Assembly (NCBI GenBank): GCA_003158175.1
Contig: PMHJ01000014.1
Location: forward strand, 134,739 to 181,135
Source of the DNA: Candidatus Cybelea septentrionalis
Lineage (GTDB): Bacteria; Vulcanimicrobiota; Vulcanimicrobiia; Vulcanimicrobiales; Vulcanimicrobiaceae
Direction: 5' to 3'
Length of the DNA stretch: 46,397 bases
The notes below the pieces were generated by a model. It made no database searches and was not told the DNA's origin. It saw only the letters and a list, made by a program, of their open reading frames with translations. This document shows, piece by piece, positions 1 through 46,397 of the stretch (position 1 is its first letter; the number at the start of each line of letters is the position of its first letter). Made by a program: the position numbers and the translations under genes.

Positions 1-32
1 CCCGCCGACGCGCTCGCGCTCCTTCTCTCTAC

Positions 33-1376
33 CTAACTGCAGCGGCCGGCGCTGCGATACAAAAAGATGCGTCCCGTGCGCGCGACGAGCATGTAACGCC
101 GCTCGTTAACCAATCCCGCGAACGCGGCGCCGTACTCTTGCAGGCGCGCGGAATCGGGGAAGTCGCGATCGAGCAATACGAAACAAGCGTTAGTAGGCAC
201 GCTGGGAAGCTCCGGCAAGAGGCGCGCATTCGGATCGGTCAACGCGAGATGCGTGTAGGCTTCCTCCTGCGTTGCGACTGCGGCGCCCTCCGGCAGCATC
301 GTCAAGAAGTGGTCGAGCGCGCGGTCGCGGGCTTCCACTCTGCGCAAGTTCAGGCCCGGATGCAGCGGATCGGCCACGAGGAACTCAACGACACAGAGTG
401 CGATGCACGCGCCCAGCACGATGCGCAGTCGTTGCCGCGAGATGCGGCGCAACGCAATGGCAAAGGCGAAGAGCACGTAACCGATCCAAGCGCCCGCGTA
501 ATGCGTGCCCATCGTAAAGGTCGTCGACATGCGCGACAAAAGCACTTCTCCGAGCGGCGCGACTGCGAGGAGGACGGCGGGAGAGAACAGGGGCGCAAAG
601 AGCAGCGGTCCGAACGCCAGCACGAGAAAGCCTAGCCGCGCCGGCAGGGCGCTAACGATGCTGCGCGCATCCCGCGCGCTCCACGCATAGAATCGGCTCG
701 GCTGCCATGGCGTCGCTGCGGCCGCTGCGGCGTGCGGCACAATCAACGCAAAGTACGTTACGCAGACCAACGCGCTTGCGACCGCTATGCCCGCCGCGAC
801 GCGACCTCGCGTCGTTCCCCGAAACCACCACGCTCCAAGCGCGCCGGCGATCGACAGAAAGATCGCCTGGTCTTCCTTTATTGCCAGCACGACCGCGGAG
901 CCGGCGATCGTCCCCGCTATCGACCCGGCATCGAACGCATACAGGGTCCACGCGACTGCGGCCGGCGCGAACGCGTTTTCATGGAAATCGCCGAAGATCA
1001 AGCCGGCCAGCGGCGGGTAGAGCCAGACCGTCAGTGCGCCAAGCCGTGCGATCCCAGCGTCGCCGCTCGAGCGTAGTACGAGAGCGTAGATCGGCGGCGC
1101 CACAACAGCGCCGGCGATCGCCTGCAGAGCAACGAGCGTCAGCGGTGAATGAAACGCCGCCACTGCGGCTCCTACGACGTAAAGAATCGGCGAAAAGTGA
1201 AAGGCCCAGTGGCTGCCTTCGATCGGATTGCAAAAGCAGCCGAGCGCGCTTGCGGCGGTTTGCGCGAAAATTCCGAAATCGACCAGATTGCGGTGGACGT
1301 CGTATTTGAGCGCACCTAAGCAAGTGAACAATACGGCATACGCGACACACCCGAGCCAGAGAAAGCGATCGCGCAC
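33..1376 (-). CDS. DUF2079 family integral membrane protein
   Basis: 447 aa, GTG start, polytopic membrane protein. The N-terminal part has the pattern I associate with DUF2079 (a GT-C-like membrane family): an early VDFGIFAQT stretch, then HFSPIL, a hydrophobic run, GDFHENAF around residue 130 and AIKEDQAIF around residue 165. About ten hydrophobic segments follow. The start lies 3 nt after the TAA of prfB, so it is probably co-transcribed and translationally coupled with it. The acceptor and function are unknown; the fold relation suggests a polyprenyl-phosphate-dependent glycosyltransferase, but that is inference. The stop codon is near the window edge; the gene is complete. Confidence 0.85.
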   Translation of the reverse strand: MRDRFLWLGCVAYAVLFTCLGALKYDVHRNLVDFGIFAQTAASALGCFCNPIEGSHWAFHFSPILYVVGAAVAAFHSPLTLVALQAIAGAVVAPPIYALVLRSSGDAGIARLGALTVWLYPPLAGLIFGDFHENAFAPAAVAWTLYAFDAGSIAGTIAGSAVVLAIKEDQAIFLSIAGALGAWWFRGTTRGRVAAGIAVASALVCVTYFALIVPHAAAAAATPWQPSRFYAWSARDARSIVSALPARLGFLVLAFGPLLFAPLFSPAVLLAVAPLGEVLLSRMSTTFTMGTHYAGAWIGYVLFAFAIALRRISRQRLRIVLGACIALCVVEFLVADPLHPGLNLRRVEARDRALDHFLTMLPEGAAVATQEEAYTHLALTDPNARLLPELPSVPTNACFVLLDRDFPDSARLQEYGAAFAGLVNERRYMLVARTGRIFLYRSAGRCS

Positions 1377-1379
1377 GCG

Positions 1380-2487
1380 TTACGCGGGCCGCACCGCATT
1401 ACGTTGCTGCAGATAGGGCCAGATGAACGGATCGATGTCGCCGCCGAGCACGCCGGCCACGTTGCCGGTCTCCACGCCGGTGCGGTGGTCCTTCACGAGC
1501 TGATACGGCTGAAGGACGTACGACCGAATTTGCGAGCCCCACTCGTTGGCCTGGCGCTCCCCGCGCAAGTCGTCGAGCCGGCGATTGCGTTCTTGCGCCG
1601 CCAGCACGGCGAGCTTCGCGCGAAGAATCGTCAACGCGACTTCCCGATTCTGGGCTTGCGAGCGCTCTTGCTGCGACGCCACGACGATTCCGGTCGGCAC
1701 GTGGACGATTCGCACCGCGGATTCGGTTTTGTTCACGTATTGGCCGCCCGCTCCGCCAGATTTGAACGTCTCGACGCGCAAATCGTCGGGTTTAATCTCC
1801 ACGTCGCTCTCGCCGGCGTCCACCTCGGGAATGACGTCGACCGCCGCAAAGGACGTGTGACGGCGATGCGCCGCATCGAACGGTGAAAGGCGGACGAGCC
1901 GATGCACGCCGCGCTCGCTCTCCAGCATCCCGTAAGCGTTACGCCCACGTACGAAAAACGTCACCGACTTCAGACCGGCCTCTTCGGCGGGCGACGCGTC
2001 GGCGATCTGCGTGGAGAAACCCTTCGATTCGGCCCACCGCAAGTACATGCGCGCGAGCATCTCTGTCCAGTCCGCTGCGTCGACGCCCCCCGCGCCGGCA
2101 AAGATGCTCACGATGGCATTATGCGCGTCAAACTCGCCACTGAAGCTTGCCGCCATTTCGAAATCGTTCACCGAGGCCTCGGCAGCAACGATGCTGCGAT
2201 CGGCCTCGGCTTCGGCGGCGGGATCGCCGTCGAAAAGCACCAGCATCTCGCGAGCCTCGCGCAGCGCCGCGGCGATTCCGTCGAATGAAGCCGCTCGATC
2301 GCGGAGCTCGGAGAGCTCCTTCATAACGCGCTGCGCCGACTCGGGATCGTTCCAAAACTCGTTCGAACGCGAGCGCTCGTCGAGCTCAGCTAAACGGCGG
2401 CGCGCCGCGGCATCGTCAAAGGCGCTCCTTGAGGGACTCGAGGCGCTCTTCGAGGTGGGCGATCGTCGTTCGTTGGGTTTCGCTCAT
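1380..2487 (-). CDS. prfB: Peptide chain release factor 2 (programmed +1 frameshift)
   Basis: RF2 terminates translation at UGA and UAA. The main frame carries the GGQ loop (SGGAGGQYVNKTESAVRI) and the SPF recognition tripeptide (RLSPFDAAHRRHTS), which separates RF2 from RF1. The open frame alone begins at an internal Met (MKELSELRD, from 2324) and lacks the N-terminal helix. Upstream, a 23-codon frame beginning MSETQRTTIAHLEE (ATG at 2487) ends in CTT TGA; a +1 shift at that point continues as DDAAARRRLAELDERS...EFWNDPESAQRVMKEL and joins the main frame. Joined length is about 368 aa, as expected (E. coli 365). An in-frame ATG at 2496 is an alternative start; neither has a strong Shine-Dalgarno. 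The product autoregulates its own synthesis through the UGA. Confidence 0.95.
2415..2430 (-). promoter_or_regulatory. RF2 programmed frameshift signal
   Basis: On the minus strand the sequence reads AAGGAG-CGC-CTT-TGA-C. AAGGAG (2430-2425) is a Shine-Dalgarno-like stimulator, placed 3 nt before the slippery CTT (2421-2419). CTT is followed by TGA C, the poor UGA context. This spacing equals that of the E. coli prfB site. Low RF2 lets the ribosome shift +1 and make more RF2. Confidence 0.95.
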
Positions 2488-2580
2488 GAGGTGCATTCGT
2501 TTCTTGCCGCGACGATGCGGGCCTCTTGTCGCGCCGCACCTCAGTCGTGAACGAATCGCACTTCACGACGGAGGTTTTCA

Positions 2581-3468
2581 ATGAACGTTGCGCCGCTCGA
2601 AGGCTCGCTCGGCCCCGACTCTCTCTCGGCTCTCGCCGGAAACGCGCAAGAGGGATCCATGTTCGACGGTGGCGTTGCGCCGGCCGCAGGCGATAACATT
2701 TCCCGATTCGTTCCCCCGTGGCTCAACAAGGGGGGCGCCGACGCTGCCTACGGTGAGGCATCCTACAGCAACCCCTCGATGCAGGGACTCTTCGGTCCAC
2801 TCATGGGCATGCTGCAGCAGCTGATGCAGATGCTGCAGTCGCTGATGGGCAACGGCGGTTGCAGTTCGCCCTACGGCGGTTACGGAAGCTGTCAGCCCGG
2901 CAACGGCGGCGAGCGTTTTTTCCAAAATGCCACCGGCTCCAGCGACGGCGATCCCCACCTGTCGTTCAACGGAGCACAATGGAATAACATGGCCTCTCAG
3001 CCCGACTTGCTCAACTCCCGCTCCTTTCCCGGTGGATATCGAGTCTCGACGCAAGCGACGCCGCCAAACGCCAAAGGGATCACCTGGAACCAATCGGCGA
3101 CGGTTTCCCTAAACGACGGCGCGACGACGGTCACGATGAACAACAACGGAGAAGCATCGATCACAAGCTACGGTCAGACTCTTTCCGTCGGTCGAGGCCA
3201 AACGCTCGAACTCGGTGACGGAGAGTCGGTCAAGTGCGAACAAAACGGCGTGTTGCGCGTCACGGCTCAAAACGCCCAGGGCGGCCAAATCTCGACGATA
3301 CTCTCCGCTCGCGGTAACGGGGTCGACGTGGACTCGACGGCACACGACGTCGAGCTCGGCGGCGCGCTGGTCAACCGGTACGAAGGCCAACCTGCTCCCG
3401 GGCCGTTGCCCAGGCCATCTCCGATGCCGTGGGCGACCACACCCCCGGTTGCGTTCCCGGCCGAGTAA
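2581..3468 (+). CDS. GDPH-motif protein with Met/Gln/Leu-rich helix, possibly secreted
   Basis: 295 aa with no classical signal peptide. The N-terminal 75 residues are Gly/Ser/Asn-rich. Residues about 60-90 form a Met/Gln/Leu-rich amphipathic stretch (GLFGPLMGMLQQLMQMLQ), followed by a Gly/Tyr/Cys segment. From about residue 120 comes a conserved-looking domain: SDGDPHLSFNG, then SQPDLLNSRSFPGGYRVSTQ, a T/N-rich beta stretch and GVDVDSTAHDVELGGALV. The C-terminus is Pro-rich. GDPH followed by such a beta domain is reminiscent of the DUF1521 / metal-inducible autocleavage (NopE1) proteins or of a VWD-like opening, but I cannot decide between them. Start supported by GGAGG at 2570-2574, 6 nt before ATG. 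It is divergent from prfB. Function unknown. Confidence 0.75.
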   Translation: MNVAPLEGSLGPDSLSALAGNAQEGSMFDGGVAPAAGDNISRFVPPWLNKGGADAAYGEASYSNPSMQGLFGPLMGMLQQLMQMLQSLMGNGGCSSPYGGYGSCQPGNGGERFFQNATGSSDGDPHLSFNGAQWNNMASQPDLLNSRSFPGGYRVSTQATPPNAKGITWNQSATVSLNDGATTVTMNNNGEASITSYGQTLSVGRGQTLELGDGESVKCEQNGVLRVTAQNAQGGQISTILSARGNGVDVDSTAHDVELGGALVNRYEGQPAPGPLPRPSPMPWATTPPVAFPAE

Positions 3469-3577
3469 CCCGGAAGCGAGGCGAGTAAGCCCGGAGGGGC
3501 GGTACGCGTTGGCGATGAACGAGCGCTCTTTACCTGTTAGCTACTCGCAGCTACTCCCTTTAAGAGGTTGATTGCGT

Positions 3578-4492
3578 ATGTATAGGCACTCGCGGCTTGT
3601 CGGCATTTTAGGATGCGCGGCAACGCTCGCAATAGTGGGTTGCGCTGGAAACAGCGCCCTGGCGCCCACGAGCGGTTCCACGATGTCGGCTCAAGGGCTG
3701 GCGACGCACCTTCCACACTATATGCCGACGCGCTACGGCGCCCAGACCCCTCTCACCAGCGGCATTGTGTTCAACTATTACAATGGCCCGGTGCTTTTGA
3801 ATCCCAAAGTTTACATCATTTTCTGGGGCTATAAGACGTACGGCGACCCAGACAAAGTTGCCAAACTCCTCAAAGAGTATGTCAAGGTCGAGGGTGGAAG
3901 CCTTCACAACAACGACTATATCCAATACTACGATATCGTCGGTAGTAAGAAGAATTACCCCACGAATCCCAAGAAACAGCTCGGCGGCGTCTGGTTTGAC
4001 CAAACGAACTCCGTTCCCGCAAACCCGACCGATACTCAGGTGGCACAAGAATCCCTTAAGGGAGTAGCAAAGTTCGGTTACGACGTCAACGCCTCGTATG
4101 TCGTGGCAACGCCGCACGGCCACAGTTCGCAAGGTTTCGGCACGCAGTGGTGCGCCTATCACAGCAGCACGGAACAAGGCTCCAACCTCGTTTCGTACAC
4201 GAACCTTCCATACATGCCGGATGCCGGCACCAGTTGCGGTGCAAACTTCACCACCGCTCCGAAGGATGAAAGCGCCGAGGACGAGGGCGTGACGATCGTC
4301 GAAGGCCACGAATACGGCGAATCGATCACCGACCCGAACCCAGGCACCGGTTGGTATAACTTCAGCGCCGGCGAAATCGGCGACGCCTGCGCGTGGCAGG
4401 ACATTGCGAACGACAAGTTCGGCAAGAAGTCCTACACGATGCAGCCCATGTACAGCAATGCTAGCGAGTCTTGCGTACAGCAATACCAATAA
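3578..4492 (+). CDS. Secreted lipoprotein with HExxE...TDP peptidase-like motif
   Basis: About 304 aa. The signal peptide ends in a lipobox (LAIVGC, Cys22). The N-terminal domain contains NPKVYIIFWGYKTY, which resembles bacterial relatives of the EXORDIUM / secreted peptidase-like group. Near residues 244-248 is HEYGE, followed by SITDPNPGTGWYNF and GEIGDACAW. An HE motif plus TDP plus E-I-x-D-x-C looks like a zinc-binding peptidase site (His244, Glu245, with Glu248 or the later Glu as third ligand), but this is inferred from motif form only. I chose the ATG at 3578 because it gives a clean signal peptide; an in-frame TTG at 3572 is possible. A purine-rich SD (AAGAGG) lies at 3562-3567. Confidence 0.75.
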   Translation: MYRHSRLVGILGCAATLAIVGCAGNSALAPTSGSTMSAQGLATHLPHYMPTRYGAQTPLTSGIVFNYYNGPVLLNPKVYIIFWGYKTYGDPDKVAKLLKEYVKVEGGSLHNNDYIQYYDIVGSKKNYPTNPKKQLGGVWFDQTNSVPANPTDTQVAQESLKGVAKFGYDVNASYVVATPHGHSSQGFGTQWCAYHSSTEQGSNLVSYTNLPYMPDAGTSCGANFTTAPKDESAEDEGVTIVEGHEYGESITDPNPGTGWYNFSAGEIGDACAWQDIANDKFGKKSYTMQPMYSNASESCVQQYQ

Positions 4493-4538
4493 CGGGAGAA
4501 TCAGCGCGGCGGAGGCCTCGCTGCTAGACCTCGAATCG

Positions 4539-4569
4539 ATGGGCCGCGCGAACGTGCGGCCCATTTCTC
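4539..4569 (+). terminator. Likely rho-independent terminator
   Basis: A perfect 9-bp inverted repeat (ATGGGCCGC at 4539-4547 and GCGGCCCAT at 4556-4564) with an 8-nt loop is followed by a short T-rich run (TTTCT). It lies 47 nt after the stop of the HExxE lipoprotein and before the GloVer gene, so it probably ends transcription of the former. Confidence 0.6.
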
Positions 4570-4590
4570 CAGACTCGCATTGGAGGACCG

Positions 4591-4617
4591 ATGAAAAGCG
4601 ACGTACGTACGAAATGA
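4591..4617 (+). promoter_or_regulatory. Eight-codon mini-ORF overlapping the GloVer gene start
   Basis: GGAGG at 4582-4586 is followed after 4 nt by ATG and encodes MKSDVRTK, ending in TGA. That TGA overlaps the ATG of the next gene (ATGA, 4614-4617). The large gene has no Shine-Dalgarno directly before its own ATG, so translation may be coupled through this short frame. It may be a leader peptide or an accident of a shifted start. Confidence 0.35.
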
Positions 4618-5783
4618 AGTCTATCGGCAGCGTTTTCGCCTTAACGTTGGCCATGGTAGGCTGCTCCGGCTTGGCAATTCCGACAGGATCGCCCGCAGCG
4701 CCAACCTCCACCGGCGACGTAGTCCCAAACTATAAGACGCTCCTGGACTTCGACGGAGCCGACGGCAGCGACCCCACTTCGAGCTTGATCGCTCTAAAAG
4801 GAGCGCTCTACGGCACCACGTACACGGGCGGAACCTACAACGACGGGACCGTTTTTAGCATTAATGCCGCCGGCAAGGAAGGCGTGCTGCACAGTTTCGG
4901 CAACGCAGTGGACGGTTCCGAACCCTTTGGGGGATTAGTCGCGCTCGGTGGGCGGATGTATGGTACTACGTTTAGAGGCGGCGCGACGAACGGAGGTATC
5001 GTCTTCAGCGTCGATACCGAAGGCAACGAACGGGTGCTTTACAACTTTGGCGTTGGCCACGGCTCGCCGCTACCAGACGGACGCAATCCCGAAGCAACAT
5101 TGACCGTCTTGAACGGCACTCTCTTCGGTACGACATACAACGGCGGTTTATACGGAAACGGCACGATCTTCAACGTAAACGCTGCCGGCGACGAAAGCGT
5201 GTTTTATAATTTTGGCCCGGGCGGCGACGGCGCTCATCCTTATGCCGGCCTGCTCGCACTCAACGGTACGCTCTACGGCACGACGTCTGCCGGCGGCGCG
5301 CACGGCGAAGGAGCGTTATTTAGCTTCAGCGCGGGCAAGGAGCGCGTGCTCTATAGCTTCCGAGGCGGAAGCGACGGCGCTCGCCCCGATGGGGGACTCA
5401 TCGCCCTCAACGGCACCTTATATGGCGTGACGTACAAAGGCGGAGCGCACGATGGCGGTACGGCGTTCAGCGCGAGCACCCAAGGGAAAGAACGTGTGCT
5501 CGAGAGTTTTGGATCGACCGGTGACGGCGTCGATCCCTTTGCGGGTTTGATCGTTCTCAACGGCATGCTCTACGGCACGACGACGCAAGGCGGCACCCAC
5601 CGCGAGGGCGTCGCGTTCGCGATGACCACGGCCGGCAAGGAGAGCGTGCTCTACGCCTTCGGCTCTCACGGCGAAGGCGCAGCACCGTTTGCAGCGTTGA
5701 CCGATTGGAACGGCATGCTCTATGGCGTTACGGCGGCGGGCGGCGCGACCAATAACGGGACCCTCTTTCAAATCTCGCCGTAA
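4614..5783 (+). CDS. GloVer tandem-repeat lipoprotein (TIGR03803-like)
   Basis: 389 aa. The signal peptide ends in a lipobox (AMVGCSG). The rest is seven tandem repeats of about 50 residues around the core LYGTT-x2-GG-x3-GTVFS-x4-GKE-x-VL-x-SF-x3-DG-x2-P. This is the choice-of-anchor GloVer repeat family, presumably a repetitive beta structure on the cell surface. The longer upstream open frame lacks a signal peptide and any start codon close to this point; MKSIG at 4614 gives the clean signal sequence. It converges with kup (17 nt between stops). A second member of the family is at 29551. Ligand and role unknown. Confidence 0.9.
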   Translation: MKSIGSVFALTLAMVGCSGLAIPTGSPAAPTSTGDVVPNYKTLLDFDGADGSDPTSSLIALKGALYGTTYTGGTYNDGTVFSINAAGKEGVLHSFGNAVDGSEPFGGLVALGGRMYGTTFRGGATNGGIVFSVDTEGNERVLYNFGVGHGSPLPDGRNPEATLTVLNGTLFGTTYNGGLYGNGTIFNVNAAGDESVFYNFGPGGDGAHPYAGLLALNGTLYGTTSAGGAHGEGALFSFSAGKERVLYSFRGGSDGARPDGGLIALNGTLYGVTYKGGAHDGGTAFSASTQGKERVLESFGSTGDGVDPFAGLIVLNGMLYGTTTQGGTHREGVAFAMTTAGKESVLYAFGSHGEGAAPFAALTDWNGMLYGVTAAGGATNNGTLFQISP

Positions 5784-5800
5784 CCGTTGGGGCGCGACAA

Positions 5801-7726
5801 CTAGACCGCGACCTCGACGCCGACCTCGATTTGGCGGTTCGCCTTGATTTCCAGCTCGGCAGCCAGCGTGCGCGAGTTGCGCTGCAGTACTTCGAAGAAT
5901 CGCCGTTGCCAACTCGGCAATCCGCCGGACCTCTTACCGACGATGACGGGGTTGGCGAATACGAACGACGTCGTATCCTTGTCGATGTTCAAGTTCGCGG
6001 CGCCGCAAGCGTTGAGAATCGGTGCCAATCTTTGCGTCTCCATGTAACCGAAGTCGGCGCGAATACGCACCAACCGCGCCGAGATCTCGTCGATCGTTAC
6101 GCGTTGATCTTCCGGCACGTACGGGCGCGCTACTCTCTTTACGGTTAGCAAGATGACGATCTCTTCGCTAACGAGCCGTTCGAGCCAGCGATGGGAGTTG
6201 ATGAAGGGAACGCCGGTCGGATCGCCGCTGAGAAGGACGACGGCGCCTTTCGGCGGCGATGCCAGCGCACCGTGCTCGGCCACGAACTTCTCGACCGGCT
6301 CTCGCTGCCCGAGCAGCTCGCGCGCGACGGCTCGCCGTCCCACGAGCCAGGTAACGGCAGTCAGTGAAATGACGGCGGCGATGACTAGCGGCAGCCACGC
6401 CCCATCAACGAACTTGTGCAGACCAGCGAGAACAAAGGTTGCATCGAGTACCGCAAAAGCGCCCGCTACCGCCAGGGCCGCCACGGGCTTCCAGCCCAGC
6501 GCGCGGGTCGCGACAACGTAAAATACGATATCGGTCGCGAGCATCGTCGCCGAAACGGCGAGACCGTACATCGCCGCCAGCCGGTCGCTGCTACGGAACG
6601 TAACGACGAGCAGGATGCAAACGATTGCCAGGATCGCGTTAACGAACGGCACGTAGACCTGCCCGCGCCGATCCTTGGATGTGTGCAGCACCGTCATGTT
6701 GGGACAGAGATTGAGCGCTATGGCTTGCTCGGTCAGAGTAAATGCGCCCGATATCAATGACTGGGAAGCGATGATCGTCGCGGCAGTGGCCAACGCTACC
6801 GCTGGGAAAAGAGCCCAGCCCGGCGTGAGTGCGTAGAACGGCGAATCGAGCGCTCTGGGATCGGCGGCGATGACTGCACCTTGGCCGGCATAGTTCAGAA
6901 TGAGCGCCGGAAAGACGAACCCGTACCAAGCGACCGTGATGGGAATGCGGCCGAAATGCGACATGTCTGCATACAGCGCTTCAGCGCCCGTCATTCCGAG
7001 AATGATCGCTGAGAAGATGAGAAACCCGAAGATGCCGTGATGTGTCAGAAACCACGCCGCGTGTAGCGGATTGAGCGCGGCAAGAATCGCAGGATGGGCG
7101 ACGATCGCAATCAGGCCCGCCGCCGCGATCGCGACAAACCACAAGGCCATGACTGGGCCGAAGATGACTCCAACGCTCTGCGTTCCCCGCCATTGAATGG
7201 CAAACAGGCCCAGCAAAATTCCTGCCGAGATCGGAACGATAAGGGCTTGGGCTGCCGGCGTGGCCATACTCAATCCCTCGACCGCCGAGATCACCGAGAT
7301 TGCGGGGGTGATCATGCCGTCGCCAATAATCATCGCTCCTCCGACCACAGCAACCCAGAGAAGCCAATCGGCGTGCATCGGAACGCCGAATAGCTTTGGC
7401 GGCTCGGCGCGCGCTAGCAAGGCGAGAATCCCGCCCTCGCCATCGTGATCGATGCGCATCAGAACGGTGACGTACTTAACGCAAACGACGAAGAATAGGG
7501 TCCAAATAAGCAGCGAGACTATGCCGACCGCATTCTCTACCGTCGGAGCGGCCTTCGCGCTCGTGAAACACGTCCTGATCGTGTAAAGCGGGCTGGTCCC
7601 GATGTCGCCAAAGACGACTCCGAGCGCCGCGAGGGCGAGGGCCGGTGGCAGCGGCCGGCGCAAACGCTCAGCTACCGGTTCGCGCGATCTCGCGCGCCGC
7701 GCGCTCGCCCGAGACGACCGCGCCAT
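5801..7726 (-). CDS. kup: KUP-family potassium uptake transporter
   Basis: About 641 aa, the usual length for KUP/HAK/KT K+:H+ symporters. The family signature ALGVVFGDIGTSPLYT begins around residue 34. It is followed by the first periplasmic/TM2 region, GGAMIIGDGMITPAISV, GAEALYADMSHFGR, LNYAGQGA, and about twelve membrane spans, then a cytoplasmic C-terminal domain of about 180 residues. The start is uncertain: ATG at 7726 is in frame and reasonable, but its first 20 codons overlap the C-terminal coding remnant of an amine oxidase in another frame. A TTG near 7663 or the ATG at 7768 are alternatives. Probably the last gene of an old amine oxidase - kup unit. Confidence 0.95.
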   Translation of the reverse strand: MARSSRASARRARSREPVAERLRRPLPPALALAALGVVFGDIGTSPLYTIRTCFTSAKAAPTVENAVGIVSLLIWTLFFVVCVKYVTVLMRIDHDGEGGILALLARAEPPKLFGVPMHADWLLWVAVVGGAMIIGDGMITPAISVISAVEGLSMATPAAQALIVPISAGILLGLFAIQWRGTQSVGVIFGPVMALWFVAIAAAGLIAIVAHPAILAALNPLHAAWFLTHHGIFGFLIFSAIILGMTGAEALYADMSHFGRIPITVAWYGFVFPALILNYAGQGAVIAADPRALDSPFYALTPGWALFPAVALATAATIIASQSLISGAFTLTEQAIALNLCPNMTVLHTSKDRRGQVYVPFVNAILAIVCILLVVTFRSSDRLAAMYGLAVSATMLATDIVFYVVATRALGWKPVAALAVAGAFAVLDATFVLAGLHKFVDGAWLPLVIAAVISLTAVTWLVGRRAVARELLGQREPVEKFVAEHGALASPPKGAVVLLSGDPTGVPFINSHRWLERLVSEEIVILLTVKRVARPYVPEDQRVTIDEISARLVRIRADFGYMETQRLAPILNACGAANLNIDKDTTSFVFANPVIVGKRSGGLPSWQRRFFEVLQRNSRTLAAELEIKANRQIEVGVEVAV

Positions 7727-8211
7727 TGATATGCCCCATGTCGTTATACGAAGTCTGTTCGCCGGCAAAGAACACGTTGCGCGGTCCTGCCATCGTCGAC
7801 CACATAGCGAACGCCGTTGAAAAAGTACGTGTCGTGTCCCAGCTCGTGACGGTTGACGTTGATCAGCCGCAAGCCCAGCTCGCGCGCAAGCCGTTGGACC
7901 TCGAGCTGGCCGAGCGAGATAAACTCTCCGCCAGGTTCGGCAATCTGGCCCTCCGCGAAATAGTTACGCAAGGTCCACGTCCGTCCGCCGACGCGATCGC
8001 TCGCATCGAAGAGACGGCTCGCGATGCCGGCCTGTCGCAGACGGTAGGCGCACGTCAGCCCGGCCGCACCGGCCCCCACGATGACGACGCGGCGCCCCTT
8101 CGCGGCAGCGGGAAGAAAAACTCCGGGCACCTGATGCACTCCCGGAGGTGCCGTGCATGCTGCAAGCGCGCCTGCAGCGCCGGTAAGGAACGCGTGCCGC
8201 GTGTGACGCAT
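7668..8211 (-). pseudogene. Flavin amine oxidase pseudogene with internal deletion
   Basis: The 5' part (ATG 8211) encodes a lipoprotein/Tat-like signal (RHAFLTGAAGALAACTA), the FAD-binding motif VVIVGAGAAGLTCAYRL and GGRTWTLRNYFAEGQIAEPGGEF, typical of flavin monoamine oxidases. This frame stops at 7744. In a neighbouring frame the same DNA encodes the family C-terminus: NVFFAGEQTSYNDMGH, then INGAVVSGERAAREIA, with TGA at 7668. The two ends meet around 7800-7810. Normal members have about 450-500 residues, so roughly 270-300 codons of substrate domain were lost with a frameshift. It cannot make an active enzyme. An assembly or sequencing deletion is the only alternative. Confidence 0.85.
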
Positions 8212-8316
8212 TGCCGTATTCGCGTTCGTCCGGCGGTTTCAATTACCTCGAAGTACTCTCGACCAAAGCTCGTCGAGCTGGTGGGATATCGTGCGGCCCT
8301 TAAGCAAGAAGGGCAC

Positions 8317-9522
8317 ATGGCCACGATAGAACGGCGCGAGTTCTTATTTGCCCTTGGCGCATCGGGGCTCGCACCATCCTTGCTGGGGATCTCGGACAGC
8401 GAAGCGCCGGCAGTAGAACCCCTCGATCGCGCCCTCGTGCTTAGCGGCGGCGGCGCGCTCGGCGCTTACGAGGCCGGCCTCGTCGGCGCGCTGGCGGCCC
8501 GCGGTGCCGTGAGCGATGGGTCACCGCTCCTCCCATACGAGATCGTTTGCGGAACGTCGATCGGGGCGCTCAACGGCTGGTTCGTTGCAACCGGCCAATA
8601 CACCAAACTTCACGACCTTTGGTACGGCATCAGCGCCGAGAAACTCATGCGTCCGAAGCCCGAATATGAAGCCTTGCGCGACTCGCAGAGCGGGCTCATC
8701 GACCGGGGCGCGTCGGTAGTTCAGCTGGCAAGACTAGCGAAAAACCAGACCGGCGTCTTGCAAAGCAAGCCGGTCTACGACTGGATCGTGCGCAACGTCG
8801 ATCCCACGACGCCACTCGTAATGTTGATGGTATGGGCGGTAACGAACCTCACCTTGCAGCGGCCCGAGTACTTTTTTCTGCGCCCGCACGGCTCCGGCAC
8901 CGATCTGCCCGAGAGGGTCGTGCACGCGTTGCGGCTCTCCCTGGGGTCGCAAACCGTCGTCCGCGAGGCGACGCCGGATTTGTTGCATCGCGCGATCTTC
9001 GCTTCGGCGGCGCTTCCAATTGTGTTCGATCCGGTGCTTATCCCGGGACCAGACGGTACGATCAATGAGTATTGCGACGGGGGCGTCGCAAGCAACTCCC
9101 CAGTGGGCATCGCGCATGCGGTTTCAAAGGCGGCCGACGTCGTGCTGCTGGACCCGCCGTTCCAACCGAGCGCGGACATTAGAGACGCCGTAGCGATTGC
9201 TTATAGCGTTTTCGGAACGATGCAGCGCAAGATTCTCGAGACCGAGATGCACAACGTGTATTTTCAATCGCTGGCCAGGCGAGCAATAGGCCGTCTGACG
9301 AGCGAAGAGTTTGCGCGCGCCTCGGGGGGCAGCAAACTTCTCGAAAGGTTCGTGCGCACGCTTCCCGTGACCGACTTGAGCTATATTCGACCGGCGCAGA
9401 CTCTCCCGGTCACCGTCGCCGGTTTCCAAGATGAAGAGGGCATCGGCAAGGCCTACCGTACCGGCTGGCTCGATGTCGGACGCGGTTTCACCCCGTATGA
9501 CTGGTCGACGTTCGAACTCTGA
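8317..9522 (+). CDS. Patatin-like phospholipase with Tat-like signal
   Basis: 401 aa. The N-terminus has ERREFLFALGASGLAPSLLG, a twin-arginine-like export signal. The patatin fold follows: oxyanion loop SGGGALGAYEAG (residues 43-54), nucleophile elbow GTSIG with Ser81, and catalytic Asp254 in CDGGVASNSP. It is predicted to hydrolyse ester bonds of lipids outside the cytoplasmic membrane. The ATG at 8317 is preferred because it begins the signal sequence and has an AGAAGG site upstream; the much longer upstream frame is antisense to the amine oxidase pseudogene and is not coding. The gene is divergent from the pseudogene. Confidence 0.92.
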   Translation: MATIERREFLFALGASGLAPSLLGISDSEAPAVEPLDRALVLSGGGALGAYEAGLVGALAARGAVSDGSPLLPYEIVCGTSIGALNGWFVATGQYTKLHDLWYGISAEKLMRPKPEYEALRDSQSGLIDRGASVVQLARLAKNQTGVLQSKPVYDWIVRNVDPTTPLVMLMVWAVTNLTLQRPEYFFLRPHGSGTDLPERVVHALRLSLGSQTVVREATPDLLHRAIFASAALPIVFDPVLIPGPDGTINEYCDGGVASNSPVGIAHAVSKAADVVLLDPPFQPSADIRDAVAIAYSVFGTMQRKILETEMHNVYFQSLARRAIGRLTSEEFARASGGSKLLERFVRTLPVTDLSYIRPAQTLPVTVAGFQDEEGIGKAYRTGWLDVGRGFTPYDWSTFEL

Positions 9523-9644
9523 CTGAGGTCGCTCCCGGCGCAAGGCGGCCCCTCACCGAAAAATAATACGCAAACGCACGAGTTTTGAAGGCCGAGAAAG
9601 CGACTTCGCCGTAGCGAGCCATCTTTAAAGACGGAAGTGTTTTT

Positions 9645-10007
9645 ATGAGTAAGGTCGATCGTCGGTTCATAACGCTCGCCATCGCTCTTGGCATGGTCTC
9701 CTGCACGCCCAACTACTACATGCCAAACCTGATCCGGCTAACTCCCAACGGAACGGCATCGAGCCCCGCGGCAGAATCGATCAAGTCGTCGTTCACGTTG
9801 ACCGCGTTGGAGGACGGCTACACGGGTCTATTTACCGCCCAGACGATCGTCGGAGAATGTTGGGTCGTTCAAACGCCGATTACAACCAGCGGGCTCTGGA
9901 CCGTGGTCCCGCAAGGCCTCACTTGCAGCAAACTCGACACCGAGCAGATCCAAGTCAAAGATACCAACGGCCATGCGGCCGTCACCTACATTCGCTCGAC
10001 GAAGTAA
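9645..10007 (+). CDS. Small putative lipoprotein
   Basis: 120 aa. The signal peptide (ITLAIALGMVSC) ends in a lipobox with Cys at about residue 20. The mature part of about 100 residues looks like a small beta-rich domain (SFTLTALEDGYTGLFTAQ and IQVKDTNGHAAVTYI) with two further cysteines (GECW, LTCSK) that could form a disulfide. Start ATG with GGAAG upstream. I do not recognise a family. Confidence 0.7.
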   Translation: MSKVDRRFITLAIALGMVSCTPNYYMPNLIRLTPNGTASSPAAESIKSSFTLTALEDGYTGLFTAQTIVGECWVVQTPITTSGLWTVVPQGLTCSKLDTEQIQVKDTNGHAAVTYIRSTK

Positions 10008-10147
10008 CTTCGGCTCAACGTCACAGCGTCAAATCAAAGACGGTTCCGCACCTCCTCAGCTGCCCGAGCAATCTTCGCCGCGCAGCCGGCACCTGACCGT
10101 AGAGACGAGGCACGGGTAGATCCACCGCGGCTGGGAAAGACCCTCGC

Positions 10148-10582
10148 ATGAAGTATTTGCGACTCGGATCTGGCCAGGGGCAAACGTTCGTGCTCGTCTT
10201 CGATACCGGAGATGAAGTTGTGAGCGAGATTAAGCGTTTCGCACAGGCCGAAGAGGTTCGAGCTGCGCGACTGACCGGTGTCGGCGGCTTTTCGCAAGCC
10301 GAGCTTGGATACTTCAGACGCGACGTGCTCAGCTACGAATCCATTCCGGTTACCGAGCAGGTCGAGTTGCTTTCCTTAATCGGGAACATCACCGTCAAGG
10401 ACTCCGAGCCGCTGCTACACGCGCACGCGATCGTTGGCCACCGCGGCGGGGGTACGAGCGGCGGTCACCTCATCGCGGCGACCGTATGGCCGACGCTCGA
10501 GCTTTTCGTTGACGTTTATCCGACGGAGCTCCTTAAGCGGCAACGCCGGGAACTTGGGATTGCAACCATCGATCTAGGATGA
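10148..10582 (+). CDS. PPC / DUF296 domain protein
   Basis: 144 aa, a single plant-and-prokaryote-conserved (PPC, DUF296) domain over nearly the whole length. Visible family traits are LTGVGGFSQAELGYF, the E-x-LSL-x-GNI strand, HAHAIVGHRGG and the GGHL motif followed by TLELFVDVYP. The bacterial stand-alone proteins form trimers with conserved histidines (here LLHAHAIVGH); their role is unclear. Unlike plant AHL proteins there is no AT-hook, so DNA binding is not implied. The gene is followed closely by a membrane protein in the same direction. Confidence 0.88.
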   Translation: MKYLRLGSGQGQTFVLVFDTGDEVVSEIKRFAQAEEVRAARLTGVGGFSQAELGYFRRDVLSYESIPVTEQVELLSLIGNITVKDSEPLLHAHAIVGHRGGGTSGGHLIAATVWPTLELFVDVYPTELLKRQRRELGIATIDLG

Positions 10583-10664
10583 ACGGCCGGCGGCCGTCAC
10601 ATTCGTGGATTGCGAGACGCTGCACGCTCGAGGGTTTATTTTATACGACTGGAGGCCTGGGCGA

Positions 10665-11435
10665 GTGACACGCGATTTCGGGCGTCATGTATACGGGGCG
10701 GCGGCCGTTATTTATGGGGCATTGGCGCTCTACTGGCACGATGTCGACACCTGGCCGCAGCTTGCGGCGCTTGCGAAAGCCCCCTACCGTGAGTCGGTCG
10801 TCTACATCGTTGCCGCGGCCCTGATTGCAGGCGGAATCGCGATGCGATGGCGCCGAACGGCGCAGATCGCTGCGGTCGTGCTGGGAGTTTTCTACCTCCT
10901 CGTTTCGGTGCTCTGCATACCGGGCATCGTTGCGGCTCCGCTGATCTACAATAACTGGGGCAACTTCTTCGAGCAAGTTTCTATTGCCTCGGGAGCGCTA
11001 ATCGCTTATGCAAGCTTAGCCTCGGGCAGCCTACGTTCGGCGGCGCGCGCAGCCGGGATCGGGCGCATATGTTTTGGAATCTGCGTCATCTCGTTCGCGC
11101 TCGAGCAGGCGTTCTATTTAGACGCCACGGCCGGCTTTGTTCCAAAGTGGATCCCTCCCGGGCAAATGTTCTGGGCCATAGCTACCACGATTGCCTTCGC
11201 GCTCGCCGCCATCGCCATTGTGTCGGGGCGTCAAGCTCTTCTTGCCTCTCGACTCCTCACGGCAATGTTGGTGCTCTTCGGATTACTGGTATGGCTTCCG
11301 GCACTTTTCGCAAGTCCGCACAGTCACTTCAACTGGGCCGAAAGCGCGGAAAACCTCGCGATCGCCGCAGTCGCATGGATCCTCGGCGATTACTTGCGCT
11401 TACCGGATCGGACAATGGCTCCTCGGAGGCGATAG
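10665..11435 (+). CDS. DoxX-like integral membrane protein
   Basis: About 256 aa with seven or eight hydrophobic segments. The first (HVYGAAAVIYGALALYWHDV) and the NNWGNFFEQVSIASGALIAYA stretch resemble the DoxX-like group of membrane proteins. I prefer the GTG at 10665 because GGAGG lies 9 nt upstream (10651-10655); the frame is open further back to a GTG at 10605. Function unknown; an electron-transfer or quinone-linked role is only a guess from the family name. Confidence 0.75.
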   Translation: MTRDFGRHVYGAAAVIYGALALYWHDVDTWPQLAALAKAPYRESVVYIVAAALIAGGIAMRWRRTAQIAAVVLGVFYLLVSVLCIPGIVAAPLIYNNWGNFFEQVSIASGALIAYASLASGSLRSAARAAGIGRICFGICVISFALEQAFYLDATAGFVPKWIPPGQMFWAIATTIAFALAAIAIVSGRQALLASRLLTAMLVLFGLLVWLPALFASPHSHFNWAESAENLAIAAVAWILGDYLRLPDRTMAPRRR

Positions 11436-11447
11436 CCCAGCGCATCC

Positions 11448-11711
11448 TTATCGCTGCGCTTGCGCGGCGTAGCGGAAGCGCCCAGGCATCCACACGCACA
11501 GGCTGCCATCGTTCATCACGAACGATTCGAAGCCGTCGACTTCGGGGTTAAACTCCGCGTTGAGCAGTTTTGTCGCGGGCCAATCCACAGCAGGATCCTG
11601 ACGCGCGGCGCCACGGGCTTTGCTGTTTGAGAACTGCCGTAAGTTTACCAGCGCATTTAGAGCGGAAGCCAGCCTCTTTGCGTCGTCCATGGAGTGAGGT
11701 TCTACGGCCAC
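11448..11711 (-). CDS. Hypothetical small protein
   Basis: 87 aa, soluble, no signal peptide. The sequence starts helical (DDAKRLASALNALVNLRQF) and ends with a beta-like stretch (GFESFVMNDGSLCVWMPGRF). GTG at 11711 is the start by frame; ATG at 11690 is equally possible. It fills the gap between the DoxX-like gene and the GT-C-like gene and no overlapping alternative is better. No family recognised; it could be a chance frame in GC-rich DNA. Confidence 0.45.
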   Translation of the reverse strand: MAVEPHSMDDAKRLASALNALVNLRQFSNSKARGAARQDPAVDWPATKLLNAEFNPEVDGFESFVMNDGSLCVWMPGRFRYAAQAQR

Positions 11712-11794
11712 GTCGTCGAGACCTCAGGTAGCCGGAGGGCGAGCACAATGGTCGCCGAACGGATTCGTTTACGAGAGTTCTATTGCGGCCATCG

Positions 11795-13327
11795 ATGCGG
11801 TTGACGATTAGGTTTGGCGATGTTTGGTCGCTGCTCGGCGCCGCATTGTTGGTGGTGGGGTTGCTCGTTCGGTTCGCGCTCTATTTCCCACTTGCGGCGT
11901 TTCAGATCGATTCAGATGCCGTGCTGTCGGGCTTGTGCGCTTTTCGCATCGCCGACGGTGACTTTCCGATATTCTTTCCTGGGGGCACACGCTTAGGCGC
12001 CGCGAGTTGTTACGCGGCCGCCGGCTACTTCCACTTATTCGGGCCCGGCAGAATCGGCCTAGCTCTGACGGGACTGACATGGGGAGCGCTCTACCTCGTA
12101 TTTACACTGTTGTTTCTCCAGGCGATGCTTGGACGCAAGCTCGCGTGTTTGGCATTTCTGTTTGCAGTTGTGCCTTCGGAGCAGTTCATGACGGTTACCT
12201 ACGCCCCGTGGGCGTACGGGGAGATTATGGCCGCGTGTGCTGCAACGCTCTGGCTTGCGGCCCTGTGGCGAGGTGAAGGCCTCCTGTGGCAGCGGCTTTG
12301 CTTCGGATTTAGCGTGGGGATCGGTTTGTGGTTCTCGATGGAGTCGTTCATGGTTGCGTTGCCCGCGATCGCATGGATCGCGTTAAAGCGACGCGGTGCG
12401 ATCGTTGGCGAAGCCATTCCAGCTTTTGCCGCTGCGGTTATCGCTGCGACGCCATTCTGGATTGGGAACATCGGACGCGGCTTTCCATCGCTGAGTCAGA
12501 ACTGGGCCTCAAAACCGGCTTCGAGTATCGGGCAGGGTGTAGCAAATTTCGTTTGGCTAAGCACCTACATGCTTCCAAAGCTGCTTTTTCGATCCTCAGG
12601 ATGGTGGTCGGAAACAACCGTTCTCATCGTTGCCTACGCAATCGTCGCAGTTGGATTCGTCATCGCGATGCGCAGAAACAGGTGCATCTCGGCCGGCTCG
12701 TCCAGCCCTCGCGACGTAGGGTTCCTCCTACTCCTGGTATTCGCCGCCTGCATGTTAATTTTCAGCGCTTCACAGGCGGGGACGAGCCGCGGTTGGACCG
12801 TCCGGTACATCGCGCCGCTGTACGTCGTGGTACCGCTTTTTTGCGGGCTGGGAATCCAAGCTATGTGGACCTGGAGCAAGTCGCTGGCAGTCGCGCTCGT
12901 TGCCGCATTGCTGATTCCAAACCTGGTGCTCTATGGCTTACCCGGCAGCCCACTTCGCGCCGAGCTTACGACCCAGTTGGCAAATGAGCTGCGCATATGC
13001 GACATATTGGCACGCGATCGCATTCAAATGGTCTACGGCGACTACTTTTGGGTCTACCACTTGAACTTCGACAGCCACGAGCGTATCGCCGGAATCCCGT
13101 CGGCGGCGATTGTGGATTACTTGAATTACGACGGCAGGGTAGGGAGGATGCCCGTTCGTTGGGCACTGTTGGGAGGCTTAGACGAGGTCCATCGGTGGTC
13201 TCGCGAGCTTCACGCACCCGGTACGGTGACCGCTGACGGCGATCTATCGCTTTTCATTGCGGACCGCCCCGCGCCAGACGCCGCTGCGCTGATCGCAGCC
13301 CTGCGCAAGATCTCTTCGAGTCAGTAG
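11795..13327 (+). CDS. GT-C-fold glycosyltransferase-like membrane protein
   Basis: About 510 aa with roughly ten to twelve membrane spans. After the first span comes an extracytoplasmic loop with FQIDSDAVLSGLCAFRI, an acidic D-x-D in the position where GT-C enzymes (ArnT, PMT, PilO-like) carry the catalytic Asp. A soluble tail of about 130 residues follows the last span. It would transfer a sugar from a polyprenyl phosphate carrier, but the acceptor cannot be read from the sequence. ATG at 11795; an in-frame TTG at 11783 is possible. It converges with the phosphoesterase at 13342. Confidence 0.7.
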   Translation: MRLTIRFGDVWSLLGAALLVVGLLVRFALYFPLAAFQIDSDAVLSGLCAFRIADGDFPIFFPGGTRLGAASCYAAAGYFHLFGPGRIGLALTGLTWGALYLVFTLLFLQAMLGRKLACLAFLFAVVPSEQFMTVTYAPWAYGEIMAACAATLWLAALWRGEGLLWQRLCFGFSVGIGLWFSMESFMVALPAIAWIALKRRGAIVGEAIPAFAAAVIAATPFWIGNIGRGFPSLSQNWASKPASSIGQGVANFVWLSTYMLPKLLFRSSGWWSETTVLIVAYAIVAVGFVIAMRRNRCISAGSSSPRDVGFLLLLVFAACMLIFSASQAGTSRGWTVRYIAPLYVVVPLFCGLGIQAMWTWSKSLAVALVAALLIPNLVLYGLPGSPLRAELTTQLANELRICDILARDRIQMVYGDYFWVYHLNFDSHERIAGIPSAAIVDYLNYDGRVGRMPVRWALLGGLDEVHRWSRELHAPGTVTADGDLSLFIADRPAPDAAALIAALRKISSSQ

Positions 13328-13341
13328 CGAGGTTGCGTCGT

Positions 13342-14703
13342 CTACTCCGTATCGGGTGGACGTGAGTCGAGCGGCTGCCGGAGAAAGTAGTCCTTGCCGC
13401 GCGAAGAGGGTATCTTCGTAAAGGACCTCGGCGGCCGTGCGAAGTCAAAGCAGTCCGCGCCGATGGAGTTGGCGCGCGCGTCGCTCGCCGAGAGCCTCGG
13501 CAACCCCCACTGGTCTTCGACGAACTTCAGGATGCTGCCGTGCTCGTAGTGCACGTGCGACACGCACCCGTTCTTGGCATACGCCGACACCATTAAAAGC
13601 GGAACGCGAATTCCCAGCCCGTCGTAGTCTACCAGTTTGGGTGGAACGTGATCGTACCAACCGCCATAATCGTCCCAAAAGACGAAGAGCATGGTCGAAT
13701 CCCAATACTGCGACTCTCCGATCGCGTTCACCAGCGAGGCAACCCAGTCGGGGCCGGTGTTTGAGCCGCAGCCGGCGTGATCGGAGTTTACGCAGGTCGG
13801 CGTTATCCAACTCACGGCCGGCAAGACTCCGTTTGAAACGTCGTTAAAGAACCGAGTCTGGGGTGTGATGACGTCTTTGCTCCAATCGTGACCGTCATAG
13901 ACATGTTTGATGGCTTGATAAGCGCTCCACGCTCCGCCACCGCCGTGCACGGTGGATGTGTAGTACCGCCACGACACTCCCGCGTTGTCGAGCTCCCCGC
14001 CGAGGGTCCTATTATTGAAACAAGGCTCGACGTTCTTTCCGATCGTCCTTTGCTGAGTCACCGTTGGAATCATGTCACCGGGGCCGCCTTCGCAGCCCCA
14101 GGGACCGATAGGATAGTCGACCGTCGAACTGGCTTGAGCTGCAATGATGTATTGGTGAGAGATGAAGCTGCTCGAGTCGAAGTTCGAGGGAAACATCTCA
14201 TCGGCGAAAACAAAATGCTTACCAATGAAGAAGTAGGGCTGTGTCTCGAAGCCTGGCACATAGCTGTACGGCGGGTTCGCATTAGGGCATTGCGGATATC
14301 CGCCCTTTCCACACTCCCAGTACTCTTTGTCGAAGCCGTCCATTTTGCAATCGGTTCCGGGATACGTGCCCTGACCGTCGCAAGCGCCAAAGAAACTCGT
14401 CGAATCGTGGTGGAAATCCCACTTCGCCTCAAGTCGAACCGGGCTGAGCGTAATTTTTTCGCCGCTCCGGTTGAAACCGTACGATCGCGTGTCCGCACCC
14501 GGAAATCCGTGAAAGAGGTTATCGACCGAGCGGTTCTCTTGAACGACGATGACCACATGACGAATCTGACGATAGTGATTCCCCGGAAGAACGTCTGGCG
14601 GAGCTCCAGGCTCCGAGGGCGAGCCGCCCGCACTTCCGGTGCACGCGGACAGCACCAGCGCGATCGCCGCGCCGATCAAGCGTAGCGTGGGAGGACTATT
14701 CAT
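13342..14703 (-). CDS. Secreted PF04185 phosphoesterase (phospholipase C / acid phosphatase type)
   Basis: 453 aa. The signal peptide ends in a lipobox (ALVLSACTG, Cys21), so it is likely lipid-anchored. The family motif HVVIVVQENRSVDNLF has the intact ENRS metal-site motif at residues 56-59. FISHQYIIAAQ, SWITPTCVNSD, GPDWVASLVNAIG and FWDDYGGWYDHVPP follow, as in phospholipase C / AcpA-type enzymes. It should cleave phosphomonoesters or phosphodiesters outside the cell. The upstream open frame to 14988 lacks a signal peptide; ATG at 14703 is preferred. A paralog with altered motifs is at 33810. Confidence 0.88.
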   Translation of the reverse strand: MNSPPTLRLIGAAIALVLSACTGSAGGSPSEPGAPPDVLPGNHYRQIRHVVIVVQENRSVDNLFHGFPGADTRSYGFNRSGEKITLSPVRLEAKWDFHHDSTSFFGACDGQGTYPGTDCKMDGFDKEYWECGKGGYPQCPNANPPYSYVPGFETQPYFFIGKHFVFADEMFPSNFDSSSFISHQYIIAAQASSTVDYPIGPWGCEGGPGDMIPTVTQQRTIGKNVEPCFNNRTLGGELDNAGVSWRYYTSTVHGGGGAWSAYQAIKHVYDGHDWSKDVITPQTRFFNDVSNGVLPAVSWITPTCVNSDHAGCGSNTGPDWVASLVNAIGESQYWDSTMLFVFWDDYGGWYDHVPPKLVDYDGLGIRVPLLMVSAYAKNGCVSHVHYEHGSILKFVEDQWGLPRLSASDARANSIGADCFDFARPPRSFTKIPSSRGKDYFLRQPLDSRPPDTE

Positions 14704-14883
14704 ACGCGTAACCCCGTGGGTAAGCGATTGACTACATCGATTGTTCTGCGCAGAGGACCTAGGCGCCTCGGCACAAGACCGTTCTAAGGTACCGTGGACT
14801 ATGCGCAGGAAGGTCTTCGGCGCGTCCCGCGCTATCGTAGCCGTACGAGAGCACCCTACTGCGTGCTTCGGAAAGGATAGGAC

Positions 14884-15870
14884 ATGAGTCAATCCATTAT
14901 TCGCCCGAGTCGGACCGCAGTCGCAGGCATGGTCGCGGTTGGCATAGCCGTCGCAATCTCCAGCTTCGGTATCGTGCGAGCAGAGCACGTGATGCCGGAC
15001 AAGAGCAAGACCTACAAATGCAGCAGCGGCACCGCGTGCATCGAAGGCAATTCAACGGGCAGCAGCACGTGGGGCGTCTATGGCGTCGGCGGAAACGCTG
15101 ATGGCGTTCACGGCGTCACCAGTTCTACCAGTGGGAACTCGGGCACGTCGGGGATCAGTACGGGGACGAGCGGCTCGGCCCACGGCGTGTACGGCCGCTC
15201 TTCGAACGGGCAGGGCGTCTATGGGACGTCGTCGAGCAACAACGGCGTTGAAGGCCATTCGACCGGGAGCGGGGCTTCGGGAGTCGCTGGTATTCAGCGA
15301 GGCACGTCGAGCGGCAGCGGCGACGGCGTGTACTCGGAGTCAGCAGACACCACCAATTTCTATGAGGCCCTCGAAGCGAAGGCCGACAGCTCGAACACGT
15401 ATATCTTTGAGGGTTTTAATGCTTCGACCAACGGTCTATGCACGATCGACTACGATGCGACCTTAGCGTGCACGGGCGGCGCTCTCGTAAAGAACGTGCG
15501 CACGCGACACCGGACCAGCGGCGGCGAGCACGTTCTCGCCTACGCGTCAGAGTCAGCCACCGCAACGATCGAGGACGTTGGAACCGCGCGGATGGTAGCC
15601 GGTGTCGCCAACGTCCAGATCGATCCGGCCTTTGCCTCTGTGATGGATCGGAAGTGGTACTACGTTTTCCTTACGCCACTGGGAGACACGCGCGGCCTCT
15701 ACGTGAGCTTGAAGACGGCGTCGGGGTTCCAGGTGCGCGAAAATGAGGGCGGCCGTTCGCGGGTCGAGTTCGATTATCGCATCGTCGCGCACCCGCTCGA
15801 CGCTAAGAATGACCGGTTGCCAATCTCTCCGGCCATGCGAAGACCGAACGATATGACTCCATCTCGGTAA
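14884..15870 (+). CDS. GVYG-repeat secreted surface protein
   Basis: 328 aa. An N-terminal hydrophobic segment (AVAGMVAVGIAVAISSFGIV) is a signal peptide or anchor. Residues about 60-150 contain degenerate Gly/Ser/Thr-rich repeats (WGVYGVGG, HGVYGRSSNGQGVYGTSS), the kind that build beta-helical shafts in fibre proteins. The C-terminal 170 residues form a globular domain (GTARMVAGVANVQIDPAF, LGDTRGLYVSLKTASGFQVRE, FDYRIVAHPLD) that resembles domains following such repeats in other environmental bacteria. It has a good Shine-Dalgarno (AAGGA) upstream. Possibly an adhesin-like or fibre protein; ligand unknown. Confidence 0.75.
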   Translation: MSQSIIRPSRTAVAGMVAVGIAVAISSFGIVRAEHVMPDKSKTYKCSSGTACIEGNSTGSSTWGVYGVGGNADGVHGVTSSTSGNSGTSGISTGTSGSAHGVYGRSSNGQGVYGTSSSNNGVEGHSTGSGASGVAGIQRGTSSGSGDGVYSESADTTNFYEALEAKADSSNTYIFEGFNASTNGLCTIDYDATLACTGGALVKNVRTRHRTSGGEHVLAYASESATATIEDVGTARMVAGVANVQIDPAFASVMDRKWYYVFLTPLGDTRGLYVSLKTASGFQVRENEGGRSRVEFDYRIVAHPLDAKNDRLPISPAMRRPNDMTPSR

Positions 15871-16123
15871 CACCTCGCATCTGCCCCATAAGGAGACCAT
15901 CTGTAACGCGCCCCGAACGAACCAACGCGCTGTTGCCGCCGGACGACCCATTGGGGCCGTCGCCAAAAGCAATCTTCTTGGCGTGCTTGGGGCTTGGGAC
16001 GGCCCTTGGCCAATCTGTTCCGGACGTCGGACCGGACGCCGACATAAAAGGAGGTGCTGCCGTTACAATGATCCGCGATATGTTTTTCGAAGTATTTCCG
16101 AGACTAGCGCTACCATAGCCGCC

Positions 16124-18511
16124 TCATTGTCTCGCCATGATCATGTTCATCACTTCTTCGCGATTCAGCAGGTGGTCGTTGTTTTCACCGCTGGTTTCAA
16201 TAACGACGACGTCGATGGTTCCATTAAACGCGCTCTTTTCCGGGGGCATGTCCGGCGTTATCGGAGAGCCGTGCTTGATGCCGACGTCGGACGTCTCGTC
16301 GGCAGAGAATACCGCCGGAACGGTCCGTTCAACGCGACCCTCCCCCACGGCTTTCCCATCGATCAAGAGCGTCACGTTTCCACCTTTGGCGAGACCGCCG
16401 CCGTCGTAGTCGAACTCCATCCGTATCTGATGCTTGCCCGGAGAAAGCACTTGAGTGGAAGCTACCACAAACTTCTGTAGGCCGAGGAAGTTGTAAATGT
16501 ATGTGAGCTTCCCGTCTTTCACATAGAACATCCATCCGCCGCCGATCCCGCCTTGCGACAGAATCACTCCGTTGGCAGGCTCTCCCTCGGGGGCGACGAC
16601 CTGCGCCGTAACCGAATGGCTCTTGTTCTTGATATTTATGAGGCCGTTCTCGTTGAGGCCGCCCATGCCGTTGGCAAGGACCTGCGAAGTGCCGCGAACG
16701 AGTACTGGTCGTCCCGCAGTGTCGGAGTTCATGCGTTCCGCCATGCGATCGTCCATCGGTAAGCAACCGTTACGCGTCGCCTCGATGACCCACAAGCGTT
16801 GAAGCTCCCGGAGCTTATCGGGCATTTCTTTTGAGAGGTCGTGTGCCTGCGACCAGTCTTTCGTCGTGTCGTAGAGCTCCCACACATCATCGTCGAAGGG
16901 CAGCAATTTTGCCGTCATGATCCACGGCGTGTTATGGCGCGTGACCGCCGTCCAACCTTTGTGATAAATACCGCGATTTCCGAACATTTCGAAATATTGG
17001 GTTTCGTGGCGTTCGGCCGCTCTTGCATCATCGAAGCTATACCGCATGCTGACGCCCTGCATCGGAACCTGCCCAACGCTATTGACCATATAGGGCTCGG
17101 GAAGTTGAGCGGCCTCGAGGATGGTGGGGGCGACGTCGATGACGTGATGAAACTGATGGCGTACTTCGCCTTTCGCCTTGATGCCCTTGGGCCAGCGCAC
17201 GATCGTGCCGTTTCGCGTGCCGCCCCAGTGCGACGCGACCTGCTTGGTCCATTGATACGGGGTATCCATGGCGTGTGCCCAGCCGACCGCATAGTGATTG
17301 TAGGCTTCGGGACCGCCCAGTTTGTCAATGCGTTCCGTAAGGAACTCGGCGGTTTCGAGGGCATTCATTCCGTTAAAGGGGATCATTTCGCTGAAGGTGC
17401 CTTGTGGCGTGCCTTCGGCTGACGCCCCATTGTCGCCGATGATGTAGTAAATCAACGTGTCGTCGAGAGCTTCGATTTGATCGAGCGCGTCGATGAGGCG
17501 TCCGATGTGATAATCGGCGAATGAGAAGAATCCGGCGTAGACTTCCATCTCGCGCGCCAGCACGCGTTTGAACTCTGGGGTCTGAGAATCCCACGATGGA
17601 ATCTCCTTCGGACGCGCGGTGAGTTCGCACTCCTGCGGGATCACTCCGAGTTGCTTTTGGCGCGCAAAAGTTTCTTCGCGCAGTTTGTCCCAGCCTTGAT
17701 CGAATTTGCCTTTGTACTTGTCGGCCCACTCTTTTGGTACGTGGTGTGGTGCATGTGTCGCGCCAGGAGCAAAATACATGAAGAAGGGCTTATCGCCCGC
17801 GAGCAGTCGCTGCTGCCGTACCCAGGCAATCGCGCGATCCGTCATATCCTCCATGAAGTGATAGCCCTCTTCAGGCGTCTTAGGAGGTTCCACGACCTTC
17901 GTACCCTCGTGAATCGCGGGATACCATTGATTGGTCTCACCGGCAATGAAGCCATAGAAGTGCTCGAAGCCGGAGCCCGTCGGCCAGCGATCGAACGGCC
18001 CAACGGGACTTGCTTCCCATACCGGCACCTCGTGGCACTTGCCGAACTGTGCGGTCGAATAGCCGTTGAGCCGAAGAATTTCAGCGAGCGGCGCCATCGA
18101 ATTAGGCCGCATCGAACTGTAGCCCGGCGCCGAAGTTGCGATTTCCGTAATACCACCCATTGCAACGGTATGATGATTTCGCCCAGATAATAGTGCGGCG
18201 CGCGACGGCGAGCAAAGGGCTGTCGTGTGGAAGCGTGTGTAGCGGAGGCCATCCTTCGCAATGCGTTCCGCCGTGGGAGCCTGGCACGGACCTCCGAAAA
18301 TACTCGAGGCGCCAAAACCGACGTCGTCTATCAGCACGATGAGTACGTTCGGAGCGTCCTTAGGCGGACGCAGGGGCTCGATCGGTGGAAACTTTGAATC
18401 GGGATCCTTAGCGTCGTAGGCCATGAAGCCGGCGTACGGCTTGTCTGGAATCGGTAGGACTTCACGCTGTACGCGTTTCGAGGAATCCGGTGAACCGTTT
18501 GAACTCGACAT
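16124..18511 (-). CDS. Arylsulfatase (formylglycine-dependent sulfatase)
   Basis: 795 aa. LIDDVGFGASSIFGG (metal ligands Asp62, Asp63), the formylglycine motif CSPSR with Cys100, GKCHEVPVWE, HAPHHVP and IGDNGAS are all present, so the active site is complete. The length and C-terminal extension (about 200 residues of beta-rich sequence ending SGENNDHLLNREEV) match the large alkyl/aryl-sulfatase group. No signal peptide is seen, so it may act in the cytoplasm or leave by another route. It hydrolyses sulfate esters and needs a formylglycine-generating enzyme elsewhere. GGAGG lies 6 nt before the ATG. Confidence 0.95.
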   Translation of the reverse strand: MSSSNGSPDSSKRVQREVLPIPDKPYAGFMAYDAKDPDSKFPPIEPLRPPKDAPNVLIVLIDDVGFGASSIFGGPCQAPTAERIAKDGLRYTRFHTTALCSPSRAALLSGRNHHTVAMGGITEIATSAPGYSSMRPNSMAPLAEILRLNGYSTAQFGKCHEVPVWEASPVGPFDRWPTGSGFEHFYGFIAGETNQWYPAIHEGTKVVEPPKTPEEGYHFMEDMTDRAIAWVRQQRLLAGDKPFFMYFAPGATHAPHHVPKEWADKYKGKFDQGWDKLREETFARQKQLGVIPQECELTARPKEIPSWDSQTPEFKRVLAREMEVYAGFFSFADYHIGRLIDALDQIEALDDTLIYYIIGDNGASAEGTPQGTFSEMIPFNGMNALETAEFLTERIDKLGGPEAYNHYAVGWAHAMDTPYQWTKQVASHWGGTRNGTIVRWPKGIKAKGEVRHQFHHVIDVAPTILEAAQLPEPYMVNSVGQVPMQGVSMRYSFDDARAAERHETQYFEMFGNRGIYHKGWTAVTRHNTPWIMTAKLLPFDDDVWELYDTTKDWSQAHDLSKEMPDKLRELQRLWVIEATRNGCLPMDDRMAERMNSDTAGRPVLVRGTSQVLANGMGGLNENGLINIKNKSHSVTAQVVAPEGEPANGVILSQGGIGGGWMFYVKDGKLTYIYNFLGLQKFVVASTQVLSPGKHQIRMEFDYDGGGLAKGGNVTLLIDGKAVGEGRVERTVPAVFSADETSDVGIKHGSPITPDMPPEKSAFNGTIDVVVIETSGENNDHLLNREEVMNMIMARQ

Positions 18512-18744
18512 GATAAGCCTCCAGGATGTTCGGTTGCTCGATTGGCCGCCGTGCCTTGCGGGCCGTAAACGTACGGCAAGAAGCCCTAAGGACCCCTTCC
18601 GGCGCGCTATTTCGTGGCCTTAATCAAATGTGAATATTCTGCTATACAACAATAAGATTTGTACGCAGCGCGGGGAGGTGCCCATCTCGCGCCGAATTTC
18701 GCTATGTTACCTGGAGAAAGCCGATTTAAGGGTGGTAGCGAGAG
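18512..18744. promoter_or_regulatory. Divergent promoter region with AT-rich patch
   Basis: 233 bp between the arylsulfatase and the Vgb-like gene. The stretch 18620-18662 is clearly more AT-rich than its surroundings. It contains CTGCTATACAAC at 18639-18650, whose reverse complement (GTTGTATAGCAG) recurs upstream of the lipoprotein starting at 40668. No confident -35/-10 pair is claimed. Confidence 0.3.
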
Positions 18745-19839
18745 ATGATTGCTTTACGATTCACGTTGGCAGCCGCGCTGGCCGCATTTGGCGTCGGAAC
18801 CGCGGGCTGCTCGCTCGCAGGCAACAACAATTCCCTCCCGCGTGCGGCGAACGAGCCGAGCGCCGGGCTTAACTTCAAAGCCCCTAGAGGGCACGTTACG
18901 ATCGCGCAGTTTGCTGATCTACCCGAGTATCAGGGCTACTATGGACCAACCGCCATAGCGTCGGGCCCTCACAGGTCGCTGTGGGTCACCGACACGATCG
19001 ACCAGGACTTCGGCGAGAACGCGGTCGTGCAGATCGCAAAGTCGGGCAAGGCGCTAAATACCTTCTACTATAGCGGCATAACCAGCGAAGGCGCCGACTT
19101 TATGGACATTGCAGCCGGCCCCGACGGCGCGCTCTGGATCACAGATAGCTACAACGGTCAGATCCTGCGAATGACCACGGGCGGCACATTCACCGGATAC
19201 GGGTTGAGCTACTTGGGCCCGCAGGGCATCGTGACCGGCCCCGACAAAGCGCTGTGGTTCACCGCGTTAGGCGACGGAAGCCAGTCGGTAATTGGGCGGA
19301 TCACAACCGACTTCATGCTCACCCAATACGCCGCGAGCGGCGGCGTTCACGGCATCACCGTCGGACCCGATAAAGCGCTCTGGTACACCGAGGAAACCGC
19401 CAATGCAATTGGGCGCATCACGACCAAAGGCAAGATTACCGAGCTCTCCAAGGGCATTAGCGGCGGTGCCGATCCGCTTTGGATCGCAGCGGGCCCCGAC
19501 GGCGCGCTGTGGTTTAGCGAATACAAGGGCGGGCGCATCGGGCGCATCACGACAGCCGGCAAGGTTACGGAATATTCACGCGGCATCACGCCCACGGAGT
19601 ACCCCTTCGGCATCGCCGCCGGATCAGACGGCGCGATGTGGTTCACCGAGAGCGAAAGCTACAACTCTGGCTACTCGGACGCGGCAAAGATCGGCCGAAT
19701 CACGATGAGCGGCAAAATCACCGAATACTCGAAGGGGCTCAGCTCGAATTCCGATCCTACCGCGATCGTGCAAGGCCCCGACCACAACATGTGGTTCGTT
19801 GAAAGCGCGGGCAACCAAACGGGCCGAGCCAGCCTCTAG
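18745..19839 (+). CDS. Vgb-like beta-propeller lipoprotein
   Basis: 364 aa. The signal peptide ends in a lipobox-like GVGTAGCSL. The mature part has about seven repeats of the pattern G-I-x2-GPD-x-ALWFT-E-x4-IGRITT-x-GKITEYS, the signature of the virginiamycin B lyase-like (Vgb) propeller family. True Vgb lyases have six to seven blades with a few conserved His/Glu residues in the cavity; here no obvious catalytic set stands out, so lyase activity should not be assumed. It is divergent from the arylsulfatase, sharing an AT-rich intergenic region. Confidence 0.88.
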   Translation: MIALRFTLAAALAAFGVGTAGCSLAGNNNSLPRAANEPSAGLNFKAPRGHVTIAQFADLPEYQGYYGPTAIASGPHRSLWVTDTIDQDFGENAVVQIAKSGKALNTFYYSGITSEGADFMDIAAGPDGALWITDSYNGQILRMTTGGTFTGYGLSYLGPQGIVTGPDKALWFTALGDGSQSVIGRITTDFMLTQYAASGGVHGITVGPDKALWYTEETANAIGRITTKGKITELSKGISGGADPLWIAAGPDGALWFSEYKGGRIGRITTAGKVTEYSRGITPTEYPFGIAAGSDGAMWFTESESYNSGYSDAAKIGRITMSGKITEYSKGLSSNSDPTAIVQGPDHNMWFVESAGNQTGRASL

Positions 19840-19957
19840 CGAAGGCCAGCTAAAAACCGTTCTTCTTGGCGAACGCCAACGCACCGAAGTCGAAGTTTGA
19901 TCCGCTCGTTGCTCTTCCCGGTGGGCATCGGCCGTTTGAGAAAGAAAGGAGAGCAGC

Positions 19958-20437
19958 ATGAACTTGCGCAGTTTTTGGGTCGCCCTCACAATAATGCTCG
20001 TCGGCGGCAGCGTTGCACTCGCGCAGGATCAGGGTTCAGGGGCAATCAGAAAGCTGGCATTCCTCTCGGGATCGTGGCGCTGCGTGATCCAGGGCAAGGA
20101 AGTTCCAAGCGGCGACGTAGATCGCGTTAACTATGAGTTTTCGCCAGACTGGTCGTGGATGATTGAGCGATCAGACCTTCGAGAAAATGCTCATCGCTAC
20201 TGGAGCACGCAACGTTGGGGATATGACGCCCGTAGTAAGCAGCTCGTCGCGTATCAGTTCACTCCGAATGGGGTCTTCACCAAGAGGGTCGAGGGCTGGG
20301 TTGGAGGCCGATTTCAAAGTACGCGCAACGACACCGGTGCGACGGTCACGATTAACCCCATCAACGAGAATGCTTTCGATTGGGTGATCGAAAGCGCCGA
20401 TCATTCGAACACGGTCACAGAGGTCTGCAGGCGCTGA
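19958..20437 (+). CDS. Secreted DUF1579/lipocalin-like protein
   Basis: 159 aa. Signal peptide with cleavage after SVALAQ. The mature part opens KLAFLSGSWRC and continues with WMIERSDLRENAHRYWST, TPNGVFTKRVEGWVGG and TNTVTEVCRR-like strands, similar to small beta-barrel proteins of the DUF1579 type (LxxLxGxW opening). A ligand role is possible but unproven. AAGGAG lies 8 nt before the ATG. First gene of a tight three-gene cluster (gaps 4 nt and -4 nt). Confidence 0.75.
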   Translation: MNLRSFWVALTIMLVGGSVALAQDQGSGAIRKLAFLSGSWRCVIQGKEVPSGDVDRVNYEFSPDWSWMIERSDLRENAHRYWSTQRWGYDARSKQLVAYQFTPNGVFTKRVEGWVGGRFQSTRNDTGATVTINPINENAFDWVIESADHSNTVTEVCRR

Positions 20438-20441
20438 ACAA

Positions 20442-21161
20442 GTGTCAAACCTCACGGAAAGGCCTTCGGAAGAAGGTTTGATACCCGATCGAGTCGAGAT
20501 ACCGTGGCGATTCGTACCAAGGTGGATATGGGTTAGCGCGATCTTGTTCGTCGCGTTCTTGGCTTTGGGATTCTACTCTCAGTGGATTCATGAAGTACCA
20601 AGGCGCTTTGCGCTGTTGTCACCGCTGAGTCGGGGTCTTTACGGAGTACTTGTCGCCCGGTCGTTAATGGCCACTTTCGACTTTCTGATCGCAGGCGTCC
20701 CTACGATTAGCGCGGTGGTCATGCTTTGGATCGCCTTTGTAAGTCCACGCTGGAGCGATCGCATGCTATGGGGCGCCGCGATGACCTTCACGGCACTCGT
20801 GCTCGTTGCAAATCTGCAATATTTCTTTCATCATACGATTGCCGGCGAAGTAGTTCGTACGTACCCTCACGCATCTGCCGTCGTGGGATTAGTCGCCTAT
20901 GGGAGCTGGCTACTGATCTTACGAGAAAGTACGCTCTCGGCGCGGATAAGAGGGCTTTTGACCGCGGCATGCGCGCTTGCCCTGCTGGCGATCGTGGCCT
21001 ATCCTGTAATCGACCCTTACACACGCTGGGTCGACGTCGTGGGTGCCGGCGTATTGGCCGGCGCATTATTCGCACTGGGAATTTTCGTTGCCGATCGGGT
21101 CGGCGTAAATATGCTCGGTTCGTCCTCGCACGAGACACTCTACGATAGTGGTCCGCCATGA
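20442..21161 (+). CDS. PAP2-like membrane protein with degenerate catalytic motifs
   Basis: 239 aa, GTG start 4 nt after the previous stop. About six membrane spans. The arrangement resembles type-2 phosphatidic acid phosphatases: TYPHASAVVGLVAYGSWLL occupies the place of the FPSGHA motif, and PYTRWVDVVGAGVLAGALF the place of the SR-x5-H-x3-D motif. In both, key residues differ (no PSGH, no catalytic His in the last motif), so a phosphatase reaction is doubtful. It may be an inactive relative or a coincidental likeness. Its TGA overlaps the next ATG. Confidence 0.6.
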   Translation: MSNLTERPSEEGLIPDRVEIPWRFVPRWIWVSAILFVAFLALGFYSQWIHEVPRRFALLSPLSRGLYGVLVARSLMATFDFLIAGVPTISAVVMLWIAFVSPRWSDRMLWGAAMTFTALVLVANLQYFFHHTIAGEVVRTYPHASAVVGLVAYGSWLLILRESTLSARIRGLLTAACALALLAIVAYPVIDPYTRWVDVVGAGVLAGALFALGIFVADRVGVNMLGSSSHETLYDSGPP

Positions 21162-21664
21162 AGCATTCGATCGCCGTACTTATCGCGCTTTCGTGCGTAC
21201 TTGCGAGCTTTAACGTGGCGCGCGCCGACGACAATGCGCTACGGGCAGCGCTTCAAACGTACTACGCGCGTGTGAAGCTCGCCATGCTGACTCACGATGA
21301 TAAGGCGATGCAGGCGCTTCTCGCGCCAGGCTTTATCAGTATCGACGTTTCCGGACAAACCGAAGGCGCCGCACAAATGATCGGCGAGGTTGATTCTCTT
21401 CCCAAAGACTTGAAGAAAGTTAGCACTGCGACATTATTGTCGCTCAAGGCATCGGGCAACACAGCCATCGTCACTCAGCGATACGATATGAAGACCGTTA
21501 AGCTCGCCGCGGACGGAAGCAACGAGGACGTCGAGCTCGTTACATTATCGACTGATACCTGGGTCACGGCGAGTGGAACTTGGGCCCTACAGAAGACGGA
21601 GACCGATCAACTCGACTATTACGTGAACGGCCAGCAGGTCGCACATAAGGTTCGCCCGCAGTAG
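21158..21664 (+). CDS. Secreted NTF2-like (DUF4440/SnoaL-type) protein
   Basis: 168 aa. Signal peptide with cleavage after NVARAD. The mature part, ALQTYYARVKLAMLTHDDKAMQALLAPGFISIDVSGQ and ending WALQKTETDQLDYYVNG, has the helix-strand pattern and the W-x-L-x2-T-x4 ending of NTF2-like proteins. These are ligand-binding or isomerase-like folds with no single reaction. The ATGA overlap with the upstream membrane gene indicates coupling. Confidence 0.72.
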   Translation: MKHSIAVLIALSCVLASFNVARADDNALRAALQTYYARVKLAMLTHDDKAMQALLAPGFISIDVSGQTEGAAQMIGEVDSLPKDLKKVSTATLLSLKASGNTAIVTQRYDMKTVKLAADGSNEDVELVTLSTDTWVTASGTWALQKTETDQLDYYVNGQQVAHKVRPQ

Positions 21665-21809
21665 TGCCGGTGCCCAGCTCCTAGATTTCGCGTCAAAATG
21701 CCGCGCACGCGAGCGGCTTGACAAAAGCCGGTAGAAGGCGCATTGTGGTTGCCTTAGCAGCTTGCCTTGCTGCTTCGCGGCTTGGGCAGAGTTTCATAAG
21801 GAGCATTGA

Positions 21810-21917
21810 ATGCCGCTGCGGCGCAACTCGGTCGATGTTTCTATCCCGGCTGCGATGAGCATCTTTCCTGGTGAGATATATCTAGCCCCACGGAGCTGGA
21901 CGGACGCCGCTTATCAC
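21810..21917 (+). pseudogene. Remnant of an epoxide hydrolase gene
   Basis: An AAGGAG site 6 nt before ATG 21810 starts a frame whose residues 8-36 (VDVSIPAAMSIFPGEIYLAP, then RSWTDAAYH) match the C-terminal part of the intact epoxide hydrolase that follows (VGVTIPVGVSAFPHEIYQAP, then QSWSEKAYP). The N-terminal domain, catalytic core and final His region are absent. The remnant keeps its ribosome-binding site but has lost over 350 codons, as from a tandem pair where one copy suffered an internal deletion. Confidence 0.75.
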
Positions 21918-21943
21918 TGCGCACATAGTTGGGAGGGACTCGT

Positions 21944-23272
21944 ATGTCAGAACTCGGCCTCAATCGCCGTCGCTTTTGCGGTGCCGGCGCGCTCGCCGCG
22001 GCCGCGGTCCCACTCGGTCTTCTCTCTTTTCCAGAAAGGGCTCAAGCCATGACACAAGTTGCACAAGGGACGGAGGGCGGGACGACCGCTATTCGCCCGT
22101 TTCCTCAACTGAACGTTCCAGAAGCGGAACTTGTCGAACTGCGCCGGCGCATCAATGCGACGCGTTGGCCTACACGGGAACTTGTAGTGGACGACAGTCA
22201 AGGCATCCAGTTGGCGACGACTCAGGCGCTGGCAACCTATTGGGCGAATGGTTACGATTGGCGCAAGATCGAGACGAGATTGAATGCGACTCCGCAGTTC
22301 GTCACCGAGATCGACGGAGTGGACATCCAGTTTATTCACGTTCGTTCGAAACACGAAAACGCGCTGCCTCTGATTATCACGCACGGCTGGCCCGGGTCGA
22401 TCATCGAGCAGATGAAGGTTATAGATCCGCTGACCAATCCCACGGCATACGGCGCGAACGCATCGGACGCGTTCCATCTCGTGATCCCGTCGATGCCGGG
22501 GTACGGATATTCGGCCGAGCCGACCGTCCTCGGCTGGGATCCGGTGCGCATCGCCAAGGCCTGGGTCGTGCTGATGCAGCGGCTTGGATACAACCAGTTC
22601 GTAGCGCAAGGCGGTGATTGGGGAGCATCCGTTACACAACAGCTGGCTTTGCTAGCGCCGACGACCGTGCTGGCCATTCATTCCAACATGCCGGGTACCG
22701 TACCGGACGACATTTTAACGAAGGCAATCGCCAACGCTCCGCCGCCTGCGGGGCTCGGCAGCGACGAACTGCACGCGTATCGGCAGCTGGCCGACTTCTA
22801 CACGCATCACCTCGGGTACGCCGTCGAGATGTCGAACCGCCCGCAGACGCTCTACGGATTGATGGACTCACCCATCGGCCTTGCGGCCTGGATTCTGGAT
22901 CACGACAAGGACAGTTACGAGATGATCGCGCCGGCCTTTTTCGGAAACCCCGGCGGCCTTTCACGCGACGACGTGCTCGACAACATCACGATGTACTGGC
23001 TCACAAAGACGGGCATCTCCTCGGCGCGCCTCTATTGGGAGAATAAGCTCGGTTTCTTCAACGTCGTAGGCGTGACGATCCCGGTTGGCGTGAGCGCCTT
23101 TCCGCACGAGATCTATCAAGCGCCTCAAAGCTGGTCTGAAAAAGCGTATCCGAAACTCGTCTATTACAAGAAGCACGAAGTTGGCGGGCACTTTGCGGCC
23201 TGGGAGCAGCCGCAGCTCTTCTGCGAAGACGTTCGCGCGACGTTCAAAGTCGTGCGAACCAGCAACGCCTGA
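21944..23272 (+). CDS. Epoxide hydrolase, Tat-exported
   Basis: 442 aa. NRRRFCGAGALAAAAVPLGLL is a twin-arginine-type signal. Next is the epoxide hydrolase N-terminal (EHN) domain (residues about 50-155: FPQLNVPEAELVELRRRI, NATRWP, YWANGYDW) and then an alpha/beta-hydrolase core with HGWPG (147-151), nucleophile Asp225 in GGDWGAS and the C-terminal His416 in HEVGGHFAAWEQP. It opens epoxides to diols through an alkyl-enzyme ester. ATG at 21944 is chosen because GGGAGG lies 7 nt upstream; TTG at 21929 is less likely. It heads an operon with the quinone reductase (3 nt gap) and an SDR. Confidence 0.93.
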   Translation: MSELGLNRRRFCGAGALAAAAVPLGLLSFPERAQAMTQVAQGTEGGTTAIRPFPQLNVPEAELVELRRRINATRWPTRELVVDDSQGIQLATTQALATYWANGYDWRKIETRLNATPQFVTEIDGVDIQFIHVRSKHENALPLIITHGWPGSIIEQMKVIDPLTNPTAYGANASDAFHLVIPSMPGYGYSAEPTVLGWDPVRIAKAWVVLMQRLGYNQFVAQGGDWGASVTQQLALLAPTTVLAIHSNMPGTVPDDILTKAIANAPPPAGLGSDELHAYRQLADFYTHHLGYAVEMSNRPQTLYGLMDSPIGLAAWILDHDKDSYEMIAPAFFGNPGGLSRDDVLDNITMYWLTKTGISSARLYWENKLGFFNVVGVTIPVGVSAFPHEIYQAPQSWSEKAYPKLVYYKKHEVGGHFAAWEQPQLFCEDVRATFKVVRTSNA

Positions 23273-23275
23273 AAC

Positions 23276-24181
23276 GTGAAAGCCTCTGTAGTGAGTGCTT
23301 ACGGCGGTCCGGAAGTGATGAAATATCAAGATATGCCGGACCCCGAGCCGGGCGCGGGCGACGTCCTCGTTAAGGTGGCCGGCATCGGTATCAACCCGGA
23401 AGACATCCTCGAGCGCAACGGCGTCGTGAAGGGGTGGCAGCTGCACTTTCCGGCGATCATCGGCCTGGACGTGTCGGGAACGGTGGTCGCCAGGGGCGAG
23501 GGCGTCACCGACCTCAAGGTCGGCGAGCGTGTCTGCGGGTGGTCGTACCACACGTACGCTGAACTGGTCGCTGACAAAGCGGCTCTGTTCGCCAAGGTGC
23601 CGGACACGATGGAGCTAGTCGATGCGGCCGCGATTCCGCTCGTGGGCGTCACGGGGAGCCAATTAATCTCGGTTGCAGGCGGCCTGAAGTCCGGCCAGAC
23701 GGTGCTGGTCTCCGGCGCGGCGGGCGCGGTCGGTCGTTGCGCCGTCTACACGGCGAAACTATCGGGCGCACGCGTAATCGCGGGCGTGCTGCGTTCGCAG
23801 CTCGACCAGGCGGAGAGCATCGGCGCGGACGAAACGATCGCTCTCGACGACCCGGCCGTCTTCGCGACGATTCCGCAAGTCGATATCGTGGCGAACACGC
23901 TGCGCGGGAAAGCGGCGACGAATCTGCTCGCAAAGGTCAAGGACGGAGGGACGTTTGCATCGGTGACGGGAGAGCCCGACGGCGCCAAGGACTACCCGAA
24001 CGTACGCGCCGTCCCATTCCGCTCAAAGCAAGACCGAGAGGGCATCGCCTCCATCGCCGATGCCGTACACTCCGGCAAGATGTCGATCCCGATCGGCCGC
24101 CGCGAGGAGCTTAGGAATGCGGGCGCCGCGCAGGCCGCGTTCACGAAAGGCGGTATCGGCAAGGTACTGCTAATCCCCTGA
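23276..24181 (+). CDS. NADP-dependent quinone oxidoreductase-like MDR protein
   Basis: 301 aa, GTG start 3 nt after the epoxide hydrolase stop. Medium-chain dehydrogenase/reductase without the zinc-binding cysteines. The GroES-like part contains VAGIGINPEDIL and FPAIIGLDVSGTV; the Rossmann part contains VSGAAGAVGRCAVYTAK, with DGGTFASVTGEP later. The family reduces quinones or enones with NADPH. Likely acts on products related to the neighbouring epoxide hydrolase, but no substrate is visible. Confidence 0.88.
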   Translation: MKASVVSAYGGPEVMKYQDMPDPEPGAGDVLVKVAGIGINPEDILERNGVVKGWQLHFPAIIGLDVSGTVVARGEGVTDLKVGERVCGWSYHTYAELVADKAALFAKVPDTMELVDAAAIPLVGVTGSQLISVAGGLKSGQTVLVSGAAGAVGRCAVYTAKLSGARVIAGVLRSQLDQAESIGADETIALDDPAVFATIPQVDIVANTLRGKAATNLLAKVKDGGTFASVTGEPDGAKDYPNVRAVPFRSKQDREGIASIADAVHSGKMSIPIGRREELRNAGAAQAAFTKGGIGKVLLIP

Positions 24182-24220
24182 TTAAGCCCAGTTTTCTCTC
24201 TATCCGAATTGGAGTCGTCA

Positions 24221-24934
24221 ATGGACGAAGTACAAGACGACAAGGTTGCGATAATTACCGGTGCTTCGCACGGCATCGGCCAGGGCCTGGTGGCCGCATA
24301 CCGCGATGCAGGCTTTAAGGTGGTCGCCAGCGCGCTCTCAATCGGGAACAGCACGGACCCCAATGTGCGCAACGTTACCGGCGACATCAGTGACTCCAAG
24401 ACCGCCGACCTCATTATGACCGAGGGCGTTGATGGATTCGGACGGCTCGACACACTAGTCAATAATGCGGGTGCCTACATTTCGAAACCATTCACACACT
24501 ACACCCTGGCTGAATTTGACTTGATGCTCTCAACCAACCTCGCCGGATTTTTCCACATCACGCAGCGCGCGGTACGGCGGATGGAGACGCAAGGTTGGGG
24601 TCATATCGTCAACATCACGGCCACGGTAGCCGAACAGCCCGTCAAAGGTGTCCCTGCGGCGCTAGCATCCTTGGCTAAGGGCGGCTTGAACTCGGTGACG
24701 AAGGCACTCGCGATCGAATATGCGTCCTCTGGCATCCGGGTGAATGCGGTCTCACCTGCAATCATCAGGACACATCCGGAGGCATCGTACGCCGGACTCG
24801 AAGCGCAGATCCCGCTCGGGCGAATTGGAGAGATCCAAGACGTCGTCTCTGCCGTGATGTATTTGGAACGCGCCCCGTACGTAACCGGCGAAATCTCCCA
24901 TGTAGATGGCGGTCAAAGCGCAGGCCACTGGTAG
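24221..24934 (+). CDS. SDR-family protein lacking the catalytic tyrosine
   Basis: 237 aa. Rossmann SDR: TGASHGIG (13-20), NNAG (81-84), NAVSPAIIRT, and a C-terminal GEISHVDGGQSAG. In the usual Y-x3-K position the sequence is A149-x3-K153 (PAALASLAKGGL), so the catalytic Tyr is Ala, and the serine loop reads NITATVAEQP. I recall related SDRs with this GVPAALASL variant, so it may be a natural subfamily rather than decay. Cofactor binding looks intact; reductase activity is uncertain. ATG at 24221 has GGAG 6 nt upstream. Confidence 0.88.
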   Translation: MDEVQDDKVAIITGASHGIGQGLVAAYRDAGFKVVASALSIGNSTDPNVRNVTGDISDSKTADLIMTEGVDGFGRLDTLVNNAGAYISKPFTHYTLAEFDLMLSTNLAGFFHITQRAVRRMETQGWGHIVNITATVAEQPVKGVPAALASLAKGGLNSVTKALAIEYASSGIRVNAVSPAIIRTHPEASYAGLEAQIPLGRIGEIQDVVSAVMYLERAPYVTGEISHVDGGQSAGHW

Positions 24935-24939
24935 GCCGG

Positions 24940-25443
24940 CTAATGCGGCGTATAGCTGTCGATTATCGCCTGTATTCGCGCCGTTAGAGCGAGCCGGTAC
25001 TTATACGGGTTTGGTGCATTTGCCGGAAGTGCGCCGTCCCATGCTGCAACCTGGTCGTAAACACCCTTCCACTGCGGCCCGGCGAAGCCCGTGGCCATAC
25101 ACGCGAGCTCCATTGCGGCGCGCAAAGCCTGGGCGCCCGCCGGCGTTTTCGGCGGCGACTTCATTATCCAGATCGTCGCAACGCCCGATTTCGCGTCGAC
25201 GCCGGCGAAATGAACGATTGGGTCGTAAGTTGGCATATCGGAGGCGTCCTTGCCGACCAAGTCGATCGTAACATTTGGACTCGACTCTGCATCGTGGGTG
25301 GCCTTCAAGAGCGTGGCAACGTCGTGGGCGGTAAACTGGATATCCTTAGAGGATTGAGCTCCCGGCGAGGGGGTTGGCGATTGAGCAAAAGCTGGAGCCC
25401 CAAGGGCAATGCCAAGAGCCACCATTGCGACGATTGTCCTCAT
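24940..25443 (-). CDS. Secreted hypothetical protein
   Basis: 167 aa. Signal peptide with cleavage after APAFAQ. The mature part is predicted helical at the start (FTAHDVATLLKATHDAE) with a central beta-rich DPIVHFAGVDAKSGVATIWI and a helical end (YRLALTARIQAIIDSY). No family recognised. It is the last gene of the lipoprotein operon (10 nt after the previous stop) and is convergent with the SDR. Confidence 0.7.
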   Translation of the reverse strand: MRTIVAMVALGIALGAPAFAQSPTPSPGAQSSKDIQFTAHDVATLLKATHDAESSPNVTIDLVGKDASDMPTYDPIVHFAGVDAKSGVATIWIMKSPPKTPAGAQALRAAMELACMATGFAGPQWKGVYDQVAAWDGALPANAPNPYKYRLALTARIQAIIDSYTPH

Positions 25444-25453
25444 TATTCGAACT

Positions 25454-26437
25454 TCAGCGGGCTAAGCTCGCGGTGACGCCACCGGCACGCTGATCGTCGT
25501 ACATCTGGAAGATGTAGTCACCTCCGCGCGGGTAGTCCCAACCTGTCACACCGTCGTAGATAGCGACGACGAGTTGGTTCGCACGCTTGACCGATTTTGG
25601 GCCCCCGATTCGACCGAGCCAAAACGGACCGCCGCTTATTCCTGATTCCTCCGTGGTTGTGAATCCTTCTTGCGTGCCGCTCGATCCTTTAATCGTGTAC
25701 CAGACAAAGATGCTAGTCTCGCCAACCGAAAACTCTACGTCAAAATACGTGCCGTCCCAGCGTACGAAACCGGGGCCCGTCCACTGCCCGCTGTGGGACA
25801 AAGCGATCGCTTCGAACTTGCTGCTTCCATGCGGAAGCATGGCGAACTTCACCCCCGACGATTCGACGTCGCTGACGAGGAGATCTCCTCGCGCGTCGAA
25901 CGTTCCGGAAACGTACGTTGAGAAGCCCGTCACTTTATAGGTCTTTGGCGCGCCTTTTGCGTCGCTATAGATCGCGACATTTCCCAGCGTATATTCGCTC
26001 TTTCCGTACTGATTGACGACGGCGAGATTACCGGTGCTCGGATCGATGGCGCAATCGATAGGATAGGGGCTCGGATCGATGAGCGTCTTTACGGGGGTTG
26101 ACTTTCCGTGAGCGAACTCGAGAACGTCCGCAGCACCGTAGTTCGTTACGAATACGTCGCCGTTTGCGTCGGTGCACGAGCCGGCCGCATGCGTGAAGTC
26201 GTCGAGTTCGCCTACCTGATCATCCGTACCGTAATCGTAGACGCCCACATCCGCATACTCGGAAACGTAGAGCAGGTTCTTACCCGCCGCTGTAGGCGAC
26301 ATTCGCGATAGCCGGTGCGCCGCCCCATCAAGGCCGGCGGGAAGCGGCTGCGCGGGGGGCCCATTGCTGGCGCACCCGTGCAGCACGACACTAGCCGCGA
26401 AGGCAAGCGCGAAGGACGTAAAGCCTAAAAGTTTCAT
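25454..26437 (-). CDS. Beta-propeller lipoprotein, operon gene 4
   Basis: 327 aa. Lipobox ASVVLHGCAS. After a short linker the repeats begin NLLYVSEYADVGVYDYG. AGSCTDANGDVFVTNYGAADVLEFAHG and CAIDPSTGNLAVVNQYGKS are propeller blades of the NHL-like kind. The ATG overlaps the TGA of the upstream gene (ATGA). It ends GWDYPRGGDYIFQMY, the same Y-P-x-GG element seen in its neighbours. Ligand unknown; presumably displayed on the outer surface. Confidence 0.82.
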   Translation of the reverse strand: MKLLGFTSFALAFAASVVLHGCASNGPPAQPLPAGLDGAAHRLSRMSPTAAGKNLLYVSEYADVGVYDYGTDDQVGELDDFTHAAGSCTDANGDVFVTNYGAADVLEFAHGKSTPVKTLIDPSPYPIDCAIDPSTGNLAVVNQYGKSEYTLGNVAIYSDAKGAPKTYKVTGFSTYVSGTFDARGDLLVSDVESSGVKFAMLPHGSSKFEAIALSHSGQWTGPGFVRWDGTYFDVEFSVGETSIFVWYTIKGSSGTQEGFTTTEESGISGGPFWLGRIGGPKSVKRANQLVVAIYDGVTGWDYPRGGDYIFQMYDDQRAGGVTASLAR

Positions 26438-27456
26438 CGCGCGCGCTCCTGAGGCGCCGCGCTGAACGCGACCGCGTAGAAGTTGCTATAGAGAGGCGCC
26501 GTAATCTGCTTCGAAGCTTTTCCCCCGGCTGGATATGGCCAAAAGTAAAGCTCGCTCTCCGGTCCCGCGCTTCCGGGACCGGGACCGGCAATTACCTTCC
26601 CTCGAATCAAGAACCCGAGGTCGAGATACTCTCCTTGGTTGCGGTAGGTTTGCAGCTTCGTCGTCCCGATGATTTGCGCGCCTGACCCTTTTACGGTCGC
26701 TCGGTCGATGCTAATGGGGCCCTTCCCTCCTCCGACGACCGCGATCGCCAACGAACCGCCGTTCCATTGAAGGCTGCCAGGCGAAATGTTCTTATTGAGG
26801 TAGATGTGGAGAAGCGTGCTGCTGTTACGCACAAGCTCGTTGAGATAGTCGGTGTTGCCGTCGGCGAAGAGGTTGCCTTTGTCGTCGTACGCACAGTAAT
26901 CATAGTGCGTAATGCTGTCATCGTAATAATCTTCGGGCTCTCCCTGCCCCCTCTGATAGATCGCCATGTCCCCGCGGCTACGCGAAACATTGAAATCTTC
27001 AAAGTTCGCGATGGCTAGGTTTCCGGTCGCAGGATCCACCGCGCAACTCGAAGGCACGCCGCTCGCGATGATACTTTGGATTGGCTGCGTGCCACCGTGC
27101 GCGTATTTGTCGTAGAAGGCCTGGCCGTTCGTGGCCCAGGTCAGCACCCACACGTTGCCTTGTTTGTCGGCGCAAAGGCCTGCGAATACGTCTTCGTCGG
27201 GCTGGATAAAGCCAACGTCTTTCCCTTGCGGATACGAGTAAACGTCAACGCCCTGGTGGTACACGGCGCCCAGATCCGCCACATAGATGAGGTCCTGCCC
27301 GGAGGCTTCCTGCAGCATCGAGACGTGCGCTCGAGCGCGATGCGCCGCGAACGCTCCGGTTTGGCTTGGTTGAGATGCTCCCGCGCCGGGAATCTGGTTT
27401 CCGCACGCGCAAAATGTGCCGGCTACCGCGAGCAGCAGCAACGAACGCTTATTCAT
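26434..27456 (-). CDS. Beta-propeller lipoprotein, operon gene 3
   Basis: 340 aa. Signal peptide LLLAVAGTFCAC gives a lipobox-like end. Mature part opens QDLIYVADLGAVYHQGVDVYSYPQGK and continues with GLCADKQGNVWVLTW, YAHGGTQPIQSI and CAVDPATGNLAIANFEDF blades. It has the shared C-terminal YFWPYPAGGKASKQI element. Start overlaps the end of the upstream gene by 8 nt; its stop overlaps the next start by 4 nt. Confidence 0.82.
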   Translation of the reverse strand: MNKRSLLLLAVAGTFCACGNQIPGAGASQPSQTGAFAAHRARAHVSMLQEASGQDLIYVADLGAVYHQGVDVYSYPQGKDVGFIQPDEDVFAGLCADKQGNVWVLTWATNGQAFYDKYAHGGTQPIQSIIASGVPSSCAVDPATGNLAIANFEDFNVSRSRGDMAIYQRGQGEPEDYYDDSITHYDYCAYDDKGNLFADGNTDYLNELVRNSSTLLHIYLNKNISPGSLQWNGGSLAIAVVGGGKGPISIDRATVKGSGAQIIGTTKLQTYRNQGEYLDLGFLIRGKVIAGPGPGSAGPESELYFWPYPAGGKASKQITAPLYSNFYAVAFSAAPQERAR

Positions 27457-28399
27457 GGATTTTCCCTAGGCTGACCGTCTCGGCGACGGGCTTATCGATG
27501 CCTTTTGAGATCTCCGCGATAGCGTCTCCGCCGCTCGGATAGTTCCAGTAATCGATGCCCCCCTCGTAGGGTCCGACCACTTGGGTGCCTTGCTCCTTCG
27601 GATGGATATTATAGATCCAAACCGGGCCGGGCAGGCCGCTGAAGGTTTGCAACTGAGTCTCTCCGACGTAATAGCCCTGTCCGTCCGCAACGCTGACGCG
27701 GTAGAGATAGTAGGCGTCGACAACCCAATATCGTCCGTCCCATTGAATCCCGTTGACGTCCTGCCAGGTCCACGACGACTGAGGCCCGGGAAGGTTCACG
27801 TTGACCAGCTTGCTGCCGTTTTTAGGAAGCCACGCGAAATACGAGTCGCGGCCATCGGCCTGGCCGTTCGAGGCCAGCAGGTTGCCGCTCCCGTCGTAGG
27901 CGCAGGCTTGAAAGTCTTTGATCGTCGAGTCGGTGTAGAGCTTCGGCGTTCCGCTCGCGTGGGCATAGACGGCGAGGTTGCCACGGCTGGAGCTACCGGC
28001 TTCGTTCGCTACCGCGAGCGCGCCGGTGGCGGGGTTGACGGAGCACGCGTACGGCGCATAGGGCGCGTCGTCGAGCGTGGCGATCGGCTCTTTACCCGCA
28101 TGCGCGTATTCAAACACTCGTTGCGCGCCGGCGTCGGTGATGAACACGTCGCCGCGAGCGTCGGAACATTCGCCCTCAGGCTGCGTGAAGCCAGTGAGCG
28201 TGTTGACGAGCGTCTTCTGCCAATATGTGTAGACCGTCACCTCCGCGTTGCCGTCGGAGATGTAGAGCAGGTCGACCTTCTTCGCAATTGAATCCGGCAC
28301 GACGCTTTGAGAAGTTCGCGCCGGTCCTATGACGTCTGGAGGCCCGGTGCTGCAGCCGGCCGCTGCGAGCGCGACGCAAAGAACGAGGGTTCTCATCAT
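27449..28399 (-). CDS. Beta-propeller lipoprotein, operon gene 2
   Basis: 316 aa. Lipobox LCVALAAAGCS. Blades: DLLYISDGNAEVTVYTYWQK, GFTQPEGECSDARGDVFITD, RVFEYAHAGKEPIATL, CSVNPATGALAVANEAG, and terminal DYWNYPSGGDAIAEI. Two adjacent Met codons (28399 and 28396) are possible starts; the first forms an ATGA overlap with the upstream gene. Close relative of its neighbours; function unknown. Confidence 0.82.
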   Translation of the reverse strand: MMRTLVLCVALAAAGCSTGPPDVIGPARTSQSVVPDSIAKKVDLLYISDGNAEVTVYTYWQKTLVNTLTGFTQPEGECSDARGDVFITDAGAQRVFEYAHAGKEPIATLDDAPYAPYACSVNPATGALAVANEAGSSSRGNLAVYAHASGTPKLYTDSTIKDFQACAYDGSGNLLASNGQADGRDSYFAWLPKNGSKLVNVNLPGPQSSWTWQDVNGIQWDGRYWVVDAYYLYRVSVADGQGYYVGETQLQTFSGLPGPVWIYNIHPKEQGTQVVGPYEGGIDYWNYPSGGDAIAEISKGIDKPVAETVSLGKIHE

Positions 28400-29403
28400 G
28401 GCGAATCCCGCATGGGTCGAACGCTGATAGCAGCACCGAACGGCTGGGAGACATTGTGCGCGTTCTCAGAGTGCGGCTTTCCGCCCACGGGGTACGGCCA
28501 CACGTAGGTCGCGCTCGACCCGGATCCGCAGAAGTCGAAGTCCGATCCGACGATCGACCTGTTCCAGAGGACGCCTTGAATCATGTCGCAGACTTGGCGC
28601 CCCTCGGCGTTCTCGAGGTTCGTTTGTCCGCTGATGGTCGCGCCGTTCTTCGCGATCGTCATGCGGTAGACGCAACTCGCACTCAGGTTACTGCAGTTCT
28701 GATCGCCGACGACGAGGTCGTTCGCCGACGCGTCCCACTCCACCATTCCGGGCGTATGAAGCTTAGCGCCCGACACTTTCACGGTCTTTGCTTGGGTCGC
28801 GTTTGCCGCCAACTCGGAGAGTATGAACTTGCGGTCCGTGCCAACTCCATCGAAGAACAGGTTGCCTGCGCCGTCGTAGCCGCCGAACTCGTAATTGAAC
28901 AGCTTTGGATTGTAGTAGAGGTTTGGCACGCCGCTCCCGTGATGGTAGACGAGCACGGCGCCGCCCTGGCTGTTACTTCCAAGGAAGTTCATGACGGCGA
29001 GGTTTCCGGTTTTAGGATCCCACGCGCAGCCGATGGGGGCACCGACCGCGTCGCTCAATTGTTTCACGAGCTTCCCGGAATGCTCGAGCTCGTAGATCGT
29101 CTTCGCCGCGCCGTCGGTCACCCAGACATCGCCCTTATCATCGGAGCACTCGCCCTGCGGCTGTGTGAAGCCTGTTGCAATTTCGATGAGCTTGAGCCGC
29201 GGAAGCGTGTAAATGAAGACTTGTGCGCTTCCCGGGTCGGAGATGAAGACCCAGGCGTTCGTTATTTTTATCGCCGGCCCGGCGGCTGCGGCCGACACGG
29301 TTTGTGTCGCGGGATTGGGTTGCAATCCGCGGCACCCGGCCGCTAGAAATGCAGCAACGACGCCCATGCTAAGGGCGAAACGAGCGGCGCCTTGGTGCTT
29401 CAT
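28396..29403 (-). CDS. Beta-propeller lipoprotein, operon gene 1
   Basis: 335 aa. Lipobox VVAAFLAAGCRG. Blades: NAWVFISDPGSAQVFIYTLP, GFTQPQGECSDDKGDVWVTD, IYELEHSGKLVKQL, CAWDPKTGNLAVMNFLGSN, end TYVWPYPVGGKPHSE. The ATG at 29403 is chosen because a GGAGGAGG stretch lies just upstream and the signal peptide starts there; the frame is open for 58 more codons upstream. It heads the operon and is divergent from the GloVer gene at 29551. Confidence 0.82.
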   Translation of the reverse strand: MKHQGAARFALSMGVVAAFLAAGCRGLQPNPATQTVSAAAAGPAIKITNAWVFISDPGSAQVFIYTLPRLKLIEIATGFTQPQGECSDDKGDVWVTDGAAKTIYELEHSGKLVKQLSDAVGAPIGCAWDPKTGNLAVMNFLGSNSQGGAVLVYHHGSGVPNLYYNPKLFNYEFGGYDGAGNLFFDGVGTDRKFILSELAANATQAKTVKVSGAKLHTPGMVEWDASANDLVVGDQNCSNLSASCVYRMTIAKNGATISGQTNLENAEGRQVCDMIQGVLWNRSIVGSDFDFCGSGSSATYVWPYPVGGKPHSENAHNVSQPFGAAISVRPMRDSP

Positions 29404-29550
29404 GCTTCCTCCTCCAGCTGCAACGATCGTGCGATAGCCGTTCGCTGTTCGCGAGCTAATCCATCGCCCGCGCGTCGAGCCGAGGCGCCCGAGCAGGCTG
29501 CGCCGAACAGCCCAGCTGCCTATCCGTTCAGGCTTCAGGAGGCAGGGAAG

Positions 29551-30831
29551 ATGAATACCTTCGTTTTCGGCCGCCACGCATTAGCTTGCTGCGCAGCTGC
29601 CACAATAATGACGGGCTGCGGAAGCAACGATGTCACCCAGATCGGGAATTCAACCGCGCGCCCCGCGAGCGCGATCGAAACAGTTCTGTATTCCTTTGCG
29701 GGTGGTAATGATGGTCAATATCCGGCCGCTGCGCCGATTTCGGTCGGCGGCGACTTTTACGGCACGACGGCTATTGGCGGCAACGGCGGGTGCCGCGCCG
29801 TTGACGGTTGTGGAACCCTCTATAAACTGAACGCGTCAGGCCACGAGAGCATCCTCCATGTTTTCAAAGGTGGCACCGATGGAGAAGCCCCAAACGGCTT
29901 AATCGACGTGGGCGGCGACCTTGTCGGCACTACGACTTACGGCGGCACGACGGGGTGTAAGTCAGAGCACACGTCGGGATGTGGTACGGTATTTGAACTA
30001 ACGCCATCGGGCAAAGAGCGTGTGCTCTATCGTTTTCCCGGTGATGCCCAAGGAGCGCTCCCCGATTCTCACCTTACGCTCTTCAAGGGCGAACTCTATG
30101 GTGAAGCGTCAGCCGGCGGCATCGGAAGGTGTTATTTCGCCGACCATCCCGGCTGCGGAATGATCTTCAAAATGAGCCCGTCCGGTCACGTGAGCATTAT
30201 TTACACCTTCAAAGGCGGTAAAGACCCTGGCACTCCGGACGGCGGCCTCGTGTGGTACAAGGGTTATTTCTACGGCGCGACAATCGCTGGTGGCAGCCAC
30301 GCGTGCTATTTTAGTTACGGTTGCGGGACCGCGTTTAAGATAAGTCCATCTGGAAGTGAGACGACCCTCCACAAGTTTACCGGCTATCGGGGCGACGGCG
30401 CCCTCCCGGAAGGACTAACCATTATGGACGGGGTTCTGTACGGCACGACGGACTCCGGCGGCAAATACAACTGCGGCCTAACGTATTACTTACATTGCGG
30501 AGCTGCCTTCAAGTTGACGTTGTCTGGCCAGGAGCGAATCGTCTACAACTTCAAAGGCATTGGGGACGGTTCGTTCCCAAACCAGCTCGTTGCAATCGGT
30601 GGGTATTTTTATGGCACAACGCAGAGCGGGGGCGAGGGAGGCAGTTGCAGATGTGGAGCCGTCTTCAAGTTGACTCCATCCGGCCAAGAAACGATTCTTT
30701 ATAGCTTCAAAGGCGGCGATGATGGCTCTGTCGCAAGCTCTGCGCTAATCAACGTGGGTGGTACGTTGTACGGAACGACCGGCGGCGGTGGCACTCACGG
30801 TGACGGCACGGTTTTCGCCGTTGCTCCTTAA
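29551..30831 (+). CDS. GloVer tandem-repeat lipoprotein with Cys pairs
   Basis: 426 aa. Signal peptide with lipobox ATIMTGCGS. About eight repeats of F-YGTT-x3-GG-x5-C-x-GTVFKL-x2-SG-x-E-x2-LY-x-FKGG-x-DG. Unlike the GloVer protein at 4614, most repeats carry a pair of cysteines (for example CRAVDGCGTLYKL, CKSEHTSGCGTVFEL, CYFSYGCGTAFKI), which could form one disulfide per repeat. AGGAGG lies 8 nt before ATG. Family TIGR03803-like; role unknown. Confidence 0.9.
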   Translation: MNTFVFGRHALACCAAATIMTGCGSNDVTQIGNSTARPASAIETVLYSFAGGNDGQYPAAAPISVGGDFYGTTAIGGNGGCRAVDGCGTLYKLNASGHESILHVFKGGTDGEAPNGLIDVGGDLVGTTTYGGTTGCKSEHTSGCGTVFELTPSGKERVLYRFPGDAQGALPDSHLTLFKGELYGEASAGGIGRCYFADHPGCGMIFKMSPSGHVSIIYTFKGGKDPGTPDGGLVWYKGYFYGATIAGGSHACYFSYGCGTAFKISPSGSETTLHKFTGYRGDGALPEGLTIMDGVLYGTTDSGGKYNCGLTYYLHCGAAFKLTLSGQERIVYNFKGIGDGSFPNQLVAIGGYFYGTTQSGGEGGSCRCGAVFKLTPSGQETILYSFKGGDDGSVASSALINVGGTLYGTTGGGGTHGDGTVFAVAP

Positions 30832-30855
30832 ACGCGTGTTATAGAGTGTGATGCT

Positions 30856-31821
30856 GTGAAAGCCGCTATCGTAAAGGCCCCAGACGTTGCCCCCGAATAT
30901 GGCGACTTCGCCGAACCGGTCGTTGATGAGGGCTACGAACTCGTCGAGTTGGTGGCGGCGGGAATTCATAATGTCGTGCGCTCACTTGCAGCTGGGCGTC
31001 ACTACGGTAGCCCCGGCAAGTGGCCGCAAATCCCCGGCGTCGACGCCGTAGCGCGCACCCCCGCCGGTGACCCTATCTTTACGGGGTTTATCCAACCGCC
31101 GTACGGTACGCTCGCAGAACGAATGGCAGTGCCAACGGCAATACGCGTTCCTCTGCCCCCCGGCGCGGACCCGGTGCACGTCGCCGGTGGACTGAACCCC
31201 GGTCTCTCATCCTGGTTGCCGCTGAACGCCCGCGCTGCAGAGGTCGGCGAACTCGGCACCGTGCTCATCCTCGGCGTGACCGGAATGGCGGGATCGCTCG
31301 CCGTTCAACATGCACGAATACTCGGCGCAACCCGGGTCGTCGGCCTCGGGCGAAGCCTGGAACGTCTCCAGCACGCCGCAAAACTCGGGGCAAAAACCGT
31401 CGCGCTGACGGGTGAACGGGATGCCGACGCCGCGGCACTCGTCGATGCGCTCGACGGTACCGCACCAAGCATCGTCCTCGACTTTCTCTGGGCGGCCGGC
31501 GCCGAAACCGCATTCGCAGCTTTGGGCAGGCGCGGGTTCGAGGAAGACTCCGCAAACATTGCCTACGTGCAAATCGGCGCTATGGCCGGTCCCGAAGCAG
31601 CTGTGCCTGCGGCACTCTTACGAAGCCGGCACATCCGTATCTCTGGAAGCGGCGCCGGCTCCGCATCGATCGCCGACGTCATGGCCCAAATCCCGGTTTA
31701 CATACAGCTCATCGCCGATCATAAGGTCGAAGTTCCAACGCGAACGTATCCGCTCTCGTCGATCTCCGAAGCCTGGGCCGCGCCGGCAAGCGGCACGAGA
31801 ACCGTAATCGTCCCCGGATAA
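30856..31821 (+). CDS. MDR-family quinone oxidoreductase-like protein
   Basis: 321 aa, GTG start. GroES-like N-terminus (LVAAGIHNVVRSLAAGRHYG, PQIPGVDAVART) followed by a Rossmann domain (VLILGVTGMAGSLAVQHARI, LGATRVVGLGRSLERLQHA). No zinc-binding cysteine set. The C-terminus ISEAWAAPASGTRTVIVPG is typical. NADPH-dependent reduction of a carbonyl, enone or quinone is likely; substrate unknown. Transcribed in the same direction as the GloVer gene, 24 nt after it. Confidence 0.85.
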   Translation: MKAAIVKAPDVAPEYGDFAEPVVDEGYELVELVAAGIHNVVRSLAAGRHYGSPGKWPQIPGVDAVARTPAGDPIFTGFIQPPYGTLAERMAVPTAIRVPLPPGADPVHVAGGLNPGLSSWLPLNARAAEVGELGTVLILGVTGMAGSLAVQHARILGATRVVGLGRSLERLQHAAKLGAKTVALTGERDADAAALVDALDGTAPSIVLDFLWAAGAETAFAALGRRGFEEDSANIAYVQIGAMAGPEAAVPAALLRSRHIRISGSGAGSASIADVMAQIPVYIQLIADHKVEVPTRTYPLSSISEAWAAPASGTRTVIVPG

Positions 31822-31909
31822 GTTGCCTGTAGATTCATCTTTTTGGTCGTCACAATGCTCCGGGGCCGCGTGTTTAACGTGTACGCTGCTGAAAACGGAG
31901 GTACCGACC

Positions 31910-32605
31910 GTGGTTCTTTTTCGATTGCGTCGAGCGATCGTGCTGCTCCTCGCCGCTACGGCGTTGCCGTTTGCGGCGCGAGCCGCCATCAGCGAAGGAT
32001 TGCCAACGAGGGGCCCAATCGCTCCATACCTCATGCCCGATCGTCAAGCTGAAGTTGCCTTGGCGCGGAGCGCCGCTCCGCCATCGATCGCTGCGAACGC
32101 CGAGGTGCTTGTGCTTACTTCCCGCGGCTTCGAGACGGCGGTGAAAGGGACGAACGGCTTCGTATGTCTCGTCGAACGTTCTTGGGCTGCGCCATTTAAC
32201 GATACCGAGTTTTGGAATCCGAAAGAGCGCGGGCCCGATTGTTACAATCCTCCCGCAGCGCGTACGGAGATACCGCAGCTGCTTGCGGAGGCGCAATGGG
32301 CTCTGGCCGGGCTCAGTAAGCAACAAATGGCGGAAAGAACGAAAGCTGCCTTCGCCGATCATAGCTTTATGCCACCGGAGCCAGGTGCATTTGGCCTTAT
32401 GCTCTCGAAGCAGGGGTATCTTAACCATGCCCGCGGACCATGGTATCCACACATGATGTTTTTCATTCCGCGAGATCAAGTCGCGAGTTGGGGCGCCAAC
32501 GTAGACAATTCGCCGACTCAGTCCGTCGATCGCGGTCCGTATCTATCGACGCTGGTTATGGTACCGGTGATCACGTGGTCCGACGGATCGCCCGGGCCGC
32601 ACTAG
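31910..32605 (+). CDS. Secreted hypothetical protein
   Basis: About 231 aa. A signal peptide (VLLLAATALPFAARA) follows GTG 31910, which has GGAGG 8 nt upstream (31897-31901); the longer frame from 31823 lacks a signal. The mature part has NAEVLVLTSRGFETAVKGTN, FVCLVERSWAAPFNDTEFWNP and GPWYPHMMFFIPRDQVASWG. I have a vague memory of similar hypothetical proteins in Gemmatimonadota and Acidobacteriota, but no named domain. Two or three cysteines. Converges with the hydrolase at 32621. Confidence 0.7.
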   Translation: MVLFRLRRAIVLLLAATALPFAARAAISEGLPTRGPIAPYLMPDRQAEVALARSAAPPSIAANAEVLVLTSRGFETAVKGTNGFVCLVERSWAAPFNDTEFWNPKERGPDCYNPPAARTEIPQLLAEAQWALAGLSKQQMAERTKAAFADHSFMPPEPGAFGLMLSKQGYLNHARGPWYPHMMFFIPRDQVASWGANVDNSPTQSVDRGPYLSTLVMVPVITWSDGSPGPH

Positions 32606-32620
32606 AAGCCGCTGAGCGGC

Positions 32621-33808
32621 CTACGTCGGCAGGTTCGCAACGAAGGTGTCGATATCGCGAAGAACTTCGTCCTTATTCGACAGGTAGACGAAGTGGTTGG
32701 CACGGGGAATGACGATGACTTGAGCCTTAGGCTGACCTTTCTTGAACGCCGCGATCTGCTTTGTCGTGAACGCATTATCTGCCGCTATGAAGGCCGCCGA
32801 CAATCCGGGACGGGGCTGGTCGCTATGCGGATTGGCGAAGATCGCAAGGATCGGCAGGTCGATTGGCGTCGTGAAGTGCCCTGGGTTGTTATCAATCGTA
32901 ACGTCAATCGGCGACTCTTTCGGAAAACCGGGCGGTGGACTGGGTGGCGCCGGCGTGGGAACGCCCCCGTCATATGCCTCATCGTAGGCAGCATCTAAAT
33001 AGATAAGCGCGGCGGCTTTCTGTGGCGCCTGCGTTCCGATGTAGCTGAGTTCTTCGCCGGCGAGTGAGTGACCGACGAGAATCGGCTTAACAATCTGCAG
33101 CTTGTCGAGGATCACGAGGACGTCTTGGCCGAGCTGCTCGGCGCTGTAGTTCTGGGCGGTTGCAGCTGGTTTACTTGAATTCCCGTAGCCGCGACGTGTG
33201 ATCGAGTACACGTGATATTTCGCCAGGAGATCGGGAATGATCGGCCACCAACCACGGGCCGTGACTCCTTGACCGGCGAGTAGCACCATGGGCCGCCCGC
33301 TGCCGCCCCAGTCAAGGACTTCGTCTTTGACGCCGCCCGCAACGTCGATGTAGAGGTCACGCGTCGGCTGCAGCCCGTGCAGCGTCACCGGCGGCGTTCG
33401 GTGATACACCATCGGTACCTCGAGCACGCCGGGCAAGCCCCACGAGCCGCTAAGGGATTTCCCATCGCTGGAAAGCGTAGCCTGATAGGTGCGATGGTAG
33501 TTGAGCCAAGGATCGCTATTCATATCGAACGCCATCGTGATTGTCGATCCAGCGATCTTGACGTTGCGCGTTGCTATGGGAACTTCGCTCTCCTGGGTGC
33601 TGTAAATCTTCACATCGTAGGCGCTCCCCGCCTTGGTGATGCGCATGACCCGAGGTAGCTTGCCGATACCGGGCACGATTATCGTTCCTTGCCAGGTGCC
33701 GCTGATATCGGGCGCCGGCGCAGAGGCGGCGAGAAGCGCGAGAGCGAGCAGCGCGGTGATGTAACGCAAAATAATACTCCCTACCCCGGAAAACGCCGAA
33801 CACCCCAT
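32621..33808 (-). CDS. Secreted alpha/beta hydrolase with N-terminal beta domain
   Basis: 395 aa. Signal peptide RYITALLALALLAASA, then a beta-rich domain of about 110 residues (DISGTWQGTIIVPGIGKLPR) before an alpha/beta-hydrolase core: VLLAGQGVTARGWWP, nucleophile elbow VGHSLAGEE and a C-terminal ANHFVYLSN His. Likely an esterase. ATG at 33808 lies 1 nt after the TGA of the phosphoesterase upstream, suggesting coupling; a TTG at 33769 with AGGGAG 6 nt upstream would give a shorter, cleaner signal peptide and is a serious alternative. Confidence 0.85.
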   Translation of the reverse strand: MGCSAFSGVGSIILRYITALLALALLAASAPAPDISGTWQGTIIVPGIGKLPRVMRITKAGSAYDVKIYSTQESEVPIATRNVKIAGSTITMAFDMNSDPWLNYHRTYQATLSSDGKSLSGSWGLPGVLEVPMVYHRTPPVTLHGLQPTRDLYIDVAGGVKDEVLDWGGSGRPMVLLAGQGVTARGWWPIIPDLLAKYHVYSITRRGYGNSSKPAATAQNYSAEQLGQDVLVILDKLQIVKPILVGHSLAGEELSYIGTQAPQKAAALIYLDAAYDEAYDGGVPTPAPPSPPPGFPKESPIDVTIDNNPGHFTTPIDLPILAIFANPHSDQPRPGLSAAFIAADNAFTTKQIAAFKKGQPKAQVIVIPRANHFVYLSNKDEVLRDIDTFVANLPT

Positions 33809-33809
33809 A

Positions 33810-35090
33810 TCAGCTGCGCTGATGCAGGAAGAACTTTGTCCCCTTGGGCGCTTTGATTGGGACGAACAGCCGCGGCTTCTGAGAAAAATCGAAGCAATCT
33901 GCGGCCGGCGACGTCGCCCGCTTATCGGCGGCCGCGAGTTGACCTAAACCGTAAGTGTCCTCCGCAAAGCGCAAAACGCTTGCGGTCTCGTACTCCACGT
34001 GCGCCACGTAATCGCGCTTCGCGTACGGCGAGATCACGAGCAGCGGAACGCGGAAACCCAAACCGTCGAAGTTCTCGTACGGCGGGGGAACGTGATCGTA
34101 GAAGCCGCCCCAATCGTCCCGCTGTACGAAGATCGCCGTCGAATCCCAGAACTTGCTCTTGCCGATGGTGTTGACCAGCGCCGCGACCCATGATGGCCCG
34201 TACCCGCCCCCGCAGGCGCCATTGTCGGAATCGAGACAGGTCGGCGTAATCCACGTAAAGTTTGCGAGCTTGCCGCCCGCGACGTCTTTCAGGAACTGCT
34301 GCGGGGGCGTTACGATGTGCGCTTGCCAGTAAGTACCCTTGATCGAGGCATAGCTATCGGTGCCGGTCGTGCTCGTGTAGTACCGCCACGAAAGCCCGGC
34401 GTTCTCGAGTTCTCCGCCCAGTGTCTGGTACTCGAAGCACGGGAACTCCGACCGGCCAAATGTGCGCTTTTCCGTGAGTGTCTGGATCGTGTCGCCCGGC
34501 GCGCCATCGCAACCCCAGTTGGCATTCGGGAGGTCGACCGCGCGACCCGCTTGCGCAGCGATGGTGTACTGGCTCGCCGCAAAGCTCTGGTCGAGCCGCG
34601 AGGCGAACATCTTGTCGCCGACGACCCATTCATGCGCCATCTCGAAATACGGCTTCGACTCGTCGTGCGGTACGTAGACGTACTGTGGATTGGCAGGTCC
34701 GCCGAACGACTCTTCCTTGTTAAAGCCGTTCATCTTGCAATCGATTCCCGGGAGACGGTCGGTTCCGTTGCAGGCCGCGAACATCGCGCCCGCCGAGTCA
34801 TCGATCTTGTAGGCTTTTTTCAGCGATACGGGCTGAAGCGTGATCGTCTGACCATTCGAGTTCATACCCTTCGGAACGGTATTTGCGCCCGGATAGCCTT
34901 GGAAGAGATTGTCGAAGCTCCGACGCTCCTGCACGATATAGACGATATGCTTGATCTTGCCGCCGGCGGTCGCGGCAGCGAGCGGCGGCTGCATGTCATC
35001 CTGAGCCCGTCGAAGGACAGCGCATCCCGATAGCAATGCCACAGAGACAGCTAGGCTTAGGGCGTACTTACCAAGATTCGAGCTCTTCAT
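33810..35090 (-). CDS. PF04185 phosphoesterase-like lipoprotein with altered active site
   Basis: 426 aa. Signal peptide ends LLSGC (Cys23), followed directly by the repeat-encoded AVLRRAQDDMQPP. The domain matches the paralog at 13342 (HIVYIVQERRSFDNLFQGYP, WGCDGAPGDTIQTLTEKRT, FTWITPTCLDSD, RDDWGGFYDHVPP), but two catalytic-region motifs differ: ENRS is ERRS (residues 55-58) and SHQY is ASQY. In AcpA-type enzymes the Asn of ENRS binds the metal, so activity may be lost or changed. ATG at 35090 is chosen for the signal peptide and the upstream GGGAGCGCGGAG leader. Coupled with the hydrolase downstream. Confidence 0.85.
   Translation of the reverse strand: MKSSNLGKYALSLAVSVALLSGCAVLRRAQDDMQPPLAAATAGGKIKHIVYIVQERRSFDNLFQGYPGANTVPKGMNSNGQTITLQPVSLKKAYKIDDSAGAMFAACNGTDRLPGIDCKMNGFNKEESFGGPANPQYVYVPHDESKPYFEMAHEWVVGDKMFASRLDQSFAASQYTIAAQAGRAVDLPNANWGCDGAPGDTIQTLTEKRTFGRSEFPCFEYQTLGGELENAGLSWRYYTSTTGTDSYASIKGTYWQAHIVTPPQQFLKDVAGGKLANFTWITPTCLDSDNGACGGGYGPSWVAALVNTIGKSKFWDSTAIFVQRDDWGGFYDHVPPPYENFDGLGFRVPLLVISPYAKRDYVAHVEYETASVLRFAEDTYGLGQLAAADKRATSPAADCFDFSQKPRLFVPIKAPKGTKFFLHQRS
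34992..35018 (-). repeat. Lipobox-adjacent repeat, copy 1
   Basis: Core read on the minus strand is GTCCTTCGACGGGCTCAGG followed by ATGACATG. It encodes VLRRAQDDM starting two codons after the lipobox Cys of the phosphoesterase. The core is nearly identical to the other four copies in the window. Confidence 0.85.
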
Positions 35091-35334
35091 GCTCCGCGCT
35101 CCCCCGACCCTCGTAATGGAATCGAGGCATAAGGACGTTCGGCGCTTAGACCTCGGTTCCGGCTTCCCCAGCGCGAGCAACTGGGAGGCTCCGCAAGACC
35201 TCACGGAAGCGTAGACGCTTACTCCGCTGGGATAGCTGACAGTAGCGGCGAACGTCGGTAGCCGCTAGTCCGTTTAGCTTCCGGAGGTCGAGAAAAAAGT
35301 GCACTCGTGTCTACTCGTAAAAGGAGAACCGCAA

Positions 35335-36351
35335 TTGAAAACGCCTGGCTTCGTGAAATACGCCGGTGCTATGGTTGCACTCGCGATATTATCAGCTTGC
35401 GGCGGCGCCTCGACGGTCGCACCGCCAACCGCTGCGCTCAATGCGACCTACGTAGGTAGGACGCTGTTCGTGAATGGGAGGCCGGTAACGGCAGCGCGCC
35501 TAAGCCCGCTGCCCACTTACGCCACCATTCTTCCTGACCGGCGTACGAAGTCGAAGACCTTAGAGTACGTCTTCAACCAATACAGTAGCTACGCCAGCAT
35601 TTTCGACTATCCCAAGAGCGATCAGGAGATCGGTATGATCAAGGGTCTCGGTGGCCAAGGGTGCACGAACGTCCTTTACGGCTACGGGAATAAGACGTTC
35701 TGGAACGTCGGGGGCCAGAACCAGATCGAGGAGTTCAAGATCAAAAAGAAGTTGATCAAGACGCTGTCTGTCGCCTACTCTTTTCCATCCAGCTGCGCCA
35801 TGAATACTAGCGGCGACCTTGCAGTCGGGATCTTGTATGCGTCGGGGGCGGGTGGCGGCGACGTCGTCATATTCAAGAACGCGAGCGGCTCGGGTACCGC
35901 TTACACCACGCCGTTGGACGAAGAGTTCTTCGATGGCTACGACAACCAGGGTAATCTCTTCGCCGACGGCTTTACCGGCGACCGCTCGGGCTTTGCGCTC
36001 GTCGAGCTCCCGAAGGGCAGCACTAAATTCGAAACAATCAAGACGAGCAACAGGGTGGATTTCCCTGGCTCCGTACAGTGGGACGGTACGTACCTCACCG
36101 TCTTCGATCAGGATACGGCCGAGATGTATCAATACACCGTCAGCGGAACGAAGGCGACGTTGAAGGGCACCGTAACGTTCTCGGGTTCCGGCGACTGCGC
36201 GCAGACCTGGATCGTTCAGGGCCTTGTCTATTGCGGAGATGCGGGTAACGGCAACGGCGAGGTTTTCAACTACCCGGCCGGCGGTTCACCGACTGCAACG
36301 TTTACGGGCCAGTTCGATGTGCCGCTCGGCGTGGTGGCAGCGAAGAGATAA
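35335..36351 (+). CDS. Beta-propeller lipoprotein without the post-lipobox repeat
   Basis: 338 aa, TTG start. AAGGAG at 35321-35326 lies 8 nt before TTG, and paralogs begin at the same point (MNTPGLLKCAGAVVALAIVS). Lipobox VALAILSACGG. The region after Cys is GGASTVAPPTAALN, against GSALRQAQDDMTIAPSAATLN in the copies at 41680 and 42853, so this gene looks like the version before insertion. The mature part: GRTLFVNGRPVTAARL, IFDYPKSDQEIGMIKGLGGQ, SSCAMNTSGDLAVGI and terminal NYPAGGSPTATFTG. Propeller of the local type; function unknown. Confidence 0.85.
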   Translation: MKTPGFVKYAGAMVALAILSACGGASTVAPPTAALNATYVGRTLFVNGRPVTAARLSPLPTYATILPDRRTKSKTLEYVFNQYSSYASIFDYPKSDQEIGMIKGLGGQGCTNVLYGYGNKTFWNVGGQNQIEEFKIKKKLIKTLSVAYSFPSSCAMNTSGDLAVGILYASGAGGGDVVIFKNASGSGTAYTTPLDEEFFDGYDNQGNLFADGFTGDRSGFALVELPKGSTKFETIKTSNRVDFPGSVQWDGTYLTVFDQDTAEMYQYTVSGTKATLKGTVTFSGSGDCAQTWIVQGLVYCGDAGNGNGEVFNYPAGGSPTATFTGQFDVPLGVVAAKR

Positions 36352-36379
36352 TCTGCGCTTCTCGTTTTACGCTGAGTCG

Positions 36380-36452
36380 AAAACGCAGAGCACCGGCTTA
36401 TTCGAATACGTGGGTGCCCTCGTGGCCCTGCGCCTCAGTGGGAGCGCGGAGA
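36380..36452 (+). other. Decayed signal-peptide remnant
   Basis: In one frame this stretch encodes KTQSTGLFEYVGALVALRLS, which lines up with the local signal peptides (KTPGFVKYAGAMVALAILS) but has lost its start and lipobox Cys. The frame runs on past the live ATG (36453) to a stop at 36464. Confidence 0.5.
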
Positions 36453-37484
36453 ATGAAGACCTTTAGTCTTGGCACGGACGCCCTAGGCGCAGGCGTCGCG
36501 GTTGCGTTGCTCGCCGGCTGCGGTGTCCTTCGACAGGCTCAGGATGACATGCAGCCGCCGGGCGCGATGCCGCGCACCACGATCGCCATGCGGGCGGCAC
36601 AACGCTCTGGATTCGGAATCCCAGCTCCGGTCTCGGCAAAGAGCGGCATCTACGTCAGCGAGAACCTGTCTTCAAGATCCGACGTCTTCGGCTACGCAAA
36701 CAACAATCGGAGCAACGGGCCGCCGATTTGCAGCGAAAACGCCAGTTCCACGTACGATCTCGCAGTTGACGATAAAGGCGATCTGATCGTTCCTGAATAC
36801 AATGCGATCGCAATCTTTAAGGGACCATCCATGTGCGGACGAAAGCTCGGGTCGCTTCACACGATTTGGGACGACGATTATCCGGTCGACGCAACTAGCT
36901 CCGACGCTGAAACGGGAACGATCGCGGTCGGTGTCATCCAGGACGCTGGAAGCGGCGTCGGCAGCATCGAGCTTTGTACACTTAAGAGCGGCTGTAAGAC
37001 AAACCTCACACACGGATCTGCAATGAACCTGGTTTTTGCAGTTGCAATGAGCAAGAAAGGCGACTGCTGGGCGTCTTCCGCAACGCCGACCGCGCTTACC
37101 TATTTCAGAGGCTGTTCAGGCTCCGGGCAACCGGCGACCGGTTATGCGAATCCATCCGCAGGCGGCCTCGACATTGACAAGAACGGAAACCTGGTTTCCA
37201 TTAGCTGTTCGGTAGTTAGTTGCTCAACTCCGGCGCTGTACGTTTATTCTGGATGTAAACCGCACTGCAAGAAGATCGGCGGCCCATTCTCAATGCAAGG
37301 CGCGTCGATGTACGGACACCTCAACGAAGACAGCTCGCGGTTTGCCACCGCAGATTACCAGTACGGTCAGATCGACATTTACAAATATGCTCCTATGGGC
37401 ATTACATACACGTACAGTTTCGATAACGGACTGTCGGCAGGTGCGCGCATGGGCGCGGCATACAATCCGCGTTCGAGAGAGTAA
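36453..37484 (+). CDS. Beta-propeller lipoprotein with post-lipobox repeat
   Basis: 343 aa. Signal peptide MKTFSLGTDALGAGVAVALL with lipobox AGC, then GVLRQAQDDMQPPGAMP. The mature part is a Cys-rich propeller variant (GIYVSENLSSRSDVFGYANN, DLAVDDKGDLIVPEYNAI, GLDIDKNGNLVSISC). ATG at 36453 follows the leader GGGAGCGCGGAGA. The upstream open frame is not preceded by a start with a signal peptide. Its cysteines (about ten) are more numerous than in neighbours. Function unknown. Confidence 0.8.
   Translation: MKTFSLGTDALGAGVAVALLAGCGVLRQAQDDMQPPGAMPRTTIAMRAAQRSGFGIPAPVSAKSGIYVSENLSSRSDVFGYANNNRSNGPPICSENASSTYDLAVDDKGDLIVPEYNAIAIFKGPSMCGRKLGSLHTIWDDDYPVDATSSDAETGTIAVGVIQDAGSGVGSIELCTLKSGCKTNLTHGSAMNLVFAVAMSKKGDCWASSATPTALTYFRGCSGSGQPATGYANPSAGGLDIDKNGNLVSISCSVVSCSTPALYVYSGCKPHCKKIGGPFSMQGASMYGHLNEDSSRFATADYQYGQIDIYKYAPMGITYTYSFDNGLSAGARMGAAYNPRSRE
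36525..36551 (+). repeat. Lipobox-adjacent repeat, copy 2
   Basis: GTCCTTCGACAGGCTCAGG followed by ATGACATG. Encodes VLRQAQDDM two codons after the lipobox Cys. Confidence 0.85.
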
Positions 37485-37487
37485 GGG

Positions 37488-37739
37488 ATGAGGCGAATGA
37501 CTCTCTCGCAAGTACGGAAGGCGCTAAGCGGCTGCGTGGCTGCGACAATGCTCGCGGGCTGCGTCGTCCTTCGAGAGGCTCAGGATGACATGCAGCCGCC
37601 GATCGCCGCGCCCGGCGCGATGCCACAAACCTCTGCGATCGCAACGCACGTCGCTCGCGGCGGACTAGGACCGTTACTCTACGTGGGTGGTTTCGAGCTC
37701 TCGATGTACGCGCTGGGCAGCTCAACGCCGCTCCACTAG
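37488..37739 (+). pseudogene. 5' half of a split beta-propeller lipoprotein
   Basis: 83 codons: signal peptide, lipobox MLAGC, VVLREAQDDMQPPIAAPGAM, and the first blade strand (GPLLYVGGFELSMYALGSST). The frame stops at TAG 37737. The continuing protein resumes in the same frame after an 18-nt insertion that holds this TAG and a TGA; removing it would restore TPLH-VAKVNPPIYKV. So the two halves were one gene of about 366 codons. ATG 37488 lies 3 nt after the previous gene's stop; ATG 37497 is possible. As it stands only an exported short peptide would be made. Confidence 0.75.
37566..37592 (+). repeat. Lipobox-adjacent repeat, copy 3
   Basis: GTCCTTCGAGAGGCTCAGG followed by ATGACATG. Encodes VLREAQDDM two codons after the lipobox Cys. 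Confidence 0.85.
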
Positions 37740-37773
37740 CCAAGGTGAATCCACGTAGCCAAGGTGAATCCAC
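37737..37773 (+). repeat. 18-nt near-tandem duplication with two stops
   Basis: TAGCCAAGGTGAATCCAC occurs at 37737-37754 and again at 37756-37773 with one G between. In the gene frame the first copy reads TAG CCA AGG TGA, so it breaks the lipoprotein; the second copy is read in the original phase. Net gain is 18 nt, so frame is kept. Confidence 0.85.
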
Positions 37774-38603
37774 CTATCTACAAGGTCGCCATGGCGCTCG
37801 ATTTGCACGGTCACCTTTGCGAGGCGAACGGAGAGATAACCTATGCAAAGCTCTTCGAGTACGACGCGGATAGCCTGAAATTTCGGAGAGGGCTGAGTGG
37901 CGTAGGAGCCTACGCCGCACTTGTGGCCGATCATCTGGGATATCTCTATGCATCCACGGGCGGCGGAGACATTGAGGTCTATGCCCCCGGTTGCACGCAC
38001 CGCGTGAACGTTATCCATCGCGGCGTGGACGTTGTTGGGGATCTGGTCTTCGATCACTCGGGAAATCTCTATGCGGGCATGCAGCCTCACTACGCGGTGA
38101 GCGTTTACGCTCCATCGAAACGACCGGGGCACATGAAGCTCGTTCGGCAGATACGCGATGGCGTCAGCGCACCGGGCCGGCTCGCTATCGGGCCGTCGGG
38201 CGACCTCTTCGTCGCAAATTGGGACTATGAAACGAAATCCGCCTACATTACCGTCTACAAGCCGGGCGGCGCGAAGCCGGTGCTGACAATCACGAAGGGC
38301 TTTAAAGTCCCCAGGGCGCTCGCGGTGGACTCAAAGGGGCGGCTCTACGTAGCTGCTCTAGATTACCGGGTGCGGTCCGGCGGCTGGATCTCGGTTTATC
38401 CACCTGGCGGCTCGCAGCCGGTACGGAAAGTGCATATCTCCAACCCGGTGGCGCTCGCAATCGATCCGTCCGACAATTTGTACGTTGCGAATCAAGCGAA
38501 ACACAACTCCGTGCTTGTCTACAGCGTTGACGCTACGAAACTGTTGCAAACCATCAAATTGAGTGCCGATCAACCGAGTGCGCTCCTCATCGGCTCGCCG
38601 TAA
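37764..38603 (+). CDS. 3' half of the split lipoprotein (NHL-like propeller)
   Basis: 279 aa from a GTG (37764), no signal peptide of its own. Blades: LVADHLGYLYASTGGGDIEV, LVFDHSGNLYAGMQPHYAVS, LAIGPSGDLFVANWDY, LAVDSKGRLYVAALDYR, LAIDPSDNLYVANQAK. The pattern is a complete set of NHL-type blades lacking only the first one encoded upstream. No Shine-Dalgarno for the GTG is evident, so it may not be translated independently; stop readthrough is conceivable but unsupported. Without a signal peptide any product would stay in the cytoplasm. Confidence 0.6.
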   Translation: MNPPIYKVAMALDLHGHLCEANGEITYAKLFEYDADSLKFRRGLSGVGAYAALVADHLGYLYASTGGGDIEVYAPGCTHRVNVIHRGVDVVGDLVFDHSGNLYAGMQPHYAVSVYAPSKRPGHMKLVRQIRDGVSAPGRLAIGPSGDLFVANWDYETKSAYITVYKPGGAKPVLTITKGFKVPRALAVDSKGRLYVAALDYRVRSGGWISVYPPGGSQPVRKVHISNPVALAIDPSDNLYVANQAKHNSVLVYSVDATKLLQTIKLSADQPSALLIGSP

Positions 38604-38660
38604 GCGCGCCTGCCGCGAAGCCAACCGTGGCGCGTGGCCTATACGATGCGAGGCGTGGAA

Positions 38661-38678
38661 GCGGGGTAGTTTCCCCGC
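38661..38678. terminator. Possible weak hairpin between convergent genes
   Basis: GCGGGG and CCCCGC form a 6-bp stem around TAGTTT. There is no T-run on either side, so it is a weak candidate for a bidirectional terminator between the stops at 38603 (+) and 38818 (-). Confidence 0.25.
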
Positions 38679-38817
38679 GGGTCGGTGCTTTCGCCCTACG
38701 GTGATGGCCGGCTGAAATAGCTTCCAGTACAGAAGTACGCTGCACCAATGCCCCTGAAGGAAGAGCTCTTCGTTGATAAGCCCGCTGCGCACAAATGATT
38801 ATCGCGGGCGCGACACA

Positions 38818-40668
38818 TCAGACGGTATTCGCCCAGCATTTCGTCTGCACATCGTATGTATGGATCGGCGCCACGTTGCCGTAAGCGTGGGCATCATAGA
38901 CGCGAACGTGATGCGCTGCGCCGAATCCGGGCGTTGTCCGCGGACCATCGAATACATATAGCTTTCCGCTTGCGTCGATTGCCAGCGCCTGTGGGGCCAC
39001 GAGCTGCGTGGCAGGACCCGCTATGCGAGTAATAGGCCCCACGTTGCCCGATGAGCCGCGCGCAAAGACTAAAATGTTATTCGCACCCGTGTTGGCCACA
39101 TAAACGGCTCCGTCGCGGTCAACCGCAAGACCAAGCGGGTGATTGAGTTCCGTTCTCGCTCCCGACAGCACGCCTTGCGTGCCATCCGTACCTACGGTGA
39201 CGATCGCACTGTTCGAAGCGGAGGAAAGATAGAAGTCCCCTCCGTCATCCACGGCAAACGCGTCCATATTACGGCCGAAAGTCGTGGCAAATACCGTGCT
39301 CTTCCAGCCCGACGCCGAAGCGGTATCCTTAGGGAAACGTGTGATCACACCATCGCTCGAAGCGGCAAAGATCGAGCCGTCTTGGTCGGTAGCGATGAAC
39401 TCCGGATCGTGCAGGTCTAGCGACTTATTCTCGGCAGTCGAACTGCGAGCTGCCCGAGCGAGACCGTATTTTTCGATTCCGCCGAATTTGTCGGCGACGA
39501 TCAACGAGCCCGCATCCAGAGCGACGCCCCAGCCGCGCGACGCAAGGCGCGTTTCGGCGGGCCACTTCGTCGGCACTTGCCGCGCAGCGCCGCGAAAGAG
39601 CGCCGTCCCATCAGATCCCAAGATTGCAACGTCGCCGGTGCTTGCGTCAACCGCGATGCGAAATGGATGCGTTACCGTAGCGGATGGCTTACGAATCCAC
39701 AGCGGCTTGGCGTCACCACTCTGTTGCGGTGCGAACGCGAGAATCTCGCTGTTGCTCAGGCTTGTGGGAGCGTCTGCCTGAAGAGCAAGAATGTCTCCGG
39801 CTGCATCGACGGCCAGTTCGGGCGAAAGAAGCTCCGTACGGGGACCGGCTATCGTGCGCACGACCCGTGGAGAGCGATGGCTTAGGTCGATGACGGCAAT
39901 CGTAGAATCGGTGAAACCGTTCGAATTGCGCGCACCGCTTACGACAATGCGACTCGAATGGTCAAAGACAAGGTTAAGCACTACCTCGTAGCCGAGCAGT
40001 TGCTTTAGGCTGACCGCTTTTTCGGGAGCGATGTTTCCACTCCGACCCGCGGCGTAACAAAACAGAAAGTTAGACTGATCTAGCGCGCATAGCCTGCCCA
40101 TTTTGTCGACCGCGACGGCAATGGGCGACCTCAACTGCGTTCTGGCACCGGCGATGAAAACACTAAGGGCGGGATGTGGGGAAAGTAAAGTTCCTCTACT
40201 TATGGCTGCATCACTCTGGTCCACCGAATAGGCGTAGCGATCGTTTGCGGCGATCGAGGTCTCCTTTGATCCGCTCAAACCACCTGATCCGCTCAAACCA
40301 CCACCTAAGGACGCGTTACGGCGAGGGCTACTCGCTATCAGAGAAACGGCTCCCGAGGTGAGATCAATACGATAAACCAAGTTCGGATGCTGCGCGGTGT
40401 TCTCAAGCAGGTACATCGCGCCGTCGCCAGTTAGAGTGTAGCTCTGCGCAAATGCAAAGCTCTCTTCGTCGGGCGGAGGTTGCGGCCATCGGGTGACATT
40501 CCCCAGGATCGACGAGTTTGGGCTGATGAACCGGCTCTCGCCGCGCACGACGATGTTTCCCTTATTGTCGACCGCGACCCCCGCGTTGTCGCAATTCGAA
40601 CTGCAGGCGGCCGCAAGGATTAGCAAGGCAAAGGAAAGGCTCGCGCAGAGACATCTCATCACATGCAT
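38818..40668 (-). CDS. Large NHL-repeat lipoprotein
   Basis: 616 aa. Signal peptide CASLSFALLILAAACSS with lipobox Cys. It has a first set of blades (VAVDNKGNIVVRG, IAVAVDKMGRLCALDQSN, LAVDAAGDILALQ) and a second NHL set near the C-terminus (LGLAVDRDGAVYVANTGAN, ALAIDASGKLYVFDG), which suggests two propellers. An 18-bp in-frame tandem repeat encodes GGLSGSGGLSGS near residue 130. ATG 40668 or ATG 40659 could start it. No upstream SD. Function unknown; likely surface-exposed. Confidence 0.82.
   Translation of the reverse strand: MHVMRCLCASLSFALLILAAACSSNCDNAGVAVDNKGNIVVRGESRFISPNSSILGNVTRWPQPPPDEESFAFAQSYTLTGDGAMYLLENTAQHPNLVYRIDLTSGAVSLIASSPRRNASLGGGLSGSGGLSGSKETSIAANDRYAYSVDQSDAAISRGTLLSPHPALSVFIAGARTQLRSPIAVAVDKMGRLCALDQSNFLFCYAAGRSGNIAPEKAVSLKQLLGYEVVLNLVFDHSSRIVVSGARNSNGFTDSTIAVIDLSHRSPRVVRTIAGPRTELLSPELAVDAAGDILALQADAPTSLSNSEILAFAPQQSGDAKPLWIRKPSATVTHPFRIAVDASTGDVAILGSDGTALFRGAARQVPTKWPAETRLASRGWGVALDAGSLIVADKFGGIEKYGLARAARSSTAENKSLDLHDPEFIATDQDGSIFAASSDGVITRFPKDTASASGWKSTVFATTFGRNMDAFAVDDGGDFYLSSASNSAIVTVGTDGTQGVLSGARTELNHPLGLAVDRDGAVYVANTGANNILVFARGSSGNVGPITRIAGPATQLVAPQALAIDASGKLYVFDGPRTTPGFGAAHHVRVYDAHAYGNVAPIHTYDVQTKCWANTV
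40267..40302 (-). repeat. 18-bp in-frame tandem repeat in NHL lipoprotein
   Basis: TGATCCGCTCAAACCACC occurs twice in direct succession (40267-40284 and 40285-40302). On the minus strand it encodes two GGLSGS units, probably a linker that can vary in length. Confidence 0.85.
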
Positions 40669-40971
40669 GGCAAACGACTTTCTCGCTCGTCCTAAGACTC
40701 CACTGCTATACAACCACCAGAGCCCGCTTGCGCTCGTTCTAGGGGGGCTTAAGAATCCAGTCAACCAGGAAGACCCCGCCGATTCAAATCAGAAGAGCGA
40801 TCGCCGCTTGCGTCCAAGAGACGCACACCGCGCGCTGAAGCTAGGACTCATCGCTGCAGTCATGGATGCTGGTCCGCTCCCAGCACATGTTGAGTTCGTA
40901 TCCTCGTCGGGGATTATTCCTGGCTAGTAATTTAAGACGAATTCCCCCCGCACGTCTCCTCCGCCCGAGCG
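40669..40971. other. Intergenic region without recognised gene
   Basis: 303 bp between two minus-strand genes. The only noted element is the 12-mer CTGCTATACAAC at 40703-40714, about 35-46 nt upstream of the lipoprotein ATG and also present upstream of the arylsulfatase. A plus-strand frame covering part of it lacks any recognisable domain. I see nothing else. Confidence 0.4.
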
Positions 40972-41424
40972 TTAACCGTATGTGAGATCGGTGCTCTGTC
41001 CGACTTCGATAATATAACCGTCAGGATCGCGGATGTAGCAGCGAATCTCGCCGTACTTCGCAATCGGTTCCGTGAGGAACTCGGCTCCTCGACTTTTCCA
41101 TAATTCGTAGCACGCTTGAATATCCGCAACGCGGATATTCATAAAACTGCTGATCTTATCCGGGTCGACGGGAACGCTGAGCGTTATTGTCGGCTTGTCC
41201 GGGGTGGGCCCGCCCCCGACGTTGACAATGAGCCACGTATTCGCGATCTGAATGTGCCCAGACGCACCTTTGCTATCGCCTCGGCTCAGAATGCGACCGC
41301 CGAAGACCCTCTCATAGAAATCGGCCGATCGGTCGATGTCGGCGACGGTGATAAAATGCGTGACGGTGAACCCGTCGCGCGGGGGCATCTCATAGCTCTT
41401 CTGTTCGATTTGTATGCCGCTCAT
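40972..41424 (-). CDS. VOC (glyoxalase/bleomycin resistance) family protein
   Basis: 150 aa, a single two-module VOC fold. FTVTHFITVADIDRSADFYERVFGGRIL opens module one; IRVADIQACYELWKSRGAEFLTEP and YIRDPDGYIIEVGQ close module two. Metal ligands are probably His (THF), Glu (IIEVGQ) and one or two others. It may be a dioxygenase, isomerase or resistance-type protein; the substrate cannot be read. ATG at 41424 has a purine-rich AGGAG upstream. Confidence 0.88.
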   Translation of the reverse strand: MSGIQIEQKSYEMPPRDGFTVTHFITVADIDRSADFYERVFGGRILSRGDSKGASGHIQIANTWLIVNVGGGPTPDKPTITLSVPVDPDKISSFMNIRVADIQACYELWKSRGAEFLTEPIAKYGEIRCYIRDPDGYIIEVGQSTDLTYG

Positions 41425-41562
41425 TACACTCCTCATCCGGTGACCCTGGTTCTTTCGTATTCGTACCTGCTGCCGCCCCCCATCATGCGCGAGACAACCA
41501 CGGGACCGAAGTCCTGCAGGTAACCCTTGGTGTCTTGGCTCGTCGAGGGAGAGTCCGGCGTT

Positions 41563-42722
41563 CGGTCGAAAACCCAACCGACACCACTGTTGCTATTCGG
41601 CGTGCTGAATGCTAACTACGCCTCACATTGCAAGAAGCCGAGCGCGACGCCTGCTATCTACTTCAAAGGAGCAAGGTTAATGAACACCCCTGGTTTACTT
41701 AAGTGCGCCGGCGCTGTCGTTGCGCTCGCAATTGTTTCGGCGTGCGGAAGCGCCCTCCGACAAGCTCAGGATGACATGACGATCGCGCCGTCAGCCGCTA
41801 CGCTCAACGCGACCTATGTAGGTAGGACGCTGTTCGTGAATGGGAGGCCGGTAACGGCGGCCAGGCTCAACCCACTGCCGCGTTACGCGGAGCTTGTACC
41901 GGATAAATCGAAATCAAAGAACTACGAGTACATCATCAACTATTACGGTACCTACGCCAGCATTTTCAGCTATCCAAAAAGCACTGCGATGATTGGTCAG
42001 ATTACTGGCGCCGGCGGCCAAGGGTGTACCAACGTTTTATACGGCTATGGGAAAAAGATTATCTGGAACGCGGGGCGTACGAACGATCTAATTTCCGAAT
42101 ACAAGGTTCCAGACAAGCTGATCAAGACGCTGTCTCTCGACTACACGTACACATCCAGCTGCGCCATGAATACTAGTGGCGATATTGCAGTGGGAATCCT
42201 ATTGGGTAATTCTTACAGTGCCGGCGGTCAGGTCGTGATCTTCAAGAACGCATCCGGCTCGGGCACTGTGTACAACACGCCGTTGGACGAAGAGTTCTTC
42301 GATGGCTACGACAATCAGGGTAATCTCTTCGCCGACGGCTTTACCGGCGGCCGCTCCTCGGGGTTCGCGCTCGTCGAGCTTCCCAAGGGCAGCAGCAAAT
42401 TCGTCACGATCAAAACGAGCAACTCTCCGGGGTTTCCTGGCTCGGTGCAGTGGGATGGCACCTACCTCACCGTGTTCGATCAGTACACGAGTGAGACGTA
42501 TCAGTACACGGTTAGTGGAACGACGGCGACGTTGAAGAACACCGTACAATACACCGGGGCTAGCGACTGCGCGCAGACCTGGATCGTTAAAGGCCTGCTG
42601 TATTGCGGCGACGCAGGAAATGACGGCGGCGAGGTTTTCAACTACCCGGCCGGCGGTTCGCCGACGGCAGTACTTACGGGCAATTTCGACACTCCGCTCG
42701 GCGTTACAGCAGCGAAGAAATA
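41563..42722 (+). repeat. Tandem duplication, first copy
   Basis: Leader (from CGGTCGAAAACC) plus whole gene. The second copy runs 42781-43889. In the first copy about 45 bp of leader are present that are missing in the second. The coding parts are close to identical in long blocks, with the main difference around residues 195-215. Confidence 0.75.
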
Positions 42723-42723
42723 G
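41680..42723 (+). CDS. Beta-propeller lipoprotein, tandem copy A
   Basis: 347 aa. ATG at 41680 with AAAGGAG upstream; signal peptide MNTPGLLKCAGAVVALAIVS, lipobox SAC, then GSALRQAQDDMTIAPSAATLN. The mature part: FVNGRPVTAARLNPLPRYAE, IFSYPKSTAMIGQITGAGG, SSCAMNTSGDIAVGI, FDGYDNQGNLFADGFTGG, terminal VFNYPAGGSPTAVLTGNFD. Highly similar to the copies at 42853 and 35335. Residues differ mainly near GFTGGRSSGFALVELPKG. Probably surface-displayed; ligand unknown. Confidence 0.87.
   Translation: MNTPGLLKCAGAVVALAIVSACGSALRQAQDDMTIAPSAATLNATYVGRTLFVNGRPVTAARLNPLPRYAELVPDKSKSKNYEYIINYYGTYASIFSYPKSTAMIGQITGAGGQGCTNVLYGYGKKIIWNAGRTNDLISEYKVPDKLIKTLSLDYTYTSSCAMNTSGDIAVGILLGNSYSAGGQVVIFKNASGSGTVYNTPLDEEFFDGYDNQGNLFADGFTGGRSSGFALVELPKGSSKFVTIKTSNSPGFPGSVQWDGTYLTVFDQYTSETYQYTVSGTTATLKNTVQYTGASDCAQTWIVKGLLYCGDAGNDGGEVFNYPAGGSPTAVLTGNFDTPLGVTAAKK
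41752..41778 (+). repeat. Lipobox-adjacent repeat, copy 4
   Basis: GCCCTCCGACAAGCTCAGG followed by ATGACATG. Encodes ALRQAQDDM two codons after the lipobox Cys. Confidence 0.85.
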
Positions 42724-42724
42724 T

Positions 42725-42764
42725 TACTTCATCAAGGAACAAGGTTAACGAATACGCTCACGGA
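42725..42764 (+). other. Decayed copy of the gene leader and start
   Basis: CTTCATCAAGGAACAAGG and then TTAACGAATACGCTCACGG, compared with the live leaders CTTCAAAGGAGCAAGG and TTAATGAACACCCCTGG. The ATG has become ACG, and the Shine-Dalgarno has changed. It lies just after copy A and before the leader of copy B. Confidence 0.6.
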
Positions 42765-42852
42765 GGCGCGGCCCCGATGCCGGTCGAAAACCACGCCTCA
42801 CATTGCAAAGCCGAGCGCGGCGCCTGCTATCTACTTCAAAGGAGCAAGGTTA

Positions 42853-43890
42853 ATGAACACCCCTGGTTTACTTAAGTGCGCCGGCGCCGTCGTGGCACTC
42901 GTAATTGTTTCGGCGTGCGGGAGCGCCCTTCGACAAGCTCAGGATGACATGACGGTCGCGCCGTCAGCCGCTACGCTCAACGCGACCTATGTAGGTAGGA
43001 CGCTGTTTGTGAATGGGAGGCCGGTAACGGCGGCGAGGCTGAACCCACTGCCGCGTTACGCAGAGCTCGTACCGGATAAATCGAAGTCAAAGAACTACGA
43101 CTACATCTTCAACGACTACGATACCTACGCCAGCATTTTCAACTATCCGAAGAGCGTTCAGCAGATCGGTAGGATTACTGGCGCCGGCGGGCAAGGGTGT
43201 ACCAACGTTTTGTACGGCTATGGGAAAAAGATTATCTGGAACGCCGGGCGCACGAACGACCTGATTTCCGAATACAAGGTTCCAAACACGCTGATCAAGA
43301 CGCTGTCTCTTGACTACACGTACACATCCAGCTGCGCCATGAATACGAGCGGCGATCTTGCAGTCGGAATCCTATTGGGTAATTCTTTCGGTGCCGGCGG
43401 TCAGGTCGTGATCTTCAAGAACGCGACCGGCTCGGGCACGGTGTACAATACGCCATTGTCCAAAGAGTATTTCGACGGCTACGATCCCAGCGGCGATCTC
43501 TTTGCTGACGGTTTCGGCTCGTCGAGCTATGACTTCGGAGTCGTCGAGCTTCCGAAGGGCAGCAGCAAATTCGTCACGATCAAAACGAGCAACTCTCCGG
43601 AGTTTCCTGGCTCGGTGCAGTGGGATGGCACCTACCTCACCGTGTTCGATCAGTACACGAGTGAGACGTATCAGTACACGGTTAGTGGAACGACGGCGAC
43701 GTTGAAGAACACGGTACAATACACCGGGGCTGGCGACTGCGCGCAGACTTGGATCGTTAAGGGCCTGCTGTACTGCGCCGACGCGGATGGCGGCGGCGAG
43801 GTCTTCAACTACCCGGCGGGCGGTTCACCGGCTGCGACGCTCACGGGAAACTTCGATGTCCCGCTTGGCGTGACGGCAGCGAAGAAATAG
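42853..43890 (+). CDS. Beta-propeller lipoprotein, tandem copy B
   Basis: 345 aa. Same leader, start and signal peptide as copy A; lipobox SACGSALRQAQDDMTVAPS. Divergence is concentrated around residues 200-220, where LSKEYFDGYDPSGDLFADGF and GSSSYDFGVVELPKG replace LDEEFFDGYDNQGNLFADGF and TGGRSSGFALVELPKG. The rest, including VQYTGAGDCAQTWIVKGLLY, is nearly unchanged. The pattern fits a recent duplication with local change in one blade. Function unknown. Confidence 0.87.
   Translation: MNTPGLLKCAGAVVALVIVSACGSALRQAQDDMTVAPSAATLNATYVGRTLFVNGRPVTAARLNPLPRYAELVPDKSKSKNYDYIFNDYDTYASIFNYPKSVQQIGRITGAGGQGCTNVLYGYGKKIIWNAGRTNDLISEYKVPNTLIKTLSLDYTYTSSCAMNTSGDLAVGILLGNSFGAGGQVVIFKNATGSGTVYNTPLSKEYFDGYDPSGDLFADGFGSSSYDFGVVELPKGSSKFVTIKTSNSPEFPGSVQWDGTYLTVFDQYTSETYQYTVSGTTATLKNTVQYTGAGDCAQTWIVKGLLYCADADGGGEVFNYPAGGSPAATLTGNFDVPLGVTAAKK
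42925..42951 (+). repeat. Lipobox-adjacent repeat, copy 5
   Basis: GCCCTTCGACAAGCTCAGG followed by ATGACATG. Encodes ALRQAQDDM two codons after the lipobox Cys. Confidence 0.85.
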
Positions 43891-43996
43891 TGTACTTCAC
43901 GTACGCCGGCAAACTCGACGGTCAGCGCCGGACTCTCGTTCCGTTCGGTGCTGATCTGCGCGAGTTCCTCGACTAAATGGGAACGGGAGCTTAGCG

Positions 43997-45076
43997 ATGT
44001 TTTTGAGAGTCTCGTTATGTTTCACCGTTTGGGCGTTACTGGCGCTTACCGGCTGCTCCGGGGGAGAACACGTAGCGCCGGCGATCTTATCCGGTGCTGG
44101 TGCCGTACCCTTGGATGCATACGGGGCCGCTTCGTTCTTGCGCACTCCGGGAGAGCCGCCCTGGATCTATGTCGCGAATGCCTCGTACACGGCGCCAAGC
44201 GTTACCGCCTACGCCAAATATGCCGACGGCAACGTCGCACCTATTGCGACGATCGGAGGCTCGAACACCGGGCTGGTGCAGCCGATGGGCATCGCGGTGG
44301 ATCGCGCCGGCAAGATTTACGTGTCCGATTGGTTCGCGTCCGCCAACAAGTACGATGGCGGACCGAGTCAGCAAGGCGTCGTGTTCGTCTATGCCGCTGG
44401 TTCGAACGGCAACGTCGCGCCGGTCGCGACCATCACGGACGGACTGAACTACCCCTATGGCGTCGCACTGGACAACAGGGGGAACGTCTACGTCGGGAAT
44501 TTTGAAGGCGGGAATGTGACGGTCTATCACTCTGGAGATTACAAATTGATCCGAACCCTTGGCGGCAGCGGGGGGAGCTATCTTGGGTACGTGGGCGGCG
44601 TCGCGGTTGGCAGCACCGGCAAAACGTACGTCGTGAATACCGACTTCAGCGGGGACGAAGTCAGTAGCGGAGGAGGGAGCGTCCTCGTCTTCGGAGCGCA
44701 TGCAAGTGGCTCAAATCCACCAATCCAAACGATCGAGGGTCCGAAGACGGGGTTGACGGCCCCCTACTTCATCGCCGTCCACTCAAGTCGCGAAATCTAC
44801 GTGACAAACTACGCCGACCGAGGCGCCTCGGAAGTTCTCGTTTTTACGGCGGGAGCAACCGGCAATGTCAAGCCCATCCGTGTCATCGTCGGCTCGAAAA
44901 CCCAGCTGTCGGGCTCGGGAATCGCTCTCGACGGCCGGGGTAGTATCTTCGTGGCAAACAGCACCTCGAGCATAACCGTGTACCGTGGGCACGCCCGCGG
45001 TAATGTCGCGCCGATCAGGGAGATCAGCGGCGGGAACACAGGCCTCGACAGGCCATCCGGTATCGCGGTGCGCTAA
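43997..45076 (+). CDS. NHL-repeat lipoprotein
   Basis: 359 aa. Lipobox ALLALTGCSGG. Six or so NHL blades of the type MGIAVDRAGKIYVSDWFAS, YGVALDNRGNVYVGNF, GIALDGRGSIFVANSTS, with VFVYAAGSNGNVAPVATI linkers. ATG at 43997 with GGGAG upstream. A different propeller subtype from the NYPAGG paralogs on either side, closer to the one at 38818. Ligand unknown. Confidence 0.87.
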   Translation: MFLRVSLCFTVWALLALTGCSGGEHVAPAILSGAGAVPLDAYGAASFLRTPGEPPWIYVANASYTAPSVTAYAKYADGNVAPIATIGGSNTGLVQPMGIAVDRAGKIYVSDWFASANKYDGGPSQQGVVFVYAAGSNGNVAPVATITDGLNYPYGVALDNRGNVYVGNFEGGNVTVYHSGDYKLIRTLGGSGGSYLGYVGGVAVGSTGKTYVVNTDFSGDEVSSGGGSVLVFGAHASGSNPPIQTIEGPKTGLTAPYFIAVHSSREIYVTNYADRGASEVLVFTAGATGNVKPIRVIVGSKTQLSGSGIALDGRGSIFVANSTSSITVYRGHARGNVAPIREISGGNTGLDRPSGIAVR

Positions 45077-45243
45077 GGCGGCCCAACGCGGCGTCGCCTT
45101 CGTCTGATCGCCAGCTTTGCGATCCGATGCATCACGCATGGAGCATGCATGTCGGTTGGGGAATTGGTCGAAGCCGGGAACTCACCGCCGGCACCGAAGG
45201 TCCTTAACCGTCGATCCGTTACATGGGTCGCGGAGAGTGGAGT

Positions 45244-45348
45244 ATGAAGAGAGTTGCTCTGGCAGCTACGCCCTCGCTGGAGGCGTTGCGGTTGCATTGC
45301 TCGCAGACAACGACGTATCATCGAGCAGACGATTCGCGCCCTCATCCA
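45244..45348 (+). other. Decayed lipoprotein leader and signal peptide
   Basis: A GGAG site and ATG at 45244 start MKRVALAA, but the signal core SYALAGGVAVALLADNDVSS is in the +1 frame, and the lipobox GC has become DN. Compare ALGAGVAVALLAGCGV at 36453. The shifted frame ends at TAG 45360, just past the live ATG at 45349. Confidence 0.55.
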
Positions 45349-46152
45349 ATGAAGATCTCTAGTCATGCGACGACGGCGCTCGCCATAACAACCGCCGCCC
45401 TACTTGCCGCCTGCAGCGCCGCCGGATCTTCGGTGGCACCCTCCACGGGGCAGCAAGGCGCAACCACTACGCGCCAGCTTCAGCCGCTTCGGCTCAACGG
45501 CGCGCTTGTCACGGCGATGCGAGTCGGTGCGGGCGCTCGTCCCAACCAAGTTATTCCGGAGAGTACCAAGCCGAGGCCGTTTCAGTACGTCGCGAGCCTC
45601 TATGGCGGTGGCAGCGCGATACAGTACGACTATCCAACGGGAACCTCCCCAATTGGTAACATCACAGGTCTTTCGGATCCGCAAGGCGAGTGCTCGACCG
45701 GCAAGAAAACGTTCTGTATCGTCGAGTCGGGAGATGATGAGATCGCGAAGTTTGCCTACGGCGGCACGACGCCAGTCGCGACCCTCAATGAATCTATCGG
45801 CGCACCGGCCAGTTGTGCCGTCGATCCCAATGACGGCGACCTCGCAGCCACCCTTCTTGGCGGCGGCCTCGTAATCTTCAAAGGCGGCAAGGGCCATGGC
45901 AAGGCGGTGTCCGGACTGGCTAGTTCGTACTTCGATGGCTATGACAACGAGGACGACCTTTTCGTCGATGGCTTCACCGGGAGCTACGCGGCTGGACTAG
46001 TCGAAATGGCTGCCGGCAGCAAGACGTTCCTGTTCTGTGCCGACGCCGGCAATGATGATGTCGAGGTGTACAAATACCCGGCCGGTGGCCCCCCTCTCGA
46101 GCGCGTTGCGAGCGCGGACCTACCGCTCAGTGTAGTCCAAGTAACGAAATAA
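45349..46152 (+). CDS. Beta-propeller lipoprotein with a missing segment
   Basis: 267 aa from ATG 45349; lipobox AALLAACSAAG. Mature part LQPLRLNGALVTAMRVGAG, IQYDYPTGTSPIGNITGLSD, CSTGKKTFCIVESGDDEIAKFAYGG, SYFDGYDNEDDLFVDGFTGS. Compared with the paralogs about 65 residues (from after AGSKTF to before LFCADAGN) are absent and the frame is kept. This removes roughly one blade or more; the remaining propeller may not close. There is no clear Shine-Dalgarno before ATG 45349; the frame is open upstream through the decayed leader. Confidence 0.75.
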   Translation: MKISSHATTALAITTAALLAACSAAGSSVAPSTGQQGATTTRQLQPLRLNGALVTAMRVGAGARPNQVIPESTKPRPFQYVASLYGGGSAIQYDYPTGTSPIGNITGLSDPQGECSTGKKTFCIVESGDDEIAKFAYGGTTPVATLNESIGAPASCAVDPNDGDLAATLLGGGLVIFKGGKGHGKAVSGLASSYFDGYDNEDDLFVDGFTGSYAAGLVEMAAGSKTFLFCADAGNDDVEVYKYPAGGPPLERVASADLPLSVVQVTK

Positions 46153-46228
46153 GTTTCCCTGATTTGGCGAAGCCTTGACTGTTTCCGTCGCCCCATCCGG
46201 CACGCACGCACGGCACTAGGAACAACGC

Positions 46229-46397
46229 ATGAACGATCCAAACGTTAACCGCTACACGCTAGGCGTCATCGCAGCGCTCGCGATACTCGCCGGTTGCGGC
46301 GGGCAGGCCGCGTCAACAGGCATGGCAGGTGCTGCGGCGGGTCCCCAGCGCCTCTCGCCGCTGTCGGGTAGCGGTTCCACCCCGATTCAACACATCG
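46229..46397 (+). CDS. Lipoprotein, partial at window end
   Basis: 56 codons visible. MNDPNVNRYTLGVIAALAIL followed by lipobox AGCGG, then a Gly/Ala-rich tether (QAASTGMAGAAAGPQRLSP). AGGA lies upstream of ATG. The start of another member of the lipoprotein array, cut by the window edge; the mature domain is not visible, so it may or may not be a propeller. It lacks the LRQAQDDM tether. Confidence 0.7.
   Translation, partial: MNDPNVNRYTLGVIAALAILAGCGGQAASTGMAGAAAGPQRLSPLSGSGSTPIQHI

Follow-up and report, generated by a model that had tools for sequence, protein, structure and literature searches.

Short palindromes in frame inside genes are already known from Rickettsia and from REP-rich genomes. 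In the excerpted text of Di Nocera et al. 2013 (PMC3733652), the GTAG- and CGTC-tagged REPs are small high-copy palindromes that also occur in genes, including those for DNA ligase and tRNA synthetase. The CGTC families seem to have no transposase of their own and consist of an unpaired CGTC or TGTC tag, an 8–9 bp stem, a 4–5 base loop, and a CCA tail. In the passages available from three sources, RPEs are palindromic elements of ~150 bp that lie in frame within genes of unrelated function and are presumed to be tolerated where the protein is unstructured (PMC10969869, PMC3733652, PMC2996958). PARCEL elements, as excerpted from PMC2996958, are palindromic coding repeats, often tandem, that occur in surface lipoproteins and are thought to be shuffled within genomes; their 75-nt units encode an amphipathic domain of 25 residues, and the ORFs concerned have no assigned function. 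Here, we describe a short repeat beside the lipobox of lipoprotein genes in a window (the whole stretch of DNA analyzed) of 46,397 nucleotides from Candidatus Cybelea septentrionalis. Among the matches listed from the open-access literature, none described such a lipobox-adjacent repeat pattern.

Repeat copies and host genes in the window

The sequence CTCAGGATGACATG occurs exactly five times in the window, at 34992 on the minus strand and at 36538, 37579, 41765, and 42938 on the plus strand. As the initial annotation had stated, the five copies are in phase, and each is translated as LRxAQDDM in the reading frame of its host. The chance expectation was 0.17 copies on average, five copies were reached in 0 of 100 shuffles, and a longer 23-mer search returned the same five loci at 0–1 mismatch (chance, 0.00). 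These results and the reversed-pattern control described below rule out a chance origin. The relevant features are as follows.

33810..35090, minus strand, PF04185 phosphoesterase with a lipoprotein signal peptide
34992..35016, minus strand, repeat copy LRRAQDDM within the phosphoesterase gene
35022..35180, minus strand, phosphoesterase leader, similar to the leader of a lipoprotein on contig C20
35335..36351, plus strand, P0002, paralog without the repeat
35401..35412, plus strand, empty site directly 3' of the P0002 Cys codon
36453..37484, plus strand, P0003, repeat-bearing leader/body chimera
36527..36551, plus strand, repeat copy LRQAQDDM within P0003
36556..37661, plus strand, duplicated segment with a counterpart on contig C7 (79.4% over 1118 nt)
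37488..38603, plus strand, broken lipoprotein gene with the repeat and two in-frame stops
37568..37592, plus strand, repeat copy LREAQDDM within the broken gene
41680..42723, plus strand, P0004, tandem paralog with the repeat
41754..41778, plus strand, repeat copy LRQAQDDM within P0004
42853..43890, plus strand, P0005, tandem paralog with the repeat
42927..42951, plus strand, repeat copy LRQAQDDM within P0005

The phosphoesterase start was chosen by hand as the ATG before KSSNLG, and the Pfam scan matched the protein to PF04185 (E 1.2e-40), in agreement with its annotation. The four remaining hosts had been called propeller lipoproteins; the gene at 37488 is broken, and for P0002–P0005 the putative propeller label comes from their homology to a large family of lipoproteins, two scanned leader-sharing members of which matched PF10282. 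The Pfam scan gave no match for P0002, P0003, or P0005, nor did the NCBIfam scan for P0003 or P0005. The repeat is indeed common to unrelated protein bodies. Its reported distance of two codons from the lipobox Cys holds for three genes (CAV, CGV, and CVV), and the gap is three residues in the other two (CGSA twice). The paralog at 35335 carries a real empty site, as had been proposed, with a net difference of 21 nt from a filled one; an excision footprint may be a candidate reading of this site. P0004 and P0005 are tandem duplicates (proteins 89% identical), and the copies at 41765 and 42938 are shared through gene duplication. A phosphoesterase ortholog without the repeat in the relative G009 is itself broken and has also lost its lipobox; therefore, it was left out as an empty site.

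Dispersal of the repeat and its position at the lipobox

The genome, placed by its named relatives in the phylum Candidatus Eremiobacterota, holds 143 copies at ≤3 mismatches versus 0 for the reversed-pattern control, which agrees with the earlier suspicion of a dispersed repeat. Among the 126 copies examined, many lie outside recognizable genes, and others are in frame inside Pfam domains of ordinary enzymes (LigA, adenosine deaminase, an IleS-type synthetase, a GidA/TrmFO-type protein, and others). Topoisomerase I, an amidohydrolase, and a menaquinone enzyme, in which the repeat lies outside the matched domain, were excluded from these within-domain insertions. The DNA ligase (LigA) loop that holds the repeat here is filled in another frame in five relatives, one of which keeps only a remnant, and empty in eleven. 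From the genome-wide spread and the in-frame copies in housekeeping genes, the element is a dispersed repeat of the REP/RPE-like kind that invades coding DNA as well.

For the canonical form, folding predicts a hairpin of 9 bp (z −3.0) whose loop spans 11 bases and in which GTC pairs with GAC; the lipoprotein copies do not outperform shuffled sequences (z 1.3 and −0.7). With this hairpin and 143 copies, the element fits the general definition of a REP, a high-copy palindrome of 20–40 bp. Like the GTAG and CGTC REPs in the excerpt of PMC3733652, it is high-copy, palindromic, and found inside DNA ligase and tRNA synthetase genes; that excerpt does not mention a preference for lipoboxes. Its longer predicted loop and paired GTC set it apart from CGTC-tagged REPs as described in the excerpt, and no CCA tail was seen behind the repeat, where the base pattern 3' of GACA is mixed. 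Unlike a GTAG REP with its RAYT, it has no resident Y1 transposase: PF01797 was found in 0 of 18 genus genomes, and the control search found it in 5 of 14 known genomes. RAYT mobilization was ruled out by this absence. The in-frame occurrence in genes of unrelated function is shared with RPEs, known here by description, but the present repeat is short and lipobox-associated, whereas the RPEs of the passages cited are ~150 bp long with no stated tie to lipoprotein anchors. Similarly, it resembles the excerpted PARCEL in being palindromic, coding, sometimes tandem, and present in lipoproteins, but differs in its insert of 21–24 nt, its tandem period of ~21–27 nt, and its presence in housekeeping genes.

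The lipobox site is a hot spot for the repeat. Ten of the 126 examined copies are lipobox-adjacent versus ~0.03 expected (500 lipoproteins, three offsets), an enrichment that the initial annotation had anticipated. In this count, the lipobox regex matches C47:17801 and C41:99825 were dropped by eye as not being signal peptides, and C5:5064, missed by the regex, was added because its leader belongs to family A. The ten copies mostly lack the 5' palindrome arm: 8 of 10 have ≥3 mismatches in the arm versus 20 of 98 other copies, and 9 of 10 end in GACATG versus 2 of 98. In 255 homology-chosen leaders, 13 of 14 repeats start 3–9 nt past the Cys codon, though the linker is longer, and one reading frame was seen at the lipobox site versus two in LigA; tolerance alone therefore fails to account for the positional precision. 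The same site is filled in other leader classes and in other species, for example in a second phosphoesterase of the relative G010 and, with a GGGTGAC subtype, in the GloVer proteins. Two G010 genes carry tandem repeat arrays behind the lipobox.

Leader exchange and lability of the site

Unrelated lipoprotein bodies swap their leaders, each of which comprises upstream DNA, RBS, signal peptide, lipobox, and linker. The phosphoesterase leader is identical at 127 of 158 nt to that of the C20 lipoprotein, which has a different body, and the match stops at the Cys codon; the window phosphoesterase bears a propeller-type leader. In the P0003 chimera, the part that matches the leader donor stops somewhere from the Cys to the linker end, near the repeat. 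Unrelated hosts share the repeat partly because whole leaders have been exchanged, an explanation absent from the initial annotation. Among 21 gene pairs whose leaders are similar but whose bodies are not, 16 have the repeat in neither gene; thus, leader exchange does not need it.

Each of five compared filled QPP-type leaders was closest to an empty leader (the sixth, C10:18997, a very short frame, was left out). The mean upstream scores were 14.2 for filled–filled, 15.6 for filled–empty, 15.8 for empty–empty, and 8.2 for shuffled pairs; a single lineage of filled leaders was not seen. Both genes of the duplicated two-gene segment are empty on C7 and filled in the window.

The filled or empty state changed at least seven times on a 33-gene tree of one family, some copies are decayed or reduced to fragments, and most QPP-type leaders lack the repeat. 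Nonsynonymous to synonymous codon changes (N:S) were 5:2 in the ten own-genome lipoprotein copies and 15:3 in 17 copies of relatives (every filled relative copy listed, without repeated own-genome rows), versus 46:14 possible changes. These changes look neutral, or at least compatible with neutrality; the counts are small, the copies are related, and the dispersed copies give 61:6. The lability of the site argues against a fixed lipoprotein tether, as the repeat had been interpreted, and neither the stable presence of a domesticated tether, given at least seven changes, nor, in these small N:S numbers, its purifying selection was seen. The repeat resembles a passenger that is tolerated, gained, and lost in genes whose 5' ends are themselves swapped, more than a functional element under conservation.

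Explanations for the lipobox-adjacent repeat

We somewhat favor a tolerated dispersed repeat, a truncated form of which arose recurrently beside the lipobox, spread by duplication and recombination, and was readily lost. A short REP/RPE-like repeat, open in several reading frames, would be tolerated at flexible coding sites, and its truncated form, mostly without the 5' palindrome arm, would have landed repeatedly in the first codons past the lipobox Cys. An unstructured tether is expected just past the Cys of the mature lipoprotein, where the addition of seven residues (LRxAQDD, 21 nt net) may do little harm. Gene duplication, and probably recombination between similar leader regions, would spread the repeat within the genome; in relatives it would also have arrived separately, and decay and loss would be as ready as gain. 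Leader swaps account for part of its sharing by unrelated bodies.

A process that repeatedly inserts the element at lipobox-proximal DNA is possible but on the unlikely side. It would explain why 13 of 14 repeats lie 3–9 nt past the Cys codon and why the same place is filled across leader classes and species (the second G010 phosphoesterase and the GloVer proteins). Short stretches of the empty-site codons GGATCG and GGCTCG (GGAT and GCTC) also occur in the repeat, so insertion could be seeded by microhomology, and alignments put the gap around GGAT; however, matches of this size should be common in a GC-rich genome. The shared 3' end of 9 of 10 own-genome lipoprotein copies, unlike 96 of 98 others, points to one source, and PF01797, the one transposase family searched, is absent from all 18 genus genomes. 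A rather doubtful reading is a natural leader-swapping system, in which upstream DNA, signal peptide, and lipobox would be recombined as cassettes onto unrelated bodies and the truncated repeat, steered to the cassette 3' edge, would mark or promote the junction and supply new tether sequence. The repeat as the crossover point of leader exchange is improbable: donor homology ends where the repeat lies in the two traced filled chimeras (at the Cys codon in the phosphoesterase, between the Cys and the linker end in P0003), and inversion between the oppositely oriented copies at 34992 and 36538 could even exchange leaders in frame, but 16 of 21 exchange pairs carry no repeat.

Domestication, in which acidic LRxAQDD beside the lipid anchor is retained as an aid to lipoprotein export or sorting, is highly improbable. 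The strict position, the single frame, and the tandem arrays in the two G010 genes would suit it; close paralogs without the repeat, the state changes, the decayed or partial copies, the neutral-looking N:S, and the mostly empty QPP-type leaders do not. Simple descent of the whole set from a single ancestral gene, which would have undone the initial reading, retains almost no probability. It describes the tandem pair at 41765 and 42938, with proteins 89% identical, but is ruled out for all five by the unrelated bodies, the empty sister genes and C7 duplicate, and the closeness of filled leaders to empty ones.

The element described here strictly prefers the first codons past the lipidated Cys, and does so across several species and in lipoproteins that are unrelated. 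Because empty and filled paralogs occur next to each other, its gain, loss, and cost are measurable. Leader exchange, which sets similar upstream DNA and signal peptides before unrelated bodies, is reminiscent of exon shuffling, here at the 5' ends of bacterial genes, and merits study in its own right.

Distribution of the repeat and its copies beside lipoboxes

The exact 14-mer of the repeat occurs five times in the window against 0.17 expected, and all five copies lie in frame, a short way past a lipobox, where they encode the peptide LRxAQDDM. The five in-phase, lipobox-side copies claimed by the initial annotation are therefore real. One host is a PF04185 phosphoesterase.

34992, minus strand: copy in the phosphoesterase gene
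36538, plus strand: copy in a propeller-type gene
37579, plus strand: copy in a propeller-type gene
41765, plus strand: copy in a propeller-type gene
42938, plus strand: copy in a propeller-type gene

The gene at 37488 is interrupted by two stops; this gene (37488-38603), those at C10:18997 and C15:120048 on other contigs, and a phosphoesterase of genome G009 (L221; ortholog of a repeat-bearing lipoprotein gene) appear broken or truncated.

The whole-genome count proposed earlier revealed a dispersed element: the 14-mer is found 16 times, and the 22-base core (≤3 mismatches) 143 times (79 forward, 64 reverse), against 0 in a reversed control. The commonest form, GTCATCCTTCGACARGCTCAGGATGACA, frequently has tandem partial units behind it and folds into a hairpin of 9 bp with a loop of 11 bases. 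The ATG-ended core (≤1 mismatch) is present in 21 of 60 relatives' genomes, every one of the 18 genus genomes among them. At G010:C1:1902518-1903140 (L373), roughly two dozen units stand in a tandem array, spaced mostly by 25 bases. When named genomes were searched with the window lipoprotein P0005, all 24 loci belonged to Candidatus Eremiobacterota or Eremiobacteria MAGs. With a 37-base composite query, 15 plasmid records, mostly Alphaproteobacteria, gave short matches of 20-31 bases (E from 2e-4 to 0.4), and an exact 27-mer pattern matched three viral contigs; because of these matches, weak or few as they are, the core probably extends beyond this phylum.

The suggested enrichment beside lipoboxes was borne out: 10 of the 126 copies inspected (those of the 143 in the stretches examined) are lipobox-adjacent, against 0.034 (three allowed offsets) or 0.13 (twelve) expected if 500 lipoproteins are assumed; because some of the host genes are related, the ten represent fewer independent events. 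These copies form a distinct kind. At least three mismatches separate the 5' and 3' arms in 8/10 of them versus 20/98 others, and 9/10 versus 2/98 end in GACATG (Fisher p 1.4e-10; rows not independent). Their folding was no better than that of shuffles. Within this genome, they likely derive from one common source. The codon that follows the LRxAQDD-type peptide in relatives is ATG in 6, ACG in 7, and another in 4 of 17 filled copies.

Among 255 leaders predicted by our own rule, at loci picked for their leaders, either on homology of the protein or leader or on place, 14 carry the repeat within 180 nt past the Cys codon. Thirteen of these repeats begin 3-9 nt past it, all in the same frame, and 10 of the 13 belong to the propeller-like family A; the remaining one is a degenerate copy at 38 nt. 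In relatives, the same place is filled in GloVer proteins, a glycine-rich protein, a peptidase-like protein, a lactonase-type protein, and another phosphoesterase, some copies being of the GGGTGAC subtype. Two adjacent GloVer lipoprotein genes (L360, G010:C1:2700000-2706500; Cys 1936 and 3325) have tandem arrays with a 27-nt period straight after the lipobox. Relatives' loci found by pattern are biased to two-codon spacing because the pattern fixed that gap; L361, L362, L378, and L379 were instead taken by place.

Copies inside ordinary genes

Copies in the LRQAQDD frame also lie inside or between matched domains of DNA ligase, adenosine deaminase (ADA), diaminopimelate epimerase, a class I tRNA synthetase (by our reading, IleS), a GidA/TrmFO-type protein, a Rieske oxygenase, and a formyltransferase. 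A reverse-strand frame is used by a copy in a penicillin-binding protein and by the tRNA synthetase's second copy. Across the 16 genus rows spanning the LigA loop, four contain the core in the frame FDKLRMT (mismatches: L402, 0; L414, 0; L416, 1; L411, 2), L403 retains only a remnant, and 11 have no core at ≤6 mismatches. The ADA loop is also variable in the protein alignment. The same enzyme loops have thus been filled more than once, in different frames.

Exchange of leaders

The composite leader ending QPPIGAPGAMPQ has 58 matches in this genome and matches in 17 of 18 genus genomes (E up to 0.1). Behind it or its filled form stand PF10282 lactonase-type propellers, TIGR03803 GloVer, PF12810 glycine-rich, DUF642, and PF04185 proteins, and a peptidase-like protein (weak S8 match). 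When 46 leaders (9 filled) were compared over 140 nt upstream of Cys, all five filled QPP-type leaders had an empty leader as their nearest. The window phosphoesterase leader (35022-35180) is identical to that of another lipoprotein at 127 of 158 nt, the match ending at the Cys codon, and the other phosphoesterases read have different leaders. The filled window gene P0003 is a chimera: upstream of Cys it matches this shared leader at 65/79 nt, versus 42/80 for a contig C7 gene, and downstream it tracks the C7 gene. With dissimilar bodies defined by a cut-off of 0.6 per residue (our own choice; background median 0.32), 21 of 29 similar-leader pairs, among which genes recur, have dissimilar bodies. 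The repeat is in neither gene in 16 of the 21; exchange of leaders is thus general among lipoprotein genes and does not require the repeat. Near-identical upstream DNA and signal peptides were also seen in this genome at C18:13123, C24:4311, C24:6251, and window 35022-35180, mostly without the repeat and before unrelated bodies (propeller-like, GloVer, DUF642, phosphoesterase). PF04185 phosphoesterase genes are strongly multiplied in the genus: every one of 18 genomes has 16 or more scored matches.

Gain and loss of the lipobox-side copy

When 33 family A bodies, 11 of them filled and 22 empty, were placed on a tree, the filled and empty states required seven changes, each of which well-supported branches force; seven or fewer were needed in 21-25 of 500 shuffles. 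The empty gene at 35335 pairs with a filled sister on C10 (support 100/96), and several empty genes keep fragments of the repeat, such as GCTCAGGATGACA. The segment 36556-37661 aligns to contig C7 over 1118 nt (79.4%), and in this duplicated segment both window genes are filled and both C7 genes empty. Codon changes from the consensus were 5 nonsynonymous to 2 synonymous in the ten own-genome lipoprotein copies and 15:3 in 17 relatives' copies, no sign of purifying selection against the 46:14 possible changes used as yardstick; the 99 dispersed copies are an uneven yardstick because their ratio is 61:6. Contrary to the earlier suggestion, the repeat has not become a fixed lipoprotein tether; the seven changes and these ratios argue against it.

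The repeat is best explained as a REP/RPE-like passenger whose site, directly after the lipobox Cys, is tolerant and oddly precise. On this account it multiplied there by duplication and by recombination between leaders, with separate arrivals adding further copies. The window copies at 34992 (minus) and 36538 (plus) are opposed, in two leaders on either side of the gene at 35335, and an inversion between them would exchange their leaders in frame.
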